A program made the position numbers and the translations under genes. A DNA stretch of 64,000 nt from Fibrobacter sp. UWB16 (GTDB lineage: Bacteria > Fibrobacterota > Fibrobacteria > Fibrobacterales > Fibrobacteraceae): positions 496,001-560,000 of the forward strand of contig NZ_OCMS01000003.1 in NCBI RefSeq assembly GCF_900215325.1, in the 5' to 3' direction. Positions 1 to 64,000 of the stretch are shown piece after piece. Every line of letters starts with the position of its first letter. Position 1 is the stretch's first letter. The notes beneath the pieces were generated by a model. That model made no database searches. It worked only from the letters and a program-made list of their open reading frames with translations, and was not told the DNA's origin.

Positions 1-54
1 AACACTGAACGTTTCGAAAATGGTCACACGTGGATTTCGATGGAAAAATTGTAG
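1..54 (+). CDS. possible 3' end of an upstream gene
   Basis: Frame 1 is open from the first base to a TAG at 52-54 and reads NTERFENGHTWISMEKL. The stop lies 9 bases before the ATG at 64, a typical within-operon spacing. The piece is too short to name, and chance openness over 17 codons is quite possible. Confidence 0.3.
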   Translation, partial: NTERFENGHTWISMEKL

Positions 55-63
55 GGCCATAGA

Positions 64-1539
64 ATGAAACGACTGCTATTTTTGATTGCTTTGTTTGCTA
101 GCGTGGCGATGGCTACCGTGGAGCCTGAGCGAGCCCATTTTGAAGGCGGAACGGATCATATTATTCATGAAAATGGTCTTTGCCGTATAAACTCTTTTCC
201 GCTCAATGATTACATTAAAAGCAATTATGAGGCATGGCCGTTTCGCCCAATAGATGAATACCCTGCATGCTCAATCCGACCGATGTACAGTTATCTTGCG
301 CCTAAAGAAGGCGGCGGATATCAGGCTTTTTGGAGTATTCGTGATTCGATGTTCTATTTGGATAGCGTGACTATCAGTGCGTGGACGCGTTCATTTGATT
401 ATGAATCGTCTGGGTCACCCAAAATAGTTTCTGTTCGCGTTCCTCTGCAAGAAATTATCTTGAATAAAACTGCTGAAAAAAGGAATGAGCCTTTGGTTGC
501 CGATTTTGTAAATGGATTTCTTAATTTTTCATGCATTCAGGGATATTATGGAATTCAAGTAGAAAAAGGTAAAGTTTTGTCTTTGCAAAAGAAGGAATAT
601 GAACGGGAATTGGACGAAGCGCAGTTTCCTTTACCTAGAGGGATGATTTCTAAACATGTGAAGTCTCTGAAAACTATGCCCGAGAAAATTAAGGAGACAA
701 AGTCGCTGAAACTTTATCAGAAAAACCAGACTCCGTTTGCATCGTATTATCATGTGTTAGATAGTCTTCAGCAGGCTTTAGATGACAATGGAAAAATGCA
801 GTATATTCAAGAAGCCCGTCTTGATTCACGTTTTAAACGATTTGAAGATTTTTTCACAATCAATGCGGTGAACACTTATTATTATGGATTGAATCAATGT
901 TATAGTTTTTATGTAGCCTTGAAAGGAAAAACTCCGTTTAGGGAATTGATTCTCCGCCTGTATAAGAGTGATATGGCGGAATCGTTTGATGCTGATCCTG
1001 TTGAAAATGTTAAGCTGTTTCTGAAAACGCTTATAGCGGTCCGTAAAAATCCGTCATTTGAAAAATGGCTTGAGTATAAGAAACTTTTGAGAAATGATGG
1101 AGGGATGAGCCTTTTTTATGAACAAGATTTTATTGTTGTGAACGAAAAAATTTCCAAAGATAGTGCTTGGAAAAAACTTAATATGTCGGGAAATTATGTG
1201 GCGACACTGCAATTTGGCGAAGGAATCGTGCCGTTGTATGTATTTATGTTGAGTGATAATGGCGATGTTCTTGTATCGGTTGCGGATGTTCAGAAAGGGG
1301 AAGATTTTTTCAATATTGCTATTGATCGTTTTTCTCCTTGGAATCACCGAGGATTTGCATCTCATATGAAACGATGTGAAGAAAATTTTTCGGAATCAGA
1401 TCCACTTAATCTTTGCGATTACGTAATCATCCGCCATGACGGTAAAATAGAATACGGTCCCAAGAGCGTTCCGTTAAATTATTGGCCGCCTTCTTTGCTA
1501 CCACGAAAGACAAGTCCATTACGGCCTAAAAAACAGTAA
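64..1539 (+). CDS. exported protein of unknown function, 491 aa
   Basis: I do not recognise this protein. It starts with a clear Sec signal peptide (MKRLLFLIALFASVAMA, predicted cleavage before TVEP) and has no lipobox cysteine, so it is probably periplasmic or secreted. The mature part is mixed alpha/beta in character, with several aromatic-rich stretches and scattered cysteines, and shows no repeat or second membrane segment. Codon use is AT-richer than in the neighbouring purD, which fits a weakly expressed lineage-specific gene. It may be co-transcribed with the membrane protein 43 bases downstream. Confidence 0.75.
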   Translation: MKRLLFLIALFASVAMATVEPERAHFEGGTDHIIHENGLCRINSFPLNDYIKSNYEAWPFRPIDEYPACSIRPMYSYLAPKEGGGYQAFWSIRDSMFYLDSVTISAWTRSFDYESSGSPKIVSVRVPLQEIILNKTAEKRNEPLVADFVNGFLNFSCIQGYYGIQVEKGKVLSLQKKEYERELDEAQFPLPRGMISKHVKSLKTMPEKIKETKSLKLYQKNQTPFASYYHVLDSLQQALDDNGKMQYIQEARLDSRFKRFEDFFTINAVNTYYYGLNQCYSFYVALKGKTPFRELILRLYKSDMAESFDADPVENVKLFLKTLIAVRKNPSFEKWLEYKKLLRNDGGMSLFYEQDFIVVNEKISKDSAWKKLNMSGNYVATLQFGEGIVPLYVFMLSDNGDVLVSVADVQKGEDFFNIAIDRFSPWNHRGFASHMKRCEENFSESDPLNLCDYVIIRHDGKIEYGPKSVPLNYWPPSLLPRKTSPLRPKKQ

Positions 1540-1582
1540 TCCGTAAGGTGGGTTGTGATGAGCAAATCTGTATGAGTCTAGA

Positions 1583-2038
1583 ATGATGAACAATATCTAT
1601 TTCTATTCGCTATATGTTTTTGGCTTGGTTCTGTTTGTCGTCGGCTTGTTTCTGCCACCGACACCATCCGCTTGTTTTGTTGTTCCCGCCATTTGTATCG
1701 TCTCGATTTTGACGTATGTTCTTTTTTTAGTGAAAGTTGCATCAAAACTGCAAAAGTTTAAATTTACCTTGTCTGTGTTTGGGCTTGTTGCCTTTTATCA
1801 TTTGGCGTGGCTGCTTGTTGGTTTATTGGAAACGCAACTTCATTGGTCAAACGGCCCGGAGAGCATTTTGTTCTTTTACTACATGTCGATTAGCCCTTTT
1901 AGAATCCTTCCGCAAATTTCCACGCACGAAGGCGTGAACATGATTCTTTATTCAATTGCGATTCCTGTGTCTATTGCTCTTTGTGTAGATGGGGTTGTTT
2001 TGCTGTTCAAAAAACTCAACTCAAAAAAGGCTGACTAG
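1583..2038 (+). CDS. small integral membrane protein of unknown function, 151 aa
   Basis: Four hydrophobic segments of membrane-spanning length are visible at about residues 5-24, 29-50, 60-83 and 118-145. Between helices 3 and 4 lies a roughly 35-residue polar stretch. No catalytic motif or known family is apparent. The start is taken at the first of two adjacent ATG codons (1583 and 1586); no strong Shine-Dalgarno site helps to choose. It follows the exported protein at 64-1539 on the same strand and may share its transcript. The stop at 2036-2038 comes only 48 bases before purD. Confidence 0.65.
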   Translation: MMNNIYFYSLYVFGLVLFVVGLFLPPTPSACFVVPAICIVSILTYVLFLVKVASKLQKFKFTLSVFGLVAFYHLAWLLVGLLETQLHWSNGPESILFFYYMSISPFRILPQISTHEGVNMILYSIAIPVSIALCVDGVVLLFKKLNSKKAD

Positions 2039-2085
2039 TTATTTTTTTTCTACATTTTCCCCCGTACAAAGATAAGGACTCGCTT

Positions 2086-3378
2086 ATGAATATTCTCGTC
2101 GTTGGTAGCGGTGGTCGCGAACATGCCATCGCTCTTGCAGTCAAGAAGTCGCCGCTGTGCGACACTCTCGTGTGCGCTCCGGGCAACCCGGGCATGGCTA
2201 ACCTCGGCAAGTGCGTGCCGGTCGATGTGGCCGACCCGAAGGCAATCGCTGACCTCGCGGTTGCCGAAAAGATTGACCTCGCGGTCATCGGCCCCGAAAT
2301 TCCGCTGGTCGCTGGCGTGGTGGATGAATTCCGCCGTCGCGGGCTGCGCGCTTTCGGCCCGACTGCGGCTGCTGCCGCGCTCGAAGGCTCCAAGGCCTTT
2401 AGTAAGGATATCATGAAGAAGTACGGCGTGCCGACGGCAGCCTTCGAGACCTTCACCGATCTCGCCTCCGCGAAGAAGTTCCTCGCCGAACACCCGGCTC
2501 CGATCGTGGTGAAGGCGTCGGGCCTCGCTGCGGGCAAGGGCGCTATCGTCTGCATGACCGACAAGGAAGCGAACGACGCTGTCGAAGAAATGCTCGGCGA
2601 CAAGGCCGTCTTTGGCGAATCCGGCAAGACGGTCGTGATCGAAGAATTCATGGACGGCGAAGAAGCCTCCATCTTCGTGGTTTGCGACGGCAAGGACTAC
2701 GTGATCCTCTCCTCTGCCCAGGACCACAAGCGCGTCTTTGACGACGACAAGGGCCCGAACACGGGTGGCATGGGCGCCTACAGCCCGGCTCCGGTTGTGA
2801 CGGACGCTCTCCTCGACGAAGTCAAGAAGACAATTATCGAACCGACCCTCAAGGGCATGGCCGCCGAAGGCAAGCCTTACACGGGCGTGCTCTACGTGGG
2901 CATCATGGTCACGAGCAAGGGCCCGAAGGTCGTGGAATACAACTGCCGCCTCGGTGACCCCGAATGCCAGATTGTGCTCCCGCTTTATGACGGCGATGTG
3001 CTCGCCTTGTTCGACGCTGCCGAAAAGGGCGAACTCGCCAAACTCGGTGCCCCGAAGGCCCCGAAGGGCAGCTCTGCCATCGTCGTGCTCGCAAGCGCGG
3101 GTTATCCGGGCTCCTACGAAAAGGGCAAGGTCGTCACGGGTATCGAAGAAGCCGAAAAGAATGGCGCCCAGGTGCTCCATGCCGGTACCAAGATGGTGGA
3201 CGGCAAACTGGTGACCAACGGTGGTCGCGTGTTCGGCGTGGTCGGTCACGGTGCAACGCTCCAGGAAGCATTGAACATCGCTTACGCCGCTTGCGAAAAA
3301 GTTCAGTTCGAAGGCAAGTTCTACCGCAAGGACATCGGCAAGAAGGGCTTGGCCCGTCTCGCTAAGATGGCGAAATAA
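2086..3378 (+). CDS. purD: phosphoribosylamine--glycine ligase (GAR synthetase)
   Basis: This enzyme joins 5-phosphoribosylamine and glycine with ATP hydrolysis to give glycinamide ribonucleotide, the second step of de novo purine synthesis in the cytoplasm. The N-terminus VVGSGGREHAIA, the glycine-rich KASGLAAGKGA segment and the GPNTGGMGAYSPAP segment are characteristic of PurD. ATP-grasp folding follows from the family, and 430 residues is normal. An AAGGA site lies about 9 bases before the ATG. Codons are strongly biased to GGC, AAG and GAA, as expected for high expression. purE follows on the same strand after a gap holding a foldable repeat. Confidence 0.97.
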   Translation: MNILVVGSGGREHAIALAVKKSPLCDTLVCAPGNPGMANLGKCVPVDVADPKAIADLAVAEKIDLAVIGPEIPLVAGVVDEFRRRGLRAFGPTAAAAALEGSKAFSKDIMKKYGVPTAAFETFTDLASAKKFLAEHPAPIVVKASGLAAGKGAIVCMTDKEANDAVEEMLGDKAVFGESGKTVVIEEFMDGEEASIFVVCDGKDYVILSSAQDHKRVFDDDKGPNTGGMGAYSPAPVVTDALLDEVKKTIIEPTLKGMAAEGKPYTGVLYVGIMVTSKGPKVVEYNCRLGDPECQIVLPLYDGDVLALFDAAEKGELAKLGAPKAPKGSSAIVVLASAGYPGSYEKGKVVTGIEEAEKNGAQVLHAGTKMVDGKLVTNGGRVFGVVGHGATLQEALNIAYAACEKVQFEGKFYRKDIGKKGLARLAKMAK

Positions 3379-3391
3379 GGACTTAATACGT

Positions 3392-3461
3392 CATTCTGAG
3401 GACTGAAAGTCCGAAGAATCCAGTAAAATAAAGTTCTGGATCCTTCGCGTTGCTCAGGATG
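3392..3461. repeat. foldable dispersed repeat between purD and purE
   Basis: An outer stem pairs CATTCTGAG (3392-3400) with CTCAGGATG (3453-3461). Inside it GGACT (3400-3404) pairs with AGTCC (3408-3412), and GAAGAATCCAG (3413-3423) pairs with CTGGATCCTTC (3436-3446), giving a three-way-junction shape. Half copies occur near 18646-18680 and 57556-57716. It lies between two genes of one pathway in the same direction, so it is probably transcribed. Confidence 0.75.
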
Positions 3462-3481
3462 GCGAAATAAGAGGTAACAAA

Positions 3482-3955
3482 ATGGATTTGAAAGAAAATG
3501 CAAAGGTCGGTATCGTTGCGGGTAGCAAGTCCGACCAGGAAACTGTAGACAAGATCACCGCGGTGCTCGACAGCTTCGGCATCGTGTGGGAATTCAACAT
3601 CCTCTCCGCACACCGCACCCCGAACGCCACTGCGAAGTATGCTCGCGAAGCCGCCGGGCGAGGCCTCCAGGTCCTCATCGGTGTTGCTGGCCTCGCTGCA
3701 GCCCTCCCGGGCGTGCTCGCAGGGCACACGATTCTTCCCGTTATCGGCCTGCCCTGCGCCGGCGGCCCGCTCAACGGCGTCGATGCATTGCACTCCATCG
3801 TGCAGATGCCCCCGGGAATCCCGGTGGCAACGGTCGGCATCGGCAACGGCAAGAATGCCGGTTACCTCGCCGCCCACATCGTCGCCATCGCAGATCCGGC
3901 TGTCCGCGAAAAGCTCATCGCTTACCGCAAGGGCCTCGGGGATATCGAAGGCTAA
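3482..3955 (+). CDS. purE: N5-carboxyaminoimidazole ribonucleotide mutase
   Basis: PurE interconverts N5-CAIR and CAIR in de novo purine synthesis. The N-terminal GIVAGSKSDQETVDKI, the AHRTPNAT segment and the GLAAALPGVLAGHT loop are the conserved substrate-binding parts of the family, and 157 residues is normal. A purine-rich AGAGGTAAC stretch precedes the ATG. A class I N5-CAIR mutase is the usual bacterial form; the sequence alone does not exclude class II, and no purK is seen nearby. It lies 103 bases after purD and shares the same codon bias, which suggests a purDE transcription unit. Confidence 0.95.
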   Translation: MDLKENAKVGIVAGSKSDQETVDKITAVLDSFGIVWEFNILSAHRTPNATAKYAREAAGRGLQVLIGVAGLAAALPGVLAGHTILPVIGLPCAGGPLNGVDALHSIVQMPPGIPVATVGIGNGKNAGYLAAHIVAIADPAVREKLIAYRKGLGDIEG

Positions 3956-4069
3956 GCCTTTTATTCCTATCTAGAATAAAAAACAGGGCGCCTGTGCGGT
4001 TTCCGCGGGCGTTCTTTTATATATTGTCCTTATCTTGAATTTTATCCTTTAAAAAGAGTATTGGGGTTT

Positions 4070-4996
4070 ATGATTTTTCGTGCTGTGAAAAGAGTTTTGC
4101 TGTTGGGACTTGTTTTGTCGTTTTCGTCTATGGCGGCGGAGTCTCTGGTTTCGTCCTCGTCCGCGCTGTCCCAAAGTGCGGCGACTCTCGATAAACAGTC
4201 TCTGTCCTCGGCGACTCTCGAAAAGCCGTCTCCAAGCGTTCTGTCGTCCTCAAGTGCTAGTGCGCCTGCAAAGCCGCTTCCCAAGTGGCAGACCCTGCCC
4301 GAAATCAGCGCTCCGTGGATGAAGGGGGAACGCCTTGAATATGAGCTCAGCTGGGGCTTTATTACGGCAGGCTATGCGACGATTGAAGTCAAAGCGCGTA
4401 ATGATGGAAAATCCGAAATTTACACTTATGCGACCGCCAACAAGACCGTCAATAAGTTCTACCCGGTTCATGATACTGTTTTTACACTTGTTCGCAATAA
4501 AGGTCTCATGACGGATGTGTTCCGCAAGTCTCTCCATGAGGGAACATTCCATAACAAGTCATTAATTCGTTTTGATCGCAATGCCAAGAGGGCTCTCCTG
4601 TCCGATACCGTGTTTAAGGATCCTGTCAAGCATGTGGTTAAGCGCTCTGCGGATACGTCCGTGACTATCGAGGGGCTTGAACATAGCATTATGTCGGCGT
4701 TTTATCTTGTGCGTACACTCCCGCTTAAGGAAGGGGCTACGTCCCGTTTTTCGGCTGTGAGCGGCAAAAAACGCTATGAACTCAAGGTGATTGTACACAA
4801 ACGCGAAACGATTAAAACAGACTTGGGCTCGTTCAAAACAGTTAAAGTAGAACCTGTTTTGGATGGCGATGGCATTTTCAACTCCAGTGGCCGTATTTTC
4901 ATCTGGTTTACCGATGACGAAAAGCGGATTCCTGTGCTTATGCAGTGCGAAATTGCGCTTGGAAGTATTAAGGCCGAGCTAACAAAAGTAAAATAG
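4070..4996 (+). CDS. DUF3108-type exported protein, 308 aa
   Basis: A signal peptide (MIFRAVKRVLLLGLVLSFSS, then MAAE) is followed by a Ser/Ala-rich linker at about residues 22-65 in which SATLDK/SATLEK-like units repeat. The rest has the beta-rich pattern I associate with DUF3108 envelope proteins (LEYELSWGFITAGYATIEVK near the start, FIWFTDDEKRIPVLMQ near the end). Members of that family are predicted periplasmic proteins of unknown function. The start is the ATG at 4070 rather than the in-frame TTG at 4061, because it begins the signal peptide directly. It stands alone, 73 bases before the next ORF region. Confidence 0.8.
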   Translation: MIFRAVKRVLLLGLVLSFSSMAAESLVSSSSALSQSAATLDKQSLSSATLEKPSPSVLSSSSASAPAKPLPKWQTLPEISAPWMKGERLEYELSWGFITAGYATIEVKARNDGKSEIYTYATANKTVNKFYPVHDTVFTLVRNKGLMTDVFRKSLHEGTFHNKSLIRFDRNAKRALLSDTVFKDPVKHVVKRSADTSVTIEGLEHSIMSAFYLVRTLPLKEGATSRFSAVSGKKRYELKVIVHKRETIKTDLGSFKTVKVEPVLDGDGIFNSSGRIFIWFTDDEKRIPVLMQCEIALGSIKAELTKVK

Positions 4997-5119
4997 CCAT
5001 ACTAGAATCTTACGAAAATGTAAAATCAAACGAAAAAACAAGTTTTACAAGAAGTTTTTGAAAAAAACTTGGATAAAAAGTTATATTCCAAGCGTGGTTA
5101 TTTATCCGAGGCTTTTTTA

Positions 5120-6127
5120 ATGCTGAAAAAACTGTTGTTGCTGTTGTGTCTGTCCTGTTTGGTTGCTTGGGCTGCCCCATCAAAAGCACGTAAAGCGACT
5201 ATGAAGTCTAAATCAAAGAAGGCGACAACCGCTGTTGTCGAACAGACGGTTGAAACACCTGCAGCTGCGCCTGCTGAAACAGATGATGGTTTTATGTCTG
5301 TTTCTGAAAGTTCTTCTTCTGCTGCTAAGGCTTCTGCTGATGACGATGACGAAGAAGAAAATGTCGAGGCTTCTACGGCTGGCATGACTGCAGCCCAGAG
5401 GCAGGATTATTTTACCCGTAAAAAGTTTGAAGAAGAACAGCGCTTGGATGAATATGCAAACTCCGAACGCCGTCGTGACTGGCTGAAAGACCGTCTTATT
5501 TTTGAATTGGGCCTCGGTTCCCGTATGCCGTTCATGGGCGAAACGGGCATGGGTATGGGCCTTGGTGCTGGCATCGAATATATTACCCGCTGGCATGTGG
5601 GTGCTTTTGCTTCTTTCGGTTTCTTGCCGAAGGTCAAGGATAGCGAATTCGAATACTGGGATCTCGAAGGCGGTACGGGCTATAAGATCGGTATCAATTA
5701 CTACTTCTTCCCGAAGATTCCTATCCATTTGGGCTTGTCCGCTTCTTATGGTACGGTTTACTTTGATCATGACATGACTCCGAATTCGGATAATGTCCGT
5801 AGCTTGATTTCTGTGAAGGGTTATCAGTTCGATGTGTTGGTATCCTACCTCACTAGCGAATGGTACTACTTGCAGTTCTCCTTCGGTTTCTACTATGCTC
5901 CGGATCTTGCTAAGCCTCGCGAAAAGAACCCGAGTTTCACAAAGACTCAGGATTCCAAGACCGAAGCCGTCGATACCTATGTTTCTCGTGTCGTGAACAA
6001 GGACGGTATGGATAAGATGGGCATCGTGTTTGGCATTACCATCGGTTATTCCTTCCCGGAATTCTTCCCGGACGATACCGAAAAGCGTCGCCGTCAGCGT
6101 GAAAAGGAACGCAAGAACGCCAAGTAA
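5120..6127 (+). CDS. outer-membrane beta-barrel protein with charged N-terminal linker
   Basis: The ATG at 5120 begins a signal peptide (MLKKLLLLLCLSCLVAWAAP). Residues about 22-110 are low complexity: Lys/Ala-rich, then Ser/Ala-rich, then an acidic DDDDEEE run. From about residue 140 the pattern alternates aromatic and small residues with glycine turns (LGLGSRMPF, GAGIEYITRWHVG, GYKIGINYYFFP), which is typical of a beta-barrel porin-like fold. The tail is strongly basic after the last strand, unlike barrels ending in Phe, so the C-terminus probably lies in the periplasm. Substrate is unknown. A strong terminator follows at 6149-6184. Confidence 0.78.
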   Translation: MLKKLLLLLCLSCLVAWAAPSKARKATMKSKSKKATTAVVEQTVETPAAAPAETDDGFMSVSESSSSAAKASADDDDEEENVEASTAGMTAAQRQDYFTRKKFEEEQRLDEYANSERRRDWLKDRLIFELGLGSRMPFMGETGMGMGLGAGIEYITRWHVGAFASFGFLPKVKDSEFEYWDLEGGTGYKIGINYYFFPKIPIHLGLSASYGTVYFDHDMTPNSDNVRSLISVKGYQFDVLVSYLTSEWYYLQFSFGFYYAPDLAKPREKNPSFTKTQDSKTEAVDTYVSRVVNKDGMDKMGIVFGITIGYSFPEFFPDDTEKRRRQREKERKNAK

Positions 6128-6148
6128 TATACGCCTAGCATAAGTGCT

Positions 6149-6184
6149 AAAAAGCCCGCCAGTTCATCGAACGGCGGGCTTTTT
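6149..6184. terminator. bidirectional rho-independent terminator
   Basis: GCCCGCC (6154-6160) pairs with GGCGGGC (6173-6179), with GTTC/GAAC extending the stem inside. There is an A-run on the left and a T-run on the right. It serves the beta-barrel gene on the plus strand and tRNA-Arg on the minus strand. Confidence 0.9.
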
Positions 6185-6196
6185 GTTTGCTTTTAA

Positions 6197-6268
6197 TACC
6201 CATGTCCGGAATCGAACCGGAATACCTTCCTTCGGAGGGAAGGACACTATCCATTGTGATACACGGGC
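6197..6268 (-). tRNA. tRNA-Arg (anticodon CCG)
   Basis: Read on the minus strand the 72-base cloverleaf has acceptor arms GCCCGTG/CATGGGT, anticodon stem CTTCC/GGAAG with loop CTCCGAA (anticodon CCG, reading CGG), and a T arm TCCGG-TTCGATT-CCGGA. The discriminator base is A and CCA is not encoded. A TATATT box (complement of 6290-6295) lies just upstream. Confidence 0.93.
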
Positions 6269-6289
6269 CTGAGCCTTTAAGGCGGGTAT

Positions 6290-6295
6290 AATATA
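6290..6295 (-). promoter_or_regulatory. likely -10 box for tRNA-Arg
   Basis: Minus-strand TATATT lies 21 bases before the tRNA 5' end. A GTGACA further upstream is too close (13 bp) for a good -35 box, so only the -10 is supported. Confidence 0.4.
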
Positions 6296-6310
6296 GTAAA
6301 AAAGCGTTTG

Positions 6311-6359
6311 TCACCCCGGCTGGAGCCTGCCCCGGACTGGTTCCGGGGTGCCGGGGTCG
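6311..6359. repeat. GC-rich nested palindrome
   Basis: CCCCGGA (6330-6336) pairs with TCCGGGG (6342-6348), and CACCCCGG (6312-6319) can pair around it with CCGGGGT (6351-6357). It belongs to the dispersed GC-rich palindromes of this window and lies just after the rimO stop codon. Confidence 0.6.
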
Positions 6360-6366
6360 CCTTTTC

Positions 6367-7680
6367 CTAGTCAATTAATTTCACCACAAGTTCGTGCGGT
6401 TCGGCGTCAACGACGAGTGCGTTGTGGAATTCACCAACGTCGCCATCGCCCTCGATGACCTTCACGATATCGTCGTTTTCCATCGAGTTTCCTTCTGTGC
6501 GGCCGTAGAAGTGGTATTCGCTTTCTTCGGCGACCTGGTCGATGATGATCTTGACGGTCTTTCCGATCATGTTCTCGGCGTATTCAGCAGCGAGTTCTTC
6601 CTGATAGTCCGTGACTGCTTCGAGCCTTGCTCGGGCGTCGCTTTCATCCACGGCAGGGAGGTCCATTTCCATCACCGGAGTGCCTTCTTCGGGGCTGAAC
6701 ACAAAGCCGCCCAGGTGGTCGAATTGCACGTCCTGCAACAGCTCCATCAGCTCTTCAAAATCTTCGTGCGTTTCACCGGGGAAACCGACGAGCACCGTGC
6801 TGCGGAGCGTCACGCCCGGGATGCGTTCGCGAATCTTGTGTAAAAGGTCGACAAGTTCTTTTTTGCGGTAGTTGCGCTTCATGTTCTTGAGCATCTTGTC
6901 GCTTGCATGCTGGATAGGCATGTCCACGTATTTCACAAGGCGTGGTTCGTTTGCCATCAAGTCCAGAAGTTCATCGTCCACGAACATCGGGTACCAATAG
7001 AGCATACGAATCCATGGGATGCTCGTGTTGTCAAGCAGTGCTCGCAAAAGTTCAACAAGCGTGCCTCCTTTTTTGCCCTTCTCACGTCCAAAGTAAGTCG
7101 TGTCCTGCGCAATCAAAGTAATTTCCTTGATGCCCTGCGCTTCGAGGTCTTTGGCCTCTGCTACGATGTCTTCAATGGAACGGGAATCCTGCTTGCCGCG
7201 AATCAGCGGAATGGCGCAGTAGGCGCAACGGCGGTTGCAACCTTCCGCAATTTTCAGATAAGCGTGGTGGCTAAATCCTCCCAAGTTCATGCGGGGGAGG
7301 TTCTCGGCGTCACAGCTCTGCGGAGCGACAATGCCCATCTTCTTCAAAAGTTCGCCCGGCTTGTACGTGCCGACCCAGTAGTCCACCTCGGGCAGTTCCT
7401 TCATCAGCTCTTCGCCGTAGCGGCCGCTCAGACAGCCCGAAACAATCAGTTTCTGCTTAGCCTTCTTGGCTTTGGCCTGGGCAAGAATCGCGTTGATGGA
7501 TTCTTCCTTAGCGGCTTCGATAAAACCGCATGTGTTCACGAGGATGTAGTCTGCCTTTCCGGCGGTATCGCAGGTAGCAAAACCTGCATGGAGCATTTCA
7601 CCGACGAGGTTCTCTGCATCGACCTGGTTTTTTGCGCATCCGAGATGCACGACAAATACTTTGGGCTTTTTTGTAGGCAT
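6367..7680 (-). CDS. rimO: ribosomal protein S12 methylthiotransferase RimO
   Basis: RimO adds a methylthio group to the conserved aspartate of ribosomal protein S12, using two iron-sulfur clusters and S-adenosylmethionine. Cys15, Cys51 and Cys83 match the N-terminal cluster, and Cys148, Cys152 and Cys155 (GCNRRCAYC) form the radical-SAM cluster. A TRAM-like RNA-binding end closes the 437-residue protein. MiaB is the nearest alternative, but VHLGCAKNQVDAE and the length fit RimO better. A minus-strand TATATT ends 6 bases before the ATG and no Shine-Dalgarno site is visible, so the mRNA may be leaderless. Confidence 0.95.
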   Translation of the reverse strand: MPTKKPKVFVVHLGCAKNQVDAENLVGEMLHAGFATCDTAGKADYILVNTCGFIEAAKEESINAILAQAKAKKAKQKLIVSGCLSGRYGEELMKELPEVDYWVGTYKPGELLKKMGIVAPQSCDAENLPRMNLGGFSHHAYLKIAEGCNRRCAYCAIPLIRGKQDSRSIEDIVAEAKDLEAQGIKEITLIAQDTTYFGREKGKKGGTLVELLRALLDNTSIPWIRMLYWYPMFVDDELLDLMANEPRLVKYVDMPIQHASDKMLKNMKRNYRKKELVDLLHKIRERIPGVTLRSTVLVGFPGETHEDFEELMELLQDVQFDHLGGFVFSPEEGTPVMEMDLPAVDESDARARLEAVTDYQEELAAEYAENMIGKTVKIIIDQVAEESEYHFYGRTEGNSMENDDIVKVIEGDGDVGEFHNALVVDAEPHELVVKLID

Positions 7681-7686
7681 GGCACA

Positions 7687-7716
7687 AATATAGATTTTAC
7701 GGCTATCGGTTGTAAA
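7687..7716 (-). promoter_or_regulatory. rimO promoter, possibly leaderless
   Basis: On the minus strand TTTACA (complement of 7711-7716), an 18-bp spacer and TATATT (complement of 7687-7692) are followed by only six bases (TGTGCC) before the rimO ATG. Transcription would start at or beside the start codon. Confidence 0.6.
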
Positions 7717-7730
7717 GGAAAAGACTGAAC

Positions 7731-7760
7731 GAAAAAAGGCTCCGCAAAGTGCGGGGCCTT
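7731..7760 (-). terminator. terminator of the SPOR lipoprotein gene
   Basis: A 10-bp stem pairs AAGGCTCCGC (7736-7745) with GCGGGGCCTT (7751-7760), one pair being G-T. On the minus strand it is followed by a T-run, 24 bases after the stop of the gene at 7784. Confidence 0.85.
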
Positions 7761-7783
7761 AACAGTTCGTTGCTTTTGTAAAA

Positions 7784-8326
7784 TTACATGTCTTCGCTTG
7801 CGCCAGGCTGGCCAATGCGGTCGTTCTTGCGGTTGTCCACCCAGCCGGCGTAACCTTGCGGAGCGAGAACTTCCTTGCCAAACTGCTGAGCGTTTGCAAT
7901 GGAAGAGAAATAGCCGACACGTACGCGGTAGAACGTGCCTTCGAGTTCACCCGGATTTTCAACTTCGGCGACGTATGCCTTGATGCCCTGGTCGGAGAGC
8001 TTGCTCACGACGTTGTTTGCGGCTTTCTTGGAGGCCTGGATGCTCACCTGGATGACGAACGGGCCGGAGGATTCCTGTTCAACGCTAGAAACCGGTGCAG
8101 CAGGTTCTGCAGGAGCGGGCTTTTCTTCACTAAGAGATTGGATCGGAACGAGGGCCGGTTCTTCCTGGGCTGGTTCCGGTGCGGCTTCTTGTACAGGAGC
8201 TGCTTCTTCGACGGCTGGCTTTACTTCGGCTTGAGGAGCCGGTTGTTCTTCCTTGCTACCGCAGGCGGAAAGTAAGGCGCACGAGAGGGTTATTGCCCCG
8301 ATTAACGATACCGATTGCAGCTTCAT
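7784..8326 (-). CDS. SPOR-domain lipoprotein, 180 aa
   Basis: The N-terminus MKLQSVSLIGAITLSCALLSACGSK has a lipobox (LSAC), so this is predicted to be a lipid-anchored envelope protein. Residues about 25-90 are Pro/Ala/Glu-rich and disordered. Residues about 92-170 match a SPOR domain (FVIQVSIQASKKAANNVVSK through FYRVRVGYFSSIANAQQFGK). SPOR domains bind glycan strands lacking stem peptides and are found in division proteins such as FtsN and RlpA. A GGAG site lies 7 bases before the ATG. The role in division is inferred from the domain only. Confidence 0.87.
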   Translation of the reverse strand: MKLQSVSLIGAITLSCALLSACGSKEEQPAPQAEVKPAVEEAAPVQEAAPEPAQEEPALVPIQSLSEEKPAPAEPAAPVSSVEQESSGPFVIQVSIQASKKAANNVVSKLSDQGIKAYVAEVENPGELEGTFYRVRVGYFSSIANAQQFGKEVLAPQGYAGWVDNRKNDRIGQPGASEDM

Positions 8327-8665
8327 TTGGTGTACTCCGCGTTATAAAAAATAATGGCTAAGGCTGTTTGGAATATTCTTACAAAAAATATACATAAGTC
8401 GTTGATACTTCGCAAGTTACGAAGGTTTATTTTTGTAAAAATTTATGAAATTTTACAAAAAAATACGCGAAAAAAGCAAGTTTTTACCTATATTTAGTGC
8501 TCAAATGTTTATTGGTTTTGGGCTTGGCGTTTCCGCTTGCTTCAAAGGTGTCTTTATTCGACAAAATTTTTTTTAGAGCTCCTACACAAGGTCGATTAAG
8601 TTACATATATTTTCGCATGTAATAAAAAACGATTTTTGTCGTAACAAAAAGAAAAGGTTTTCCTT
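8327..8665. other. 339-base divergent intergenic region with inverted repeats
   Basis: This AT-rich gap separates the divergent SPOR and PP2C genes and must hold both promoters. It contains a perfect 11-bp inverted repeat TTTTTGTAAAA (8430-8440) / TTTTACAAAAA (8451-8461), a TATATT at 8489-8494 without a good -35 box, and TTACAT-N10-ATGTAA at 8601-8622. No convincing gene is present. Confidence 0.6.
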
Positions 8666-10600
8666 ATGGGCTTCAATATGCACGGGCTGGCGTTTAAACA
8701 GTCCATGATGACCCTGGTCGGTTTCAGCATCGTGTTTGCGACGCTGTTTGGGGTTCTCAGTTTTAAAGTGCAAAGCGAGCTTTCGACGTTGCTCACGGAA
8801 AAAGGCGAAGAGATCAGTCTTGCAAATGTCGCCATAATCGAAAAGCTTTTCGAAAAAGGCAAAAAGCTCGGCGATGAATATGCCGAAGTGCTCGGTAAGG
8901 AGATGCTTTCGGGGAAGGATCTCGATGACTTCTTGACCCAGGCGGTCTTTGATGCCCGCCAGACGCTTCCGCAAGTGCTTGCCGTGGTTGTCGCTTACGA
9001 GCCGGGGATGGCTCCCAAGGCCAAATGGCACCAGGAAGTGATGCGCCTTGCTCAGTATTCGGGTAACGAAATCAAGCTCATGAAGGGCAAGGACTACTTC
9101 GAAAAGACTTGGTACAAGAGCACCAAGAACTTGCAGAAGGGCCTTTGGCAGGAACCGTTCGTCGGAGACTTTATCAAGGAACCGATTGCGATTTACACCG
9201 CCCCTATTTACCAAAAGGATGCCTATGGGAACACCGTTTTTGCGGGTGTTCTTTGCGTCGATATGTCGATTGCGTTCCTCAAGGAAACCGTGGCGTCGAT
9301 TCCTGTGTCGAACTCGGGCTATGTTGTCGTGCTGTCCGCGAACAATACCATTATCGCTCACCCCAAGAACGAGATTGTCTTTAAAGAAAGTTTGTCCGAC
9401 ATCTCCGGAGGGATGACCGCGCAGACCGTTACGGATTTCGAAAAGACCGTGCAGAGCATGAGGAAGGGCCTCTTCATGGGAACAACTGCAGATGGCAAGG
9501 ATGCGGTCATTTACTTCAAGGCGATGGAATCGAACGGCTGGACGTTTATGATTGTGTGGCCCGCGAGTGAATTCATGGAAAGCCAGCGCTCCCTGGAAAA
9601 AATGTTTGCGTGGATGTGCTTTGCCGGCTATGTCGTGATGCTGCTTTTGATATTTGTGATTTCGACCAGGGTGTCCCGTCCGCTCAAGGAACTTGCTGTG
9701 GCGGCGAACAAAATGGGGCAGGGCGACTTCGATGTGGAAATCCCGCACCTCTCTGGCCGCGACGAGATTGCGCAGTTTGCATGGGCGTTCTTGAACATGC
9801 GCACCTCGCTCAAGGAGCACATGGAAAAGCAGAAGGACCTGGACCGCATCGAAAGCGAACTTGACTTTGCGAAGGATATCCAGATCGGGTTCCTGTCGAT
9901 GGACGAGAAAGAAGAAGGCTCTGAAGATCCGTACCACGAGCTGACTCCATTCCTCTTACCGGCGAAGGAAGTTGGCGGTGATTTTTACGATTTCTTCAAG
10001 CTGGACGACGGACGTCTGTGCGTGGTCGTAGGTGATGTTTCGGGTAAGGGTGTGCCTGCCGCACTGTTCATGATGGTTTCTCGAATTGTGTTGCGTACCA
10101 TGGCACAGAACTTGAAGTCTGTTGTTGAGACCTTTGAAAGGGCAAACTATGAGCTTGCCAAGCGCAATCGCGCAAACATGTTCGTGACGGTCTGGATGGG
10201 CATTGTCGATTTGAAAACCGGGCATGTAGAATTTGCGTCAGCCGGACATAACCCGCCGGTCATCCGCCACAAGGACGGCTCTGCCGAATTTGCAAAGAGC
10301 AAGGCTGGGGTTGTGATGGCGGCGATGGAAAACTCGCACTACAAGATGCAGACGCTCGAACTAGCTACGGGCGATACGTTGTTCCTCTACACGGATGGCG
10401 TGACGGAAGCGACCAATGAGCATAATGAGCTGTTCGGCAACGATAGGTTGCTCGATGCACTTACGCATGGCGGTGGAAAAGGCACCAAGGAAATGTGCCG
10501 CTTTGTCAAACGCCAAATTGATGCGTTTACAAGGAAAGCGTCGCAGTTTGACGACATTACCATGCTTGCAATGGAATATAAAGGGGGTAATGACCGGTAA
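8666..10600 (+). CDS. membrane-bound PP2C/RsbU-type serine phosphatase with sensor and HAMP domains
   Basis: Residues about 12-32 and 310-331 are membrane helices enclosing an extracytoplasmic region of about 280 residues with the look of a dCache sensor. A HAMP linker follows at about 332-385 (RVSRPLKELAVAANKMGQGD). From about residue 428 it is a SpoIIE/RsbU-type PP2C phosphatase with the metal-binding GGDFYDFF and GDVSGKGVPAALFM motifs and a later YTDGVTEA. Such proteins usually dephosphorylate an anti-sigma-factor antagonist in partner-switching pathways. No antagonist or anti-sigma gene is adjacent, so the target and ligand are unknown. Confidence 0.92.
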   Translation: MGFNMHGLAFKQSMMTLVGFSIVFATLFGVLSFKVQSELSTLLTEKGEEISLANVAIIEKLFEKGKKLGDEYAEVLGKEMLSGKDLDDFLTQAVFDARQTLPQVLAVVVAYEPGMAPKAKWHQEVMRLAQYSGNEIKLMKGKDYFEKTWYKSTKNLQKGLWQEPFVGDFIKEPIAIYTAPIYQKDAYGNTVFAGVLCVDMSIAFLKETVASIPVSNSGYVVVLSANNTIIAHPKNEIVFKESLSDISGGMTAQTVTDFEKTVQSMRKGLFMGTTADGKDAVIYFKAMESNGWTFMIVWPASEFMESQRSLEKMFAWMCFAGYVVMLLLIFVISTRVSRPLKELAVAANKMGQGDFDVEIPHLSGRDEIAQFAWAFLNMRTSLKEHMEKQKDLDRIESELDFAKDIQIGFLSMDEKEEGSEDPYHELTPFLLPAKEVGGDFYDFFKLDDGRLCVVVGDVSGKGVPAALFMMVSRIVLRTMAQNLKSVVETFERANYELAKRNRANMFVTVWMGIVDLKTGHVEFASAGHNPPVIRHKDGSAEFAKSKAGVVMAAMENSHYKMQTLELATGDTLFLYTDGVTEATNEHNELFGNDRLLDALTHGGGKGTKEMCRFVKRQIDAFTRKASQFDDITMLAMEYKGGNDR

Positions 10601-10627
10601 GCTTAAAATGCTTACAAAATGTTACCC

Positions 10628-10656
10628 TTGACGGATTTAGAATATTTAGGTATATT
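10628..10656 (+). promoter_or_regulatory. rpsU promoter
   Basis: TTGACG (10628-10633), a 17-bp spacer and TATATT (10651-10656) form a near-consensus housekeeping promoter. The start site would fall near 10663, about 33 bases before the rpsU start. Confidence 0.85.
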
Positions 10657-10695
10657 TGGCTATCCAAAAACTGAATTTTTAACCAAAGGATTATC

Positions 10696-10905
10696 GTGAT
10701 CGGCGTTATTGTTAAGTCCAACGAACCTTTCGAACGCGCACTCAAGCGTTTCACCAAGTCTTGCGAAAAGAATGGTATCATTTCCGACGTCAAGAAGCGT
10801 CAGCGTTTCGAAAAGCCCTCCGAAGAAAAGAAGCGTATTGAAACGGCTGCTCGTCGCAAGCGTCTCAAAGAGATTGCTGACCAGAACCGCAAGCGTCTCT
10901 ACTAA
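10696..10905 (+). CDS. rpsU: 30S ribosomal protein S21
   Basis: S21 is a small basic protein of the 30S subunit near the anti-Shine-Dalgarno region of 16S rRNA. The 69-residue sequence has the family pattern IGVIVKSNEPFERALKRFTK, then GIISDVKKRQRFEKPSEEKK and a basic end. The start is GTG, with AAGGA five bases upstream. It has its own near-consensus promoter and is followed by a long hairpin, so it looks monocistronic. Confidence 0.96.
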   Translation: MIGVIVKSNEPFERALKRFTKSCEKNGIISDVKKRQRFEKPSEEKKRIETAARRKRLKEIADQNRKRLY

Positions 10906-10936
10906 TTCGATTCCTTAATCGGACTTTGTTAAGCTT

Positions 10937-10975
10937 TAATGAGTTGTCAGCTTGCGCTGATGACTCATTAGGTGT
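10937..10975 (+). terminator. hairpin after rpsU, probable terminator
   Basis: A 15-bp stem is formed by TAATGAGTTGTCAGC and GCTGATGACTCATTA around a TTGC loop (two G-T pairs). The T-run after it is interrupted (GGTGTTTTAT), so termination may be partial. Confidence 0.6.
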
Positions 10976-11030
10976 TTTATAACAAATCTTCATCGCTTGG
11001 AGCGAAGCGTTATAATCGCTCGAGGTCAAT

Positions 11031-11501
11031 ATGAGTTGTGCATTGCTTACCCAGATTCTCGACGACATCAAGACCGCCATGAAGGCTCACGATGCCGAAA
11101 CTCTCGGAACTCTTCGTACGCTCCATTCTGACATCAAGAACGAAGCTATGAAGTCTGGTGCCACTCCGGCACAGATTACCGAAAGCATTACCGATGCCAT
11201 GTGCATCGACGTTCTCGCCAAGAGCGTGAAGCAGAAGCAGGAATCCATCGAAATCCTCAAGAAGGGCGGATTCCTGGACAAGATCCCGGCCGAAGAAGCT
11301 GTCATTGCCATTTACCGCAAGTACATGCCGGCCGAGATGACTGAAGACGAAGTCAAGGCCCTCATTGCCGAAATCAAGGCTGCAACGGGCGCCTCTTCTC
11401 CGAAGGACATGGGAAAGATCATGAAGGAACTTTCCCCGAAGGTCAAGGGCCGCTTTGATGCGAAGCGCGCATCCGCCCTCGTTCAAGAAGCTCTGAAGTA
11501 A
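11031..11501 (+). CDS. GatB/YqeY-domain protein, 156 aa
   Basis: YqeY-like proteins are free-standing versions of the tail domain of the GatB amidotransferase subunit; their role is not settled, though tRNA binding is suspected. Typical features are the start LTQILDDIKTAMKAHDAETLGTLR, the pattern KQESIEILKKGGFLDKIPAEEA, and the GASSPKDMGKIMKELSPKVKGR end. The length is normal. CGAGG lies 5 bases before the ATG, and a TATAAT at 11011-11016 is a likely -10 box. YqeY genes commonly follow rpsU, as here, which supports the call. Confidence 0.93.
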   Translation: MSCALLTQILDDIKTAMKAHDAETLGTLRTLHSDIKNEAMKSGATPAQITESITDAMCIDVLAKSVKQKQESIEILKKGGFLDKIPAEEAVIAIYRKYMPAEMTEDEVKALIAEIKAATGASSPKDMGKIMKELSPKVKGRFDAKRASALVQEALK

Positions 11502-11526
11502 CGCTACGCTTCCAGCCACGCTTTGT

Positions 11527-11592
11527 CATGCCCGTCGCCGAGCGGGCTCTTTTTTACGTTGTCATGCCCGCCGCCGAGCGGGCATCTCCTTT
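11527..11592. repeat. two tandem GC-rich palindromes
   Basis: Two units of the type GTCATGCCCGCCGCCGAGCG (GC) lie about 36 bases apart, each able to form a CCCG/CGGG hairpin. Related units occur at 13817, 40781, 45066, 46711, 47255 and 55654. Confidence 0.75.
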
Positions 11593-11609
11593 TTTGCGGT
11601 AAAAAAAAT

Positions 11610-11615
11610 TATATT
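11610..11615 (+). promoter_or_regulatory. -10 box directly before the barrel gene
   Basis: TATATT ends 6 bases before the ATG at 11622 and no Shine-Dalgarno site is present, consistent with a leaderless mRNA. No good -35 box is visible because the palindromes lie there. Confidence 0.45.
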
Positions 11616-11621
11616 GTTTGT

Positions 11622-12266
11622 ATGATTAAAAAAATTAGCTCTGTCATCGCTTTATTTCTTGTGTCGTTTGCTGCGGCTTCCGACATTTCCTGGAAAACAT
11701 TTGATGTCAAGTTTGGCCCTTCATTTGGAAGCTGGAATGACGAGTCGACTTCAATGTTTGGAGGCTCGCTTTCTCTTGTGAAGCCGTTGAACTCCTACGT
11801 TGGAGTTGGCGTCATGTTGGAAGTCGCTACCGATGTTTCTGGGTGTGATGATTGTCTCAATTATGATTTCAACGAACTTTCTGAAGGCCTCGTGGTCAAT
11901 TTGAATGCTCCCATTGGGCGCGGTGTTAGCTTGATTGCTAATTTCATGTTCCTTGTGAATTTTCAGGACGGAACTGCTGATGAAATCCGTTTTAACGACC
12001 CCACGCCAATTGAAGCTTACGATGCAGATGGAAATCGCATAGAAGCTTATGAATATGCGCGGGATAGGGATAACGGGGGCTATGTTTCCAAAACGTCTGA
12101 AGACTATTACTTTGAATCGTTCATGTTCCGTTCGAACTTAGGCGTTTCTTGGCGTACAAAGAGTGAATTCTTTGGATTGGAATTTTATCCATTGGATTTT
12201 GCTATTGTAAGAGGCGGAGATTCGCGCATGACGTTCTCGTTGAATGCCGTTTTCCGCGTATTTTAG
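11622..12266 (+). CDS. predicted outer-membrane beta-barrel protein, 214 aa
   Basis: The ATG at 11622 opens a signal peptide (MIKKISSVIALFLVSFAAAS). The mature part has alternating hydrophobic and polar residues in short strands (FDVKFGPSFGSWND, YVGVGVMLEVATD, VSLIANFMFLVNF) and ends ...FSLNAVFRVF. A terminal Phe after a last amphipathic strand is the usual C-terminal signal of outer-membrane barrels. An in-frame upstream extension to 11523 runs through the palindromes and is rejected. The function is unknown. The AAA+ regulator follows 7 bases later. Confidence 0.75.
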   Translation: MIKKISSVIALFLVSFAAASDISWKTFDVKFGPSFGSWNDESTSMFGGSLSLVKPLNSYVGVGVMLEVATDVSGCDDCLNYDFNELSEGLVVNLNAPIGRGVSLIANFMFLVNFQDGTADEIRFNDPTPIEAYDADGNRIEAYEYARDRDNGGYVSKTSEDYYFESFMFRSNLGVSWRTKSEFFGLEFYPLDFAIVRGGDSRMTFSLNAVFRVF

Positions 12267-12273
12267 GTGATTC

Positions 12274-13806
12274 ATGACTTCTGGTGAAGAACGTAGAATC
12301 CAAGAATTGGAGTTGCTCTACAAGATCAGCTCCATCTTGAACCAGAGTCTTGATTTCGAAACCGTGGCGCATCCGGTTTTGCAGACCGTTGAATCGGTGA
12401 TGGACGTTGAGCATGCAACGCTTACGTTGTACAACCGCCATACCGGCGAAATTTCCATTGAAATTGCAGAAGGTTTGAGCAGCCGCCAGGCGAGCAAGGG
12501 CCGCTATAAGGTGGGCGAAGGCATTACCGGTCGCGTTGTTGAAACGGGTAAGCCAATCATCATCCCGTCTGTCGCTAAGGATCCGGACTTCTTGGACCGT
12601 ACGGGCCGCGGCAAGACCGAAGACAAGGCGTTCCTTTGCGTCCCGATTATCATGGAACAGGAAGTCGTTGGCGCCTTGAGTGCTGACGAACACAATCCCG
12701 ACGAGGCAAACCTCAACGACCAGATTCATTTGCTCGAAATTATCGCGCAGATGCTTGCGACTGCTGTGAAACTCCGCCGTCAGGCCCGAGAAGAAAACGA
12801 AATCCTCAAGGCCGAAAACGAACGTATGGCGATGGAGCTTAAGGCTAGGTTCCAACCGGATAACATCATCGGCAAAACGCCCGAGATGCAGCAGGTCTAT
12901 ACGCAAATCGACCAGGTTGCAAAAAGCCCGCTCCCAGCGCTTATCGTGGGGGAGGTGGGGACTGGTAAAGGTCTTGTTGCAGAAGCCATTCATTTCCGTT
13001 CAGACCGCAATTTAGGACCGTTTGTGCGAGTGCATTGCGCGGCCCTCCCGGAGTCCGTTTTGGACCGGGAACTTTTCGGTAGCGAAAAGGGCGCCTTGGT
13101 TGGCGTCGTTAACGAGGCGCCGGGCCGCGTCGAGCAGGCCGAAGGCGGCACGCTATTCCTCGATGAAGTTGCTGAACTCACGCCGAATTTGCAGATAAAA
13201 TTGCTTCGCCTTTTGCAACAGGGCGAAATGGAACGTGTTGGTGCTCGATTCCCGAAAAAGGTGAACGTGCGCGTGATTTGCGCGACCACTAAGAATTTGC
13301 AGCAGATGGTCTCGGATGGGACTTTCCGCGAAGACTTGTACTACCAGCTTCACATCGTTCCGATTTACGTACCGCCTCTTCGCAAGCGCCGCACCGACAT
13401 TGTGCTCTTGGCAGATTATTTTGTGGATCATTACTGCCGCTTGGTGGGTAAGAATGTGCGCCGTCTTGCTCGCGGTACAATCGAAATGCTCATGAGCTAC
13501 CCGTGGCCAGGCAATGTGCGCGAACTTGAAAACGCGATTGAACGTGCGGTGCTCTTGACCGAAGAAGACGTCATCTACCCGCATCACTTCCCGCCGACGA
13601 TTCAGACGGACGAAACGAGCGGAACGCCTGTGAGCGGAAACCTCAAGCTTATGGTCGAGGCGTACGAACGCGATATCATTTGCGATGCGCTCAAGAGTAG
13701 CAAGGGCAAGATGGCCGCTGCCGCCCGCAGTCTTTCAACCACCCCGCGCATCCTGACTTACAAAATCAAACAGCTCGGCATCGACCTCACTGCTTTTAGT
13801 AAGTAG
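12274..13806 (+). CDS. GAF-AAA+ NtrC/NifA-type transcriptional regulator lacking GAFTGA
   Basis: Domains in order are a GAF sensor (about 25-170), a coiled linker, an AAA+ ATPase (about 195-430) and a Fis-type helix-turn-helix (about 465-505, SLSTTPRILTYKIKQLGID, much like NifA). Walker A is GEVGTGKG near residue 226 and Walker B is GGTLFLDEVAEL. The sigma-54 contact loop, normally GAFTGA, reads GALVGV at about 273-278. Family knowledge says this loop is needed to act on sigma-54, so this protein may work with another sigma factor or be a repressor. AGGTGA precedes the ATG; it may be co-transcribed with the barrel gene upstream. Confidence 0.9.
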   Translation: MTSGEERRIQELELLYKISSILNQSLDFETVAHPVLQTVESVMDVEHATLTLYNRHTGEISIEIAEGLSSRQASKGRYKVGEGITGRVVETGKPIIIPSVAKDPDFLDRTGRGKTEDKAFLCVPIIMEQEVVGALSADEHNPDEANLNDQIHLLEIIAQMLATAVKLRRQAREENEILKAENERMAMELKARFQPDNIIGKTPEMQQVYTQIDQVAKSPLPALIVGEVGTGKGLVAEAIHFRSDRNLGPFVRVHCAALPESVLDRELFGSEKGALVGVVNEAPGRVEQAEGGTLFLDEVAELTPNLQIKLLRLLQQGEMERVGARFPKKVNVRVICATTKNLQQMVSDGTFREDLYYQLHIVPIYVPPLRKRRTDIVLLADYFVDHYCRLVGKNVRRLARGTIEMLMSYPWPGNVRELENAIERAVLLTEEDVIYPHHFPPTIQTDETSGTPVSGNLKLMVEAYERDIICDALKSSKGKMAAAARSLSTTPRILTYKIKQLGIDLTAFSK

Positions 13807-13812
13807 CAGTTA

Positions 13813-13858
13813 TGTTGTCATGCCCGCCTGAATGTCATGCCCGACTTGATCGGGCTCC
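13813..13858. repeat. GC-rich palindrome pair
   Basis: TTGTCATGCCCGCC is followed by GTCATGCCCGACTTGATCGG and GCTCC. CCCGA pairs with TCGGG. It lies between the AAA+ regulator stop and the LysR gene and ends close to a TCTCGTCT motif that recurs at 48002 and 62132. Confidence 0.65.
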
Positions 13859-13877
13859 TCCCTCTCGTCTAAAAACC

Positions 13878-13883
13878 TATATT
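13878..13883 (+). promoter_or_regulatory. -10 box directly before the LysR gene
   Basis: TATATT ends 7 bases before the ATG at 13891. No Shine-Dalgarno site is present, so the LysR-type message may be leaderless. Confidence 0.45.
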
Positions 13884-13890
13884 GCTACAC

Positions 13891-14781
13891 ATGGAACTGA
13901 CTCAGCTTAAATACTTCTTGGAGGTGGCGCGCACGGAGCATGTCACGCAAAGTGCAAAGAACCTCTGCATCGTTCAGCCGGCGCTTACGCAAGCTATCCA
14001 CAAGCTCGAAGATGAACTAGGCGTTTTGCTGTTCAAAAACTCTGGGCGAAACATCAAGCTCACTGATAGCGGAAAGTTCTTTTACGAAAAGCTCCAGCCG
14101 CTTTACGAGAATATGATGGCGCTTCCGGCTCTTCTCAAGGAGACGGCGAACAAGCAGAACAACAATGTCAAGCTGAACGTCCTTGCCGCATCCACGCTTA
14201 TCACGAGTGCTGTGATTGAGTACAGACGAAGTAATTCAGATATCGACGTGGACATTGTGCAGAATGAAGAAACGAGCGTTTTCGATATCTGCGTTCGCAC
14301 TTACGCGAATTACAGACCGGAACTCGACAATACCGAAAGTGACGAAACGTTTGTCCATTCCGAAAAGATTTTCTTGGCGGTTCCGAATACGGCGCAGTAC
14401 AAAAAGCTCAATTCTATATCGCTCTTTGATTTGAAAGACGAAAAATTTATCCGTCTTTACGGTTCCAAACAGTACCGCCAGATTTGTAACGAACTCTGCG
14501 ATAGTATCGGATTCCATACAAATGTGACGTTCGAAAGTGATAACGCCGCTGTTGTCAAGGAAGCTGTTGCTGCGGGCATTGGCGTGGGTTTCTGGCCGGA
14601 ACTCTCGTGGGGCAAAATGGACCACAAGCGCGTTCGGCTTCTTGAAATCACCGATACGGATTTTAAGCGCGATATCGTGGTATCGCTGCGTCGCAATAAA
14701 CAGGATAATTCCAAGACCGAAGAATTCTACAACTTCTTGACCAAGTATATCCTTCGCCGTCAACAGAACAAACGGAAATAA
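13891..14781 (+). CDS. LysR-family transcriptional regulator, 296 aa
   Basis: The N-terminal winged helix-turn-helix (MELTQLKYFLEVARTEHVTQ through LCIVQPALTQAIHKLEDELG) is clearly LysR-type. The rest is a periplasmic-binding-like effector domain (FLAVPNTAQYKK, FIRLYGSKQYRQ, AAVVKEAVAAGIGVGFWPE). The ATG at 13891 is preferred to the in-frame TTG at 13882. LysR regulators often control a divergent neighbour, but here the gene upstream reads the same way and the one downstream converges, so the target cannot be read from context. Confidence 0.93.
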   Translation: MELTQLKYFLEVARTEHVTQSAKNLCIVQPALTQAIHKLEDELGVLLFKNSGRNIKLTDSGKFFYEKLQPLYENMMALPALLKETANKQNNNVKLNVLAASTLITSAVIEYRRSNSDIDVDIVQNEETSVFDICVRTYANYRPELDNTESDETFVHSEKIFLAVPNTAQYKKLNSISLFDLKDEKFIRLYGSKQYRQICNELCDSIGFHTNVTFESDNAAVVKEAVAAGIGVGFWPELSWGKMDHKRVRLLEITDTDFKRDIVVSLRRNKQDNSKTEEFYNFLTKYILRRQQNKRK

Positions 14782-14811
14782 TCACGCTTGCGTGACAGGA
14801 CTGTAAAAAAG

Positions 14812-14842
14812 AAAAGCCTCCATGTTAGACATGGAGGCTTTT
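14812..14842. terminator. bidirectional terminator
   Basis: A perfect 13-bp stem AAAAGCCTCCATG / CATGGAGGCTTTT with a 5-base loop lies between the convergent LysR and beta-barrel genes. Confidence 0.92.
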
Positions 14843-14861
14843 CAATGGTTTAAATCAACAA

Positions 14862-15479
14862 TTAGTTGAAGGTGAGGGAGGCTACGAGTGCGAACGAATT
14901 AGAAGAAGCTTCGTTCTTTTCGCCGCGGTAGTTGCCGTCAGCAGAATGGTGCGTGTAGGAGAATGCAATACCAAGTCCGAGTTCGTCATTCATCCACCAT
15001 TCCTTACCGACGGAAATGTTGAAACCGAAACCGGCATCAAGGTTGTCAAAGTTGTAATCGTTGTTGTTGAGGGTAATGCTGATGTCGGTCACACCGAAGG
15101 AGGCGCTGACATAGACGTTTTCCTGGATGGGGAGGTAGTAGGTGAGGCCTGCACCGAGCATGAGCATGTTGAAACCGTCGTGTGCGAGTTTTTCATCGAC
15201 GTAGCCGCTCTTGAGCTTGAGATCGGAATAAAGAACGTCGCCAGAGAATGTGGCGTGCAAGATGAGGTTCTGTGCGACGGTTCCACCCAACTTAAAGGAT
15301 GCTTCAAAGGCGCCGCCGTCGCAAGTCATCTTGCCGAGACCGCCTTCAATCTTGTCTTCAAAGCTGGAATAGCCGGCACCCATCGTGGCGTTCAAGAAGA
15401 AACCGTCATGGGTTTTCGGAGCAGAAGCTGCAAATGCGCAGATGGCGGCAAGTGCAATGGACAAAAGAATTTTTTTCAT
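14862..15479 (-). CDS. outer-membrane beta-barrel protein (OmpW/OmpX-like size), 205 aa
   Basis: The signal peptide MKKILLSIALAAICAFAASA starts at the ATG whose complement is 15477-15479; an upstream in-frame start is unlikely. The mature protein shows barrel strands (FFLNATMGAGYSS, NLILHATFSGDVLY, FNMLMLGAGLTYYLP, NVYVSASFGVTDISI) and ends FALVASLTFN. The size suggests an eight-stranded barrel. A perfect 18-bp palindrome lies about 74 bases upstream and could be an operator. The function is unknown. Confidence 0.78.
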   Translation of the reverse strand: MKKILLSIALAAICAFAASAPKTHDGFFLNATMGAGYSSFEDKIEGGLGKMTCDGGAFEASFKLGGTVAQNLILHATFSGDVLYSDLKLKSGYVDEKLAHDGFNMLMLGAGLTYYLPIQENVYVSASFGVTDISITLNNNDYNFDNLDAGFGFNISVGKEWWMNDELGLGIAFSYTHHSADGNYRGEKNEASSNSFALVASLTFN

Positions 15480-15552
15480 ATAATGTTTTCCTGATAAGTT
15501 TAAAATTTTGCGCAAAAAGTAATAAATAAAAAATCAATTCAAAGTTTATATT

Positions 15553-15570
15553 TGTAAATATATATTTACA
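15553..15570. promoter_or_regulatory. perfect 18-bp palindrome upstream of a barrel gene
   Basis: TGTAAATATATATTTACA is identical to its reverse complement. It lies 74 bases upstream of the barrel start at 15479 and could bind a dimeric regulator. In such AT-rich DNA a chance palindrome cannot be ruled out. Confidence 0.45.
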
Positions 15571-15654
15571 TGTATTTTAATGATACAAAAGGGTTCAAAT
15601 TCTTTCATATTCCGCAAATGTCCTTTTGATTTTTTACCATCGTAATGCATAACT

Positions 15655-15692
15655 CGTTTAATGGCAATGGACTAATGGTCAACAACTAATTA
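15655..15692. repeat. AT-rich dispersed repeat copy
   Basis: Contains GACTAATGGTCAACAACTAA, the complement of the TTAGTTGTTGGTCATTAGT-type element also seen at 32486-32577, 38497-38526, 45140-45178 and 47208-47240. Confidence 0.55.
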
Positions 15693-15735
15693 CTATCTTT
15701 GTCGCGAAATTAAAAAATCAACCATTGAGATTATT

Positions 15736-16953
15736 ATGCAATTCCGTCCTGTTAAAGAACAGCTTGAAATTTTGATGCGCGGTGTTACTGACATTGTGCC
15801 GCAAGACGAACTCGAAAAGAAACTCCAGAAGTCCTACGAAACGGGTAAGCCCCTCCGTATCAAGATGGGTGTGGACCCGACGGCTCCGGACGTTCACTTC
15901 GGTCATACGGTCGTGATGCGCAAGCTCCGCCAGTTCCAGGACTTGGGTCATACGGTCGTCCTCATCGTGGGTGACTACACTGCTCAGATTGGTGACCCGA
16001 GCGGTCGCAACAAGGCTCGTCCGCGCCTTACGCACGAACAGGTGCTCGAAAACGCGAAGGAATACCAGGAACAGTTCTTTAAGGTGGTCCGCCGCGATCA
16101 GGTCGAAATCCACTACAACGGAGAATGGTTCTCCAAGCTCCCGTTCAGCAAGGTCACAGAACTCATGGGCCAGTTCACTGTCGCCCAGATGCTCGAACGC
16201 GAAGACTTCCACAACCGCTATACGGCAAACACGCCGATCAGCCTCCACGAATTCATGTACCCGATGATGCAGGGCTACGATTCTGTCGCTATCCAGAGTG
16301 ACGTGGAACTCGGCGGCACCGACCAGAAGTTCAACGTGCTTCGTGGTCGCGACCTCCAGATTTTTGAAGGCATGGAACCGCAGATCGGTCTCTTTATGCC
16401 GATTTTGCTCGGTACTGACGGCAAGGTCAAGATGTCCAAGTCCATCGGCAACTACGTTGGCCTTAACGAACCGGCTGACGTGATGTACCACAAGATTTAC
16501 AGCCTCTCCGACAACATTGTCGAAAACTGGTACGAACTTTTGACCAACATTCCGCTCGACGAAGTCAAGCAGATGATGGCAGACATTGCTGCTGGCAAGA
16601 TGAATCCGAACGATGCAAAGCACCGCCTCGCAATCGACATCGTGACGCAGTACTACGGTGCCGAAGCTGCCGAAGCCGCTGCCGCCAAGGAACGCGAAAT
16701 CCACAGTGGTAACGCTATCCCGAGCGATGCTCTCGAATGCTCTGTTGATGCTGGCACGTATGGCGCCCTCGATCTCCTTGTGAACATCAAGGCTTTTGCT
16801 TCCAAGGGTGAAGCTCGCCGTATGGTGCAGAACGGCGGTGTGAAGATTGGCGGCGAAAAGCTCGCTGATCCGCAGGCCCAAATCGAAATCAAGGGCGGCG
16901 ACCAGCTCGTTGTTCAGGTGGGCAAGCGCAAGTTCTTCAAGGTGAACTTCTAA
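15736..16953 (+). CDS. tyrS: tyrosyl-tRNA synthetase
   Basis: A class I aminoacyl-tRNA synthetase that charges tRNA-Tyr. The HIGH-type motif is HFGH at 54-57 (MGVDPTAPDVHFGHTVV) and the KMSKS loop is exact at 232-236. A C-terminal S4-like RNA-binding domain begins near residue 340 (DLLVNIKAFASKGEARRMVQ). Having KMSKS rather than KFGKT places it in the TyrZ-like subgroup. The length, 405 residues, is normal. Codon bias is strong. A weak GAGA precedes the ATG. The PfkB kinase follows after 8 bases, so the two are probably co-transcribed. Confidence 0.96.
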   Translation: MQFRPVKEQLEILMRGVTDIVPQDELEKKLQKSYETGKPLRIKMGVDPTAPDVHFGHTVVMRKLRQFQDLGHTVVLIVGDYTAQIGDPSGRNKARPRLTHEQVLENAKEYQEQFFKVVRRDQVEIHYNGEWFSKLPFSKVTELMGQFTVAQMLEREDFHNRYTANTPISLHEFMYPMMQGYDSVAIQSDVELGGTDQKFNVLRGRDLQIFEGMEPQIGLFMPILLGTDGKVKMSKSIGNYVGLNEPADVMYHKIYSLSDNIVENWYELLTNIPLDEVKQMMADIAAGKMNPNDAKHRLAIDIVTQYYGAEAAEAAAAKEREIHSGNAIPSDALECSVDAGTYGALDLLVNIKAFASKGEARRMVQNGGVKIGGEKLADPQAQIEIKGGDQLVVQVGKRKFFKVNF

Positions 16954-16961
16954 GGTAAGCG

Positions 16962-17918
16962 ATGTCAAGGGAAATCTTAGTTCTCGGTTTGAATCCTGCT
17001 TGGCAGAGGGTGTTCTTTCTGGACAAGTTTACTCCAGGCGAAGTCCACCGCATCTCCAAGGTCAAGGAATACGCGTCGGGCAAGGGTATCAACTGCTGCC
17101 GTGTGTTGCAGCTCTTGGGCGGTACACCTCGCTTGATGCATTTCCTCGGTGCCGGGAACGGAGAAAAAATCTTTGACGAACTCTCTGCTTGCGGCATCCA
17201 GCAGGTGCCTATCTGGATTCGCGAAAATACGCGCATCTGCACGACGATTGCCTGCAATGGTGACACGACTGAACTTGTGGAACCGTCTCCGATGCTTGCG
17301 GATTCCGAAAACGAAGATTTTGCACAAACGCTCAACGATTACTGGGATTCAACGCAGTACATCGCTTTGTGCGGAACGTTCCCGCAAGGCTTTAACGCGA
17401 AGATGTTCAATGAGCTGGACTTTAGCGACAAGCACATCTTTGTCGATGCTATTGACGGTATTGATGAACTCCTTGCCAAGGGCGTGGACCTTCTGAAAAT
17501 CAACATGCTGGAATACTGCAAGCTTTTGGAACGCATGGGCATTCCGCAAGTCAAGTCTAGCCCGCAGTTCTGGAAGATGACGGCAACAGCAGTGCTTGAA
17601 CGTCTCCCGATCAAGAATCTCATCGTGACCGAAGAAGATGCTCCAGTGCGTGCCTTCCGTCTCATGGAAAAGAAGTTCCAGGGCATCCAGTTGCAACCGC
17701 CGACCATCAATGTGAAAAACGATATCGGCGCCGGAGATTCGTTCTTTGCGGGCTGGCTCTATGCTTTTGAACAAAATCTTAGCTTTGAAAGCTGCTTGGC
17801 GAAGGCGACTGCAGTGGCTAGTGCCCGTTGCGAAGTCGAACGCCCGTGGAATTTGAGCCTGGATCGCGTTGCCGAGCTCGAAAGCGATCTCTCGACAAAG
17901 GTCGAACGCCTCGAATAA
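16962..17918 (+). CDS. PfkB-family sugar kinase (1-phosphofructokinase/LacC-like)
   Basis: This is a ribokinase-fold kinase. The N-terminal ASGKGINCCRVLQLLGG motif and the C-terminal NDIGAGDSFFAGWLYA anion-hole motif with its catalytic aspartate are intact. The spacing and the start ILVLGLNPAWQRVFFLDKF resemble the 1-phosphofructokinase/tagatose-6-phosphate kinase branch rather than ribokinase. No phosphotransferase genes are nearby, so the substrate is open. It sits between tyrS (8-base gap) and mqnB (10-base gap) and is probably in one operon with both. Confidence 0.88.
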   Translation: MSREILVLGLNPAWQRVFFLDKFTPGEVHRISKVKEYASGKGINCCRVLQLLGGTPRLMHFLGAGNGEKIFDELSACGIQQVPIWIRENTRICTTIACNGDTTELVEPSPMLADSENEDFAQTLNDYWDSTQYIALCGTFPQGFNAKMFNELDFSDKHIFVDAIDGIDELLAKGVDLLKINMLEYCKLLERMGIPQVKSSPQFWKMTATAVLERLPIKNLIVTEEDAPVRAFRLMEKKFQGIQLQPPTINVKNDIGAGDSFFAGWLYAFEQNLSFESCLAKATAVASARCEVERPWNLSLDRVAELESDLSTKVERLE

Positions 17919-17928
17919 GGATTTTGCT

Positions 17929-18639
17929 ATGGAGAACGACTTTGTTCCTTTGTTTGCCTTTGCGTCAAACTTGGAATTCTTTGGCGTCTTTCCTGAATGC
18001 AAGTCCTTTGTCCAAAGTAATATTCGTTTAGGCGAAATCGTCGAGTTGCCCGAAGGGCGCGGCTTTGCCGTTGTCCTTGGCGTTGGAATGCTTGAATTTG
18101 CAACAAATTTATCCGTTTTACTCTCTCGTTTTGCTGCTGAGGGGCCTTTTTCGCATGTAGTGCTTGCGGGCATCTGTGGTGCCTATCCTGGTCGTGGATT
18201 GAACGTAGGTGACGTTGTCCGCGTCGATTCCGAAATTGTTGGGGATTTGGGCGTTGTAGAATGCGATGGCTCGTTTACGACGTGGCACAAGGTTTGCGCT
18301 GCTTCTGCGAATGGCGCTTCGTCTACAGAGTCCGCACAAGTCTACGAATCTTCTCCGTTACGGGGCGCTCCTGCATGGCTTTCCAATTTGAAGCCTGTTG
18401 CCGGTCTCAGCGTGAATTGCTGCACGGGAACCGCCTCCATGGCGAAAGAGCGTAGCGAAAACTTCAATGTCGATGTAGAATCGATGGAAGGGGCCGCCTG
18501 CTTCTCGATTTGCCATGCCTTTTGCATTCCCTGCTACGAAATCCGTGGTGTCAGTAACTTTGCGTCCACTCGTGACAAATCCACCTGGCGCATCTCCGAT
18601 GCTCTCGCAGCTCTTCGTGCTGCTTTTACGTCATTTTAA
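17929..18639 (+). CDS. mqnB: futalosine hydrolase
   Basis: MqnB removes the base (adenine or hypoxanthine) from a futalosine intermediate in the chorismate-to-menaquinone futalosine pathway. The protein has the nucleoside-phosphorylase fold signatures GICGAYPGRGLNVGDVVRVD, then NCCTGTASMAKERSE and VESMEGAACFSICH, where the glutamate contacts ribose in the family. It ends EIRGVSNFASTRDKSTWRI. MTA/SAH nucleosidase is the alternative, but mqnD directly follows. The ATG at 17929 is 10 bases after the kinase stop; an upstream in-frame start would overlap the kinase. Confidence 0.92.
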   Translation: MENDFVPLFAFASNLEFFGVFPECKSFVQSNIRLGEIVELPEGRGFAVVLGVGMLEFATNLSVLLSRFAAEGPFSHVVLAGICGAYPGRGLNVGDVVRVDSEIVGDLGVVECDGSFTTWHKVCAASANGASSTESAQVYESSPLRGAPAWLSNLKPVAGLSVNCCTGTASMAKERSENFNVDVESMEGAACFSICHAFCIPCYEIRGVSNFASTRDKSTWRISDALAALRAAFTSF

Positions 18640-18644
18640 GCCTC

Positions 18645-18690
18645 TCTTTGACGTCATTCTGAGGGCGTAGCCCGAAGAAACGAGAGCAAG
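18645..18690. repeat. half copy of the CATTCTGAG repeat
   Basis: GTCATTCTGAGGGCGTAGCC (C) GAAGAA holds a GGGC-GTA-GCCC hairpin in the position of the small hairpin in the purD-purE repeat. The partner CTCAGGATG arm is missing. Confidence 0.55.
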
Positions 18691-18801
18691 GCGAATGAAA
18701 CAGGTTGTTTGCAAGCCTATTTCTGTGCCAAAGCCTCGGACGCAAAGCGTCAATCCAGTTAAATTTACTTCCAGCATCAAATTTCTTACTCCTTACAGCA
18801 T

Positions 18802-19593
18802 ATGCAACTAAAACTCGGTATTTCCACTTGCCCAAATGACACGTTCATCTACGAAGCCTTGCTCCAGGGGCTCGAAAATTCCCCATTTGAATGGAAAGTG
18901 ACGTTTGCCGACGTGCAGACGCTTAACGAAATGGTCCTTCGGGGCGAACTCGACGTCGCAAAGATTAGTGCCCAGGTCTATCCCCATATTGCTGAAACCT
19001 ACCGCTGCCTCGGTTGTGGGGGAGCTATCGGGTACGGCTGTGGCCCGCTTTTACTCTCTTCGGAGTCGGGTACGTTCAATCCGGAGCTCTCGACGACCCT
19101 TCCGGGCGCCAATACGACCGCAGTGCTCCTTTTCAAGTTTTGGTACGCCCATCAGTTCAAAAACGCTCCAAAGCTCGAATACGCCCTCTTTAACGAGGTT
19201 TATCAGGGACTCCTGAACAAGAATATCCCTCAGGGCGTTACTATCCACGAGCATCGCTTTACGTGGAAGCGTGACGGTCTACACCTTTTGCAGGACTTAG
19301 GCGCCTATTGGGAGCAAGAAACGGGTTCTCCAATTCCGCTTGGAATTGCGGTTGCGAAAAAGGAACTGGGGTATGCGACTATCGAATCTGTCGAAAATGA
19401 AATCCGGCGCAGTCTCCAAATTGCCCGTCAAAGGCATAATCCAGTGACCCCTTTTATCGTCGAAAAAGCACAGATCGATGACGATGAAGTCATCAAGTCC
19501 CACATCGCAATGTTCGTAAATGACTTCTCCGAAAATGTCGGCGAGGCGGGTTGGAGGGCTCTTGAAAATCTGTGGCGGTTATCACACTGTTGA
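18802..19593 (+). CDS. mqnD: 1,4-dihydroxy-6-naphthoate synthase
   Basis: MqnD converts cyclic dehypoxanthinyl futalosine to 1,4-dihydroxy-6-naphthoate, the naphthoquinone ring of menaquinone in the futalosine pathway. It belongs to the periplasmic-binding fold family. The start LKLGISTCPNDTFIYEALLQ, the LDVAKISAQVYPHIAETYRC segment and the YGCGPLLLSSE loop are typical. It has 263 residues. The ATG lacks an obvious Shine-Dalgarno site. It is 162 bases after mqnB with a half-repeat between, so co-transcription is likely but not certain. Confidence 0.95.
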   Translation: MQLKLGISTCPNDTFIYEALLQGLENSPFEWKVTFADVQTLNEMVLRGELDVAKISAQVYPHIAETYRCLGCGGAIGYGCGPLLLSSESGTFNPELSTTLPGANTTAVLLFKFWYAHQFKNAPKLEYALFNEVYQGLLNKNIPQGVTIHEHRFTWKRDGLHLLQDLGAYWEQETGSPIPLGIAVAKKELGYATIESVENEIRRSLQIARQRHNPVTPFIVEKAQIDDDEVIKSHIAMFVNDFSENVGEAGWRALENLWRLSHC

Positions 19594-19719
19594 TAAGCTG
19601 TTGAATAAGCTTTATTCTATGTAATAGTTTATAAACGTAAACGTAATTTTGCAAAACGGCGAATTTTTAGCAAAAACTTTATTTATTTTCCAAAAAGCAT
19701 CTTTTTTTGGAGTTTGCTT

Positions 19720-19920
19720 ATGAGTTTAGTAAACGATCTCGAACTAGAAATTGAAAATTTCAAACGCGAATACGAGAAATTCGAACGCGGCAACAAGTCA
19801 GCTGGCACGCGCGCTCGCAAGGTCTTGCAGAACATCAAGAAGACCTGCCAAGAGATCCGCGTTTCAATTCAAGGTGCAAAGAAGGAGGAGGAGAAGGACG
19901 ATCTTCCGAGCGAGGATTGA
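19720..19920 (+). CDS. histone H1-like (Hc1-type) small protein, 66 aa
   Basis: A predicted helical coiled segment (LVNDLELEIENFKREYEKFE) precedes the hallmark NKSAGTRARKVLQNIKKTCQ, which resembles chlamydial Hc1 and the short Hc1-like proteins of Bacteroidetes. The tail is charged and acidic. Those relatives bind DNA and are thought to help organise the nucleoid. The ATG at 19720 is chosen over an upstream TTG because GGAG lies 7 bases before it. It appears monocistronic. Confidence 0.8.
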   Translation: MSLVNDLELEIENFKREYEKFERGNKSAGTRARKVLQNIKKTCQEIRVSIQGAKKEEEKDDLPSED

Positions 19921-19993
19921 CAGATAAGTTATCCCCAAATGGCTATACCTGTGTAATTTTTACACGAAAAATGGCGTTTTTGACGAAAAGTAT

Positions 19994-20022
19994 TTGACTA
20001 AAGTCATTTTTGAAGGTATATT
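19994..20022 (+). promoter_or_regulatory. promoter of the OmpA/beta-helix gene
   Basis: TTGACT (19994-19999), a 17-bp spacer and TATATT (20017-20022). The start would be near 20029, just before the inverted repeat at 20039-20057. Confidence 0.85.
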
Positions 20023-20038
20023 CCCACATGGGTTTTGT

Positions 20039-20057
20039 GTTTGCCAAACTGGCAAAC
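20039..20057 (+). promoter_or_regulatory. inverted repeat GTTTGCCA-AAC-TGGCAAAC
   Basis: Perfect 8-bp arms around a 3-base centre, placed about 10 bases after the predicted transcription start and 49 bases before the ATG. It could be an operator or a stabilising 5' stem of the mRNA. Confidence 0.6.
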
Positions 20058-20105
20058 GTATGTTTAACGAATTTAAGTGTTCTATGATTGGAGAAACGTA
20101 GCAGT

Positions 20106-21623
20106 ATGACCCTAAAGAAACTGGTCTTAATTACGGCCGGGGCGATGCTTCTTTCTGGAACCGCCATGGCGAAGAATATCAACGTTCCTGGCGATTTCGC
20201 AAAGATTGCAGATGCTCTCGGAAATGCGGATGCCGGGGATACAATCCTTGTCAAACGCGGTGTTTATAACGAAAACATCACCTTGATCATGGGTGTTGTT
20301 CTCAAGGGCGAGGACCCCTTGTCTACCATTATCGATGGTGGCCGTCGCGGTCCGACCGTCATGGGTACTTCGGGCGCAGAAATGTCGCACTTCACTGTGA
20401 GGAACGGTCTCGAAGGTATCCTTTGCGAAAACGCAGCCCCCTACATTCATCATTGCTATGTGATCGATAACCATGCAACTGGTATCGGTGCCTTTATTTC
20501 TCTGCCGTGGCTCCGCAACAACGTGGTGTACGGCAACCGCTGGTCCGGCATTCTCGCCTGGGGTGCAAAGTCTCTCGATGCCTACATCGAACAGAACGTT
20601 GTGCTTCGCAATGGCTACTCCGGCCTTACGCTGAAGGGACCGACTAACCTGGTCGCTCGTAACAACATCTTCATGGAAAACCACTACTACGGTGTGTTTG
20701 CTGACCCGGCTGCCGGTCAGACGAAGGTGGAATACAACAACATTTACAAGAACTACTACCCGTTCAACCAGTTCATCAAGGTGAACCGCACGAACGTGTC
20801 CTTGGACCCGAAGTTCATCAGCCCGTCTCTCGGCAACCCGAACTTCTTCTGCCAGTCCACCTCTCCGATGATCAAGCGCGGAAAGGGCAAGCTGGATATT
20901 GGTCTTACTGCAACTGACGTCGTTAAGGAAGAAGAAGCTGTCGAAGAAACACGTAATCCGGATACCGATGGCGATGGCCTTTGCGATCCGTGGGTTTCCG
21001 AAGAAGGTCTCTCCGAAAAGTACGCTGGCGTTTGCACCGGTTTCGATAACTGCCCGGAAGAAGCCGAAGACTTCGATGGCTTCCAGGACGACGATGGCTG
21101 CCCGGATGCCGACAACGACCGCGATGGTCTCTGCGACCCGTGGGTTGAAGCTAAGGGTATGCTTTCCCAGTACGCTCACATCTGTAAGGGTGTGGACCTC
21201 TGCCCGGAACAGGCTGAATCTCTCAACAACTACAAGGACGACGATGGTTGCCCGGATGAAGTTCCGCAGCCGCCGAAGAAGGTCTTCGTTCTTGAAGGTG
21301 TGAACTTCGAATCTGGTAAGTCCACGATTACTCAGGACTCCTACATCTCCTTGATGAAGGTCGTCGATATCATGGAAACCTTCCCGGAAGCTACTTTCGA
21401 AATTATTGGTCATACTGATAACATCGGTAACAAGGACAAGAACATGACCCTCTCCGCAGACCGTGCAAACGCTGTGAAGAACTTCCTTGTCGAAAAGGGT
21501 ATTACCGAAAGCCGTATGACGACTAAGGGCATGGGCGATACTAAGCCTGTTGCTTCCAACAAGACACCTGAAGGACGTGCGCAGAACCGCCGTATCGAGT
21601 TCATCCGCACGGATATTAAGTAA
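20106..21623 (+). CDS. OmpA-family protein with beta-helix and calcium-type repeats, 505 aa
   Basis: A signal peptide (about 1-22, ending SGTAMA) is followed by a right-handed parallel beta-helix-like region (about 25-260; ISLPWLRNNVVYGNRWSGIL), acidic thrombospondin type-3-like repeats (about 275-390; DTDGDGLCDP, DNDRDGLCDP, YKDDDGCPDE) and an OmpA C-terminal domain (about 391-505; FEIIGHTDNIGNKDKN, LSADRANAVKNFL, GRAQNRRIEF). OmpA domains bind peptidoglycan, while the helix could face outward or bind sugar; that part is inference. GGAGAAA precedes the ATG at 20106. It heads the envelope block and is 11 bases from the next gene. Confidence 0.9.
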   Translation: MTLKKLVLITAGAMLLSGTAMAKNINVPGDFAKIADALGNADAGDTILVKRGVYNENITLIMGVVLKGEDPLSTIIDGGRRGPTVMGTSGAEMSHFTVRNGLEGILCENAAPYIHHCYVIDNHATGIGAFISLPWLRNNVVYGNRWSGILAWGAKSLDAYIEQNVVLRNGYSGLTLKGPTNLVARNNIFMENHYYGVFADPAAGQTKVEYNNIYKNYYPFNQFIKVNRTNVSLDPKFISPSLGNPNFFCQSTSPMIKRGKGKLDIGLTATDVVKEEEAVEETRNPDTDGDGLCDPWVSEEGLSEKYAGVCTGFDNCPEEAEDFDGFQDDDGCPDADNDRDGLCDPWVEAKGMLSQYAHICKGVDLCPEQAESLNNYKDDDGCPDEVPQPPKKVFVLEGVNFESGKSTITQDSYISLMKVVDIMETFPEATFEIIGHTDNIGNKDKNMTLSADRANAVKNFLVEKGITESRMTTKGMGDTKPVASNKTPEGRAQNRRIEFIRTDIK

Positions 21624-21634
21624 AGGAGTAGGTG

Positions 21635-23875
21635 ATGTTGCGTACTAGTTTCATCAAGACGTCCGCTCTCGGACTTGCCGTAGCCAGCACTTCTTTGTTT
21701 GCAGAGGCAACCTACACGCCGAATAAGTATCAGCAGAATGACTGGTTTGCAGAATTTGGTGGTAACACCGCCATGTACGTGAACCCGGCTGGTATTTCTG
21801 AAACCGATCAGCTCGAATTCAGCGCTGCATTCTTTAGCACCATTAGTGGCGAAGCTAGCCAGGAATATGTCAGCTTGACATACCCGATTGACTACAAGCA
21901 CACTTTGGGCTTCTCCCTTTTCGAAAATGGTGCTTCCATTGAAGGTGGTGAATCCTATGGCGAAATTGCCGCTCAGTTCGGTTACGCTTACAGACTTTTC
22001 CACTTGCTCTCTCTTGGTGTCAACCTCGATGTGCTTTACATCAACCAGTTTGATGAACTCAAGCAGCTCACGGTTGGTGCTGACGTAGGTTTGAGCTGGA
22101 ACCCGCTTGCTTCTTCGAAGTACGGTTACTTGCTCATCGGCGTTGCCGTCCAGAACCTTCTTGCTCCGGCTGTCAGCGAAGCTGATGGTGACGGTAGCTT
22201 CAAGTTCGTTCTCATGGGCGCAGCTGATGCTTATAAGATCCCGACGAACCTGAACGTTTCGTTCTTCTATCGCGGATTCAACCGTCTCCTCGAAATGAAG
22301 GCTGAATTCTCCCTCATTGATATCATTCATGATTCCGATGAAGGTGGTAAGGGTGCTAACCTCGAAATGAGCTTCACCTTGACTTACTACCTTTCTTCTC
22401 ACCTTGGTGTTCGTGCTCGCTTCACTAAGGAAGGCTACCCGGTCATTGGCGCTACGGTTAATGTCAAGGATGTGAGCATCTTCCGTTACCTCGCTCTCGA
22501 CCTCGAAATGTCTCACGACGATCTCTGGGCCAAGAAGAACCGTGGCTTTGTGTGGGCTGTCAAGCTTACTTCTCGCTTCGGTGATACCCGTGAAGAAAAA
22601 ATCGGTGAAGAACGTTATCGCCGCTTGAAGATCGAACCTGAAAACGACTACCGCGCTGCAATGCGTCTGTACTTGAACCGTCAGTTCCTCGAAGCTGCTT
22701 ATGCCTTCGGTAAGGTTCAGACCAAGTACCCGGCATTCCACTTGGTGGACCAGGCTGCTTTCTACAAGGCAAAGTCTTTCGAAAACCTCCGTATGCACAA
22801 GGCTGCTAAGTCCGTCTACGAAGACGCTATCAAGCGCTATCCGCAGAGTGACCAGCGTGCTAAGTACCACTTCCAGTTGATGAACATCGACTATAAGGAA
22901 GGCAAGTACACGGAAGCTATGACCAAGTATCAGAACATTGCTCAGAAGTTTGGTGAAAGCGACGTGAAGGCTGACGCTGACTACGTTGCTGGCCAGATCA
23001 AGTTCGAACAGGGCCTCTATCAGGAATGCGTCGACTTGCTCGCCTCCATCCTCCCGGGTAACGCAAACTACTTCTACGCTCGCTATACCATGGGTATTGC
23101 TAACAGCCGTATGGGTAAGTTCGATGAAGCTGAAAACTGCTTCCGTGACATTACGGAACAGCCGGTTTCCAACCAGTCTGAACGCGACCTTCAGGACGCT
23201 GCAAGAGTTAAGCTCGGCCACCTCTTCTTCTCTGGTGAAAAGCCGGACATCGCAGCTGCTGCTCAGATGTATGGCCAGGTCCAGAAGGAATCTCCGGTGT
23301 TCGATGAAGCTATGCTCGGTATTGCATGGTCCTTCCTCAAGGTCAACAAGCCGGATGAAGCTATCAAGCCGGCCAAGTGGATCATTTCTAACCTTCCGGA
23401 ATCCTTCCTCGTGTCTGAAGCTTACCTCGTGATTGGTTACTGCCACTTCATGAAGAAGAACTATCAGGACGCTCTTGAAGCTTTGACTCAGGCTGAAAAG
23501 CGCACGGAACAGCCGATTGTGTCTGTTGCCGCTCGCGACAGCGCTCGTCAGGCTTACGATGCAATGCAGAGCCAGTTCGACTCCGTTCAGGTTATTGCTT
23601 TGGATCTTGCTCGCCAGCTTCCGACTCCGCGTGTGGAAAGCAAGCGCGAAGCTTTGCGTCCGACGTTCAACAAGGCTAACCAAGCTATTGAAGATTACGC
23701 TTCCTTCATGCAGAGATCCATCCAGAGTGACCGCTTCGAATCCAACCGTAAGCGTATCTTGGATGACGCTGGCTTTACAAAGGCTACCCTCTTGTCTAAG
23801 ATGGGTGGTGCTGGCGGTGGCTCATCGAAGAATTCTGGCGCATCTGAAATGCCCTCGTTGGAGGATGACCTCTAA
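21635..23875 (+). CDS. PorV-like outer-membrane barrel fused to TPR repeats, 746 aa
   Basis: After a signal peptide (MLRTSFIKTSALGLAVASTS) comes a barrel region of about 310 residues that begins NTAMYVNPAG, a pattern like PorV/PorQ-type proteins, with many amphipathic strands. From about residue 330 it turns helical with tandem TPR-like units (EDYR..AMRLYLNRQFLEAA, YFYARYTMGIANSRMGKFDE, EAYLVIGYCHFMKKNYQDAL). The tail is Gly/Ser-rich. A barrel carrying a large TPR domain could anchor periplasmic partners. AAGGAG lies about 9 bases before the ATG at 21635. A terminator follows. Confidence 0.85.
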   Translation: MLRTSFIKTSALGLAVASTSLFAEATYTPNKYQQNDWFAEFGGNTAMYVNPAGISETDQLEFSAAFFSTISGEASQEYVSLTYPIDYKHTLGFSLFENGASIEGGESYGEIAAQFGYAYRLFHLLSLGVNLDVLYINQFDELKQLTVGADVGLSWNPLASSKYGYLLIGVAVQNLLAPAVSEADGDGSFKFVLMGAADAYKIPTNLNVSFFYRGFNRLLEMKAEFSLIDIIHDSDEGGKGANLEMSFTLTYYLSSHLGVRARFTKEGYPVIGATVNVKDVSIFRYLALDLEMSHDDLWAKKNRGFVWAVKLTSRFGDTREEKIGEERYRRLKIEPENDYRAAMRLYLNRQFLEAAYAFGKVQTKYPAFHLVDQAAFYKAKSFENLRMHKAAKSVYEDAIKRYPQSDQRAKYHFQLMNIDYKEGKYTEAMTKYQNIAQKFGESDVKADADYVAGQIKFEQGLYQECVDLLASILPGNANYFYARYTMGIANSRMGKFDEAENCFRDITEQPVSNQSERDLQDAARVKLGHLFFSGEKPDIAAAAQMYGQVQKESPVFDEAMLGIAWSFLKVNKPDEAIKPAKWIISNLPESFLVSEAYLVIGYCHFMKKNYQDALEALTQAEKRTEQPIVSVAARDSARQAYDAMQSQFDSVQVIALDLARQLPTPRVESKREALRPTFNKANQAIEDYASFMQRSIQSDRFESNRKRILDDAGFTKATLLSKMGGAGGGSSKNSGASEMPSLEDDL

Positions 23876-23888
23876 TAGTTATAGTTGC

Positions 23889-23926
23889 GGGCCCGCTTAA
23901 AACCGGGTCCGTCCTTTTTATTTTTT
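23889..23926 (+). terminator. terminator after the PorV-TPR gene
   Basis: GGGCCCG (23889-23895) pairs with CGGGTCC (23904-23910), followed by a T-rich run (23914-23926). Confidence 0.75.
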
Positions 23927-23954
23927 AGAAATAATCATAGGTGGATAGAGAACG

Positions 23955-26900
23955 ATGAAAAATCTATTGCTCGTTTCAGCAATTGTTTGCTCCATGGCCG
24001 GAACATCTTTTGCTGCATCGGACCCGTGTAAAGATAAGACTACCGAAGCAAAGAATCTTTACGCAAAGTGCAAATCCATTGGAAAGGGCAACTCTGGTTA
24101 TGAACAGTGCGCCAGTTCCTATAGAGTTATTAAGAACCAGGCTGAACAGGCTTGCCGTTCTGGTGGCCTCGACGAACAGGGCATGCGCGATGCTATCGCC
24201 CAGTGGGAACGTCAGGTAGAACGCTGCAAGGGCAAGGTGAGCAACCGTTGCGCAAGCTCCTTGCAACAGCTCGGTCACTATCAGTTCCAGCTCGAAGAAA
24301 AGCAGTTCCTCGACAAGAACGCCCAGTATGAAGAAGATGTCGCATGGTGCGCTGACCGTGATAACAAGCCGGCAAAGTGCGCCAACATTGGCCAGTTCCC
24401 GAAGCCGGATCACCAGAAGTCTTTGGGCTATTTCCTCGAATACATCGACAAGTATCCGAAGGAAGCCAAGGCTCCGACCGTGATTTACCAGGCTGCAGCA
24501 GTGCAGGAAGCTAGTGGCGAAGACGACAAGGCATACAAGCTCCGTATGCAGCTCGTCCGCGACTTCCCGGACAACGGTCTTGTGCCGAAGGCATGGCTCC
24601 GTATTGCAGAATACCACTTCATGAACCGTAAGTTCAAGGACGCTATCGGAGCCTATAAGAAGGTGACGGGCTTCGAAAACCTCACGGGTAAGGAAGCTGC
24701 ACTTGCCATGTACCACTTGGCAGAATCTTACTATAACACTGCCGAATACGAAATTGCTGCTAAGCAGTACTTCGACTACATCGTCGGCGCTGACAAGGGT
24801 AAATACCCGAACGACTTGCGCGCAGAAGCTATGGACTTCATGGCTGCTTCCTTCTCTGACTTGGAAGGTGGTGGTGTCCAGGAAGCTGAAGCTTTCTTGA
24901 GGGACAAGAAGGTTCCGTTCAAGGACTCTGTCTACTACCGTATCGGTATGAAGAACAAGGACCATGACCGTAACGAAGAAGCTGTCCAGTCCTTCAAGCG
25001 CTTGATGAACATCAACCCGGACTATATCGACGCTCCGCTCGCCGATATCGCTATGATCGAAATCTTGATTGTCCAGCAGAAGTTCGAAGATGCTCAGGCT
25101 CACCGCTATGAAGTTGTGAAGCGCTATGACCGTAACTCTTCTTGGTACAAGAAGAACCAGAAGTATCCGGAATCTGTGAAGAACGCTGAAAAGGCTATCC
25201 GTGGCGCTATGCTCGACATTCCGCAGTACCACCACGCTCAGGCTGCTAAGCTCACCAAGGAAGGTGATATCGAAGGCGGCAAGAGACAGTATGCCAAGGC
25301 TATCGAAGCTTATGAAGCATTCCTCAAGCGTTATGCCAAGGAACCGACTTGGGACGAATACAAGGTTCACATCAACCTAGCTCTCGTCTACCAGGAAATG
25401 AATCAGCATGCTAACGCTGCTAAGATGTTCAACTGGATCGTCGAAACCGATACGTCTCGCTATGGCCGTCGCGAAATGGGCTCTGGCAACCTCCTCACGA
25501 AGGATGAAGCTGGTTATAACGCCGTTCTCATGATGGACCAGGCTCGCGAAAATGCTCGCAAGACCAAGGCTAACGATGATGCCGTCCAGGCTTACAACTT
25601 GCCGGAAACCAAGGCTTACTTCGACCAGGTCGATAAGTACATGGCCAAGTTCGGTAAGAACAAGGAAGCTGCAGAACTTGCATACAACGCTGCTATCGTT
25701 CACTACGATGCAAAGCAGTTCAGTGTTGCCGTGAACGTCCTCCGCAAGCTCAAGAAGGACTTCCCGAAACACCAGTACATTTTGCTCATCAGCCGTATGC
25801 TTGCCCAGTCCTTGCTGGAATCCAACCAGCTCGACGAATCCCTCACGGAATTCGAATGGCTCCTCAAGCAGTACAAGGCCAAGGAAACTCGCAACGACTC
25901 CATGGCTGCTGAAATCGAAAAGGCTATCGCTTACGTTCTCTTCCAGAAGGCTGAATCCTCCGTCAAGGCTGGCAAGAACGAAGCTGGTGCTAAGGCTTAC
26001 TTGGACCTCGTGAAGCGCTACCCGAACATCGACATTGCTGACAAGGCAATCTTCGAAGCCGCTGCCGCTTACGAAGCAACCAACCAGTACAAGAAGGCTG
26101 CAGAAACCTTCATGCTCCTCCCGAAGAGCTATGCTAAGTCTCCGCTCACGGTTAAGGGTATCTTGCGTGCTGCAAGCAACTACAAGAAGGACAAGCAGCC
26201 GGTTCAGGCCGCCAAGACGTTCTTGTTCATTACTGACAACTTCCCGCAGGACTCCATGGCCTTCTCGGCAATCGGCTTTGCCGCTCAGACCTATGACTCC
26301 ATCCCGGATAAGAAGCAGGCTGCTATTACCTTCGAACTTGCTTACAAGCGTTATCCGCAGAACGAAGAAACTCCGTCCTTCCTCTATAGCGCATGCTTGA
26401 GCTACGACGAAGCTAAGATGACCAACGAAGCTATCCGCTGCTCCAAGGACCTCGTCCGCGACTATCCGAAGAGCTCTTACGCTGTTGACGCTGCCTTCTC
26501 TATCCCGATGGCATACGCTAACGCTAAGAAGTGGGACCTCGCCATCCAGGAATATCGCAACTTCATCAAGATGTACCAGGAAGACAAGGAAAAGCTCATC
26601 GCTGCTTACATCGGTATCGCACGTGCCTACCGCAACGTGAAGGATATGGAAAACTCTGTTGACGCTTACAAGAAGACTCTTGAAGCTTACGACAAGTACG
26701 GTTTGCAGATCAAGAACGCAGACGCTGCTATCCCGGCTGAAGCTGCATTCTACATGGGTGAATACGAATACAACAAGATGACTCCGGTTGTCTTGAAGGG
26801 CAAGGAAAAGGAAAAGGCCAAGATCATCAAGAGCTTGGTTGAAATCCTCCAGAAGGCTATGGGTCACTACTCCAAGTCTGCTGCTTACGCATCTGAAAAG

Positions 26901-27833
26901 TGGACCTTCCGTGCCACCAACAAGATGGGTATGCTCTTCGTGACGATGGCTGCTAAGATTCGTGAACAGCAGCTCAACGGTAAGAAGGAAGAAGAAAAGT
27001 TTGCAGAACGCATTGGCATTGTGCAGCAGCTCCCGTCTTACTACGAACAGGCTCGTCCGATTTTCCAGAAGAACATCGACCTTGCTCGTGACCAGGGCTT
27101 CTACAACAAGGACGTGATCGCTGCAGAAATGGGCTACATCGAAATGTACTACCAGGGCTGCGCTGTGTTCGTCGAAGTTGCTGACGCATTCGCTAACTCC
27201 CCGCTTCCGGATAGTGCTTTGATCGTGCGTGAATACATCGGCCAGGGCATGGTGAAGGATGACGCTATCATGGCTGCCCACGAAGACTTGGAAGCCTACC
27301 GCGAAGAATTGAACAGCCGTTCTGATGCCGCTAAGCAGCTCGCTATCCCGCAGTGCGCAACCGGTATCAAGGCTTCTGCTCACTACGGTATCGAAAACGA
27401 ATGGACGACCAAGCTCTTCGAAACCTTGAGAAAGCTCGACGAAGCTAACGAAGATCTCAATACCAAGATCGAAAAGTTCGACCCGTCCACGCTGTTCGCT
27501 GACCCGACCTACTTCAAGTTGAAGGCTCGTATCGAACAGATTGAACAGTCTGACGCTATGACCTTGGAAGAAAAGGTGGCTACATTCCGCAACATCGTCA
27601 AGGAAACTAAGGACGATCGTGCAAAGCTTGAAGAAGAACTCGCCAAGCTCAAGGAATGGACTGCTAACCCGAGCTTGATCCCGGCATCCGAAAGAGGTGT
27701 TGAAGCTGTTTCTGAATCTTCTAGCGACGAAGAAGCTGTCGAAACGACCTCCAAGAAGGGCAAGAAGGGCAAAAAAGCTAAGTCTGAAGCCAAGAAGTCC
27801 AAGAAAAAGGCCAAAAAAGGCAAGAAGAAATAG
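23955..27833 (+). CDS. very large exported TPR-repeat protein with basic tail, 1292 aa
   Basis: It begins with a signal peptide (MKNLLLVSAIVCSMAGTSFA, cleavage about residue 21) and then has a Cys-containing N-terminal part with at least five cysteines. Most of the protein is tandem TPR-like helices (for example AYKLRMQLVRDFPDNGLVPK, AAAYEATNQYKKAAETFMLL, AFSIPMAYANAKKWDLAIQE), which normally form superhelical protein-binding scaffolds. The last about 30 residues are nearly all Lys, Gly, Ala and Ser. Codon bias is extreme, indicating high expression. It follows the PorV-TPR gene after a terminator and precedes the TolQ/TolR genes, so it is a likely scaffold of the same envelope complex. Confidence 0.87.
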   Translation: MKNLLLVSAIVCSMAGTSFAASDPCKDKTTEAKNLYAKCKSIGKGNSGYEQCASSYRVIKNQAEQACRSGGLDEQGMRDAIAQWERQVERCKGKVSNRCASSLQQLGHYQFQLEEKQFLDKNAQYEEDVAWCADRDNKPAKCANIGQFPKPDHQKSLGYFLEYIDKYPKEAKAPTVIYQAAAVQEASGEDDKAYKLRMQLVRDFPDNGLVPKAWLRIAEYHFMNRKFKDAIGAYKKVTGFENLTGKEAALAMYHLAESYYNTAEYEIAAKQYFDYIVGADKGKYPNDLRAEAMDFMAASFSDLEGGGVQEAEAFLRDKKVPFKDSVYYRIGMKNKDHDRNEEAVQSFKRLMNINPDYIDAPLADIAMIEILIVQQKFEDAQAHRYEVVKRYDRNSSWYKKNQKYPESVKNAEKAIRGAMLDIPQYHHAQAAKLTKEGDIEGGKRQYAKAIEAYEAFLKRYAKEPTWDEYKVHINLALVYQEMNQHANAAKMFNWIVETDTSRYGRREMGSGNLLTKDEAGYNAVLMMDQARENARKTKANDDAVQAYNLPETKAYFDQVDKYMAKFGKNKEAAELAYNAAIVHYDAKQFSVAVNVLRKLKKDFPKHQYILLISRMLAQSLLESNQLDESLTEFEWLLKQYKAKETRNDSMAAEIEKAIAYVLFQKAESSVKAGKNEAGAKAYLDLVKRYPNIDIADKAIFEAAAAYEATNQYKKAAETFMLLPKSYAKSPLTVKGILRAASNYKKDKQPVQAAKTFLFITDNFPQDSMAFSAIGFAAQTYDSIPDKKQAAITFELAYKRYPQNEETPSFLYSACLSYDEAKMTNEAIRCSKDLVRDYPKSSYAVDAAFSIPMAYANAKKWDLAIQEYRNFIKMYQEDKEKLIAAYIGIARAYRNVKDMENSVDAYKKTLEAYDKYGLQIKNADAAIPAEAAFYMGEYEYNKMTPVVLKGKEKEKAKIIKSLVEILQKAMGHYSKSAAYASEKWTFRATNKMGMLFVTMAAKIREQQLNGKKEEEKFAERIGIVQQLPSYYEQARPIFQKNIDLARDQGFYNKDVIAAEMGYIEMYYQGCAVFVEVADAFANSPLPDSALIVREYIGQGMVKDDAIMAAHEDLEAYREELNSRSDAAKQLAIPQCATGIKASAHYGIENEWTTKLFETLRKLDEANEDLNTKIEKFDPSTLFADPTYFKLKARIEQIEQSDAMTLEEKVATFRNIVKETKDDRAKLEEELAKLKEWTANPSLIPASERGVEAVSESSSDEEAVETTSKKGKKGKKAKSEAKKSKKKAKKGKKK

Positions 27834-27851
27834 CGGTAAAAACTATTTTAC

Positions 27852-27886
27852 GGGGAATCCTAGTTCATGGGATTCCCCTATTTTAT
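27852..27886 (+). terminator. terminator after the large TPR gene
   Basis: GGGGAATCC (27852-27860) pairs with GGATTCCCC (27870-27878), followed by TATTTTATT. The TolQ-type gene downstream therefore probably has its own promoter in 27887-28021. Confidence 0.8.
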
Positions 27887-28021
27887 TGGGCTTGAGGGCG
27901 ATTGCCTAGCGGTAAAGAAAGTTTTACTACTAAAATCTCCCACAACGCTCCAAAAAAAAATAAATATGAACGAAGATTATCAAAAACAACAAAAACAATA
28001 ACTCAATTAAAGGAGTCTCTA

Positions 28022-28660
28022 ATGTCTAAATTGCTTCAATCCTTCAGCCCTGAATCTGATGGTTACCAGTTCATGTGGATCATCTTGGTCGTGTTCATCA
28101 TCGGCCTTGGCTTCTCCCTGGAACGTGTTACCTACATTATGATTAAGAGCTCCAAGGGCCGCGGTAAGTTCATGGCCGATTTCGGTAAGCTCGTCATGCA
28201 GAACCAGCTCGAACAGGCTCTCCAGTTCGCTAAGAGCTCCAAGCTCCCGATTGCTAAGGTTATGGACGCTATCGTCGCTGCTAAGCTCAACTGCAAGGAT
28301 GCTGACAAGGCTCGTGACTTGATGACTGCTGCTTCTGACGCTGTGTTCCTCACTGAAGCTCCGCGCCTCACTCGCTACATCTCCATCATCTCCGTTATGG
28401 CTTCCATCTCCACGTTGCTCGGACTTATGGGTACGATTTACGGTCTGATCTACACATTCGACGCTGTTGCTAACAAGCCGGCTTCTGAACGTGCTAAGGC
28501 TCTTGCTGATGGTATTGCTATCGCTATGGGTACTACGCTCCTCGGACTTCTCTCTGCAGTTCCGCTCCTCGTCATCGTTGGTCTTCTCAACATGAACTCC
28601 GAACGCCTCATCCAGGAAATGGAAGAAAAGGGCCTCAAGATTATCAACTCCCTCGCTTAA
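28022..28660 (+). CDS. MotA/TolQ/ExbB-family proton-channel subunit, 212 aa
   Basis: This is an inner-membrane motor stator-type protein. A membrane helix lies near residues 18-40 (FMWIILVVFIIGLGFSLERV), followed by a cytoplasmic segment, then two helices at about 118-145 and 170-195 (IISVMASISTLLGLMGTIYG, IAMGTTLLGLLSAVPLLVIV). The LLGLMGTIYGLIYTF and GTTLLGL motifs are the conserved channel-lining parts. ATG 28022 has AAAGGAG about 8 bases before it; a longer in-frame extension lacks sense. Two ExbD/TolR genes and a TonB-like gene follow, so it should power an envelope machine with proton motive force. Confidence 0.93.
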   Translation: MSKLLQSFSPESDGYQFMWIILVVFIIGLGFSLERVTYIMIKSSKGRGKFMADFGKLVMQNQLEQALQFAKSSKLPIAKVMDAIVAAKLNCKDADKARDLMTAASDAVFLTEAPRLTRYISIISVMASISTLLGLMGTIYGLIYTFDAVANKPASERAKALADGIAIAMGTTLLGLLSAVPLLVIVGLLNMNSERLIQEMEEKGLKIINSLA

Positions 28661-28700
28661 TCAATCAGAGAGTTTAATTTTAACTGGAGTTTAAATAAAC

Positions 28701-29591
28701 ATGGCAAAAAATATCAAGAAACCAGGAAAGGTCGAAGAACCGGATTTGCTTCCGGCGATGGGCTTGTTCACCATCTTGATTCCTATGCTTTTGACCATGA
28801 CTGCTTTCTCCAAACTCGCCATTGTCGAAGTCAACCTGCCTGAACGCAGCCAGATGATCATGGACAATGACGTGCCGCCTCCACCTGATGAGCAGGCATT
28901 GAACTTGTCCCTCGCTATCGCTAACAACTACCTTGTTATCGGTGCACGCGGTGGTTTCCAGCCGAACGTCTATTTCAAGGAAATGTGGACGTTCCGTTGC
29001 AAGTCTGATGCTCAGCTCGTTACGTATCCGATGGAAGACGTGAAGACGGCTGTTGAAAGTGGACATGGACCGAAGTGCAAAGATGGTTCCGAAATGGACA
29101 AAGAGAAGTATCTCTACGAAATCGAAACCATCGAACTCTGGGCTATTCAGAAAGAATCTGAAGAAGACCCGGGTAAGGTCATCTGGGCCGCATATAAGAA
29201 CGACGGTAGCTCTGAAGAAGCTCATGCCGACAGTGCTTATGTAGACGGCGCCAACAACTTCTTGTCCCTTCCGGGTGAAGGCGCAATGGGTTTGCAGAAG
29301 CCGGCCGCTCTCAAGGCTCCGACTCCGGGCATGGCTGTTGCAACGCTTCAGCCGAACTCTGCCCGTACTCTCAAGCCGGGTGACAAGACAATGGTTTATC
29401 CGCTCTCCGCATACGATCTCATTGCTAAGGACTTGATCGCAATCCATACTCAGTTCATCGACTTGGACGACGTTGATAACATCATCATCGTTGCAAACGA
29501 CGACACTCAGTTCGATAAGATCATCCAGCTCATGGACCGTGCTAAGGAAGCTGGTTTCAGCAAGATCAACCTTGCAAAGTTGGGAGGTTAA
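28701..29591 (+). CDS. ExbD/TolR-like subunit without the membrane aspartate, 296 aa
   Basis: A short cytoplasmic N-terminus is followed by one membrane helix (LLPAMGLFTILIPMLLTMTA, about residues 16-38), then a long periplasmic part. In ExbD and TolR the helix carries an essential aspartate after a conserved proline (P-x-x-D); here Pro18 is followed at that position by Gly21. The C-terminal domain (DLIAIHTQFIDLDDVDNIII through FSKINLAKLGG) resembles the ExbD/TolR periplasmic fold. At 296 residues it is about twice the usual length, with an extra 100 or so residues in the middle. It lies 40 bases after the TolQ gene and 2 bases before the second ExbD gene. Confidence 0.82.
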   Translation: MAKNIKKPGKVEEPDLLPAMGLFTILIPMLLTMTAFSKLAIVEVNLPERSQMIMDNDVPPPPDEQALNLSLAIANNYLVIGARGGFQPNVYFKEMWTFRCKSDAQLVTYPMEDVKTAVESGHGPKCKDGSEMDKEKYLYEIETIELWAIQKESEEDPGKVIWAAYKNDGSSEEAHADSAYVDGANNFLSLPGEGAMGLQKPAALKAPTPGMAVATLQPNSARTLKPGDKTMVYPLSAYDLIAKDLIAIHTQFIDLDDVDNIIIVANDDTQFDKIIQLMDRAKEAGFSKINLAKLGG

Positions 29592-29593
29592 TC

Positions 29594-30088
29594 ATGGCTA
29601 GAAAATCTCGTAAGTATAGCGAAGACGTACCTTTCTCCTTAACGTCCATGATGGACATGATGACCATCATCTTGGTGTTCATGATCAAGAACATGGACGC
29701 TGAAGGTCAGCTCTTGACCCAGGCAGAAAACTTGATTCTTCCGATCTCGACCTCCAAGGTCCAGCCGAAGGAAGTTTCTTTGACTGTCGTGGTCGATGCT
29801 AACTACGTTATCGTTGACAATGAAAAGGTCGTGCCGACCGCTGACGTTCTCGCTCAGGAAGACCTCCTCGTTACGAAGGTGGACGAAATCCTGAAGGACC
29901 GTCGCGCTATCGAACAGGAACACGCTCTCAAGATGGGCCTTCCTGCTGACGAAGCTGGTCACATCATTGTCCAGATTGACAAGAACATCCCGTATGATGC
30001 GATGTACAAGGTGATGGCCACTTGCGGCTTCTCCGGATACACGAATATCGCATTCGCCGTGATGGAAAAGAACGGCGGGGAGGAATAA
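29594..30088 (+). CDS. ExbD/TolR-family subunit with intact aspartate, 164 aa
   Basis: A single N-terminal membrane helix (SLTSMMDMMTIILVFMIKN) carries Asp21 at the position of the proton-binding aspartate of ExbD and TolR. The periplasmic part (VSLTVVVDANYVIVDNEKVV, IIVQIDKNIPYDAMYKVMAT, GYTNIAFAVMEK) has the family fold and normal length. GGGAGG precedes the ATG. It is 2 bases after the aspartate-less paralogue and 3 bases before the TonB-like gene. With the TolQ subunit it should form the proton-driven motor. Confidence 0.93.
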   Translation: MARKSRKYSEDVPFSLTSMMDMMTIILVFMIKNMDAEGQLLTQAENLILPISTSKVQPKEVSLTVVVDANYVIVDNEKVVPTADVLAQEDLLVTKVDEILKDRRAIEQEHALKMGLPADEAGHIIVQIDKNIPYDAMYKVMATCGFSGYTNIAFAVMEKNGGEE

Positions 30089-30091
30089 TCA

Positions 30092-31018
30092 ATGGCAAAG
30101 AAGAACATAGATCCGTTTATTGCGTCGCTCATGCCGGAATCCGACAAGAAGATGGGCGCAATCGCCGGTGTCTCTCTTGTGATCGCTTTGGCTATGTGTA
30201 TTTGGGCTTCCATGTACGAACAGGTCGTTGCTGAAGTCGTATTCGACAACGCTGATTCCGTGGACCTTACTACTTCCATGCAGATTGAGCAGAAGGAAGA
30301 AAAGAAGGAAGAAAAGAAGAAGCCCGAACCGAAGAAGCCTCGTAAGAAAGCTGGTGGCGGTGGTAAGCCGCGCGGTAAGGGCCAGCCGAACGCTCCGCAG
30401 ACTCGCGGCGTGCTCAAGCTCCTCACTGCTCAGACCAAGAATGCCTCTGCTGCTGCTTATGACTTGATGAAGAACCAGAAGTTCACCAAGGACATCGATA
30501 AGGTGCTCAAGGACGTCGCTGGTCTCCAGACTACGGGTAAGACCGTTCTCGGTGGCCGTCGCGGTAAGGCTAATGGTGGCTTCAATGAAGGTTATGCAGA
30601 AGGTGGTTCCGGTGGTATCGGTGACGGCCTTGCAGGTCTCCTTGGCGGTGGTGGCGGTGGTATCGCTACTAAGGCTAAGGGTTCCATCAAGACTCCGTCT
30701 ATGCGTGATATCGACATGGGTGCCGGTGGTGGTTCTCGTTCCGCTGCAGACATCATGAAGGTTGTCCGCCAGCGTACTCCGGGTCTTCGCCACATCTATA
30801 ACAAGTGCCTGAAGAAGAAGCCGGGATTCCAGGGTAAGGTTACTCTGAGATTCACGATCGCTCCGGGTGGCGAAATCATCAGCATCTCCACTGTTTCTTC
30901 GACGACCGGTTTCGCAGAATTCGACTCCGAAGTCAAGAATGCAGTGAGCCGCTGGACCTTCAGCAAGGTGAAGTCCGGTAACACGACGGTTACGATTCCG
31001 TTCACGTTCTCCGAATAA
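30092..31018 (+). CDS. TonB-like protein with AgmX/PglI-type C-terminal domain, 308 aa
   Basis: One membrane helix (about 25-45) is followed by a Lys/Glu/Pro-rich periplasmic stretch (EKKEEKKKPEPKKPRKK), Gly-rich linkers and, from about residue 210, a TonB-type fold: VVRQRTPGLRHIYNKCLKKK, KVTLRFTIAPGGEIISISTV, AVSRWTFSKVKSGNTTVTIP. This matches the AgmX/PglI C-terminal family, known from myxobacterial gliding proteins, as well as ordinary TonB. It is 3 bases downstream of the ExbD gene, so the motor and its transducer form one operon. It probably transmits motor motion through the periplasm to outer-membrane partners. Confidence 0.88.
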   Translation: MAKKNIDPFIASLMPESDKKMGAIAGVSLVIALAMCIWASMYEQVVAEVVFDNADSVDLTTSMQIEQKEEKKEEKKKPEPKKPRKKAGGGGKPRGKGQPNAPQTRGVLKLLTAQTKNASAAAYDLMKNQKFTKDIDKVLKDVAGLQTTGKTVLGGRRGKANGGFNEGYAEGGSGGIGDGLAGLLGGGGGGIATKAKGSIKTPSMRDIDMGAGGGSRSAADIMKVVRQRTPGLRHIYNKCLKKKPGFQGKVTLRFTIAPGGEIISISTVSSTTGFAEFDSEVKNAVSRWTFSKVKSGNTTVTIPFTFSE

Positions 31019-31035
31019 TTCACTCCAAAAGCTTG

Positions 31036-31069
31036 AAAAAAAGATCAGACGCGAGTCTGGTCTTTTTTT
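31036..31069 (+). terminator. terminator of the TolQ-TonB operon
   Basis: A 15-bp stem AAAAAAAGATCAGAC / GTCTGGTCTTTTTTT with a GCGA loop, 17 bases after the stop codon. Confidence 0.93.
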
Positions 31070-31134
31070 GTATCTCGATTTTGGGTATAATGTCAAAAAA
31101 AATGGTCTTTCATTAAAATTTTGTTGCGTTTTTT

Positions 31135-31160
31135 CTTTTATAAAACTAACTTTATAAAAG
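31135..31160 (+). promoter_or_regulatory. perfect inverted repeat upstream of a barrel gene
   Basis: CTTTTATAAA (31135-31144), six bases and TTTATAAAAG (31151-31160) have perfect 10-bp arms. A TTGCGT-N17-TAACTT promoter-like pair overlaps it. It could be an operator or a 5' mRNA stem; the AGGAG site is at about 31171-31175. Confidence 0.5.
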
Positions 31161-31182
31161 AATTTTCAATAGGAGTTATTCC

Positions 31183-32484
31183 ATGAACTTAAAAACCGTA
31201 GCTGCGGTCGGTACCGCATTTGGAATTCTTGGTGTCGGATCTGCCTTTGCAACGTTCGCCCGTATTGAATCTATGGGCAAAAACACCACTTACATCATGG
31301 ATGATGTGAGCATTTTTGATAACGCTGCAAACATCAATCTCTACTCCAACTACTTGATTGGTGAATTCGGCCCTTATACCGACAACGATTTGAAGGCTGG
31401 TGGAAACGTTGATCCGCAGCATCCGAGCTTTGGTGGCATTTTCTCCATTGCTATTGGCGATGACAACAACCCGGACCCGCGTATCTCTATCGGTGGTCTC
31501 TTTGGCCGTGTGAATGCTGAACTTATGCAGTATTTGCCGAACAAGGTCATCGGTGACAATGGCGAAGTTACTAATGTCCCTGAAACAGTGACGAACTTCG
31601 ACGGCTTCTTGGGTGGTACGCTCTCGGACGGCAATGCCTGGGGCTTGCATGTTTATATTGCAACGCAGGATGGTGGTGACAAGGGTGAAGATGGCAACTA
31701 CCAGGTGTCCAAGAACTCCTTTGCCTCTGTTGTGCAGGCTGACGGTGGTATGAACTTCCAGTTCACGAACTACTTCGACTTGGAATTCTCTCTTGCTTTG
31801 GCCCGTATCCAGTACGGTCCGGAACACCACAACTTCTTTGACGATGGCAACTTCTCCTGGTTGATCAAGTCTCGTGCATTCTTTACTTTGGACGCCATTA
31901 ACGGCGAACTCGTGCCGGCCTTGAACCTCAAGTTCATCGATGCTCCGGGTCTGGATGAAAAGCATGCTCAGGTTGGCGTTGGTGTCAACGTCGCTCTCGA
32001 CCGTGGCTTCTTCTGGATGGGCTTGGACTTTATCTATAACAAGAGAAAGGCTCATGACTGGTTCTATGAAAAAGGTGTCTGGACTTACGATTCCCGTAAC
32101 GAAGACAACAAGATTTGGGACGACCGTACCGATGTCGGTGGCATGATCAGCTTCGGTATCGAACGTAACATTTGGTGGGATTGGTTCGTGATCCGTGTTG
32201 GCGGTCAGAAGTCTATCCTTTATACAAAGTGCAATGTCAACGACAAGAATGCTGACAAGTACACCAAGGATCATTATGGTATCTGCAAGGACGATGGCAA
32301 CTTCTTCACCACGAATCCGCTTGCTGACGGTACCTCTAAGGACCATGTTGGCTTCGGTTTCGGTATCAACATCGAAGAAAAGTTGAAGATCGACGTGACC
32401 GTTGCTGAAGACCTCCTCTTCCGCAACCCGTTCCAGGGCGAAGGCCGTCTCTTCTCCAGAATCTCTGCAACGTACTCGTTCTAA
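31183..32484 (+). CDS. predicted outer-membrane barrel protein, 433 aa
   Basis: A signal peptide (MNLKTVAAVGTAFGILGVGS, ending AFA) precedes a protein of many short amphipathic strands with Asp/Asn-rich turns (ISIAIGDDNNPDPRISIGGL, NYFDLEFSLALARIQYG, VGFGFGINIEEKLKIDVTV) that ends FSRISATYSF, a typical outer-membrane barrel C-terminus. The N-terminal ENTT/IMDD region recalls porin-like proteins of unknown function common in this genus. AGGAG lies 7 bases before the ATG. It follows the TolQ-TonB operon after a terminator but has the same codon bias. Confidence 0.8.
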   Translation: MNLKTVAAVGTAFGILGVGSAFATFARIESMGKNTTYIMDDVSIFDNAANINLYSNYLIGEFGPYTDNDLKAGGNVDPQHPSFGGIFSIAIGDDNNPDPRISIGGLFGRVNAELMQYLPNKVIGDNGEVTNVPETVTNFDGFLGGTLSDGNAWGLHVYIATQDGGDKGEDGNYQVSKNSFASVVQADGGMNFQFTNYFDLEFSLALARIQYGPEHHNFFDDGNFSWLIKSRAFFTLDAINGELVPALNLKFIDAPGLDEKHAQVGVGVNVALDRGFFWMGLDFIYNKRKAHDWFYEKGVWTYDSRNEDNKIWDDRTDVGGMISFGIERNIWWDWFVIRVGGQKSILYTKCNVNDKNADKYTKDHYGICKDDGNFFTTNPLADGTSKDHVGFGFGINIEEKLKIDVTVAEDLLFRNPFQGEGRLFSRISATYSF

Positions 32485-32485
32485 C

Positions 32486-32577
32486 TGGTCATTAGTCAAT
32501 GGTTAGTAGTCATTAGTTAAGGTCATTGGCTTGAGTCGATAATTCTAACGACTAATGACCAACAACTAAACACTAGC
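32486..32577. repeat. AT-rich dispersed repeat, two copies in opposite directions
   Basis: TGGTCATTAGTCAATGGTTA and TAGTCATTAGTTAAGGTCAT on the left face ACGACTAATGACCAACAACT on the right, so the whole region can fold. It is related to 15655, 38497, 45140 and 47208. Confidence 0.65.
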
Positions 32578-32632
32578 AACAATTTTCGAAGCGCACTCCA
32601 TCTGGGTGCGTTTCTTTTTTTATTTTATGGGC

Positions 32633-32995
32633 ATGAAGAAAATTTTAACCCTCATATTCCTTGTACTGCTCTCGTCTTGTTCGGAACCGACGGAGCGTAT
32701 CGAAAAGAAGCTCCTCTCGTATTTGCAGGAGGACTTGAAGTTCATGGTTGCAGAGACCTTGAATGCGAATGCGACGAAGGCTGATTTGCTCGATGAACCG
32801 TATTACAAGATTCGTGACTTTAGGTTGTTCGAAGGCGCCGAGGCGGAGATTTATGCAGCCTATGCCGAAGTCGATTTTTACATCTATCGCGACCTCGCTA
32901 TGTACGAAAAGCGCAAGTACCGTTACGAGGTCCATGGCAGGCATTGGGACCGCTATTCCAAGGTTCTAAAATTTGGCAAGGACAAAAATCCATAG
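32633..32995 (+). CDS. small lipoprotein of unknown function, 120 aa
   Basis: MKKILTLIFLVLLSSCSEP is a lipoprotein signal with a lipobox ending at Cys16. The mature part is short and charged, with many Tyr, Glu and Arg residues and no recognised domain. A TATTTT box lies exactly 6 bases before ATG 32633, and an alternative ATG at 32627 lies between, so the message could be leaderless. No Shine-Dalgarno site is seen. It lies 64 bases before mreB. Confidence 0.7.
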   Translation: MKKILTLIFLVLLSSCSEPTERIEKKLLSYLQEDLKFMVAETLNANATKADLLDEPYYKIRDFRLFEGAEAEIYAAYAEVDFYIYRDLAMYEKRKYRYEVHGRHWDRYSKVLKFGKDKNP

Positions 32996-33059
32996 GTTAT
33001 AAACGGGCTTGATTTAGTTATATTTGGGTTGTGGGATTTCTTTTTTAGAGGGCCAAATT

Positions 33060-34082
33060 TTGTTCGGACTTTTCTCTTGTGATATTGGTATTGACCTGGG
33101 TACCGCCAATACGCTCGTCCACGTGGCTGGACAGGGCATTGTCATTAACGAACCGACTGTGATTGCTGTTGACCGTAAGAGCAATCGCGTGACTGCAATT
33201 GGCGGCGAAGCTAAGAAGATGCTTGGTCGTACGTCTGGCGAAAGCCGTGCTATCCGCCCGATGCGCGATGGCGTGATTGCTGATTTTGAACTTGTGGAAA
33301 CGCTTTTGCGCACCTTTATTACGCGTGTGCAGCGCTATCCGTTGTGGATGGTAAAACCGCGTGTGGTGGTTGGCGTTCCGAACGGAATTACTGAAGTGGA
33401 AACGCGTGCCGTGATCGATGCTATCAAGATGACTGGCGCAAAGGAAGTCCACCTGGTTCACGAACCGATGGCTGCCGCTATTGGTATGGGCATTCCTGTT
33501 GAAGAACCTGTCGGTAACATGATTGTGGATATTGGCGGCGGTACGTCTGACATCGCTGTGATTGCCTTGAACAAGTCTGACTGCAACGGCTCTGTGCGCG
33601 TTGGCGGTGATGAAATGGACGAGGCCATTGTGCGCTACCTTCGCACTATGTACAACCTCTGTGTTGGCGAAAGCACTGCTGAACAGATCAAGATACAGAT
33701 CGGTTCTGCTAGTCCGCTCGAAGAAGAATTGACGATGGAAGTCAAGGGCCTTGACTTTATTGCCGGTATGCCGCGCACGATTCCTATCGGTAGTGCCGAA
33801 ATCCGCGAAGCCATCAATGAACCGGTGACGGCCATTATCGAAGCCGTGAAGCAGGCTTTGAGCATCACGCTCCCGGAACTTTCTGCCGATATTTATGACA
33901 AGGGCATCATCCTCACGGGTGGTGGCTCCCAGTTGCGCGGCCTCGATGAACGTATCCGCAAGGAAACGGGTCTCTCCGTGAACGTGATCGACGATCCGAT
34001 GACTTGCGTTTGCAAGGGTGCTGCCCGCATTCTCGAAGACCTGGACAAGTACCGTCCTGTTTTGGTGGCTTCTTCTACCTAA
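33060..34082 (+). CDS. mreB: rod-shape-determining actin homologue MreB
   Basis: MreB forms membrane-associated filaments that guide cell-wall elongation. The N-terminus FSCDIGIDLGTANTLVHVAG and the later VDIGGGTSDIAVIALNKS are the actin-fold phosphate loops, and ILTGGGSQLRGLDE is the adenosine motif. The chosen start is TTG at 33060, with AGAGGG 8 bases upstream, giving the usual length of 340 residues beginning MFGLFS; an upstream TTG at 33024 would add 12 unrelated residues. It opens the mreB-mreC-mreD-mrdA-rodA operon. Codon bias is moderate to high. Confidence 0.97.
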   Translation: MFGLFSCDIGIDLGTANTLVHVAGQGIVINEPTVIAVDRKSNRVTAIGGEAKKMLGRTSGESRAIRPMRDGVIADFELVETLLRTFITRVQRYPLWMVKPRVVVGVPNGITEVETRAVIDAIKMTGAKEVHLVHEPMAAAIGMGIPVEEPVGNMIVDIGGGTSDIAVIALNKSDCNGSVRVGGDEMDEAIVRYLRTMYNLCVGESTAEQIKIQIGSASPLEEELTMEVKGLDFIAGMPRTIPIGSAEIREAINEPVTAIIEAVKQALSITLPELSADIYDKGIILTGGGSQLRGLDERIRKETGLSVNVIDDPMTCVCKGAARILEDLDKYRPVLVASST

Positions 34083-34101
34083 ATTCTGAAATTGCACTTC
34101 G

Positions 34102-34929
34102 ATGCTTAGAGCTTTTCGCTTTATTGTCGATCTGTTTACCCAAAGGCATGGCGTTGTCGCTTTTGCCTTTTTTCTCGTTTTAGGGATTCTGATGCATGCG
34201 TCTTCGACGGCAGTGCGCGAGAGCATTGTCGACAAGGCGCTTTCGACGGTGTTTTACCCGGTGCAGCTTTTGATGACCTCTGTGAACGACTTTAAGTCTT
34301 TGCAGGCCGAAAATGACCATCTGAAGGCGGAAAACGCAAGGCTCCGTCAGGAGACTTACCACGCGAGCGAGGGCTTGCAGGAACTGGCGAGGTTACATAC
34401 GCTGGTGCGTTTTGACGACAAGTGGGATTTCCCGATTGTGACGTCTCGCGTGGTGGGGCATAACCCCGGGCGTTTTCTGACGACTCTCGTAATCAATCGC
34501 GGGACGCATCACGGCGTGAAAGAGAACATGCCGGTGATGTCGATGAACGGCCTTGTCGGGAAGATTTCGAAGGCTTCGCTTACGCATTCGCGCGTGCAGC
34601 TCATGGTGGACCCGAACTTGAAACTCTCCGTGCTCGAGCGCCGTACGCGTGTGGTGGGCTTCTTGGAGTCTGTAGACGGTCATTTGCTTTCGGCGATGAT
34701 TCCGTCGCATGCTGGCGTTGCCGAGGGCGATACGCTCATTACGTCGGGGCTTGGCGGCATTTTCCCGAAAGGTATCCCGGTGGGCACGGTGCACAAGGTC
34801 CGCAAGGCGGATCTGGACGTGATGAGCCTCATGGATGTGAAGCCGTTCCAGGAATTTTCGACCTTGGAAGAAGTGTTTGTGATGCAGAAGGAACCGGATT
34901 GGATTATCCAGGAGTTGCTCGATGAGTAA
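34102..34929 (+). CDS. mreC: rod-shape-determining protein MreC
   Basis: MreC is a bitopic inner-membrane protein that couples MreB to the elongation synthases. A membrane helix near residues 17-36 is followed by a leucine-rich coiled coil (about 55-95; FKSLQAENDHLKAENARLRQ) and two beta-barrel domains (TSRVVGHNPGRFLTTLVINR, GVAEGDTLITSGLGGIFPKG). The length, 275 residues, is normal. It starts 19 bases after mreB and overlaps mreD by 8 bases. Confidence 0.95.
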   Translation: MLRAFRFIVDLFTQRHGVVAFAFFLVLGILMHASSTAVRESIVDKALSTVFYPVQLLMTSVNDFKSLQAENDHLKAENARLRQETYHASEGLQELARLHTLVRFDDKWDFPIVTSRVVGHNPGRFLTTLVINRGTHHGVKENMPVMSMNGLVGKISKASLTHSRVQLMVDPNLKLSVLERRTRVVGFLESVDGHLLSAMIPSHAGVAEGDTLITSGLGGIFPKGIPVGTVHKVRKADLDVMSLMDVKPFQEFSTLEEVFVMQKEPDWIIQELLDE

Positions 34930-35407
34930 TTACGGATGGTTGAAGACGCTCCTGATGTTTGTCATCGCTTTTGCGGTGCAGTCGACGATTGGCGACTGGC
35001 TTAAGATTTTGGGCGTTGGGCCCGACTTTATCCTGATTTTCATTGTATCCGTGGCTTTGCGTTTTGGGGCTGGTACGGGTTGCTTCTGGGGATTTTTGGC
35101 CGGGTTTTCGCTGGATGTCTATGCGCCGGTAGAGTGGCTGGGGGCGAATACCATTGCCATGACGATTGTTGGCTTTGCCGTGGGGCAGCTTGAAGAACAT
35201 TTCCTTACGCTGAACTTGCCTCCGAAAGTGGGCGTCCTTGGGCTTGCGTTCTATGTGAACGATATGTTCTATTTTTTAATTACAGGTCTCGAAAAGGATG
35301 TCGTGACGACTTTATTCCTGACGAAAACGGTACCGGAAAGCATTTACACTGTAGTTATTGGCGGTATTTTGTTCTACCTCACTTCGGGGAAGAAGTCGGA
35401 TGTATAA
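34922..35407 (+). CDS. mreD: rod-shape-determining protein MreD
   Basis: MreD is a small polytopic membrane protein of the elongation complex. About five hydrophobic segments are visible in 161 residues, with charged short loops (LKTLLMFVIAFAVQSTIGDW, FILIFIVSVALRFGAGTGCF). Primary sequence is poorly conserved in this family, so the call rests on size, topology and position. It overlaps mreC by 8 bases at its start and mrdA by 8 bases at its end, which points to translational coupling. Confidence 0.88.
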   Translation: MSNYGWLKTLLMFVIAFAVQSTIGDWLKILGVGPDFILIFIVSVALRFGAGTGCFWGFLAGFSLDVYAPVEWLGANTIAMTIVGFAVGQLEEHFLTLNLPPKVGVLGLAFYVNDMFYFLITGLEKDVVTTLFLTKTVPESIYTVVIGGILFYLTSGKKSDV

Positions 35408-37253
35408 CGATACTTCGGAGAACGAGGCGCGAGTTCGTAGGAATTGGAACGTCCTGATTTTTTTGGCGGGGACGGTTCTTGTCTTTACGGTGATTTTGTT
35501 CAAGCTTTTTTCGCTGCAGTACCTGCATTATGAAGAGAATTTCCAGCGCTCCGAAAATAACCGCTTGCGTCGAATTGAGTTGATTGCTGACCGAGGCTAC
35601 ATTTACGATAGGAACGGGAATGTGCTGGTGCGTAACCGCCCCTCGTACCAGATTGCGCTCCAGGCGCTTGAAATGCCGCGTAAAAAAGCGGATAGGGATT
35701 CCATTTTCAAGAAGCTTTTGAACATCCGTGATGCGGCTGGCGTGCGTCTTTTTGATTCGCTTTCGCTCGATACTGCGTTCCAGAGGATTCGCTGGGTGCG
35801 TACGCGTCCGGTCCGCATTCTCGAAGATGCGACGATGGAGCAGGTCGCCGTCATTGAAGAACATTCGACGGAACTGCCGGGTGTCTCGGTGATTATTGAA
35901 TCGCGCCGTGAATACCCTTATGGAACGCTAGCCTCGCATGTGCTCGGTTACACGAGTGAAATTTCGGAAGAGCAGCTGAAGCTCACGGAATATGAATCGT
36001 ACTCGCAGGGCGACCGCGTGGGGCAAAAAGGATTGGAGCAGGAATATGACAAGGAGTTCCGCGGCAAGAACGGGCTTAAGCTTGTGGAAGTGAATGCTTC
36101 GGGGCGCGAGGTGCGTACGCTTACGGATGTGGGCGGCTTTATTGCGCCGGAACCGGGACTCCACATGGTTTCGACGATTGACTTGAAACTGCAGAAGGCG
36201 GCGGAAGCGGCGATTCCTGATTCGGCGAAAGGCGCCTTGGTGGCGATTGACCCGCGCAATGGTGAAATCTTGGCTATGGTTTCGTCTCCGCGACTGGACC
36301 CGAACATCTTTTCCTTGAAGCGTCGTGAACGCAACAAGGGGTGGGCTCATGTGGCTTTGGATTCGATGCGACCGCTCACAAACCGTGCGATTTCGGGCGT
36401 TTATCCGCCGGCTTCGATTTTTAAGCTCGTGACGGCTGGCGCTGGGCTTGAAAGCGGGATTATTTCGGAGACAAAGTATTACCCGAAAGCTTGTACGGGC
36501 GGTTACCAGTACGGGGCGCGTTACCAGAGATGTTGGGGTGTGCATGGAAACTTGAATGTGGTGCATGCGCTGCGACTTTCGTGCGATGTGTATTTCTATC
36601 AGGCGGGCCTTGAAATAGATATGGCTCGCATCAATGAGTTTGCACGTCGTTTTGGCTATGGCGAACAGTTGCTTGGCGTAGATATCCCAGGGGAACGTGC
36701 AGGTTGGCTTCCGGATTCGGCTTCGTTCAACCGCCGTAATAAGCGCTTGGGCTGGCGCTGGGCCCGCGGGCTTATTCTGAATCTCTCGATTGGGCAGGGG
36801 CAGATGGTAACGCCTTTGCAGCAGGCTGTGTTTATAGGCTCTCTGGCAACGAACAAGGGCGTTTACCGACCACACTTCATGAAGGAACTGCAAGACGCGC
36901 AGGGTAACGTGGTGCGCCGCTATGAGCCTGAAATCATCCGTCCTGGAACGATGAAGCCCGAGACACATCGCGTGCTCTTGAATGCAATGGACTCTGTGGT
37001 AAACCATCCGGGAGGAACGGGCAAGAAAGCTGCTGTACCTGGAATTCGCGTGGGCGGAAAGACGGGTTCTGGCGAATGGAAAAAAGGGCAGAAGACGCAT
37101 GCCTGGTTTGCTGCGGTCGCTCCGCTTGAAGACCCGCAAATTGCGGTAGCTGTGATTATGGAAGCGGGCGGCGGCGGTGGCTCTGTGGCAGCACCGATTG
37201 CTCATAAAGTGCTGATGGCGTTTTTTGGTAAAGAAGAAGAGGAACAAGAATGA
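35400..37253 (+). CDS. mrdA: penicillin-binding protein 2 (elongation transpeptidase)
   Basis: PBP2 cross-links peptidoglycan during elongation, working with RodA. After a membrane helix (about 16-38) there is a PBP dimerisation domain (about 50-230; RNRPSYQIALQ, ESRREYPYGTLASHVLGYTS) and a transpeptidase domain with the three active motifs: SIFK (S-x-x-K), SCD (an S-x-D form), and KTG in RVGGKTGSGEWK. It has 617 residues. The ATG at 35400 overlaps mreD by 8 bases; an upstream in-frame start would lie inside mreD. Its stop overlaps rodA as ATGA. Confidence 0.96.
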   Translation: MYNDTSENEARVRRNWNVLIFLAGTVLVFTVILFKLFSLQYLHYEENFQRSENNRLRRIELIADRGYIYDRNGNVLVRNRPSYQIALQALEMPRKKADRDSIFKKLLNIRDAAGVRLFDSLSLDTAFQRIRWVRTRPVRILEDATMEQVAVIEEHSTELPGVSVIIESRREYPYGTLASHVLGYTSEISEEQLKLTEYESYSQGDRVGQKGLEQEYDKEFRGKNGLKLVEVNASGREVRTLTDVGGFIAPEPGLHMVSTIDLKLQKAAEAAIPDSAKGALVAIDPRNGEILAMVSSPRLDPNIFSLKRRERNKGWAHVALDSMRPLTNRAISGVYPPASIFKLVTAGAGLESGIISETKYYPKACTGGYQYGARYQRCWGVHGNLNVVHALRLSCDVYFYQAGLEIDMARINEFARRFGYGEQLLGVDIPGERAGWLPDSASFNRRNKRLGWRWARGLILNLSIGQGQMVTPLQQAVFIGSLATNKGVYRPHFMKELQDAQGNVVRRYEPEIIRPGTMKPETHRVLLNAMDSVVNHPGGTGKKAAVPGIRVGGKTGSGEWKKGQKTHAWFAAVAPLEDPQIAVAVIMEAGGGGGSVAAPIAHKVLMAFFGKEEEEQE

Positions 37254-38497
37254 GTACCGACCGCATTCAAGACAAGTCATTAAAGTTTGACTGGTTCTTT
37301 ATTGCCGTGACGCTCACGCTCATGACGTTTGGCGTGTTCCTCGTGTATTCGGCGACTGTGGGCGAAGAACTGGCTGTTTACGATACGCACTGGTTTAGGC
37401 AGATCATTTACTTCTTGACCGGTATTGCAATTGCGGTAGGCCTTGTGTTTGTGAAAATCGACTGGCTTAAGCGCGTGGCAGTGCCGTCTTATGTGATTGC
37501 TCTATTTTTGCTGTTGTTCGTGCTCATATTTGCGGGCGATGTAAAGGGGGCGGGGCGCTGGATTGACTTGAAGGTAATCAAGTTGCAACCTTCGGAGTTT
37601 GCAAAGATTGCGTACTTGATTACGATTTCGTACTGGCTTTCGAAACATCCGGTGAGTTTGCATAAATTGAAGTCTTTTTTGGTGCCGTTAGGACTGTTTA
37701 TTGTTCCGTTCTTGCTTGTGCTGAAGCAGCCGGATTTGAGCACGGCGCTTGTGTTTACGGCAGTGACGCTTGTCGGGTTCTTTTTTGCGGGCCTCACGTT
37801 TACGGACTTGTTCTTGATTGTAAGCCCTGTCTTGTCGGTGCTATTTTCGCATTCGCAGTCGATGGTGTTGCAGGTCTTGTGGGGCATTTTGATTTGCCTT
37901 GTCGTGTTCTCTGTGTTGCGTAGGCACTTGTCCAAAAAATTCTCGGGCGTGATTATTGCGACGAACATCTTGGCGGGGTATGCCAGTACGATGGTGTGGA
38001 ACATGCTCGAACCGCACCAGCAGAAGCGCGTGAATACGTTCTTGGATCCGATGAGTGATCCGCTTGGCGATGGCTATCAGGTGTTGCAGTCGCTTACGGC
38101 GATTGGTAGCGGCGGCATTGGGGGCAAGGGCTTTGGAAACGGCTCGCAGACGAATCTCTCGTTTTTGCCCGAAGAACATACGGACTTTATCTTTAGCGTG
38201 CTCGGGGAGCAGTTTGGCTTTGTCGGGTGTGCTGCAATTCTTGTGCTGTTTACGTTGTTCTTGTGGCGAGCCTCATCGATTTGCAAGACGAACGATGACC
38301 CGTTTGTGACGCTTGTGACGATGGGCGCGTGCACGATATTCTTGTTCCACATCACGGTGAATATTGCAATGACGATTGGGCTTATGCCGGTGACGGGGCT
38401 TCCGCTGCCGTTCCTCTCTTACGGTGGCTCGTTTGCGCTTGTGTGCATGTTCCTCGTGGGGCTCTTGATGTGCCTGCGGTATCAGGGAAACAAGTAA
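37250..38497 (+). CDS. rodA: SEDS peptidoglycan glycosyltransferase RodA
   Basis: RodA polymerises glycan strands from lipid II in the elongation complex. The 415-residue protein has around ten membrane helices and the family motifs FVKIDWLKRVAVPS near helix 3, QPDLSTALVF in the central loop, and GLPLPFLSYGGSFALVCMFL near the end. FtsW is the paralogue, but the position next to mrdA and mreBCD makes RodA the better call. Its start overlaps the mrdA stop by four bases. Confidence 0.95.
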   Translation: MSTDRIQDKSLKFDWFFIAVTLTLMTFGVFLVYSATVGEELAVYDTHWFRQIIYFLTGIAIAVGLVFVKIDWLKRVAVPSYVIALFLLLFVLIFAGDVKGAGRWIDLKVIKLQPSEFAKIAYLITISYWLSKHPVSLHKLKSFLVPLGLFIVPFLLVLKQPDLSTALVFTAVTLVGFFFAGLTFTDLFLIVSPVLSVLFSHSQSMVLQVLWGILICLVVFSVLRRHLSKKFSGVIIATNILAGYASTMVWNMLEPHQQKRVNTFLDPMSDPLGDGYQVLQSLTAIGSGGIGGKGFGNGSQTNLSFLPEEHTDFIFSVLGEQFGFVGCAAILVLFTLFLWRASSICKTNDDPFVTLVTMGACTIFLFHITVNIAMTIGLMPVTGLPLPFLSYGGSFALVCMFLVGLLMCLRYQGNK

Positions 38498-38528
38498 TTA
38501 GTTGTTGGTCAATAGTCATTAGTTGATT
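38497..38528. repeat. AT-rich dispersed repeat copy
   Basis: AATTAGTTGTTGGTCAATAG followed by TCATTAGTTGATTG. It begins at the rodA stop codon. Confidence 0.6.
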
Positions 38529-38617
38529 GTTTAAATAAAATTTTACCGTTCGTTTTGTCTGAAAAAAGCGTGTTATAGAGTAGGGGCGCTTTGTGCTCCT
38601 TGATAACAGGAGGCTTT

Positions 38618-39328
38618 ATGGAACTTTTGCGGACGGTCGCTAATTTTGTTTTCGGGATGGAATGTCTGGGGTGCGGGACTTCTTCGGAAAGGCTTGACCC
38701 GTGGCTTTGCCCCTCGTGTGCATCGGAGCTTGTGCGTGAATCGTGTTTGCCCAAGTTTCCAAACGAGGATGCGTTTTGCCTTTTTCCGATGAGGCCATTG
38801 ACCAGGCGGCTGGTGCATGCGCTCAAGTACAGGAATATTCCCGGGCTTGCATCTTACCTAGTGCGTCATTCGTCGGCGGTAAAGCTCGGGGAGGTGGCGC
38901 AGGAACTTTTATTGCTTGCTCAGCCGCTATACTTTGTGCCTGTTCCTCTCCATAGGGCGAGGTTTCGCGAGCGTGGCTACAACCAGGCGGAGCTTTTGGC
39001 GGCGGCGCTTGCGACTGCGACTGGAGGTAAGGTTTGCCGTTGGTTAAAGCGCAAGACGTTTATTGTTTCGCAGACTAAGCTCTCGAAAGAGGAACGCGAA
39101 ATGAATGTGGCAGGTGCGTTTGTATCAAATTTCCCACGGAAAATGCCTACGCGGGGGAGTGTTGTCGTTGTGGATGACGTTTTTACGACGGGGGCGACGA
39201 CTTCGGCGTGCTTGGCGGCGTTTGGACCGGATTTTCCGCTCCCTCTTAAGGTGTGTACGCTGATTTACGACGAGCCTGCGACGGCTGTGGCGGATTTTGC
39301 TGCAGATTGCCGTGCTTTTTACAAATAA
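38618..39328 (+). CDS. ComF-family phosphoribosyltransferase-like protein, 236 aa
   Basis: ComF proteins combine an N-terminal zinc ribbon with a phosphoribosyltransferase fold and are linked to natural transformation in several bacteria, though many genomes keep them without known competence. Here Cys residues appear as ECLGCG and LCPSCAS, and the PRPP-binding loop is VVVDDVFTTGATTSACL. YFVPVPLHRARFRERGYNQAE is the family signature. ATG 38618 is preceded by AGGAGG; a longer start is not needed. A real role in DNA uptake is inferred only from the family. Confidence 0.9.
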   Translation: MELLRTVANFVFGMECLGCGTSSERLDPWLCPSCASELVRESCLPKFPNEDAFCLFPMRPLTRRLVHALKYRNIPGLASYLVRHSSAVKLGEVAQELLLLAQPLYFVPVPLHRARFRERGYNQAELLAAALATATGGKVCRWLKRKTFIVSQTKLSKEEREMNVAGAFVSNFPRKMPTRGSVVVVDDVFTTGATTSACLAAFGPDFPLPLKVCTLIYDEPATAVADFAADCRAFYK

Positions 39329-39361
39329 AAAAGCGCTCCCGATGTTCGGAAACGCTTTTTA
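39329..39361. terminator. terminator between comF and tRNA-Ser
   Basis: AAAAAGCG (39336-39343 region) pairs with CGCTTTTT, with CCG/CGG extending inside. It is usable by both the plus-strand comF gene and the minus-strand tRNA. Confidence 0.75.
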
Positions 39362-39442
39362 CGGAGGAAGAGGGACTCGAACCCCCAAGCCTTACGGCGG
39401 CGGTTTTCAAGACCGCTGACTTACCAATTAGCCTATTCCTCC
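39362..39442 (-). tRNA. tRNA-Ser (anticodon TGA)
   Basis: On the minus strand an 81-base cloverleaf has acceptor arms GGAGGAA/TTCCTCC, anticodon stem GCGGT/ACCGC with loop CTTGAAA (anticodon TGA, reading UCA), a 13-base variable arm typical of serine tRNA, and T arm GGGGG-TTCGAGT-CCCTC. The discriminator is G, CCA not encoded. Confidence 0.94.
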
Positions 39443-39455
39443 AATTGGTGCGCAA

Positions 39456-39485
39456 AGAATAGAAAAAAAAGCCGTATATCGTCAA
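39456..39485 (-). promoter_or_regulatory. tRNA-Ser promoter
   Basis: On the minus strand TTGACG (complement of 39480-39485), an 18-bp spacer and TATTCT (complement of 39456-39461), 13 bases before the tRNA 5' end. Confidence 0.7.
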
Positions 39486-39530
39486 CGATACTTTGCTTTT
39501 TGATGAAGATTAATTATTTTTTTACATACG

Positions 39531-40724
39531 ATGAATAACCAAGGAGCATATACCGATCTTGGGGACGGCGAAGTTGCCGCTCTCTTGTTTGAATATATGC
39601 CCAAGATTGCTGCAGAGCACGAAATGGACAGTCTCCTTGTGCTCATGGCCGATTTGGGCCGCCGTATTGTGCAGGCCGATCGTTGCTCTCTCTGGCTTAT
39701 TGACGAGGAGAAGAACGAACTGTGGACCAAGGTTGCTCATGGTGTAAGTGAACTTCGCATTCCGCTCTCGGCTGGTTTTGTCGGTTATTCGCTTAAGACT
39801 GGTGAACCGCTTTTGGTCGATGATGCGTACCGCGATGCTAGGTTTGATCGTCGTAGCGATATCAAGAACGGCTATCATACAACGTCTGTCATGACGATGC
39901 CTCTTGAAAGCGATAATCGCGTGATGGGCGTATTCCAAGCTATCAATAAGGTTGGCGATAACGTATTCTTCTCCAAGAAGGATTTGGAACGCCTCAAGCT
40001 TATTTCGGTCTATTCTGCGAAGACGATTGAATCTGCAATTCGTGCGCAGAAACTGGAACGTTATGCGAAACAGCTGGAACGCAAGGCCGAGGAACTCAAG
40101 TCCGCTCATATGGAGCTTATCCGTATTTTGGGCGAGGTCTCCGAATTCCGCAGTCAGGAAGTGGGCGACCATATTCACCGTGTCGCTGAAATTTCGTTGA
40201 AGCTCGCCAAGTATCTTGGACTCCCGCCTGATCTGCAGGAACTGATTTACTATGCGGCTCCGCTCCATGACCTTGGCAAGGTCGGTATTGCGGACATGAT
40301 TTTGAACAAGGCGGGCAAGCTGACGCCTGAAGAGTTCAACATCATGAAGAGTCATTCCATTATCGGTCGTACGTTGTTGCGCGATTCCAAGACGGATTTG
40401 CTTTGCATGGCGTCTGACATTGCGAGTGCCCACCATGAACGTTGGGACGGTACTGGCTACCCGGATAAGCTTAAAGGCGAAGAAATTCCGCTTGCAGCCC
40501 GCATTTGTGCGGTGGCCGATGTTCTTGATGCCCTTTCGAGCCCGCGCTGCTACAAACCCGCCTGGACCGAAGACCGCGTCAAGGAAGAAATGAAAAAATC
40601 CAGCGGCTCGCATTTTCAGCCGGAGCTCATCGATATTCTCATGGAGCACTGGGACGAATTTTACTCTTGCTATAAACCAGATGGTGAGTTCGTCAAGAAA
40701 AAGCTCTTGCCGCCAGTGATTTAA
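39531..40724 (+). CDS. GAF and HD-GYP cyclic-di-GMP phosphodiesterase, 397 aa
   Basis: Residues about 20-175 form a GAF sensor domain (DRCSLWLIDEEKNELWTKVA, VMTMPLESDNRVMGVFQAIN). A short coiled linker leads into an HD-GYP domain (about 205-380) with HD in LHDLGKVGIADM near 245 and the intact HHERWDGTGYP motif near 300, followed by IPLAARICAVADVLDALSS. The complete motif set suggests an active enzyme that breaks down cyclic-di-GMP in the cytoplasm. No membrane segment is seen. The start lies in AT-rich DNA without a clear Shine-Dalgarno site. The ligand of the GAF domain is unknown. Confidence 0.93.
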   Translation: MNNQGAYTDLGDGEVAALLFEYMPKIAAEHEMDSLLVLMADLGRRIVQADRCSLWLIDEEKNELWTKVAHGVSELRIPLSAGFVGYSLKTGEPLLVDDAYRDARFDRRSDIKNGYHTTSVMTMPLESDNRVMGVFQAINKVGDNVFFSKKDLERLKLISVYSAKTIESAIRAQKLERYAKQLERKAEELKSAHMELIRILGEVSEFRSQEVGDHIHRVAEISLKLAKYLGLPPDLQELIYYAAPLHDLGKVGIADMILNKAGKLTPEEFNIMKSHSIIGRTLLRDSKTDLLCMASDIASAHHERWDGTGYPDKLKGEEIPLAARICAVADVLDALSSPRCYKPAWTEDRVKEEMKKSSGSHFQPELIDILMEHWDEFYSCYKPDGEFVKKKLLPPVI

Positions 40725-40745
40725 ATCACTCTAGATTTTTGCCGT

Positions 40746-40772
40746 GCCCGCCGTTGTGCGGGCTTTTCTTTT
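40746..40772 (+). terminator. terminator of the HD-GYP gene
   Basis: GCCCGC (40746-40751) pairs with GCGGGC (40758-40763), followed by TTTTCTTTTT. Confidence 0.85.
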
Positions 40773-40780
40773 TGGTATTG

Positions 40781-40815
40781 CAAGAGGGAGATTCCCGCTC
40801 GGGGCGGGAATGACA
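40781..40815. repeat. GC-rich palindrome, best single copy
   Basis: CAAGAGGGAGATTCCCGCTC is followed by GGGGCGGGAATGACA. ATTCCCGC pairs with GCGGGAAT. It is the closest intergenic relative of the copy inside birA at 46711-46742. Confidence 0.8.
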
Positions 40816-40834
40816 ATTAAAAAATGCGGAAAAT

Positions 40835-40865
40835 AAAGAAAAAACCTCGGTTTTCACCGAGGTTT
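40835..40865 (-). terminator. tRNA-Phe terminator
   Basis: AAACCTCGG / CCGAGGTTT with a 6-base loop; on the minus strand it is followed by a T-rich run and lies 6 bases after the tRNA. Confidence 0.85.
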
Positions 40866-40870
40866 CTTCG

Positions 40871-40943
40871 TGGTTCCGATTGGAATTGAACCAACGACAC
40901 GCGGATTTTCAGTCCACTGCTCTACCAACTGAGCTACAGAACC
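40871..40943 (-). tRNA. tRNA-Phe (anticodon GAA)
   Basis: On the minus strand a 73-base cloverleaf has acceptor arms GGTTCTG/CGGAACC, D arm GCTCAGTTGGTAGAGC, anticodon stem GTGGA/TCCGC with loop CTGAAAA (anticodon GAA), and T loop TTCAATT. The discriminator is A; CCA is not encoded. Confidence 0.95.
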
Positions 40944-40957
40944 ATTTTGGTGACCCA

Positions 40958-40986
40958 ATTATAGATATTTATTTTCCGCTTGTCAA
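40958..40986 (-). promoter_or_regulatory. consensus tRNA-Phe promoter
   Basis: Minus-strand TTGACA (complement of 40981-40986), a 17-bp spacer and TATAAT (complement of 40958-40963) match the sigma-70 consensus exactly, 14 bases before the tRNA 5' end. Confidence 0.92.
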
Positions 40987-41061
40987 GGGTAAAGAGAATA
41001 TTACTGTTATTTTTTTAAAAAAACTACTAAATTTAGTGTTGTTGGATGGAAAATTAGGTGT

Positions 41062-41099
41062 CCCATAGTAAAATCTATGGGGTAGTGTGTTTTTTATTT
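41062..41099 (+). terminator. hairpin followed by T-run before the CotH gene
   Basis: CCCATAG (41062-41068) pairs with CTATGGG (41075-41081), followed by TAGTGTGTTTTTTATTTT. No plus-strand gene ends nearby, so this may be a 5' leader structure or attenuator of the CotH gene rather than a plain terminator. Confidence 0.4.
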
Positions 41100-41111
41100 T
41101 AGGTGGTCGCC

Positions 41112-43616
41112 GTGATTCGCTCAAAAAAATGGATAAAAGAGATTCTTTCTCTGACTGCAATTTTTGGTACAGCTTTTGTTATTGGCTGTGCCGAAGAAAA
41201 TGCCGATGCTGCATTTAATGCTCCGAGTTCTAATATACCTGGGCAGCAGTGCCAAGTGCCGGGTACATGCAATGATACGATCATTAACGGCAATGATACG
41301 AGCGTAATACCACTGAATCCACATACAGATACCATTATAAGGGTTATTGGCACAGATACTATTACTGAAACTATTGTTGTTTATCTTCCTGATGACACAA
41401 CTCTTCGTTGGGTCGGACAGTCTGCATTGCGTATAACGGAAATTGCTCCGTTGAACATGGACTGGCTGGACGAAAATGGCGATGATCCGTCCTGGGTGGA
41501 AATTTACAACTCTAGTGATAAAGATATTGACCTAGAGGGCTACACACTTGTTGAAAATGTGAAGAACTTGCGCAAGTGGGTTTTTGGTAGCAATATTATT
41601 AAGGCGAAGTCTTTTAGAGTTGTCTTCTGCGACAGGAAAGATATTTCCGCTGTGGAAAGTGCCGATATCGGCGATCGCCATACGCGTCCGCACACGAACT
41701 GGAAGCTGGATAAAGACGGCGGTACGATTTACTTGATCGACAGATACAATGGAATCCGCGACTCGGTTGCTTATCCGCAATTGTTGGGTGGCCTCAGCTG
41801 GGGTATCGTCGATGGTGGCTATTGGAAGTTCTTTGATAAGCCGACTCCGGAAAAGCCGAATACAGAATCCAAGGCTTATGATGAAATCGTTCCTGCTGCG
41901 GATATGAGCGGACTCAAGGCCGGTTTCTATAACGATGCTTTTACTCTGAATCCGCCGGCTCTTGAAGATGGCGTGAAACTCCGCTGCACGACAGATGGTT
42001 CTGTGCCGACTGAAAATTCTCCGGAATTCAATTCCCCGAAGACGATTGACCATAGCATGGCTTTCCGTTGCGCAACGTTCAAGAAGAGTGCTCTTTCGAA
42101 CAAGGTTACGACTCGCACGTTCTTTGTGGACGAAGATGTCGTAAAGATGCCTGTTGTCGCCATTAGCGTGGATTCCAGCTTCTTCCGTGAACATTACATC
42201 AAGACGAGCTGCGACGCTCCGAAGGGTTGCAAGGACAGTGCTGGCCTTTATGCTGATGTAGAACTTCCGATTCATGTGGAATATTTTGAAAAGGGTTCTT
42301 CTACAAAGGATGGCGCTACCTGGGAAATGGATGCAGGCATCTCGTTGATGGGTGGATATAGCCGCTTGAATGATAAGAAGTCTGTTTCTATCCACCTTCG
42401 TGAAGGTTACGAAGACGGTAGTGTCAATTATCCGTTGTTTGAAACCCGCAAGGGCGTGAATGACAAGTATAGGGCATTTAACCTCCGTAATAACGGTAAC
42501 CGTTTTGTCAGTGACTACATTGAAGATGCTATGGGCGGCGCTCTCCTCGAAGGTACTAGCGTAGACTATCAGAGAAGCCGTCAGGTCGTGGTGTTCTATA
42601 ATGGCAAGTATTATGGTATTCACGACATGCGCGAACGTTTCAACAAGCATTATGTAGAAACGAACTACAAGATTGAATCGAGCTCCGTGAACTTTATCAA
42701 GCACTTGGGCCAGGAAGTTGAAGCCAGCAACGGTACGACGGATGCTTACTTGGCAATGCTTAGCTTTGTTGCCAAGAACGATTTCTCCGGCGAAAATAAT
42801 GCAAATTACGCAACGGTGAAGACGATGCTCGATGTGGGCAACTTGGCGGACTACATGGCTGCTGAAATTTATATCCACAATGGTGACTGGCCGAATAACA
42901 ATGTGCGTGCCTGGTCTGCTCCGGAACATCCGTGGAAGTTCATGGTTTATGACCTTGACCACGGCTTTGACTGGACTTGGGGCGTGAACAATAAGGAATT
43001 CACCCAGGAAACTAATATGTTTGAATGGATCAAGAAGGGTGGTGGAAACAAGCCGTGCAAGGTAGAAGGCTGCTTTGCAAATCTCTATATCCAGCTCATC
43101 AAGAATCCGGAATTCAAGCGCATGTTCATTAACCGTTCTGCTGTGATGTTCAATAGCTATACGAACTTTGCTAACGTGACTAAGATCGTCAACGCTATGA
43201 CGGCGACAATCGATGCTGACGAAATGACGCGCGACCTTGCTAAGTTCAAGCAGGACCAGAAATGGTATGAAAACTCTTGCGGTCATGGATTTGACAAGAC
43301 TGGTTCTTGCATGAAGGAATGGGCTGAAAAACGCGATCCTAAGGTTATTCGTGAATACGAAGAAGAATTCGGTTTGAGCGGTACGGCTTCTGTGACTATC
43401 GCTGCATCTGGCAAGGGCACGGTGCTTATGGAAGGAGCTGCACTCCCGAATGGTGCTACGAGTTACAAGGGCAAGTTCTTTGTGGGTAACCCGATTCTCT
43501 TGACGGCTGTCCCTGATGCTGGTTCTGTGTTTACTGGCTGGAGTGATGGCGTCACTGACAATCCTCGCTTGGTTGAACCGACGGAAGGAGCTTCCTTTAC
43601 CGCTAAGTTCCAGTAA
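41112..43616 (+). CDS. CotH-type kinase lipoprotein with lamin-tail and repeat domains, 834 aa
   Basis: The N-terminus MIRSKKWIKEILSLTAIFGT with lipobox VIGC marks a lipoprotein; GTG 41112 has AGGTGG six bases before it, whereas GTG 41103 is in-frame but lacks a site. Domains seem to be a lamin-tail-like fold (about 106-225; LRITEIAPLNMDWLDENGDD, SWVEIYNSSDKDIDLEGYTL), a chitobiase-C-like strand set (about 279-325), a CotH kinase-like domain (about 345-690, with YDLDHGFDWTW near 611-621) and a divergent InlB-type repeat (about 756-834). CotH proteins are protein kinases in spore coats, and secreted forms occur near cellulose-degrading systems; substrate here is unknown. Confidence 0.87.
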   Translation: MIRSKKWIKEILSLTAIFGTAFVIGCAEENADAAFNAPSSNIPGQQCQVPGTCNDTIINGNDTSVIPLNPHTDTIIRVIGTDTITETIVVYLPDDTTLRWVGQSALRITEIAPLNMDWLDENGDDPSWVEIYNSSDKDIDLEGYTLVENVKNLRKWVFGSNIIKAKSFRVVFCDRKDISAVESADIGDRHTRPHTNWKLDKDGGTIYLIDRYNGIRDSVAYPQLLGGLSWGIVDGGYWKFFDKPTPEKPNTESKAYDEIVPAADMSGLKAGFYNDAFTLNPPALEDGVKLRCTTDGSVPTENSPEFNSPKTIDHSMAFRCATFKKSALSNKVTTRTFFVDEDVVKMPVVAISVDSSFFREHYIKTSCDAPKGCKDSAGLYADVELPIHVEYFEKGSSTKDGATWEMDAGISLMGGYSRLNDKKSVSIHLREGYEDGSVNYPLFETRKGVNDKYRAFNLRNNGNRFVSDYIEDAMGGALLEGTSVDYQRSRQVVVFYNGKYYGIHDMRERFNKHYVETNYKIESSSVNFIKHLGQEVEASNGTTDAYLAMLSFVAKNDFSGENNANYATVKTMLDVGNLADYMAAEIYIHNGDWPNNNVRAWSAPEHPWKFMVYDLDHGFDWTWGVNNKEFTQETNMFEWIKKGGGNKPCKVEGCFANLYIQLIKNPEFKRMFINRSAVMFNSYTNFANVTKIVNAMTATIDADEMTRDLAKFKQDQKWYENSCGHGFDKTGSCMKEWAEKRDPKVIREYEEEFGLSGTASVTIAASGKGTVLMEGAALPNGATSYKGKFFVGNPILLTAVPDAGSVFTGWSDGVTDNPRLVEPTEGASFTAKFQ

Positions 43617-43687
43617 TTGAAACCGGCGTGAGAGGCGCTTTATCGAGAAGCTTTTTATCGAGATGCGCCGCCGCTTATGGTGAAATT

Positions 43688-43721
43688 CGCGGCCTGGATA
43701 TAGATCCAGGTCGCTTTTTAT
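43688..43721 (+). terminator. terminator of the CotH gene
   Basis: CCTGGAT (43693-43699) pairs with ATCCAGG (43704-43710), extended by CGC/GCG-type pairs, and is followed by TTTTTATTT. The ubiE -10 box follows at once. Confidence 0.8.
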
Positions 43722-43724
43722 TTC

Positions 43725-43730
43725 TACATT
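43725..43730 (+). promoter_or_regulatory. -10 box directly before ubiE
   Basis: TACATT ends 7 bases before the ATG at 43738, with no Shine-Dalgarno site. The upstream -35 region is taken up by the terminator hairpin, so support is modest. Confidence 0.4.
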
Positions 43731-43737
43731 TTGCTAT

Positions 43738-44505
43738 ATGAAAAGTCCCGTGCGTAAGATGTTCGATGGCATTGCGAGCCGTTACGATTTTCTGAATCAC
43801 TTTCTGAGTTGTTATCAGGATGTGCTGTGGCGCAGGTATTGCTGCAAGCGTCTGAAAAAGATGATGGCTGCGGGCATGCTCGCGGAAAAGTCGATTGACG
43901 AGATGCCGCGCGATTTGAATAAAGTTCGCTTGCTCGATTTGTGCGGGGGTACGGGCGATTTTGCCAACACGTTCCGCAAAATTTTCGAATCTGGTTGCGT
44001 GTGTGCGCGCGATTTTGTCGTGGACCCTGCTGTAATCGGTGATTTTTCGTACGGGATGCTTGCCGAAGTCAAGCCGAAGAAAATCGATGCGCATGCGGTG
44101 CAACTCGATGCCATGAAAATGCCTTTTGCAGAACGCCAGTTTGACGTGATTCTGAACGGCTTTGGCATGCGTAACGTGCCTGACGCCCGTGGCGCCTTGC
44201 TGGAATCGTATCGTGTGCTCGATGAAGGCGGTTACCTTTGCGTTTTGGAATTTTTCTCGCCAAGGAATTTGTTCAACAAGTTCTTCTATAAAGTGCTTGC
44301 GCCGCTGTTCATCCCGGTGATGGGCGCCTTCTTTAGCGGCAAGCGCGACGCCTATGAATATCTGGTGAACTCGATTATTCGCTTTTTGCCGGTCGATCAG
44401 TTCTGCAAAATGGCCGAAGAATGCGGCTTTGAAGTCAAGCAAGTCAAGATGTTTGATGGCGGAATTTCGTTTGGCGTGTTCTTGCACAAGCCGGGTAAAG
44501 CATGA
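43738..44505 (+). CDS. ubiE: UbiE/MenG-family demethylmenaquinone methyltransferase
   Basis: This SAM-dependent methyltransferase carries out the last step of menaquinone synthesis, methylating the ring of demethylmenaquinone. The SAM motif is LLDLCGGTGDFANTF, and NGFGMRNVPDARGALLESYR and ISFGVFLHKPG fit the family. Compared with typical members it has extra residues after the SAM motif (about 85-110, including a run of Cys residues), so some divergence exists. It begins a cluster whose next genes are ubiX-like and ubiA-like, and it overlaps the ubiX start by four bases (ATGA). Confidence 0.93.
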   Translation: MKSPVRKMFDGIASRYDFLNHFLSCYQDVLWRRYCCKRLKKMMAAGMLAEKSIDEMPRDLNKVRLLDLCGGTGDFANTFRKIFESGCVCARDFVVDPAVIGDFSYGMLAEVKPKKIDAHAVQLDAMKMPFAERQFDVILNGFGMRNVPDARGALLESYRVLDEGGYLCVLEFFSPRNLFNKFFYKVLAPLFIPVMGAFFSGKRDAYEYLVNSIIRFLPVDQFCKMAEECGFEVKQVKMFDGGISFGVFLHKPGKA

Positions 44506-45158
44506 GCCACTTTGTGCTTGGAGTGACGGGCGCTAGCGGCAGCATTTATGCGACCCGTACGGCGATGTACTTGCAGCGTTTTGGCCATGAGGTTACGCTC
44601 ATCGTAACGCACCCGGGCAAACAGGTTCTCGAATACGAAGGCCAAAGTGCGCTTTTCGACTATTGCAAAGACGTGCGCAACGTGGATGATTTTTTTGCGG
44701 AATGCGCGAGCGGTTCTAGCGATATTGCAGGCATGGCTGTGGTGCCGTGCTCCATGGGAACGCTCGGGCGCATTGCGGCTGGGACTTCGGACAACTTGCT
44801 TGTGCGCGCGGCGGATGTTTGCCTCAAGGAACGCAGGCCACTTGTGATTGTGCCGCGCGAGATGCCGTACAACTTGATCCACATCGAGAATATGAAGCGA
44901 GTGACTTTGGCGGGCGCGGTCGTGATTTCGGCGTCGCCGCAGTTCTACAGCAAGCCTCAAACCATTGAAGAACTTGTGGATTCCGTCGTCGCGAAAATCC
45001 TAAAGCACTTGGGCGTGGAACAATCGCTTGTTGCAAGTGTTGCTAAAGTGTGGAATGGCGATGAAAGGGAGATTCCCGCTCCCCGGAACAAGTCCGGGGC
45101 AAGCTCAAGCGGGAATGACAAATCCACGGAGGCGGGAACGACAACCAATGACCAATAA
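44502..45158 (+). CDS. ubiX: UbiX-family flavin prenyltransferase (MqnM-like)
   Basis: UbiX proteins make prenylated FMN, the cofactor of UbiD-type decarboxylases; in the futalosine pathway this supports removal of a carboxyl from the naphthoate ring. Family motifs are VLGVTGASGSIYATRTAMYL, AVVPCSMGTLGRIAAGTSDN and PLVIVPREMPYNLIHIENMK. The last about 35 residues, after KVWNGD, are encoded by a GC-rich palindromic repeat and an AT-rich repeat, not by conserved sequence. No ubiD gene is adjacent. It overlaps ubiE by four bases and is followed by the ubiA-like gene. Confidence 0.9.
   Translation: MSHFVLGVTGASGSIYATRTAMYLQRFGHEVTLIVTHPGKQVLEYEGQSALFDYCKDVRNVDDFFAECASGSSDIAGMAVVPCSMGTLGRIAAGTSDNLLVRAADVCLKERRPLVIVPREMPYNLIHIENMKRVTLAGAVVISASPQFYSKPQTIEELVDSVVAKILKHLGVEQSLVASVAKVWNGDEREIPAPRNKSGASSSGNDKSTEAGTTTNDQ
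45066..45120. repeat. GC-rich palindrome within the ubiX 3' end
   Basis: GGGAGATTCCCGCT at 45067-45080 and GCGGGAATGACA at 45109-45120 are the two arms, with a nested CCCCGGA/TCCGGGG hairpin between. It is translated as part of the UbiX tail. A further CGGAGGCGGGAACGAC follows at 45126. Confidence 0.85.
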
Positions 45159-45179
45159 CTATTGACTAACAGCTAAACC

Positions 45180-46070
45180 ATGAATAAAATCCTTGAATTT
45201 ACACATCTTGTCCGTTTGAGCCATTCGCTGTTTGCGATGCCTTTTGCGATTGGTTCCATGTGGGTCGCGGCAAACGGTTTCCGCGACATGAGCGCTTTTG
45301 AAACTGCCCGCATTATCGTGCTTATTGTGCTTTGCATGGTGACCGCCCGTAACAGTGCCATGAGCTTTAACCGCATTGCAGACGCCAAGTTCGATGCGGA
45401 GAATCCGCGGACGGCAAAGCGCCATTTGCCGGCAGGGCGACTGAGCCGAAAATCGGTGATGGCGTTCTTGGCGTTGAATGGAATCTTGTTTGTTGTGTTT
45501 GCATGGATGCTCCAGCCGCTTGCTGGCGCGCTTGCGTTCCCGGTGTGGCTATTGCTGCTTTCGTATTCGTACTGGAAGCGTTTTAGCTGGCTTTGCCACT
45601 GGTTCCTTGGCTTTGCGATTGGCATGAGTCCGCTTGGCGCCTGGATTGCCGTTCGCGGTGAATTTGCCGTGTTCCCGATATTCCTCCTGTTTATTCTGAT
45701 GCTTTGGATGGGGGGCTTTGACATTATCTACGCGACGCAGGATATTGAAATCGACCGCAAGCAGGGCTTGCATTCCGTGCCCGCTCGCTTTGGCCTTGAA
45801 AAGTCCTTGCGCATTGCGCTGGCGAGCCATTTGGCAATGCTCGTACTTTGTGTCGTGTTCGGATTTTTCTGGAACATGGGCTGGATTTGGTGGACGATTA
45901 CGGGACTTATGACAGTCGCGATTGTCTATATTCACTTGTTCAGAAAGTCAAATGACCTGGATGCGATGAACCGCGACTTTTTCCTTGCGAACGTGGCCAT
46001 CAGCGCGCTTGTGATGATTGGTCTTATCGTCTGGATTTGCATAGGAGGTGACGTCAATGCCCTTTATTAA
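45180..46070 (+). CDS. mqnP: UbiA-family prenyltransferase (MqnP-like)
   Basis: UbiA-family enzymes attach a polyprenyl chain to an aromatic ring in the membrane. The first Asp-rich motif lies in NRIADAKFDAENPRTAKR and the second in YATQDIEIDRKQGLHSVPAR. Seven to eight hydrophobic helices span 296 residues. The usual alternative is 4-hydroxybenzoate octaprenyltransferase, but no ubiquinone genes are seen and mqnB/mqnD are present, so prenylation of 1,4-dihydroxy-6-naphthoate is more likely. The ATG comes 21 bases after the ubiX stop, across an AT-rich repeat. Its end overlaps the next small gene. Confidence 0.88.
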   Translation: MNKILEFTHLVRLSHSLFAMPFAIGSMWVAANGFRDMSAFETARIIVLIVLCMVTARNSAMSFNRIADAKFDAENPRTAKRHLPAGRLSRKSVMAFLALNGILFVVFAWMLQPLAGALAFPVWLLLLSYSYWKRFSWLCHWFLGFAIGMSPLGAWIAVRGEFAVFPIFLLFILMLWMGGFDIIYATQDIEIDRKQGLHSVPARFGLEKSLRIALASHLAMLVLCVVFGFFWNMGWIWWTITGLMTVAIVYIHLFRKSNDLDAMNRDFFLANVAISALVMIGLIVWICIGGDVNALY

Positions 46071-46278
46071 TCGCCCGAACGGAAAGCTCACGAATGAAGA
46101 AAAAGTGAAGATGTTTCATTTGATGGGAGGCGTTGCCGCCGTTTTAGCGCTTGTCTGCATTTTGCTGATTGAAACGGGTGCTGCTGGCGAACGCCGCGAC
46201 CTTGCCGACATTGGCCTAACAGCGATGATTGTGATGCTCGCTGTTTCGCTTATTGGTGCGATGTATTTTAAGAGATAA
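46057..46278 (+). CDS. small two-helix membrane protein, 73 aa
   Basis: The start ATG at 46057 has AGGAGGTGA seven bases upstream, a strong site that supports a real gene. Two hydrophobic segments (about 23-42 and 52-70) flank a short charged loop. It overlaps the ubiA-like gene by 14 bases, so translation may be coupled. I recognise no family. It may be an accessory of the quinone genes or just a passenger. Confidence 0.65.
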   Translation: MPFINRPNGKLTNEEKVKMFHLMGGVAAVLALVCILLIETGAAGERRDLADIGLTAMIVMLAVSLIGAMYFKR

Positions 46279-46285
46279 AACTCTC

Positions 46286-47203
46286 TTAAATTTCCAAATC
46301 CGCTGAGATAACGGTTTCGACGCTCCCGTCGTCACATTCAAAGAGCAGGCTGCCATCATCTTTCATGTCGATGATGCGGCCTGTTTTTTTGATGGATCCT
46401 TCGCCGGAATCCCGGTTTTGGTCGGTGCAGTGATGGTTTACGATGATGGTGCCGCGGGCGCCGATGAACTGGTCCATGCGCTTCCAAGCTTCGACCCATG
46501 GGCGAATGCCGAAGGCTTTGAACTGTCCGATGGCGCGTTCGAGATTCCCGATAAGCGCCTGCAAAAGCTTTTCGCGATTGACTGGATGCCCGAAGATTTC
46601 TTTGAGCGTGGTGACGGCGCGATTCAGGTGCGCATAATCGGCAGAATCGCTATTGACGTTTATTCCGACACCCATTGAAAGAGCCGGACGCGGCGCATCT
46701 TGTTGCATTATCATTCCCGCGGAAGCGGGGACCTCCCTCTTGACGAAGACTATTTCCGCGAGAATCCCGCAGAACTTGCTTTTGCCGTAGAGAATGTCGT
46801 TGGGCCATTTGACCGTGATTTTTGGCGAGTTAGCGTTTACCGATTCAGCGCAGTCCCGGTTTGCAATAGCAACGTCTTCTTGAACATTGTTGAATGTTTC
46901 TGCAAATGTGAGTGCGGCTACTTGTGTAATTTGTGCAAAATTACTTGCGGGTATTCCTTCGAGCGGAATCAGAATGTTGAAATAGAGATTCTTGCCGGCA
47001 GGGGAGTCCCACGTGCGTTCGTGACGGCCATGCCCATCGCTTTGAGAGTCTGCGACAAAGAGCGTGCCTGGTGCAATTTCACCAGAGGCCGCCATGGATT
47101 TCATGAGCTTGTGCGTGCTGCCGATAGTCTCGAAAAGATAAGCTGGTGCCCCGTTAAAACCCGTAAGCTGCCAGTCTGTGAAATTGCGTTCTTGAGAAAA
47201 CAT
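46286..47203 (-). CDS. birA: biotin--[acetyl-CoA-carboxylase] ligase (BirA, class I)
   Basis: BirA links biotin to carrier proteins such as the acetyl-CoA carboxylase subunit. Conserved parts are IGSTHKLMKSMA, SQSDGHGRHERTWDSPAGKN (biotinoyl-adenylate loop), VKWPNDILYGKSKFCGILAE and a C-terminal SH3-like domain. The N-terminal DNA-binding domain of E. coli BirA is absent, so it is a plain ligase. Two extra inserts stand out: about 20 residues before PKITVKWPND, and the segment KREVPASAGM, which comes from a palindromic repeat. Both are in frame and motifs around them are intact, so the enzyme may still work. Confidence 0.93.
   Translation of the reverse strand: MFSQERNFTDWQLTGFNGAPAYLFETIGSTHKLMKSMAASGEIAPGTLFVADSQSDGHGRHERTWDSPAGKNLYFNILIPLEGIPASNFAQITQVAALTFAETFNNVQEDVAIANRDCAESVNANSPKITVKWPNDILYGKSKFCGILAEIVFVKREVPASAGMIMQQDAPRPALSMGVGINVNSDSADYAHLNRAVTTLKEIFGHPVNREKLLQALIGNLERAIGQFKAFGIRPWVEAWKRMDQFIGARGTIIVNHHCTDQNRDSGEGSIKKTGRIIDMKDDGSLLFECDDGSVETVISADLEI
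46711..46742. repeat. GC-rich palindrome inside birA coding sequence
   Basis: TCATTCCCGC is followed by GGAAGCGGGGACCTCCCTCT and TG. Outside the loop it matches 26 of 28 positions of the complement of the intergenic copy at 40781-40815. On the minus strand it is translated in frame as KREVPASAGM. Confidence 0.85.
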
Positions 47204-47207
47204 TTGC

Positions 47208-47240
47208 TAGCCGTTAGTCGATGGTCATTAGTTATTAGAA
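47208..47240. repeat. AT-rich dispersed repeat upstream of birA
   Basis: TAGCCGTTAGTCGATGGTCA followed by TTAGTTATTAG. It abuts the birA start and must contain or overlap its promoter. Confidence 0.55.
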
Positions 47241-47251
47241 AATCTAGTAAA

Positions 47252-47316
47252 AGGAGATGCCCGCTCGGAGGCGGGCATGACAGGAACAGAGATGCCCGCT
47301 CGGAGGCGGGCATGAC
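47252..47316. repeat. two tandem GC-rich palindromes
   Basis: Two units of AGATGCCCGCTCGGAGGCGG (GCATGACA), starting near 47255 and 47290, are almost identical. Each forms a GCCCGC/GCGGGC hairpin. The rest of the gap to 47396 holds an AATTCAGAACTCCTAATTCC-type AT-rich stretch and no gene. Confidence 0.85.
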
Positions 47317-47396
47317 ATGGGTGGCGACTTTCGGTTTTTGCAGCAGTCTTAATTCAGAACTCCTAATTCCGAATTCATAACTGCGGCTAAGCCGCT

Positions 47397-47822
47397 CTAT
47401 TCGTCAGCTTGCTTTTCTTGTAGTTCTTTGAGGGCTTCTTCGGGGAAGATGTTGAAGAACTCGCGCTTCTTGTCTTCAAAGAGCTGGAGCATGCGTTCCT
47501 GTTCGAACTGCTCACGGTCGATGTTCTGCATGAAGAATTCGTCTTTGGCGAAATTGCGGCTCTGTATCGTCTTTTTGATATCTTCGGACAAGTCGACGTT
47601 GTCCCAAAGAATGTAATACGAACCGACAAAACCGTCTGCAAAAATATCAACGTTCAATTGTACGGAATTGCTTTGCGAAGAGTCCACCATCTGGACTTTG
47701 GTTTCGCGCTTTTCGGGGCGGAAAACATCAACGTCACTAACAGGTGTGTTTAAATCCTGTGCTGAGCAAAATGCTGTTGCACAAAAGAATAACATTACCT
47801 TATGTTTGAACGACAAAATCAT
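47397..47822 (-). CDS. exported protein of unknown function, 141 aa
   Basis: The start ATG (complement of 47820-47822) gives MILSFKHKVMLFFCATAFCSAQ, a signal peptide; a longer in-frame start is possible but begins without sense. The mature part is acidic and helical with a Glu/Gln/Lys-rich end (FEQERMLQLFEDKKREF, FPEEALKELQEKQ). No family is recognised. A minus-strand TATATT ends exactly 6 bases before the ATG, with TTGTTC 18 bp further upstream, so the message may be leaderless. It lies 186 bases downstream of tsaD on the same strand. Confidence 0.7.
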   Translation of the reverse strand: MILSFKHKVMLFFCATAFCSAQDLNTPVSDVDVFRPEKRETKVQMVDSSQSNSVQLNVDIFADGFVGSYYILWDNVDLSEDIKKTIQSRNFAKDEFFMQNIDREQFEQERMLQLFEDKKREFFNIFPEEALKELQEKQADE

Positions 47823-47828
47823 ATTTAC

Positions 47829-47858
47829 AATATACAATGAAAAATGCAAAAAGAACAA
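47829..47858 (-). promoter_or_regulatory. promoter of the 47397-47822 gene, possibly leaderless
   Basis: TTGTTC (complement of 47853-47858), 18-bp spacer, TATATT (complement of 47829-47834), then six bases to the ATG. Confidence 0.55.
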
Positions 47859-48007
47859 AGTCGTTTCGAAAAGCGCTGCTGAAAACACGGTTAAAAAGTC
47901 GCTAAAATGCGCCGGAACCGTATATGCAACACTTCCGTCTTGCGGAGTGTATTATATGCGCGGGGCTCTCGCCGTTCGTCTGTAGCTACGTAGTGGCGTT
48001 CTCTCGT

Positions 48008-49015
48008 CTAAAGAGCGAGCGGCATCCACGGTTTCACGACGTCGATGGATTCGAGCTTGCCCTGCAATTTGCGGCGGATGGCTGCTGCGGCAATCATCGC
48101 TCCGTTGTCTGTACTCAGGCTACGGTCCGGCACGCAGAAGCGGATGCCCTTCTTGTCGCAGTAGTCCTGCAAGCGGGTGCGCAACCAGCTGTTTGCACTC
48201 ACGCCACCGCCCATCACGAGCGTCTTCATCTTCGTTTTCTTGAGGGCGTTGATGGTCTTTGTGACAAGGCTATCGACAATGGCATCTTCGAGCGAGGCGC
48301 AGATGTCGCCGAGGTTCTGCTGGATAAATTCTGGGTCGTGCGTTTCGGTGTAACGGAGCACGGCGGTCTTTAAGCCGCTGAACGAGAATTCGCAGCTGTC
48401 GTGCGTGTGGAGCGCGCGCGGAAATTCCACAAATTTGCGGTTGTGGTCTTTACCGAGGCGGCTGATGGTTGCGCCTGCGGGGTACTTGAGACCGATGAGC
48501 TTGCCGCACTTGTCGAATGCTTCGCCGGCGGCGTCATCGCGGGTGCGACCGATGCTTGTGTACTTGAATCCCGGTTCTTCCATCACGAGTTCCGTGTGCC
48601 CGCCTGAGACGGTGAGCGTCAAGAACGGTGGTTCGATGTCCGGGTTAGAGAGCCATGCGGCGGCGAGGTGCCCTTCGAGGTGGTTCATGCCGTAGGCCGG
48701 AATGTTTAAGTCGCGGGCGAGTCCTTTGGCAAAACTAGCGCCAACGAGGAGCGGACCCATAAGGCCTGGGCCTGTGGTATAGGCAATCGCGTCGATATCC
48801 TTGAGTTCGATGCCGGCTTCCTTGACGGCGGCTTCGGCAATGGGGGCAATCTTTTGCAAGTGCGCACGGGCGGCGATTTCTGGAACAACGCCTCCGTAAA
48901 GCGCGTGTTCGTCAATTTGGCTGTAAAGCGGGTTCGAAAGAACTTTTAAGGGCTCGTCCTGTAAAACGGCGCATGCCGTTTCGTCGCAGCTGGATTCGAT
49001 TCCAAGCCAAATCAT
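48008..49015 (-). CDS. tsaD: tRNA N6-adenosine threonylcarbamoyltransferase TsaD
   Basis: TsaD, with TsaB, TsaE and TsaC products, forms t6A37 on tRNAs that read ANN codons. The start IWLGIESSCDETACAVL, the metal-binding HLEGH in YGMNHLEGHLAAA, the SGGHTELV segment and VMGGGVSANSWLR are diagnostic. The length, 335 residues, is normal. It overlaps the ybbR-like gene by four bases (49012-49015), so both form one unit. The partner genes tsaB, tsaC and tsaE are not in this window. Confidence 0.96.
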   Translation of the reverse strand: MIWLGIESSCDETACAVLQDEPLKVLSNPLYSQIDEHALYGGVVPEIAARAHLQKIAPIAEAAVKEAGIELKDIDAIAYTTGPGLMGPLLVGASFAKGLARDLNIPAYGMNHLEGHLAAAWLSNPDIEPPFLTLTVSGGHTELVMEEPGFKYTSIGRTRDDAAGEAFDKCGKLIGLKYPAGATISRLGKDHNRKFVEFPRALHTHDSCEFSFSGLKTAVLRYTETHDPEFIQQNLGDICASLEDAIVDSLVTKTINALKKTKMKTLVMGGGVSANSWLRTRLQDYCDKKGIRFCVPDRSLSTDNGAMIAAAAIRRKLQGKLESIDVVKPWMPLAL

Positions 49016-49992
49016 ATTCCGTATTCCTCGTCTTTGTCTTCGCCTTCGGTATGGGTCTTGATGAGCTTAATCTTGTCGGGTTTGACAAGGACGGCCTTGA
49101 TGGACATGCTGCGGTCGATATCGGGCGGCAGGTTCAACTTGACTGTCGGGGCAAGGCTGTCTGCATCTTCAATGGCGAATCGGTTGTATTCAATAAAAAG
49201 TTCAATATCGTTGTGCTTGATGGCTTCGATGACTTTGTCGCCGCCGGTGACTTCGACGGTTGCCTGTTGCGGTGAGAGCGTATTCAAAGCTCGGTCATAA
49301 AAACCAATCAGCTGAATGGGGATGTTCTTAAATTCTTTCGACTTGATTTTCTGGACATCGACAAATACTTTTGCCACAGAATCGCTAGGCGTTACAAATG
49401 GCGGTAGTAGATCGGTTTCTAGAGGGACCGAGAGTGTCTGGCTTGCCTTGATGCTGTCGAAAAACACGGAGTCCGTCGGAATGTCGATGATTCGCGTGAG
49501 GGCGTTACGGGCGCCTGAAACTTTCAAGTCTTCTTGGAGGAGCTTGGGCAGTTGCACAAGCACATAGCCTGGGGCCGCGCCAAACGTTACGTTGCTCTTG
49601 ATGGGGATGCTGCGTTCAATGCGCGTATCGACCGCCACATCGATAAAGAGGTACTGGTTGTCCGGTTCCACATAGTGCACCGAAGAAAAGTTCGGGGCTA
49701 CAAAGTTCTTCGAGTCGAGGTGGATGCGCTTGGAGCCGAGTTCGGCGAGGTGCATGTCGACGACCATTGCTGCCTGCTTTTGCGACTGCAGGCGGATAAG
49801 GTCCAGGGGCTTGCCTTCGACGGTTACCGAGACAGTGCTAGGCGGCTTTGATGCAATCGCGAGCGCTTCGGGCAACTTCACGAACGTAAGCGGCACTTCC
49901 ATCGTCAGTTGGAAGTCCTTGAGCGAGATGACATAGAACCAGAGGGCCATCGCGCATACCAAGGCGGTAATCTTTAATATGATGTTTCCCAT
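49012..49992 (-). CDS. YbbR-domain membrane protein, 326 aa
   Basis: One N-terminal membrane helix (about 6-25; ITALVCAMALWFYVISLK) is followed by repeated YbbR-like domains (MEVPLTFVKLPEALAIASKP, SIPIKSNVTFGAAPGYVLVQ, VPLETDLLPPFV, NIPIQLIGFYDRALNTLSPQ). In Firmicutes, YbbR (CdaR) regulates the cyclic-di-AMP synthase CdaA, and in other phyla its role is unknown. No cdaA gene is adjacent here. AAGGGG lies before the ATG on the minus strand. It is co-transcribed with tsaD, overlapping it by four bases. Confidence 0.85.
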   Translation of the reverse strand: MGNIILKITALVCAMALWFYVISLKDFQLTMEVPLTFVKLPEALAIASKPPSTVSVTVEGKPLDLIRLQSQKQAAMVVDMHLAELGSKRIHLDSKNFVAPNFSSVHYVEPDNQYLFIDVAVDTRIERSIPIKSNVTFGAAPGYVLVQLPKLLQEDLKVSGARNALTRIIDIPTDSVFFDSIKASQTLSVPLETDLLPPFVTPSDSVAKVFVDVQKIKSKEFKNIPIQLIGFYDRALNTLSPQQATVEVTGGDKVIEAIKHNDIELFIEYNRFAIEDADSLAPTVKLNLPPDIDRSMSIKAVLVKPDKIKLIKTHTEGEDKDEEYGI

Positions 49993-50025
49993 AAAAGCCC
50001 CTTAAAGAACTGCTATAAATTTAAT

Positions 50026-50031
50026 TATATT
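50026..50031 (+). promoter_or_regulatory. -10 box directly before ftsX
   Basis: TATATT ends 6 bases before the GTG at 50038. The six bases CGAGGC include a GAGG, but it lies too close to the start for normal Shine-Dalgarno pairing. Confidence 0.45.
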
Positions 50032-50037
50032 CGAGGC

Positions 50038-50925
50038 GTGTTCGGACAATTAGGTTACTTAATATCGGAATCTTTTAGAGGATGGAAGCAGCACCGCACG
50101 GTGATTCTTCCGTCTTTGCTCACGATTTTCCTGTGCTCGCTTTTGCTCTCGGCCTCTTTTACGGCGCTCGGCGTCTCGTTCAAGCTCCTCTCGGCCGAAA
50201 AATCGCTGTATGTGATTGAGGCGTTCTTGAAAGAGGATGTTCCCGAGGATTCCGTTGCGGTTATCCAGACGCGGCTTGAGCATACGCGCCATGTGGAGTC
50301 CGTCTCGTTTGTGAGTGCGGATTCGGCGCTTGCTGATTTTAGCAACCATTTCTCGCCGGACATGCTCACACTTGTCGAAGGGAACCCGATCCCCGCATTT
50401 TTCCGAGTGTCCTTGAGCGAAGAGGCGCGCAACCCGGCAGACCTTTCCGAAGTGCGCAATACGATTGCCGAAGAAGCTTACTTTGAAGAGGTGCAGGCTC
50501 CGTTGAAGTGGGCTTCGCGAATTGCGTCGTGGAAGTTCAAAATGATTTTCTGGCCGATTTGCATCAGTATCCTTTTGCTCATTACGCTCTCGCTTATCAT
50601 TTGCAATTCGGTAAGACTTTCGCTTATGTCCCGCAAACTCCTGGTTGAGAACATGAAGTACGCGGGTGGCAGTTATCTGTTCATTGAATTTCCGTTTGTG
50701 CTCGAAGGGGCCATGCAAGGGTTTTTAGGGAGTGGCGTTGCCATCTTGTTGCTTGGGCTTGTCATCCGTTCGCTCGTGCAGGTGTTCCCGATTGTGGCTA
50801 GTGGCGTTGATTACTTTGGAATTGTAGCGCTATTTACGGTGCTCTTGGAAACGATGCTCGCGGGCTACTTTAGTTTCCGCACGGTGCGCAGTTTCTTGTT
50901 CGAAAAGAAGGGTGAGCAGGAATAA
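50038..50925 (+). CDS. ftsX: cell-division protein FtsX
   Basis: FtsX is the membrane half of the ABC-like FtsEX complex that drives peptidoglycan hydrolases at division. The 295-residue protein has an N-terminal helix near 25-47, an extracytoplasmic domain with the typical YVIEAFLKEDVPEDSVAVIQ, and three further helices near 175-200, 228-250 and 262-285. The start is GTG at 50038, giving MFGQLGYLISESFRGWKQHR, a normal FtsX beginning. No ftsE is adjacent, which is unusual. It overlaps the EnvC-like gene by one base. Confidence 0.92.
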   Translation: MFGQLGYLISESFRGWKQHRTVILPSLLTIFLCSLLLSASFTALGVSFKLLSAEKSLYVIEAFLKEDVPEDSVAVIQTRLEHTRHVESVSFVSADSALADFSNHFSPDMLTLVEGNPIPAFFRVSLSEEARNPADLSEVRNTIAEEAYFEEVQAPLKWASRIASWKFKMIFWPICISILLLITLSLIICNSVRLSLMSRKLLVENMKYAGGSYLFIEFPFVLEGAMQGFLGSGVAILLLGLVIRSLVQVFPIVASGVDYFGIVALFTVLLETMLAGYFSFRTVRSFLFEKKGEQE

Positions 50926-52238
50926 TGCGTCTTGTTTGCCGGTTCATTCCGCTTTTGTTTTTCATCTTTGCCGTGGTGGCGGGCTCAGCCGTTTCGTCTT
51001 ATGCGGCCCCGAAAAAGACCGACGCGCAGATCGATGAACAAAAGAACGCCCTCAAAAAGCTTGAGGTCGATCTTGCGAAAAAGCGCGAGGAACTGGCCGT
51101 CCTTGAAACCGAAGAAAAGGGCGTCTTGAACACGATTTCGCTTTTGGACCAGAACTTGAACCGCACCAGGTCTTACCTTTCGGAACTGACCCGCAATGAG
51201 GATATGTTGCAGGGGGCGGTCAAGCAATTGGTGATGGATATCGATTCTCTTGATTCAAAAATCAAGGCCCGTAAGCGCGCCATGAGAAAGCGTATCCGTA
51301 ATTTGTATGTACACGGTCGCAGTAACGATGCCGAAATTCTCTTTGAACTTTTGACCAAGAACGGGAACCCGGAACGCGAAGTTTATTGGGTGCACCACTT
51401 GCTGAACCGCGACCGCGAAGACGTTGAAACGCTCCGCCAGCTCATTGCCGAACGCACGCAGAAACAGCAGACGCAAGAGAAGCACTTGGCCGAGCTTTCG
51501 AGACTCCGCTCCCGCAAGGCGGTCGAAGAACGCGGCCTTGTCGCGCAGATGAACGGTCAGGCCCGCATGCTGAATTCCCTCAAGCACGACAAGGCCGTGC
51601 AGCGCATGGCGCTCAAGGAATTCGAACGCAACCAGAAGACCATGCTTGCGCTCCTCAAGAAACTTGAGCAGCGCCGCAAGCGAGAAATCGAAGAAGCGAA
51701 GCGCGCCGAGGCAGCCCGCCTCGCCGCTCTCAAGAAGAAGGAACGCGAAGCCGAGAAAAAGCGCCAGGCCGCCGACAAGAAGCGCGAATCAGAAAAGAAG
51801 CGTGAGGCCGAAATCGCCCAAAAGCAGACTCCGGTACCGCATTTCAAAGGCCCGAAGTGCATGCCGCTCGACGGCCCGATTATTAGCGAATACGGCCTAC
51901 AGGAACACCCGGTGCTCCACATCATGACGCGTAACCTCGGGGTGGAAATCCGCGGAAAGCGCGGTGGCCACATCCGTGCCGCTGCAGCCGGAACTGTGGC
52001 TATGGTCGCCGAAATTGACGGTCGCGGCCCCTCCGTGATCATCGAACACGAAGATGGAACGTACACGGTGTACGGTCACATGAAGGCAATCCACGTCCAA
52101 GAGGGCAAAAGTGTCAAGAAATGCGAAGAAATTGGAGAAGTGGGCGATATTGCTTCGTTAAATGGTATTAAATTGTATTTCCAAGTAAGCGAAGGGACAC
52201 AGACCGTGGACCCGTTGCAATGGTTGAAACAGAGATGA
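50925..52238 (+). CDS. EnvC-like coiled-coil protein with degenerate LytM domain
   Basis: A signal peptide (about 1-28) precedes long coiled coils (about 35-300) rich in Lys, Glu, Arg and Ala, then a LytM (M23) domain at about 320-437. The zinc ligands of active LytM enzymes seem lost: the H-x3-D position reads NLGVE, and the H-x-H position reads LYFQ, while YGHM keeps one histidine. EnvC has the same state and activates amidases rather than cutting peptidoglycan. The gene overlaps ftsX by one base, matching the FtsEX-EnvC pathway, in which FtsX recruits EnvC. Confidence 0.9.
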   Translation: MRLVCRFIPLLFFIFAVVAGSAVSSYAAPKKTDAQIDEQKNALKKLEVDLAKKREELAVLETEEKGVLNTISLLDQNLNRTRSYLSELTRNEDMLQGAVKQLVMDIDSLDSKIKARKRAMRKRIRNLYVHGRSNDAEILFELLTKNGNPEREVYWVHHLLNRDREDVETLRQLIAERTQKQQTQEKHLAELSRLRSRKAVEERGLVAQMNGQARMLNSLKHDKAVQRMALKEFERNQKTMLALLKKLEQRRKREIEEAKRAEAARLAALKKKEREAEKKRQAADKKRESEKKREAEIAQKQTPVPHFKGPKCMPLDGPIISEYGLQEHPVLHIMTRNLGVEIRGKRGGHIRAAAAGTVAMVAEIDGRGPSVIIEHEDGTYTVYGHMKAIHVQEGKSVKKCEEIGEVGDIASLNGIKLYFQVSEGTQTVDPLQWLKQR

Positions 52239-53359
52239 TAGAATATCGCTTAAATGGCCCCGCCTCCCAGGAACGAATCCGTATTCGTCTTATGGCGGCG
52301 TTGCGTGAGAACCGCTTCCCGCAGTCGATTCTTATCGACGGTCCTGTGGGCATTGGCAAAAAAGCGCTCGCGATGGAAATTGCCCAGGCGCTCCAGTGTA
52401 CAAACCCGAGCGTTCGCCCGTGCGGTAATTGCTTCGGCTGCAAAATGGCAACCGATACCGGCGTGACCGACAACTGGGTCGTGCCGATGGAAGCGAAAGA
52501 GGCAAGCGCCCGCAATGCGGCCGACGTCTCTGCCGGGAGCTCTGCAAAGACCATCCAGGATTTTAAACAGGCCTACATCGAAGAAATCACGAAGAACCCG
52601 TACCGCGTGGATATTTTCAGCGCGGGCGCCGTGATTTCGGTGGAACTCATCCGTACGATGACCGCCTCCTTTGCGATGAAGGGCGATCGTGTGCGTGTGG
52701 TGATTATCGCCGAGGCCGACCGCATGAACGATTCTGCGGCAAACGCGTTCCTCAAGACTCTCGAAGAAGTCCCGCCGAACACGTACTTCATTTTGACGAC
52801 TTCGTCTCGCGAAAAGCTCTTGCAGACGATCCGTTCGCGCTGCCTTGCGCTCCACCTGCCACCCCTCACGGATGAGGAAGTGCGTCAGGAGGCCATCCGC
52901 GTTGGCGGTGAAGAATTTGACGAATCGACTCTGACCGACGATGTGATTGGGCTTGCTGTGGGTTCCCCTGGCATGGCGCTTTACTACGCCGAACATGCCA
53001 AGAACTGGTGCCCTCTCGCGGTCGATTTTATCGAGAAGTCGCTTTCGCAGGACTACACGGACCTGTTCTTTAAGCTCGAAGATTCCGGACTTGAAGACCC
53101 GGCTATCGTGAACCGCTTTTTGGAAGTGCTCTCGTTTTTAATCACGGACTTGTTGCGCCGTGAATCGGGCGCTCCGCTCCGCATCCCGGAAGCAACGGGC
53201 AGCGTGAATCTCGAACGCTACCCGCAAGTGGGGGCGACTGCCCTCGAAGCTGCTCTCGTGAGTGTGCAAGAAACTATGTCGAGAATCGCCTCCAGGCGAA
53301 TGGCGGCAGTGACCTGCCTCCAGAACCTCTCGCTAAAACTTTTTGAAGGCTACAAGTAA
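52235..53359 (+). CDS. holB: DNA polymerase III delta-prime subunit
   Basis: HolB is part of the clamp loader. The N-terminus has a Walker A-like GPVGIGKKAL and a zinc-binding CGNCFGCK cluster, and TIRSRC matches the conserved arginine-finger SRC motif. An insert rich in Ala and Ser occurs at about residues 85-105, after which sequence resumes (VISVELIRTMTASFAMKGDR, AANAFLKTLEEVPPNTYFIL). The ATG at 52235 overlaps the EnvC stop as ATGA; the in-frame ATG at 52220 would give five extra residues. Length 374. RecJ starts at its last base. Confidence 0.93.
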   Translation: MIEYRLNGPASQERIRIRLMAALRENRFPQSILIDGPVGIGKKALAMEIAQALQCTNPSVRPCGNCFGCKMATDTGVTDNWVVPMEAKEASARNAADVSAGSSAKTIQDFKQAYIEEITKNPYRVDIFSAGAVISVELIRTMTASFAMKGDRVRVVIIAEADRMNDSAANAFLKTLEEVPPNTYFILTTSSREKLLQTIRSRCLALHLPPLTDEEVRQEAIRVGGEEFDESTLTDDVIGLAVGSPGMALYYAEHAKNWCPLAVDFIEKSLSQDYTDLFFKLEDSGLEDPAIVNRFLEVLSFLITDLLRRESGAPLRIPEATGSVNLERYPQVGATALEAALVSVQETMSRIASRRMAAVTCLQNLSLKLFEGYK

Positions 53360-55071
53360 TGGAAGATCTTGTCGCCTCAACTTTGTCCTCTACGCTAAAG
53401 ATTCCGCATGCGGTCGCGAGGTTCTTGGTCTCGCGCGGCATCAAGACCGTTTCTGATGCGTACCACATGCTGTGCTCTAACGAGAGCGACGTGCATGACC
53501 CCTTCCTCATGATGGGGATGGACAAGGCTGTGGAATGGATACTCGCGGTTCGCGAACGTGGCGAGCGCGTGTTCATTTTTGGCGACTACGACTTGGACGG
53601 CATGACGTCCGTGACGCTTTTGACCCGTTGCCTAAAGACCGTGGGTATCGAATCTGAATGGCGACTCCCGAACCGCTTTGGCGATGGCTATGGCCTCTCG
53701 GTTTCTGCCGTCGATGAAATGTATGAGGCGGGGGCGCGCAACTTGATTACCGTGGATACGGGCATTACCGCGAACGTGGAAATTGCGCATGCCAAGGAAC
53801 TCGGCATGGCGGTCATGGTCATGGACCATCATCAGCCGTCGGGCGATGGGCTCCCGGTGAGCGATGTGCTTTTGGACCCGCACCAGGAAGGCGACAATTA
53901 TCCGAATCCGGAACTTTGTGGCGTTGGTGTTTCGTACAAGTTTATTTGCGCCTTGTTTAGCCGACTTGGCATTAATGCCCCGGTGGAATATCTGGACTTG
54001 GTTGCCCTCGGGACGCTTGCGGACTTGGTGCAGATGACGCCTGAAAACCGCTATTTTACGCGTACCGGGCTCGAAAGCCTTAAGAGCAGCCGTTGGCCTG
54101 GCGTACAAGAAATGTACTCTTCCCTCATGAAGCCCCATAGCTGTGTGGGCGGCATCGACGTGATGTACAAGCTTGCGCCGCTCCTCAACGCTCCTGGCCG
54201 CATGGAACGCCCGGACCCGGCCCTTAAACTTCTTTTGTGCGAAAACAAAGGTGAAGCGGGCAAGCTTCTTGAAGAACTGAAAGAATGGAATAAGCGCCGC
54301 AAGGACAAAGAAGCAGAAATCACCAAGATGGCGATGGAGCAAGTTCAAGCGCTTTACGGCGACACCATCCCGACTGTCATTGTAGTTGCCGGCGAAAACT
54401 GGCACGTGGGCGTGATTGGCATTGTCGCGGCAAAGCTTGCCCAGGAATTCCACAGACCTTCGGCCGTGCTGTCGATTATCAACGGCATGGCACATGCGAG
54501 TGCCCGTGCAGTTCCTGGATTCAACTGGCACAAGGCGCTTTTTGATAGCCGTGAACTTTTTGACCGCTGGGGCGGTCACGCGAATGCGGCGGGCTTTTCG
54601 CTTGAAGCCGGTAAAATTGAAGAGTTGCGTGGGCGCCTGTTACAGTCTGCGGCAGATCAAGGCTACACGGGTGAAGTTATCAATACCGAAGAATCGTACC
54701 CGTACGACATCAAAATTGCACTCCGTGAACTGACCGTAGAGACGCGAGTCCCGACGGGGCGCTATCCGATTCGTGAACGCTCCATTCTGGAGTTCATCGA
54801 CTTGCTGGAACCGTTTGGCGGAAACTTCCCGTACCCCGCATTCCGCGCCGAAGGCGTTACCGTGCATCGCGTGCGCGAACTTCGCGGCGGGCATTTGCAA
54901 ATGGAAATTTCGCAGGCGGGAAGTGCCGTTTTCCCGGCTATTGCCTTTGGACTGCGCAAGAGCAAGGCTCTGCTCGGACGCTCCCGCCCGGTGACGGTCG
55001 TGTTCGAGCCGATTTGGAATTACTATAACAACACCAAGACGGTGCAGCTTTGCATCAAGTCCATCGAGTAG
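53359..55071 (+). CDS. recJ: single-stranded-DNA-specific exonuclease RecJ
   Basis: RecJ is a 5'-to-3' single-strand DNA exonuclease in recombination and mismatch repair. DHH-family motifs are FGDYDLDGMTSVTLL and VMDHHQPSGDGLP, then the DHHA1 region with HASARAVPGFNWHKAL and WGGHANAAGFSLEAGK, and an OB-like end. It has 570 residues, the normal size. The ATG at 53359 overlaps the holB stop by one base. It lies in the run ftsX-envC-holB-recJ, all coupled by overlaps. Confidence 0.96.
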   Translation: MEDLVASTLSSTLKIPHAVARFLVSRGIKTVSDAYHMLCSNESDVHDPFLMMGMDKAVEWILAVRERGERVFIFGDYDLDGMTSVTLLTRCLKTVGIESEWRLPNRFGDGYGLSVSAVDEMYEAGARNLITVDTGITANVEIAHAKELGMAVMVMDHHQPSGDGLPVSDVLLDPHQEGDNYPNPELCGVGVSYKFICALFSRLGINAPVEYLDLVALGTLADLVQMTPENRYFTRTGLESLKSSRWPGVQEMYSSLMKPHSCVGGIDVMYKLAPLLNAPGRMERPDPALKLLLCENKGEAGKLLEELKEWNKRRKDKEAEITKMAMEQVQALYGDTIPTVIVVAGENWHVGVIGIVAAKLAQEFHRPSAVLSIINGMAHASARAVPGFNWHKALFDSRELFDRWGGHANAAGFSLEAGKIEELRGRLLQSAADQGYTGEVINTEESYPYDIKIALRELTVETRVPTGRYPIRERSILEFIDLLEPFGGNFPYPAFRAEGVTVHRVRELRGGHLQMEISQAGSAVFPAIAFGLRKSKALLGRSRPVTVVFEPIWNYYNNTKTVQLCIKSIE

Positions 55072-55075
55072 TGCT

Positions 55076-55594
55076 ATGCTGAAACGGAACGCTCCATTAC
55101 TTGCCTTTGCTCTCGTCTTTGTGGCTGTGCTGTACTTTGTCTACAGCATCCCGCAGTACGAACCTATTGTGGATGCTGAAGAAGAAGAGGATGTCGCCGA
55201 AGAGGCGTTTACCGGCCGCGTGGAAATGCCCTCGATTGATGAAATCTACGTGATTGAAAATACCGCAGGTCGTGACTTGAACAAGCTTGCGATGTTTTTG
55301 GAAGGCCGCGCCGCTGGCTTGCATTACCTCTCCTCGGAGTATTTCAAGAAAATCCGTGTGACCCGCAAAGGGAACCGATTTATCAAGTCCGATGACGATG
55401 TGTTTCTCGGATTGCACCTCACGCTCGATAGCCTTGGGCGCTTTATGGATCCGCAAATCATGTTTACGAGTTCCGATAACGAAGTGTTCAAAGTCAAGCT
55501 CCTGAAGCATGTAGAATACTTCTGGCGCCTTCCGCCGAGCAAGCAGGGCAAACTCGAAATCTGGATCCCCATTCGCTTCCACGGCGGGGTTTAA
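55076..55594 (+). CDS. membrane-anchored protein with TonB_C-like end, 172 aa
   Basis: One N-terminal membrane helix (about 8-25; LLAFALVFVAVLYFVYSIP) and an acidic linker (EEEEDVAEEAF) lead to a C-terminal domain whose pattern FLGLHLTLDSLGRFMDPQI ... WRLPPSKQGKLEIWIPIRF resembles the end of TonB-family proteins, where Pro and Gly precede the last strand. This likeness is by eye only, so I do not name it. The start is 4 bases after the recJ stop, so it is probably in the same operon. Confidence 0.7.
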   Translation: MLKRNAPLLAFALVFVAVLYFVYSIPQYEPIVDAEEEEDVAEEAFTGRVEMPSIDEIYVIENTAGRDLNKLAMFLEGRAAGLHYLSSEYFKKIRVTRKGNRFIKSDDDVFLGLHLTLDSLGRFMDPQIMFTSSDNEVFKVKLLKHVEYFWRLPPSKQGKLEIWIPIRFHGGV

Positions 55595-55599
55595 CTCCT

Positions 55600-55678
55600 T
55601 ACTGCCACCTCGGACTCCGTTCCGGGGTCACCATACACTATTAAAGGCGATGCCCGCACTGAGGCCGGCATGACAACA
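55600..55678. repeat. GC-rich palindromes
   Basis: CCTCGGACTCCGTTCCGGGG is followed by TCACC, then by GATGCCCGCACTGAGGCCGG and CATGACA. Two diverged palindrome units fill the gap after the gene at 55076-55594. Confidence 0.65.
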
Positions 55679-55683
55679 AATGC

Positions 55684-55711
55684 AAAAGAAAAGCTCCACT
55701 AGGTGGAGCTT
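55684..55711 (-). terminator. terminator of the 55751-56176 gene
   Basis: AAGCTCCAC (55691-55699) pairs with GTGGAGCTT (55703-55711); on the minus strand it is followed by TTCTTTT. Confidence 0.85.
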
Positions 55712-55750
55712 GGCAAATGTTTTGCACATTTTGGCGCTTTTAGCGAGTGA

Positions 55751-56176
55751 TTACGCTCTCAGGATTTCGACGAGCTGCTTAGCGTTCTTTTCGATAAGGA
55801 CGAATGCTTCGAACATGCGGGCTTCACGCCACTTGGTCAGGTACTTCGTCTGCCAGTCCACCGCGATTATGTCCGGATCCTTAGGACCGTTTTCGTTCTG
55901 GTACCAGACTTCCTTCGTGATTTCGCGGATCATTGCGCCCATTTCGGCGGCCGGCTGCAAAGAACCCTTGCAGAGGAGGAGGGCACGGAGGTTGTCGAGG
56001 AGGATTTCGTCAGAAGGCTGTTCGGCATCTTCGCGGGCACATTCCCAAATTTCGTCGCGGTGGCGTTCAGTCCAGCCGAACAAGTACTTTTTGGTCTTTT
56101 CGAGCTCGCCCTTGGCAAGCTTTTCATCGACCGCTTCGCGCGGATAATATATGCTGTTTGGATAGAATTCAATCAT
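55751..56176 (-). CDS. soluble protein of unknown function, 141 aa
   Basis: There is no signal peptide or membrane helix. The sequence is mostly helical and charged, with many Glu, Lys and Trp residues (EKLAKGELEKTKKYLFGWTE, LLDNLRALLLCKGSLQ, YLTKWREARMFEAFVLIEKN). Codon bias is strong, as in highly expressed genes of this window, which argues that it is real. GGGAGG lies about 7 bases before the ATG on the minus strand. It is monocistronic, bounded by a terminator at 55684 and by a tRNA gene. I recognise no family. Confidence 0.8.
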   Translation of the reverse strand: MIEFYPNSIYYPREAVDEKLAKGELEKTKKYLFGWTERHRDEIWECAREDAEQPSDEILLDNLRALLLCKGSLQPAAEMGAMIREITKEVWYQNENGPKDPDIIAVDWQTKYLTKWREARMFEAFVLIEKNAKQLVEILRA

Positions 56177-56214
56177 GATCTACCTCCCTTCTGCGAAGTG
56201 AAGCACAAAAACAA

Positions 56215-56297
<83 letters not shown>

Positions 56298-56409
56298 AGG
56301 TTGTGCGCGTGTAATATAGCAATTTGTGTGGGTAAAATTACACGAGTCTTCATTTTAATATGGTTTTTATCACCTTTTTCACCAAAAACATATTTTCTGT
56401 TTATAAATG

Positions 56410-56438
56410 TTTACTTTGCGGTCGCGTTAATGTATATT
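56410..56438 (+). promoter_or_regulatory. promoter of the pseudopilin operon
   Basis: TTTACT (56410-56415), 17-bp spacer, TATATT (56433-56438). The start would be near 56445, leaving a leader of about 87 bases before the ATG at 56532. Confidence 0.8.
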
Positions 56439-56531
56439 ATGAATTGGACTAAAGCGAAAAAAGGCCCTTTTTATTATTAATTTTGGTTCGATTGTGGTGT
56501 CTTGGATGTCTTGTCGTGTGGAGATTTAGAT

Positions 56532-57086
56532 ATGTTGAATCACGGTTCTAAAAAGAACGGTTATACCCTGGTAGAAGTCCTTGTTGTCGTTACGATTATG
56601 GGCGTTTTATCATCTATGGGTGTTGCGGGCCTAAGAGGTGCTGTGATCAATAGCCGAATGAAGGACAATGCCCTGAATGTGACGGCTTTTTTGGAACGTG
56701 TTGCGAATGAAGCGAACCGAATGTCCAAACGTATCTGTGTCAAGAAGGATAACGATCAGCGAATCAGCGCTTATGTGGCCAATCAATGTGACGGTGTTGG
56801 TAGCGATGGCTCGGAAGTTTTTGATACTTACGAACTTGAAGCTCCGGCGAAGTTTGAATGTGGCGACGGAATTGACATGAGCGAAATTTCTGGTTTTAGT
56901 GGTGGTGATTGGGCCCAAAATGGAGCCTTGTTTGTTCCGCGTATCGGGCTTTCGGCGGCACCTGCCGAGGGGTATGTGTGCATGCAGTATGGAAGCCATG
57001 GAACGTATGCGGTTGCCATCAAGAAAAAAAACAATAACATGATCGTCCCGATGTGGAGATCTGGTGCTTATTGGAGTAAGCTGTAG
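56532..57086 (+). CDS. type IV pilin-like (GspH/FimT-type) protein, 184 aa
   Basis: The N-terminus has a prepilin cleavage site: NHGSKKNG followed by YTLVEVLVVVTIMG, with the invariant Glu five residues after the cut and a long hydrophobic helix. The rest (DNALNVTAFLERVANEANRM, and FECGDGIDMSEISG) matches minor pseudopilins such as GspH/FimT in shape. GGAGA precedes ATG 56532; a longer in-frame start has no site. Such proteins sit at the tip of type IV pili or type II secretion pseudopili. The second pseudopilin follows after 7 bases. Confidence 0.87.
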   Translation: MLNHGSKKNGYTLVEVLVVVTIMGVLSSMGVAGLRGAVINSRMKDNALNVTAFLERVANEANRMSKRICVKKDNDQRISAYVANQCDGVGSDGSEVFDTYELEAPAKFECGDGIDMSEISGFSGGDWAQNGALFVPRIGLSAAPAEGYVCMQYGSHGTYAVAIKKKNNNMIVPMWRSGAYWSKL

Positions 57087-57093
57087 GTTTGTT

Positions 57094-57555
57094 ATGGTGA
57101 AACTTTTGAAGAATAAGAAAGGCTTTGGTATTGTTGAAATTCTGGTCGCTGCTGCGGTCCTCGGTTTTATGTACATGGCTATATTGAATCTTCAGGGCGG
57201 AAACCATGATGCATTGCTGCGCATCCGCGGCCGTGACGGGGCTATTGAAGTGGCCCAGCAGGTTTTGGATTCCCTCAAGTCCGTAGGTATAGCCTCTATC
57301 CCCTCGAAGTCTCTTTCGGATACGACTTTTGATGTGCATGATATTGACCGCAAGTGGGCTCGTGGTCTTGGCGATTCCGCAACGGTGACGTACTCTTCGC
57401 AGGTGACTGTGGCGGCAACGCAAAATTATACTTCGAAGGATTCTTCGCAGTACGAGACGATTCGCCACGTTTACGCAAAACAGGTGAAGGTCAAAGTCTC
57501 CTGGAATTTCAAAGGCACAACGCAGTCTATCGAAGTCTCGAGTGTAATTAGATGA
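57094..57555 (+). CDS. type IV pilin-like (PilV/GspI-type) protein, 153 aa
   Basis: MVKLLKNKKG, then FGIVEILVAAAVLGFMYMAI, is a prepilin signal with Glu5 kept. The rest contains IEVAQQVLDSLKSVGIASIP and a C-terminal beta-rich part (VKVKVSWNFKGTTQSIEVSS) like PilV or GspI. It begins 7 bases after the first pseudopilin, so the two form a small operon. Machinery genes (pilB, pilC, pilQ) are not in this window. The start at 57094 is used because upstream in-frame codons overlap the first gene. Confidence 0.85.
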   Translation: MVKLLKNKKGFGIVEILVAAAVLGFMYMAILNLQGGNHDALLRIRGRDGAIEVAQQVLDSLKSVGIASIPSKSLSDTTFDVHDIDRKWARGLGDSATVTYSSQVTVAATQNYTSKDSSQYETIRHVYAKQVKVKVSWNFKGTTQSIEVSSVIR

Positions 57556-57729
57556 AATGTCATCCTGAGCGAAGTCGAAGACAACTCAGAAGGTGAGTGT
57601 TGCGTCCATGCTAGCATGGACATAACCGAGCCAAGAAGTTGGGGCATTTGCCCCCATCCAGTAAAAATATTCGCTAGAAATAACTGGATTCCTCGTCCTA
57701 ACGGACTCGGAATGACGTTGTTCTGTCTG
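57556..57729. repeat. cluster of hairpins between convergent genes
   Basis: The gap begins with a GTCATCCTGAGCGAAGTCGA half-repeat. It then has GTCCATGCTAGCATGGAC (57604-57621, a perfect palindrome), GGGGCATTTGCCCC at 57641, and ATCCAGT (57657-57663) pairing with ACTGGAT (57685-57691). It ends with CTCGGAATGACG. No gene is seen. Confidence 0.7.
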
Positions 57730-59124
57730 TTAATTCCCTAAAATGTGCATGATTACGGGCCGGTTCTTGCCGGCTTCTGTTTTATGTATTGTGAGCTTGC
57801 CGGTGCTGTCGTAACTGAACTGTTCACCGACGCGTTCGCCGTTCACGTAGTTGAGGCTGTCCTTCAATATGCCGCTCGGATACCAGTTGCGCCAGATGCC
57901 ATGGCGTTTGGATTTGCCGTCAGGAGATCTTTGCCAAAAACCTTCGCTTGCCATTTTGCCACCCATGCTGTCTGGGTAGAAACTGCGGCTTATGCGAAGA
58001 GCTGGATCTCCATAGCTTGTCGGTGGATCGTCGTACGCCCAGAATTCTTCGTACAAAAGAACGTGTCCTGCCTTGATGTAGCGTAACGATACCGGAAACT
58101 TGCCGATGCTTTGTTTGAACGCATCCTTGTAGCTTAAGGTGCAAGTGTCGAGTGTCCCGCTGGGCCAAGAAGAACGGACAAACGAAGTCTCGGCGCAGAA
58201 CAGCGTGGAAGAGTTGGCACAAGTTCCGTAGGAAATGCCGGAGCTTTCTACAGGTCCGTCTGTTTCTTCCGTAATAAAATTGCTTTCCCGTACAACGTTG
58301 TTGTTTTCGTCGAACCACTGTATTTTTTCACGCCCCTTGAAATAATCCGACTTGATTTTTTTGATGAGGGAACCGTCAGCCCTGTAGGTGGTGTGTGCTC
58401 CGAAGTCGATTTCGTTGTCGATGAGCCCTTCTTCCTTGATTTGAGCTTTTTCGCAATTTCCTGCAGTAGAATCGACGGTGCCGTATGATTCGTAGTATTT
58501 CTTATATACTCCGTCTAAATGGTCGTCGGAACATTCAAAGTGCTCTATAATTTTGCAGTTTCGACCGTAACGCTTGATGTACCCTGGTATTGGTGAGGAT
58601 TCTTCAGAACTGTTTTTCGTCATGTCATGACAGTTGCTGTTTTCTTCGGCGAGAATTCCGTTGTCGTGCCACTTTTTCCATACTCCAGTGGGGTTGCCTT
58701 TGTCGTCGTAATGTTTTTCAAAAGCCTTTAAACCATTGTGGTGATAGCCTTCCCAGTCGCCTACGGGGTGGTCTTCCTTGTAATACTGGACCGCTTCAAC
58801 TTTCTTGTTCTGGTAGTAGACCGTCCACTTGCCGTCTTTTTTCCCTTTGTTGTAGCATCCGATCATTGCGACATCGCCAAAGCCTGTCCAACGTTTGAAT
58901 TCACCATGCGGGAGGCTGTCTTCGTAGGGAATTTCTAGCTCCTTGATGCCGTCGTTGTACCATTCGTTACGCTTGAGGATGGTTCCGTCGGGGTAGACCC
59001 AGATGGAGGTCTTTTTGACGCCGTTTGCGTGCCTTGCGAGGATATGTTCTTCTGCCCGCTCGACTGTACAGCCGGCGAAATAGCATAAAATGGCAAAAAA
59101 GGCGATTAAATTAAGGAGTCTCAT
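57730..59124 (-). CDS. lipoprotein with MORN-type (YwqK-like) repeats, 464 aa
   Basis: The ATG (complement of 59122-59124) opens a lipoprotein signal with lipobox ending FAGC. Most of the protein is tandem MORN_2-type units such as GDWEGYHHNGLKAFEKHYDD, GVWKKWHDNGILAEENSN and HGIWRNWYPSGILKDSLNYV. Proteins of this type are often labelled YwqK antitoxin; here the lipid anchor and length suggest an envelope protein instead. Its substrate or partner is unknown. A minus-strand TACTTT ends 7 bases before the start, so the mRNA may be leaderless. It is divergent from the gene at 59159. Confidence 0.83.
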   Translation of the reverse strand: MRLLNLIAFFAILCYFAGCTVERAEEHILARHANGVKKTSIWVYPDGTILKRNEWYNDGIKELEIPYEDSLPHGEFKRWTGFGDVAMIGCYNKGKKDGKWTVYYQNKKVEAVQYYKEDHPVGDWEGYHHNGLKAFEKHYDDKGNPTGVWKKWHDNGILAEENSNCHDMTKNSSEESSPIPGYIKRYGRNCKIIEHFECSDDHLDGVYKKYYESYGTVDSTAGNCEKAQIKEEGLIDNEIDFGAHTTYRADGSLIKKIKSDYFKGREKIQWFDENNNVVRESNFITEETDGPVESSGISYGTCANSSTLFCAETSFVRSSWPSGTLDTCTLSYKDAFKQSIGKFPVSLRYIKAGHVLLYEEFWAYDDPPTSYGDPALRISRSFYPDSMGGKMASEGFWQRSPDGKSKRHGIWRNWYPSGILKDSLNYVNGERVGEQFSYDSTGKLTIHKTEAGKNRPVIMHILGN

Positions 59125-59152
59125 TGTTCGTAAAGTAGAAAAAAAGTAATTT
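59124..59152 (+). promoter_or_regulatory. promoter for the 59159 operon
   Basis: TTGTTC (59124-59129), 17-bp spacer, TAATTT (59147-59152), six bases, then GTG at 59159. On the other strand TACTTT (complement of 59132-59137) ends 7 bases before the MORN gene, so the two start regions overlap. Confidence 0.55.
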
Positions 59153-59158
59153 CTAGAT

Positions 59159-59944
59159 GTGAACGGACAGACGAAAAAATCAATTGCAGAAACTTTGCAC
59201 ATGAAAATCCAGACGCCCTGGATTTGGCTTGTCGTCGTTCTTACGATTTGTTTGACGGCTCTGTTTTATGTTTCGCAAAAACCGCAAGTCGCCGTTTATT
59301 CCCAATACGTGAAGTCGCTTTGTGATTACCAGTTTGCCGATGCGAGCCTCATGCGTTCGATGGAACGCGTCCGAAGCGGAAATGGAGTCGATTCGGCAAT
59401 AGTGCTTTCTCAGATGATGGCGCTTCGTGAAGTGGCTCTTTCGTTTGATGCGGGCATCCAAAAGCTCGAACAGGCGGGCTTTTCGGCGCCTCCGGCTGCG
59501 TCTGTATCGCTTTTCAAGTCTAGCGTCTTGGCTAAGGTCTCTTGCTTGCAGCGCTATCTTTCGGAACGCATGGCATGGCATGCAGAGCTGGGAAAAGTCT
59601 ACCGCTTGATGGAAATGAACCCTTCAGATGTTGGGCTTCCGTTAATGCGCAAGCTGGATTCGGCGAGGGCAGGGTATGCTGTTGTGCCGGATGACCTTGT
59701 GCTGCCGGAGTCGATTAACAAGCGTGTGGAATCGCTATTCCAAAAAAATGTGGATCTGTACGAAGCCTGGAATCAGTTCGATAACGATAAGACTCTCAGC
59801 GTGAGTGACGAACTGCTCCACTTTTTCCAGATGGAAAATCTGAAGGAAATATCGCTTTCGGAGAAAGTCCCGCTTGCGTTCTATTTCTTGTCGCTCGTGC
59901 TTTTGCTTGCCACGTTTTTCTTTATATTCAAGTCTAAACAGTAA
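59159..59944 (+). CDS. membrane protein of unknown function, two helices, 261 aa
   Basis: Two hydrophobic segments, near residues 19-38 (IWLVVVLTICLTALFYVS) and 238-257 (LAFYFLSLVLLLATFFFIF), enclose a predicted helical domain. GTG 59159 is chosen because it follows a -10-like TAATTT by exactly 6 bases; ATG 59201 (247 residues) is the alternative and has no Shine-Dalgarno site. I recognise no family. It starts a tight three-gene unit: the next gene begins 9 bases later. Confidence 0.68.
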   Translation: MNGQTKKSIAETLHMKIQTPWIWLVVVLTICLTALFYVSQKPQVAVYSQYVKSLCDYQFADASLMRSMERVRSGNGVDSAIVLSQMMALREVALSFDAGIQKLEQAGFSAPPAASVSLFKSSVLAKVSCLQRYLSERMAWHAELGKVYRLMEMNPSDVGLPLMRKLDSARAGYAVVPDDLVLPESINKRVESLFQKNVDLYEAWNQFDNDKTLSVSDELLHFFQMENLKEISLSEKVPLAFYFLSLVLLLATFFFIFKSKQ

Positions 59945-59952
59945 GGATTGCA

Positions 59953-60504
59953 ATGTCTATTTTCCGTGTTCGTAAAGTTGCTTTTATCAATTTTGGTCTG
60001 CTACTGATATTCCTTGCTAGTTGGGTCTCGTGGTACATTTATCCACTGGCGAAAAGCTTCTTTGTTGAAGAAAGCTTGTTCTATGGCAAGGTGAGCTACG
60101 CCGCTATTCCGAGCTTGTTCGGCGGTTCGAACTTGCCGTTTTTCGATAAGACTTTTTTCCAGATTAACGGCGATACAAAGTGCACGTTCGTGCTTTATGC
60201 CAATGACGATCTTTTGGACGACATGGCCGAATGGTTTGATTTCTCGGCGATGAACGCGAGCGAAATCCCGCTTGAAATTTATGCCTCACGTGTAGGCGAC
60301 AAGTTTATCGTGAAGTCGATGGCTTCGAAAAATGGCGAGCTCAGCTGGGATGACCTGTCGGCGGATTACCAGTTTTACTGGTGCTTTATGGGCGTGAGCG
60401 TTGTTGCCATTATGCTGATTTTGGGCATTATTTTGATTTTTGTAGCGCTCGTGCATAAGCCGCGGCAGGTAAGGTTACAGAATCCGGCGGATGTTTTGCA
60501 ATGA
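59953..60504 (+). CDS. membrane protein of unknown function, two helices, 183 aa
   Basis: Hydrophobic segments at about 10-32 (INFGLLLIFLASWVSWYIYP) and 142-167 (FMGVSVVAIMLILGIILIFV) enclose an extracytoplasmic-looking domain rich in Phe and Asp. This is the same layout as the preceding gene, so the two may form a complex. No family is recognised. The start lies 9 bases after that gene, with AAGGA upstream. Its stop overlaps the hydrolase start by four bases (ATGA). Confidence 0.68.
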   Translation: MSIFRVRKVAFINFGLLLIFLASWVSWYIYPLAKSFFVEESLFYGKVSYAAIPSLFGGSNLPFFDKTFFQINGDTKCTFVLYANDDLLDDMAEWFDFSAMNASEIPLEIYASRVGDKFIVKSMASKNGELSWDDLSADYQFYWCFMGVSVVAIMLILGIILIFVALVHKPRQVRLQNPADVLQ

Positions 60505-61211
60505 TGAATCGCAATTTGGGGCTTTGGGTATTGCTGTTTGCGAGCGCACTTGCTTTTGCAGCTCCAGATTCTCTTGTGATTGATGTGCGCGGTGCAAAGG
60601 CGAGTTTCCAAAGTCCTGCGGGAATCTGGTGGCCTAAAAAAATAAAGAAAGCTCCGGTTGTCGTCTGGTTCCACGGGGGCATGAGTAGTGGTAACTGCGC
60701 GAAAGGACTTGTGGCGGGGGCGGACTTTGCGGAGCTATATCCTGAAAAAATTGTGGTGAGCGTATCGGCTTGTCGCGATAACCATTGGGTCACGCCGACT
60801 GCAATTGCCGCTGTTGATGCGGCGCTTGATTCTGTGGCTGCAAAGCGTGGCGCGCCGGTAGAACGAGTTTCGTTGGTGGGCGTTTCGGACGGCTCGCTGG
60901 GTGTCCTGGTTTATTCGCTCGAAGGGCGCCGTGCTGTGGATGACCGCTTGCTCATGAGTTCGTTCGGGGGCTTCTTGGGAGGTTCGTCGGAGCTTGCGGC
61001 GCCGAAGAAAATGCAGGTGGGGCGTTTCCGTTTTTTGCAAGGGGGCAAGGACAGGCTTTATCCGTCTGACCAGACGGTGCCGTGGATTACGGAATTTTGC
61101 AAGGCAGTTCAGGTGGACTGCGAACTCCGGTTCGACCCCGATGGCGAGCACGATTGGGATTACTGGAAGGGCAAGCGGATGGAATGGATCCGCGACGCCA
61201 TCCGCAAATAA
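60501..61211 (+). CDS. exported alpha/beta-hydrolase-like protein, 236 aa
   Basis: The signal peptide NLGLWVLLFASALAFA precedes a hydrolase-like domain. VVVWFHGGMSSGNCAKGLVA gives an oxyanion-hole HG motif, SLVGVSDGSLGVLVYS a G-x-S-x-G nucleophile elbow, and PDGEHDWDYW a catalytic His after Asp-rich residues. An esterase of the PHB-depolymerase or feruloyl type is possible, but size and details do not settle it. It overlaps the previous membrane protein by four bases, suggesting a functional link with the two membrane proteins. Confidence 0.78.
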   Translation: MMNRNLGLWVLLFASALAFAAPDSLVIDVRGAKASFQSPAGIWWPKKIKKAPVVVWFHGGMSSGNCAKGLVAGADFAELYPEKIVVSVSACRDNHWVTPTAIAAVDAALDSVAAKRGAPVERVSLVGVSDGSLGVLVYSLEGRRAVDDRLLMSSFGGFLGGSSELAAPKKMQVGRFRFLQGGKDRLYPSDQTVPWITEFCKAVQVDCELRFDPDGEHDWDYWKGKRMEWIRDAIRK

Positions 61212-61245
61212 TTTGGGCCAAATAGCCTTATTTATGAACCTCCCC

Positions 61246-61274
61246 TTGACAAAAGGGTGTTTTTTTTCAAAATT
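61246..61274 (+). promoter_or_regulatory. tRNA-Leu promoter
   Basis: Perfect TTGACA (61246-61251), 17-bp spacer, weak AAAATT (61269-61274), with the tRNA 5' end at 61286. The -35 box is consensus, the -10 poor. Confidence 0.6.
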
Positions 61275-61285
61275 TGGTGCACCAC

Positions 61286-61369
61286 GCGGATGTGGTGGAA
61301 CTGGTAGACACGCTAGATTCAGGTTCTAGTGCTCGCAAGGGCATGAAGGTTCAAGTCCTTTCATCCGCA
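61286..61369 (+). tRNA. tRNA-Leu (anticodon CAG)
   Basis: An 84-base cloverleaf: acceptor arms GCGGATG/CATCCGC, anticodon stem CTAGA/TCTAG with loop TTCAGGT (anticodon CAG), a long variable arm TGCTCGCAAGGGCA and T loop TTCAAGT. Discriminator A; CCA not encoded. Confidence 0.95.
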
Positions 61370-61377
61370 CTGAAAAA

Positions 61378-61403
61378 CCCGGTAGTTCGCTATCGGGATT
61401 TTC
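61378..61403 (+). terminator. tRNA-Leu terminator
   Basis: CCCGGTAG / CTATCGGG with a TTCG tetraloop (one G-T pair), followed by ATTTTCGTTTT, 8 bases after the tRNA. Confidence 0.85.
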
Positions 61404-61426
61404 GTTTTGCTATCGTTGAGTTGGAT

Positions 61427-62008
61427 ATGAGTGATTTTTTAGATGATGAACTTTGCGAATTCTCGCTGCAAGAGGTTGATGGCGAGTGTGTCGTGTTGCG
61501 CCCGCTTGGCGAGGCGGACGTGCAGCCACTGTTCGAGCTGATCGAAGGCTCTCGTGAGTTCTTGTCGGATCACTTGCCGTGGCCTGTTGAGGAATGCCTA
61601 ACTCCCGAAGATGTTTCTGCGAAAATGGATGCCTGGAACTTGCAGGCGCAGATGGCTAATGGCGCCTGCTGGGGCATTTTCGAGAAATCTTCGCAAAAAA
61701 TCGCAGGCTGCATTATGCTTGGCTGGGTGCAGTGGAAAAATCGCTCGGCGACCGTGAGCTATTGGCTCGGTCAAGACTTTTGCGGTCGTGGCCTCGCGAC
61801 TGAGGCGCTTTTGCTCGTGGCGGGCGAATCTTTTGCGATGGGGCTGAACCGCCTTGAACTTACATCTTCGGTCAACAATCTAAAGAGTGTTGCGGTCGCC
61901 CGCCGTGCCGGATTCCAGGAAGAAGGTGTTTGCCGCGAGTACGAACTCCTCCACGGGCATTTTGAAGACCATATCCGCTTTTCGCTCCTCGCTAGAGACT
62001 TTTGTTAA
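61427..62008 (+). CDS. GNAT N-acetyltransferase (RimJ/RimL-type), 193 aa
   Basis: Family features are VVLRPLGEADVQPLFELIEG at the start, WGIFEKSSQKIAGCIMLGWV, the acetyl-CoA loop region QDFCGRGLATEALLLVAGES and the end LNRLELTSSVNNLKSVAVAR, RRAGFQEEGVCREYELLHG. RimJ/RimL-type enzymes acetylate N-termini of ribosomal proteins, but many relatives have other targets. The ATG at 61427 lies after the tRNA terminator; a longer in-frame start would run through the tRNA gene and is rejected. It is probably a single-gene unit. Confidence 0.9.
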   Translation: MSDFLDDELCEFSLQEVDGECVVLRPLGEADVQPLFELIEGSREFLSDHLPWPVEECLTPEDVSAKMDAWNLQAQMANGACWGIFEKSSQKIAGCIMLGWVQWKNRSATVSYWLGQDFCGRGLATEALLLVAGESFAMGLNRLELTSSVNNLKSVAVARRAGFQEEGVCREYELLHGHFEDHIRFSLLARDFC

Positions 62009-62044
62009 GCATTCACGGCGTTTGTTGCTCTTGTAGCGTTCGGG

Positions 62045-62136
62045 GCGTTGCGGGGTGGAACCCCGCTCGAAGGGGTGATGGAAGACCCGGCGAGCCGGGG
62101 CTGCAATCAGGGGAAAGCCTGCCCCTCCCGTCTCTC
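62045..62136. repeat. three GC-rich hairpins after the GNAT gene
   Basis: GCGGGG (62050-62055) pairs with CCCCGC (62061-62066); CCCGGC (62086-62091) with GCCGGG (62094-62099); AGGGG near 62109 with CCCCT near 62123. It ends with TCTCTCGTCT. It may act as a terminator and belongs to the GC-rich repeats of this window. Confidence 0.7.
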
Positions 62137-62180
62137 GTCTGACATGGTTACTTGGGTAAACGATAAAAGCTTTTTATTCT

Positions 62181-62209
62181 TTGATTTTGTAGCGGAAGAC
62201 TTCTATTTT
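62181..62209 (+). promoter_or_regulatory. promoter of the TIGR02147 gene, leaderless type
   Basis: TTGATT (62181-62186), 17-bp spacer, TATTTT (62204-62209), then six bases (TAGAAT) to the ATG at 62216. This is the best-supported case of the leaderless arrangement. Confidence 0.7.
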
Positions 62210-62215
62210 TAGAAT

Positions 62216-63061
62216 ATGGAAACAGGAGAAAATCGCATAGTTGAACCTGATGTTCTGCAATACACGAACTACCGTGTGTATTTGCGGGACTATTATGAGT
62301 TCAAGAAGAAGACGGTTCCGGCTTTTAGCCTCCGTTTCTTCGCGGAGAAGGCCGGGCTTTCGAGCCACGCCCATCTCAAGCTCACGATTGACGGAAAGCG
62401 AAATATTACAAAGAACACGGTGGTAAAGCTCATCCACGGCCTCGGCTTGGATGGCCAGCGTGCTGCGTATTTCGAAAGTCTTGTTTTCTTCAATCAGGCT
62501 CAGACGGATGCGGATAAGCAGGTTTATTACGCCCAGCTTTTGAAGGCGAGCCCGCGCTCCAAACTGCACAAGATGGATGCGGCTCAGTTCCGTATTTTTC
62601 GCGAATGGCACCACTCTGCGATTCTCGAGATGGTGGCGCTCAAGGATTTTCGCCCGATTCCCGACTGGATTTCCAAACGCCTCGGCGGTCTCATTACGCC
62701 TGCCCAGGTGACGGAATCTCTTAAACTTCTCGTGGAACTGGGACTTCTGGTAAAGACCGCGAACGGTTACCGCCAGCGCGATCCCCTGATTACTACCGAC
62801 GACGAAGTCCAGGACATGATGGTCAAGATGTACCATCTGCAGATGCTCAAGCTCTCGGCGGACATGCTTTCGGCGCTTCCGGGCCCGCAAAGGGACATTT
62901 CTGCCCTAACTTTTAGCATAAAACGCGAAGATTTCCCCAATTTGAAAAAACATTTGCAACTCATGCGCAAAGAACTACTAGATTTCTCAGCAAAGGCTGG
63001 GGAAGGTGAGGATGTTGTGCAAATCAATATCCAGCTGTACCCTCTAACCCGAGGAGTATGA
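62216..63061 (+). CDS. TIGR02147-family (DUF4423-like) putative regulator, 281 aa
   Basis: The family is strongly expanded in Fibrobacter. The N-terminal LRDYYEFKKKTVPAFSLRFF and LSSHAHLKLTIDGKRNITKN resemble a helix-turn-helix of the XRE type, and the rest is an alpha-helical domain ending LTFSIKREDFPNLKKHLQLM and VVQINIQLYPLTR, as in other members. Biochemical function is not established; a DNA-binding role is inferred. The ATG at 62216 follows a promoter by six bases. Its TGA overlaps the ATG of the following lipoprotein, suggesting coupled translation. Confidence 0.88.
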   Translation: METGENRIVEPDVLQYTNYRVYLRDYYEFKKKTVPAFSLRFFAEKAGLSSHAHLKLTIDGKRNITKNTVVKLIHGLGLDGQRAAYFESLVFFNQAQTDADKQVYYAQLLKASPRSKLHKMDAAQFRIFREWHHSAILEMVALKDFRPIPDWISKRLGGLITPAQVTESLKLLVELGLLVKTANGYRQRDPLITTDDEVQDMMVKMYHLQMLKLSADMLSALPGPQRDISALTFSIKREDFPNLKKHLQLMRKELLDFSAKAGEGEDVVQINIQLYPLTRGV

Positions 63062-64000
63062 TGCGTTCTTTGAGTTCAATAATCGGTTGCATGCTTGTGG
63101 CATTGTGGGCAATCGGATGTTCTGAATCCGACACTACGGCCGGTATTGAAATTGGAAATCCGGAGATTGCACAGAACATCGGGCTTACCGCTGATTTCTC
63201 CATCGACTATTCAGACGCAAAGCCTGTCGCTCTTGCCAAGGCGGCATCCAAAGACGAAAAGGTCGTTATCGATACGTTCCGTTTGTCTTTGATGAATGTC
63301 TATTCTTACAGTAGCTACTATACGATGGTCATTACGGACGATCAGGATGGCGGTCTCCAGCTTTGGCCGTACGAAGAAGATCCGGCTGCGGTACTTCCGA
63401 TTTCGTTTACGGAAGGCGAAATTGTCAAGGATGCATTTGAACACATCAACTTGAAACATAACGGCATTTTGAAGGAAATCCGTGTCGGTTTCGAAGTGAA
63501 CCGTAAAGATGGAGTCAATTCTATCTATGGGCGAATCCGCCAGGATGGCAAGGAAATTCCTTTTGTCTACGAATTGAACCGCATTCAGGGCTTTGACCTG
63601 TTCTACCATTCGTCTCAGACCGAAATTCAGGAATCTTCTGTGAATTTGTCTGTAATATTCCGCGTGCGCCGCTTTGTCGGTGGGCTTGACCTTGGTTCGG
63701 CTAAGGTCGGTGACGATGGCGTTATTCGCTTTAGCAAGACGGAAAATACGGAACTTTGGGAATCGCTGAACGAACGTTTCTTGCCGAGTTTCCAGGCTCT
63801 GCGCTACAAGTACACGGATGATCAAGGCAAAAACCATAGTGATTACGTGGACGACGTGTGGAGCGAAATTAGTGGAAAACGGAACAGCAATTTTATCACA
63901 AACGGCAACTTTGACGAAGGCGGTGCAGACTGGGTGTTCCATACGCAGTTCAATGGTGTTGCTGATACGGCTGTCGTTAAAGAAAAGAATTCCAAGGTGA
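63061..64000 (+). CDS. lipoprotein paired with the TIGR02147 gene, partial at the window edge
   Basis: At least 313 residues, open to the end of the window. The lipobox is IGC in MRSLSSIIGCMLVALWAIGC, so the protein is lipid-anchored, probably in the outer membrane. The N-terminal TTAGIEIGNPEIA and a beta-rich middle are followed at about 280-300 by TNGNFDEGGADWVF, like the start of a carbohydrate-binding module (CBM4/9 type), but this is a guess. An in-frame ATG at 63058 is also possible; GAGGAG is close upstream. It overlaps the TIGR02147 gene by one base. Confidence 0.8.
   Translation, partial: MRSLSSIIGCMLVALWAIGCSESDTTAGIEIGNPEIAQNIGLTADFSIDYSDAKPVALAKAASKDEKVVIDTFRLSLMNVYSYSSYYTMVITDDQDGGLQLWPYEEDPAAVLPISFTEGEIVKDAFEHINLKHNGILKEIRVGFEVNRKDGVNSIYGRIRQDGKEIPFVYELNRIQGFDLFYHSSQTEIQESSVNLSVIFRVRRFVGGLDLGSAKVGDDGVIRFSKTENTELWESLNERFLPSFQALRYKYTDDQGKNHSDYVDDVWSEISGKRNSNFITNGNFDEGGADWVFHTQFNGVADTAVVKEKNSKV

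Follow-up and report, generated by a model that had tools for sequence, protein, structure and literature searches.

The biotin ligase gene birA of Fibrobacter carries, within one variable turn of its product, in-frame copies of a dispersed palindrome that closely resembles the CGTC-tagged REPs, and this turn appears to have acquired such elements at least three times, probably four or more, with additional turnover of the hairpin apex in place. The explanation that we prefer, at a probability of roughly 0.78, is that CGTC-tagged REPs are untargeted, lodge in frame, and persist only at points of the protein that can accommodate a spacer. REPs would be copied to new places without a preferred frame, and insertions that shift the frame or fall in structured parts would be removed by selection. 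Since birA is present in a single copy and is presumably essential, we propose that harmful insertions are purged and that REPs last only in tolerant spots. A settled hairpin would then decay, be partly deleted, or have its apex rewritten in place, probably via recombination with other REP copies.

The birA insert and its dispersed family

The window analysed here, a stretch of 64,000 nucleotides, contains birA on the minus strand (46286..47203), which encodes a single-domain biotin--[acetyl-CoA-carboxylase] ligase of 305 aa, recognised by PF03099, TIGR00121 and an AlphaFold match, the model aligning with E. coli BirA (2ewn) at Z 24.6. In the window's genome (G000) it is the sole biotin ligase and a single-copy gene. 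The original prediction placed a palindrome in frame within this gene at 46711-46742, where it is indeed present: minus strand 46742-46711 reads CAAGAGGGAGGTCCCCGCTTCCGCGGGAATGA and differs from the copy at 40781-40815 by just two mismatches outside the hairpin apex. The REP copy, of the CGTC/TGTC type, occupies 46709..46736 and runs head-first on the plus strand, hence tail-first relative to the gene, with head TATC, stem ATTCCCGC, loop GGAA, stem GCGGGGAC and tail CTCC. It is read in frame within the minus-strand ORF 46286-47203, and encodes KREVPASAGM in a variable turn (codons 155-171; 46691..46741, minus strand) delimited by AlphaFold2 secondary structure and genus alignments. The turn sits between strands 142-154 and 172-181, with the insert between the conserved GILAE and GVGINVN strands, and its AlphaFold2 pLDDT of about 62 may partly reflect poor alignment of the turn. 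Elsewhere in BirA, residues about 112-127 (ANRDCAESVNANS) form a second length-variable segment, which varies strongly between species and contains no REP.

The insert is a decayed copy of a dispersed palindrome of 28-30 bp, with head TGTC, an 8-bp stem beginning AT, and tail C-N-C-C. Its head TATC is a decayed form of TGTC, the tag carried by the large majority of copies in the genome, and likewise by birA alleles L002, L003, L008, L010 and L014, and two of its eight stem pairs are broken, leaving six in Watson-Crick form. Under the REP grammar the window allele scores only 12, a value reached by 4 of 1520 codon-shuffled windows, which lends some colour to the idea that the palindrome arose by chance or through an assembly error, or belongs to a pseudogene. 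That idea retains practically no probability, being refuted by the sister species (G004, allele L002), in which a better preserved copy with a score of 15 occupies the same place; in addition, all 76 readable alleles keep an unbroken frame, the gene is the sole ligase in the genome, and recognisable elements occur in 15 species. Rfam holds no family that matches the birA hairpin.

The palindrome had been predicted to be dispersed, and a survey of the genome (3.56 Mb in 9 contigs, genus Fibrobacter) bears this out, as the pattern TGTCAT-N9..18-GGNATC gave 131+125 matches, compared with 1+0 for a reversed control, and a looser CCCGC..GCGGG pattern gave 183 compared with 34. A strict grammar recovered 63 copies in 864 kb of sampled sequence, with stems of 8 bp in 59 and 9 bp in 4, a length class partly imposed by a search that demanded 8-9 bp; the search did not impose the excess seen against the reversed control. 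Loops among these copies are of 6 nt (39), 5 nt (15), 4 nt (5) or 3 nt (4), and tails are mostly CTCC, CGCC or CACC. Only seven close pairs were found in the 864-kb sample, of which four are tail-to-tail, three head-to-tail and none head-to-head. By pattern counts, the REP is abundant in the genus Fibrobacter and stays close to background in the family's other genera.

Within the window, intergenic copies lie just upstream of birA (47254..47282, minus strand), in tandem with it (47289..47317, minus), at 40788..40815 (minus; the copy used for comparison in the original prediction), at 11560..11588 (plus, with a degenerate tandem copy at 11524-11552) and at 55647..55675 (minus). A further intergenic copy (6304..6376, plus) is compound, and together with 45056-45125 it forms a family in which a second hairpin, CCCCGGAACnAGTCCGGGG, lies in the apex of an outer REP; related compound forms occur in birA allele L009 and in the FAD oxidoreductase gene of L210. 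The window also contains another dispersed repeat, built from ACTAATGACCAATAACTA-like units (15670-15695, 32483-32587, 38489-38524, 45143-45168 and 47196-47240), in or near intergenic regions and often adjoining REPs or gene ends.

The birA turn across the genus

The birA survey covered 80 Fibrobacter genomes together with named assemblies and yielded 81 distinct alleles, of which 76 are readable across the turn, all with an open frame, and there is one ligase per genome throughout. The turn lacks a palindrome in most species, where it has 10-20 residues, and it is short in Fibrobacter intestinalis-type ligases. The claim that the insert adds a peptide segment holds, and the insert is absent from most relatives, whose turn is empty; it is not the case that all of them have the segment without palindromic DNA. 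A recognisable REP occupies the turn in 15 species and remnants are seen in five more (L007, L120, L121, L123, L129). A REP score of at least 13 is reached at the turn by 13 of 76 alleles, as against 1 of 1520 codon-shuffled windows. Outside the turn, no REP was found within birA coding sequences, the five other hits all lying 5' of the start. Occupancy of the turn has no significant link to the REP richness of the genome (p = 0.08).

The elements found in the turn, which have loops of 4 or 5, are not alike across species: their orientation, the frame at the head and the type of apex all vary, and a compound form occurs. They encode KREVPASAGM (L001, L002), KEIPAFAGMT (L010), KIPASAGMT (L119), RSPNKSGMT (L003, L008), LMPKQVRHDV (L017, L021), MLKQVQHDF (L020, L065) and ADADLRQHDL (L016, L122, L143), while TVIPAKAGIS in L014 comes from a REP in the opposite orientation and L009 has a compound element. 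By orientation and head frame they fall into three states, namely an ATG-ACA head frame, a CAT-GAC head frame and head-first, which are not interconvertible by substitutions. A finer division into five frame and orientation types collapses to these three, since the tail's phase changes with the length of the loop.

Could all of these elements descend from one insertion in the turn of an early Fibrobacter, which diverged in place, was flipped and frame-shifted, and was lost many times? Such a history has several points in its favour, including remnants such as GMTSENAP in L007, the GATGCTGA..CAGCATGACTT frame common to L020/L065 and L016/L122, the 3' flank and tail duplication common to L119 and L129, and the argument for a single origin of eRPE-4 in Rickettsiaceae (PMC3767692). 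It is, however, unlikely, since common descent of the carriers of the ATG-ACA frame is rejected by a clade test (p-AU 1.5e-6), and tail-first elements themselves show two head frames. L014 has a canonical, head-first 28-bp REP with 8/8 pairs, whereas its sister L066, with flanks 90.5% identical, is empty; a second presence/absence pair of sisters, L003 and L005, has 94.5% flank identity. Furthermore, the REPs of L003 and L008 are the same at 29 of 29 bases, while their birA genes are only 75% identical. Parsimony gives 12 state changes on a birA tree built without the loop columns, a tree in which many forks are weak and which recombination may itself have affected. From the differences in orientation, head frame, apex and compound form, together with the polyphyly, we infer that birA was entered several times.

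The same comparison points to change in place, seen within the clade of the window. The 3' flank ATGCAACAAGATGCGCC is common to L001/L002 and L008, with different apices; L003 and L119 have the same two apex types as L001/L002 and L008 on another flank; and L119 and L129 have a tail duplication in common, again with different apices. Part of the diversity therefore seems to stem from apices rewritten in place or alleles exchanged, and not from fresh insertions, and the likeliest cause of the apex turnover would be recombination with other REP copies or the exchange of alleles.

It might be supposed that the hairpin or its peptide has been selected for a function, whether in folding the mRNA, in pausing translation or in modifying the dimer surface, the more so as the alignment pairs the turn with TGKTGDA of E. 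coli BirA, a segment that we take to lie near the dimerisation surface. This is very unlikely, given that the insert is absent in most species, that the peptide differs per carrier lineage, and that the hairpin is decaying in the window allele and matches nothing in Rfam. As the peptide is unconserved, it looks like a tolerated spacer and not a made-to-order segment, and it is probably neutral.

UbiX and an FAD oxidoreductase

Two further genes carry the element. The flavin prenyltransferase gene ubiX (44502..45158, plus strand; TIGR00421) has a REP-derived C-terminal tail, formed by a compound REP at 45056..45125 (minus strand) with a second hairpin, CCCCGGAACAAGTCCGGGG, in the stem apex of the outer REP. 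This copy had been taken for the same simple palindrome as that in birA, which its nested structure contradicts. Among species, the compound element is read at the UbiX C-terminus in three frames, giving REIPAPRNKSG (L230, L231), RRFPLPGTSPGQAQAGMT (L235) and GDSRSPEQVRGKLKRE-stop (L236). All three frames being in use, the REP has no preferred frame, and the RE-I/V-PA frame common to the birA and UbiX copies is not general, as birA alleles themselves come in both orientations and with two head frames. In L236 (compound REP) and L233 (simple REP) ubiX ends at the TGA within the REP head (ATGACA), so that in some species the REP determines how long the C-terminal tail is.

A search for palindromes inside coding sequences had been suggested, and in the 864 kb sampled the REPs proved mainly intergenic, with one clear strict intragenic case, in an FAD oxidoreductase (L103:2362-2389, REIPACAGMT). 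Two other intragenic candidates, raised by codon score, were rejected as probable start-codon or gene-end artefacts. Degenerate REP copies are also present in the serine-rich linkers of two lipoproteins. In the FAD oxidoreductase, the variable segment is occupied by a REP in G000, G014, G004, G019 and G020 and by a compound REP in G027, while in further species it holds apparently unrelated repeats (GACGAAAGACG runs, a ~110-bp element, and GTCATTGCGAGC..GAAGCAATCC). The structure model of this protein has a pLDDT of 40, too low to use, and the exposure of its insert is therefore suggested by its variability; the UbiX C-terminus is likewise presumed to be exposed from its variability.

Several observations on the FAD gene stand apart. 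At about codon 250, four species (L260-L263) have an in-frame insert of ~110 bp encoding QTRDDNTIRRALRPTELGITEPTCWHEVQRRETRE where others have the REP, and this may be another dispersed element. An in-frame repeat GTCATTGCGAGC..GCGAAGCAATCC is found at the REP place in L203, L205, L207 and L227, in some with a nested hairpin, and one species (L265) has an in-frame tandem array of ~36-bp REP-like units (ATSSWNETKLSS repeats).

The variety of occupants bears on whether the birA hotspot is one of targeting instead of tolerance, with the mobilising machinery preferring a DNA motif in birA. The elements there begin no more than a few codons from one particular lysine/arginine codon at the strand end, and biotin ligase is also a reported target of RPE/WPE elements in Rickettsia and Wolbachia (PMC3767692), yet there is no obvious common target word, genomic copies are mostly intergenic, and the filling of the FAD segment by both REPs and apparently unrelated repeats fits tolerance better, which makes site-specific insertion quite unlikely. 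The birA turn, the FAD segment and the UbiX C-terminus behave alike, and what recurs is the permissive place.

Relation to known palindromes and significance

CGTC-tagged REPs, which include Neisseria dRS3 and Rickettsia RPE-4 and RPE-6, are sometimes found in frame in genes and are without a known transposase (PMC3733652). Judged by sequence, the Fibrobacter elements closely match the published anatomy of this class, with a terminal CGTC/TGTC tag, an 8-bp stem starting AT, a short loop and a short unpaired tail, as well as many copies, mostly intergenic, some in-frame intragenic ones and no dedicated transposase. Some typical features differ. Loops of 4-5 nt are typical of the class, with others in some species, whereas those of Fibrobacter are mostly 6 nt; tails are mostly CCA, as opposed to C-N-C-C; head-to-head dimers, typical of the class though not defining, are absent among the seven close pairs in Fibrobacter; and the nested compound form is found in Fibrobacter, unlike the REPs described there (PMC3733652). 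A text search of that paper found no mention of Fibrobacter, and the literature searched yielded nothing relevant on REPs in this genus.

The elements are also similar to RPE-4, RPE-6, RPE-7 and the WPEs in being in frame in conserved proteins, solvent-exposed and ATGAC-rich; RPE/WPE inserts are 68-192 bp long, whereas single elements in Fibrobacter have 28-30 bp and the compound form ~70 bp (PMC3767692). They share with RPE-1 and related large RPEs (Ogata et al. 2000) the character of a selfish-looking palindrome that adds an in-frame peptide to unrelated genes; as these are summarised in PMC10969869, they measure about 150 bp and encode a conserved peptide, in contrast to the ~30 bp and several frames of the Fibrobacter element. 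RAYT-mobilised REPINs are likewise short dispersed palindromes behaving like non-autonomous mobile DNA, but there the gene for RAYT, a Y1 transposase, is flanked by the element (PMC3116915, PMC3733652), while G000 has no PF01797. This RAYT domain, the one transposase family covered by the search, is present in 20 of 61 genomes of the genus and is unrelated to REP density (p = 0.86). No target-site duplication is evident at the REP inserts, no insertion event was observed directly and no transposase came to light, and we accordingly infer REP movement from recurrent polyphyletic presence. The proposal of a mobile palindrome that creates peptide segments therefore stands in part: recurrence argues for mobility, the lack of a transposase and a target duplication weakens it, and the unconserved peptide speaks against a made-to-order segment.

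Recurrence at one site has precedents. Di Nocera, De Gregorio and Rocco (2013) described different REPs at about the same recB site in two Xanthomonas species (PMC3733652), and the biotin ligase RJP_0524 carries RPE-6 in R. japonica, R. conorii and R. africae and RPE-4 in R. felis, and WPEs are reported for that region of the gene in Wolbachia (PMC3767692), so that the analogy with Rickettsia, drawn in advance, was apt. In-frame REPs, including those reported in birA of Rickettsia and Wolbachia, are thus already known; the novelty lies in the phylum and in a recurrence at one turn that a tree resolves. For Rickettsia it was not decided whether the sites are hotspots or each hold a single ancient insert, although the latter was preferred (PMC3767692); in Fibrobacter, elements were apparently gained, exchanged and lost at one turn among species of the same genus. 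Our data favour recurrent colonisation over one ancient insert, for this genus.

The turn occupied in Fibrobacter is possibly, though on balance doubtfully, the same that carries RPE-4/RPE-6 in Rickettsia and WPEs in Wolbachia, in which case one class of selfish palindrome would have reached a single permissive spot of an essential enzyme independently in two phyla. If so, the birA turn could be a natural trap that records REP movement. Across the 76 readable alleles of this single-copy gene, gains, apex swaps, decay and loss are traceable on a tree, and a second gene behaves alike; moreover, the natural presence/absence pairs are usable for testing mobility and the cost of the insert. Short selfish DNA can also supply proteins with in-frame loop insertions, here in a phylum for which the literature searched holds no earlier description of it.
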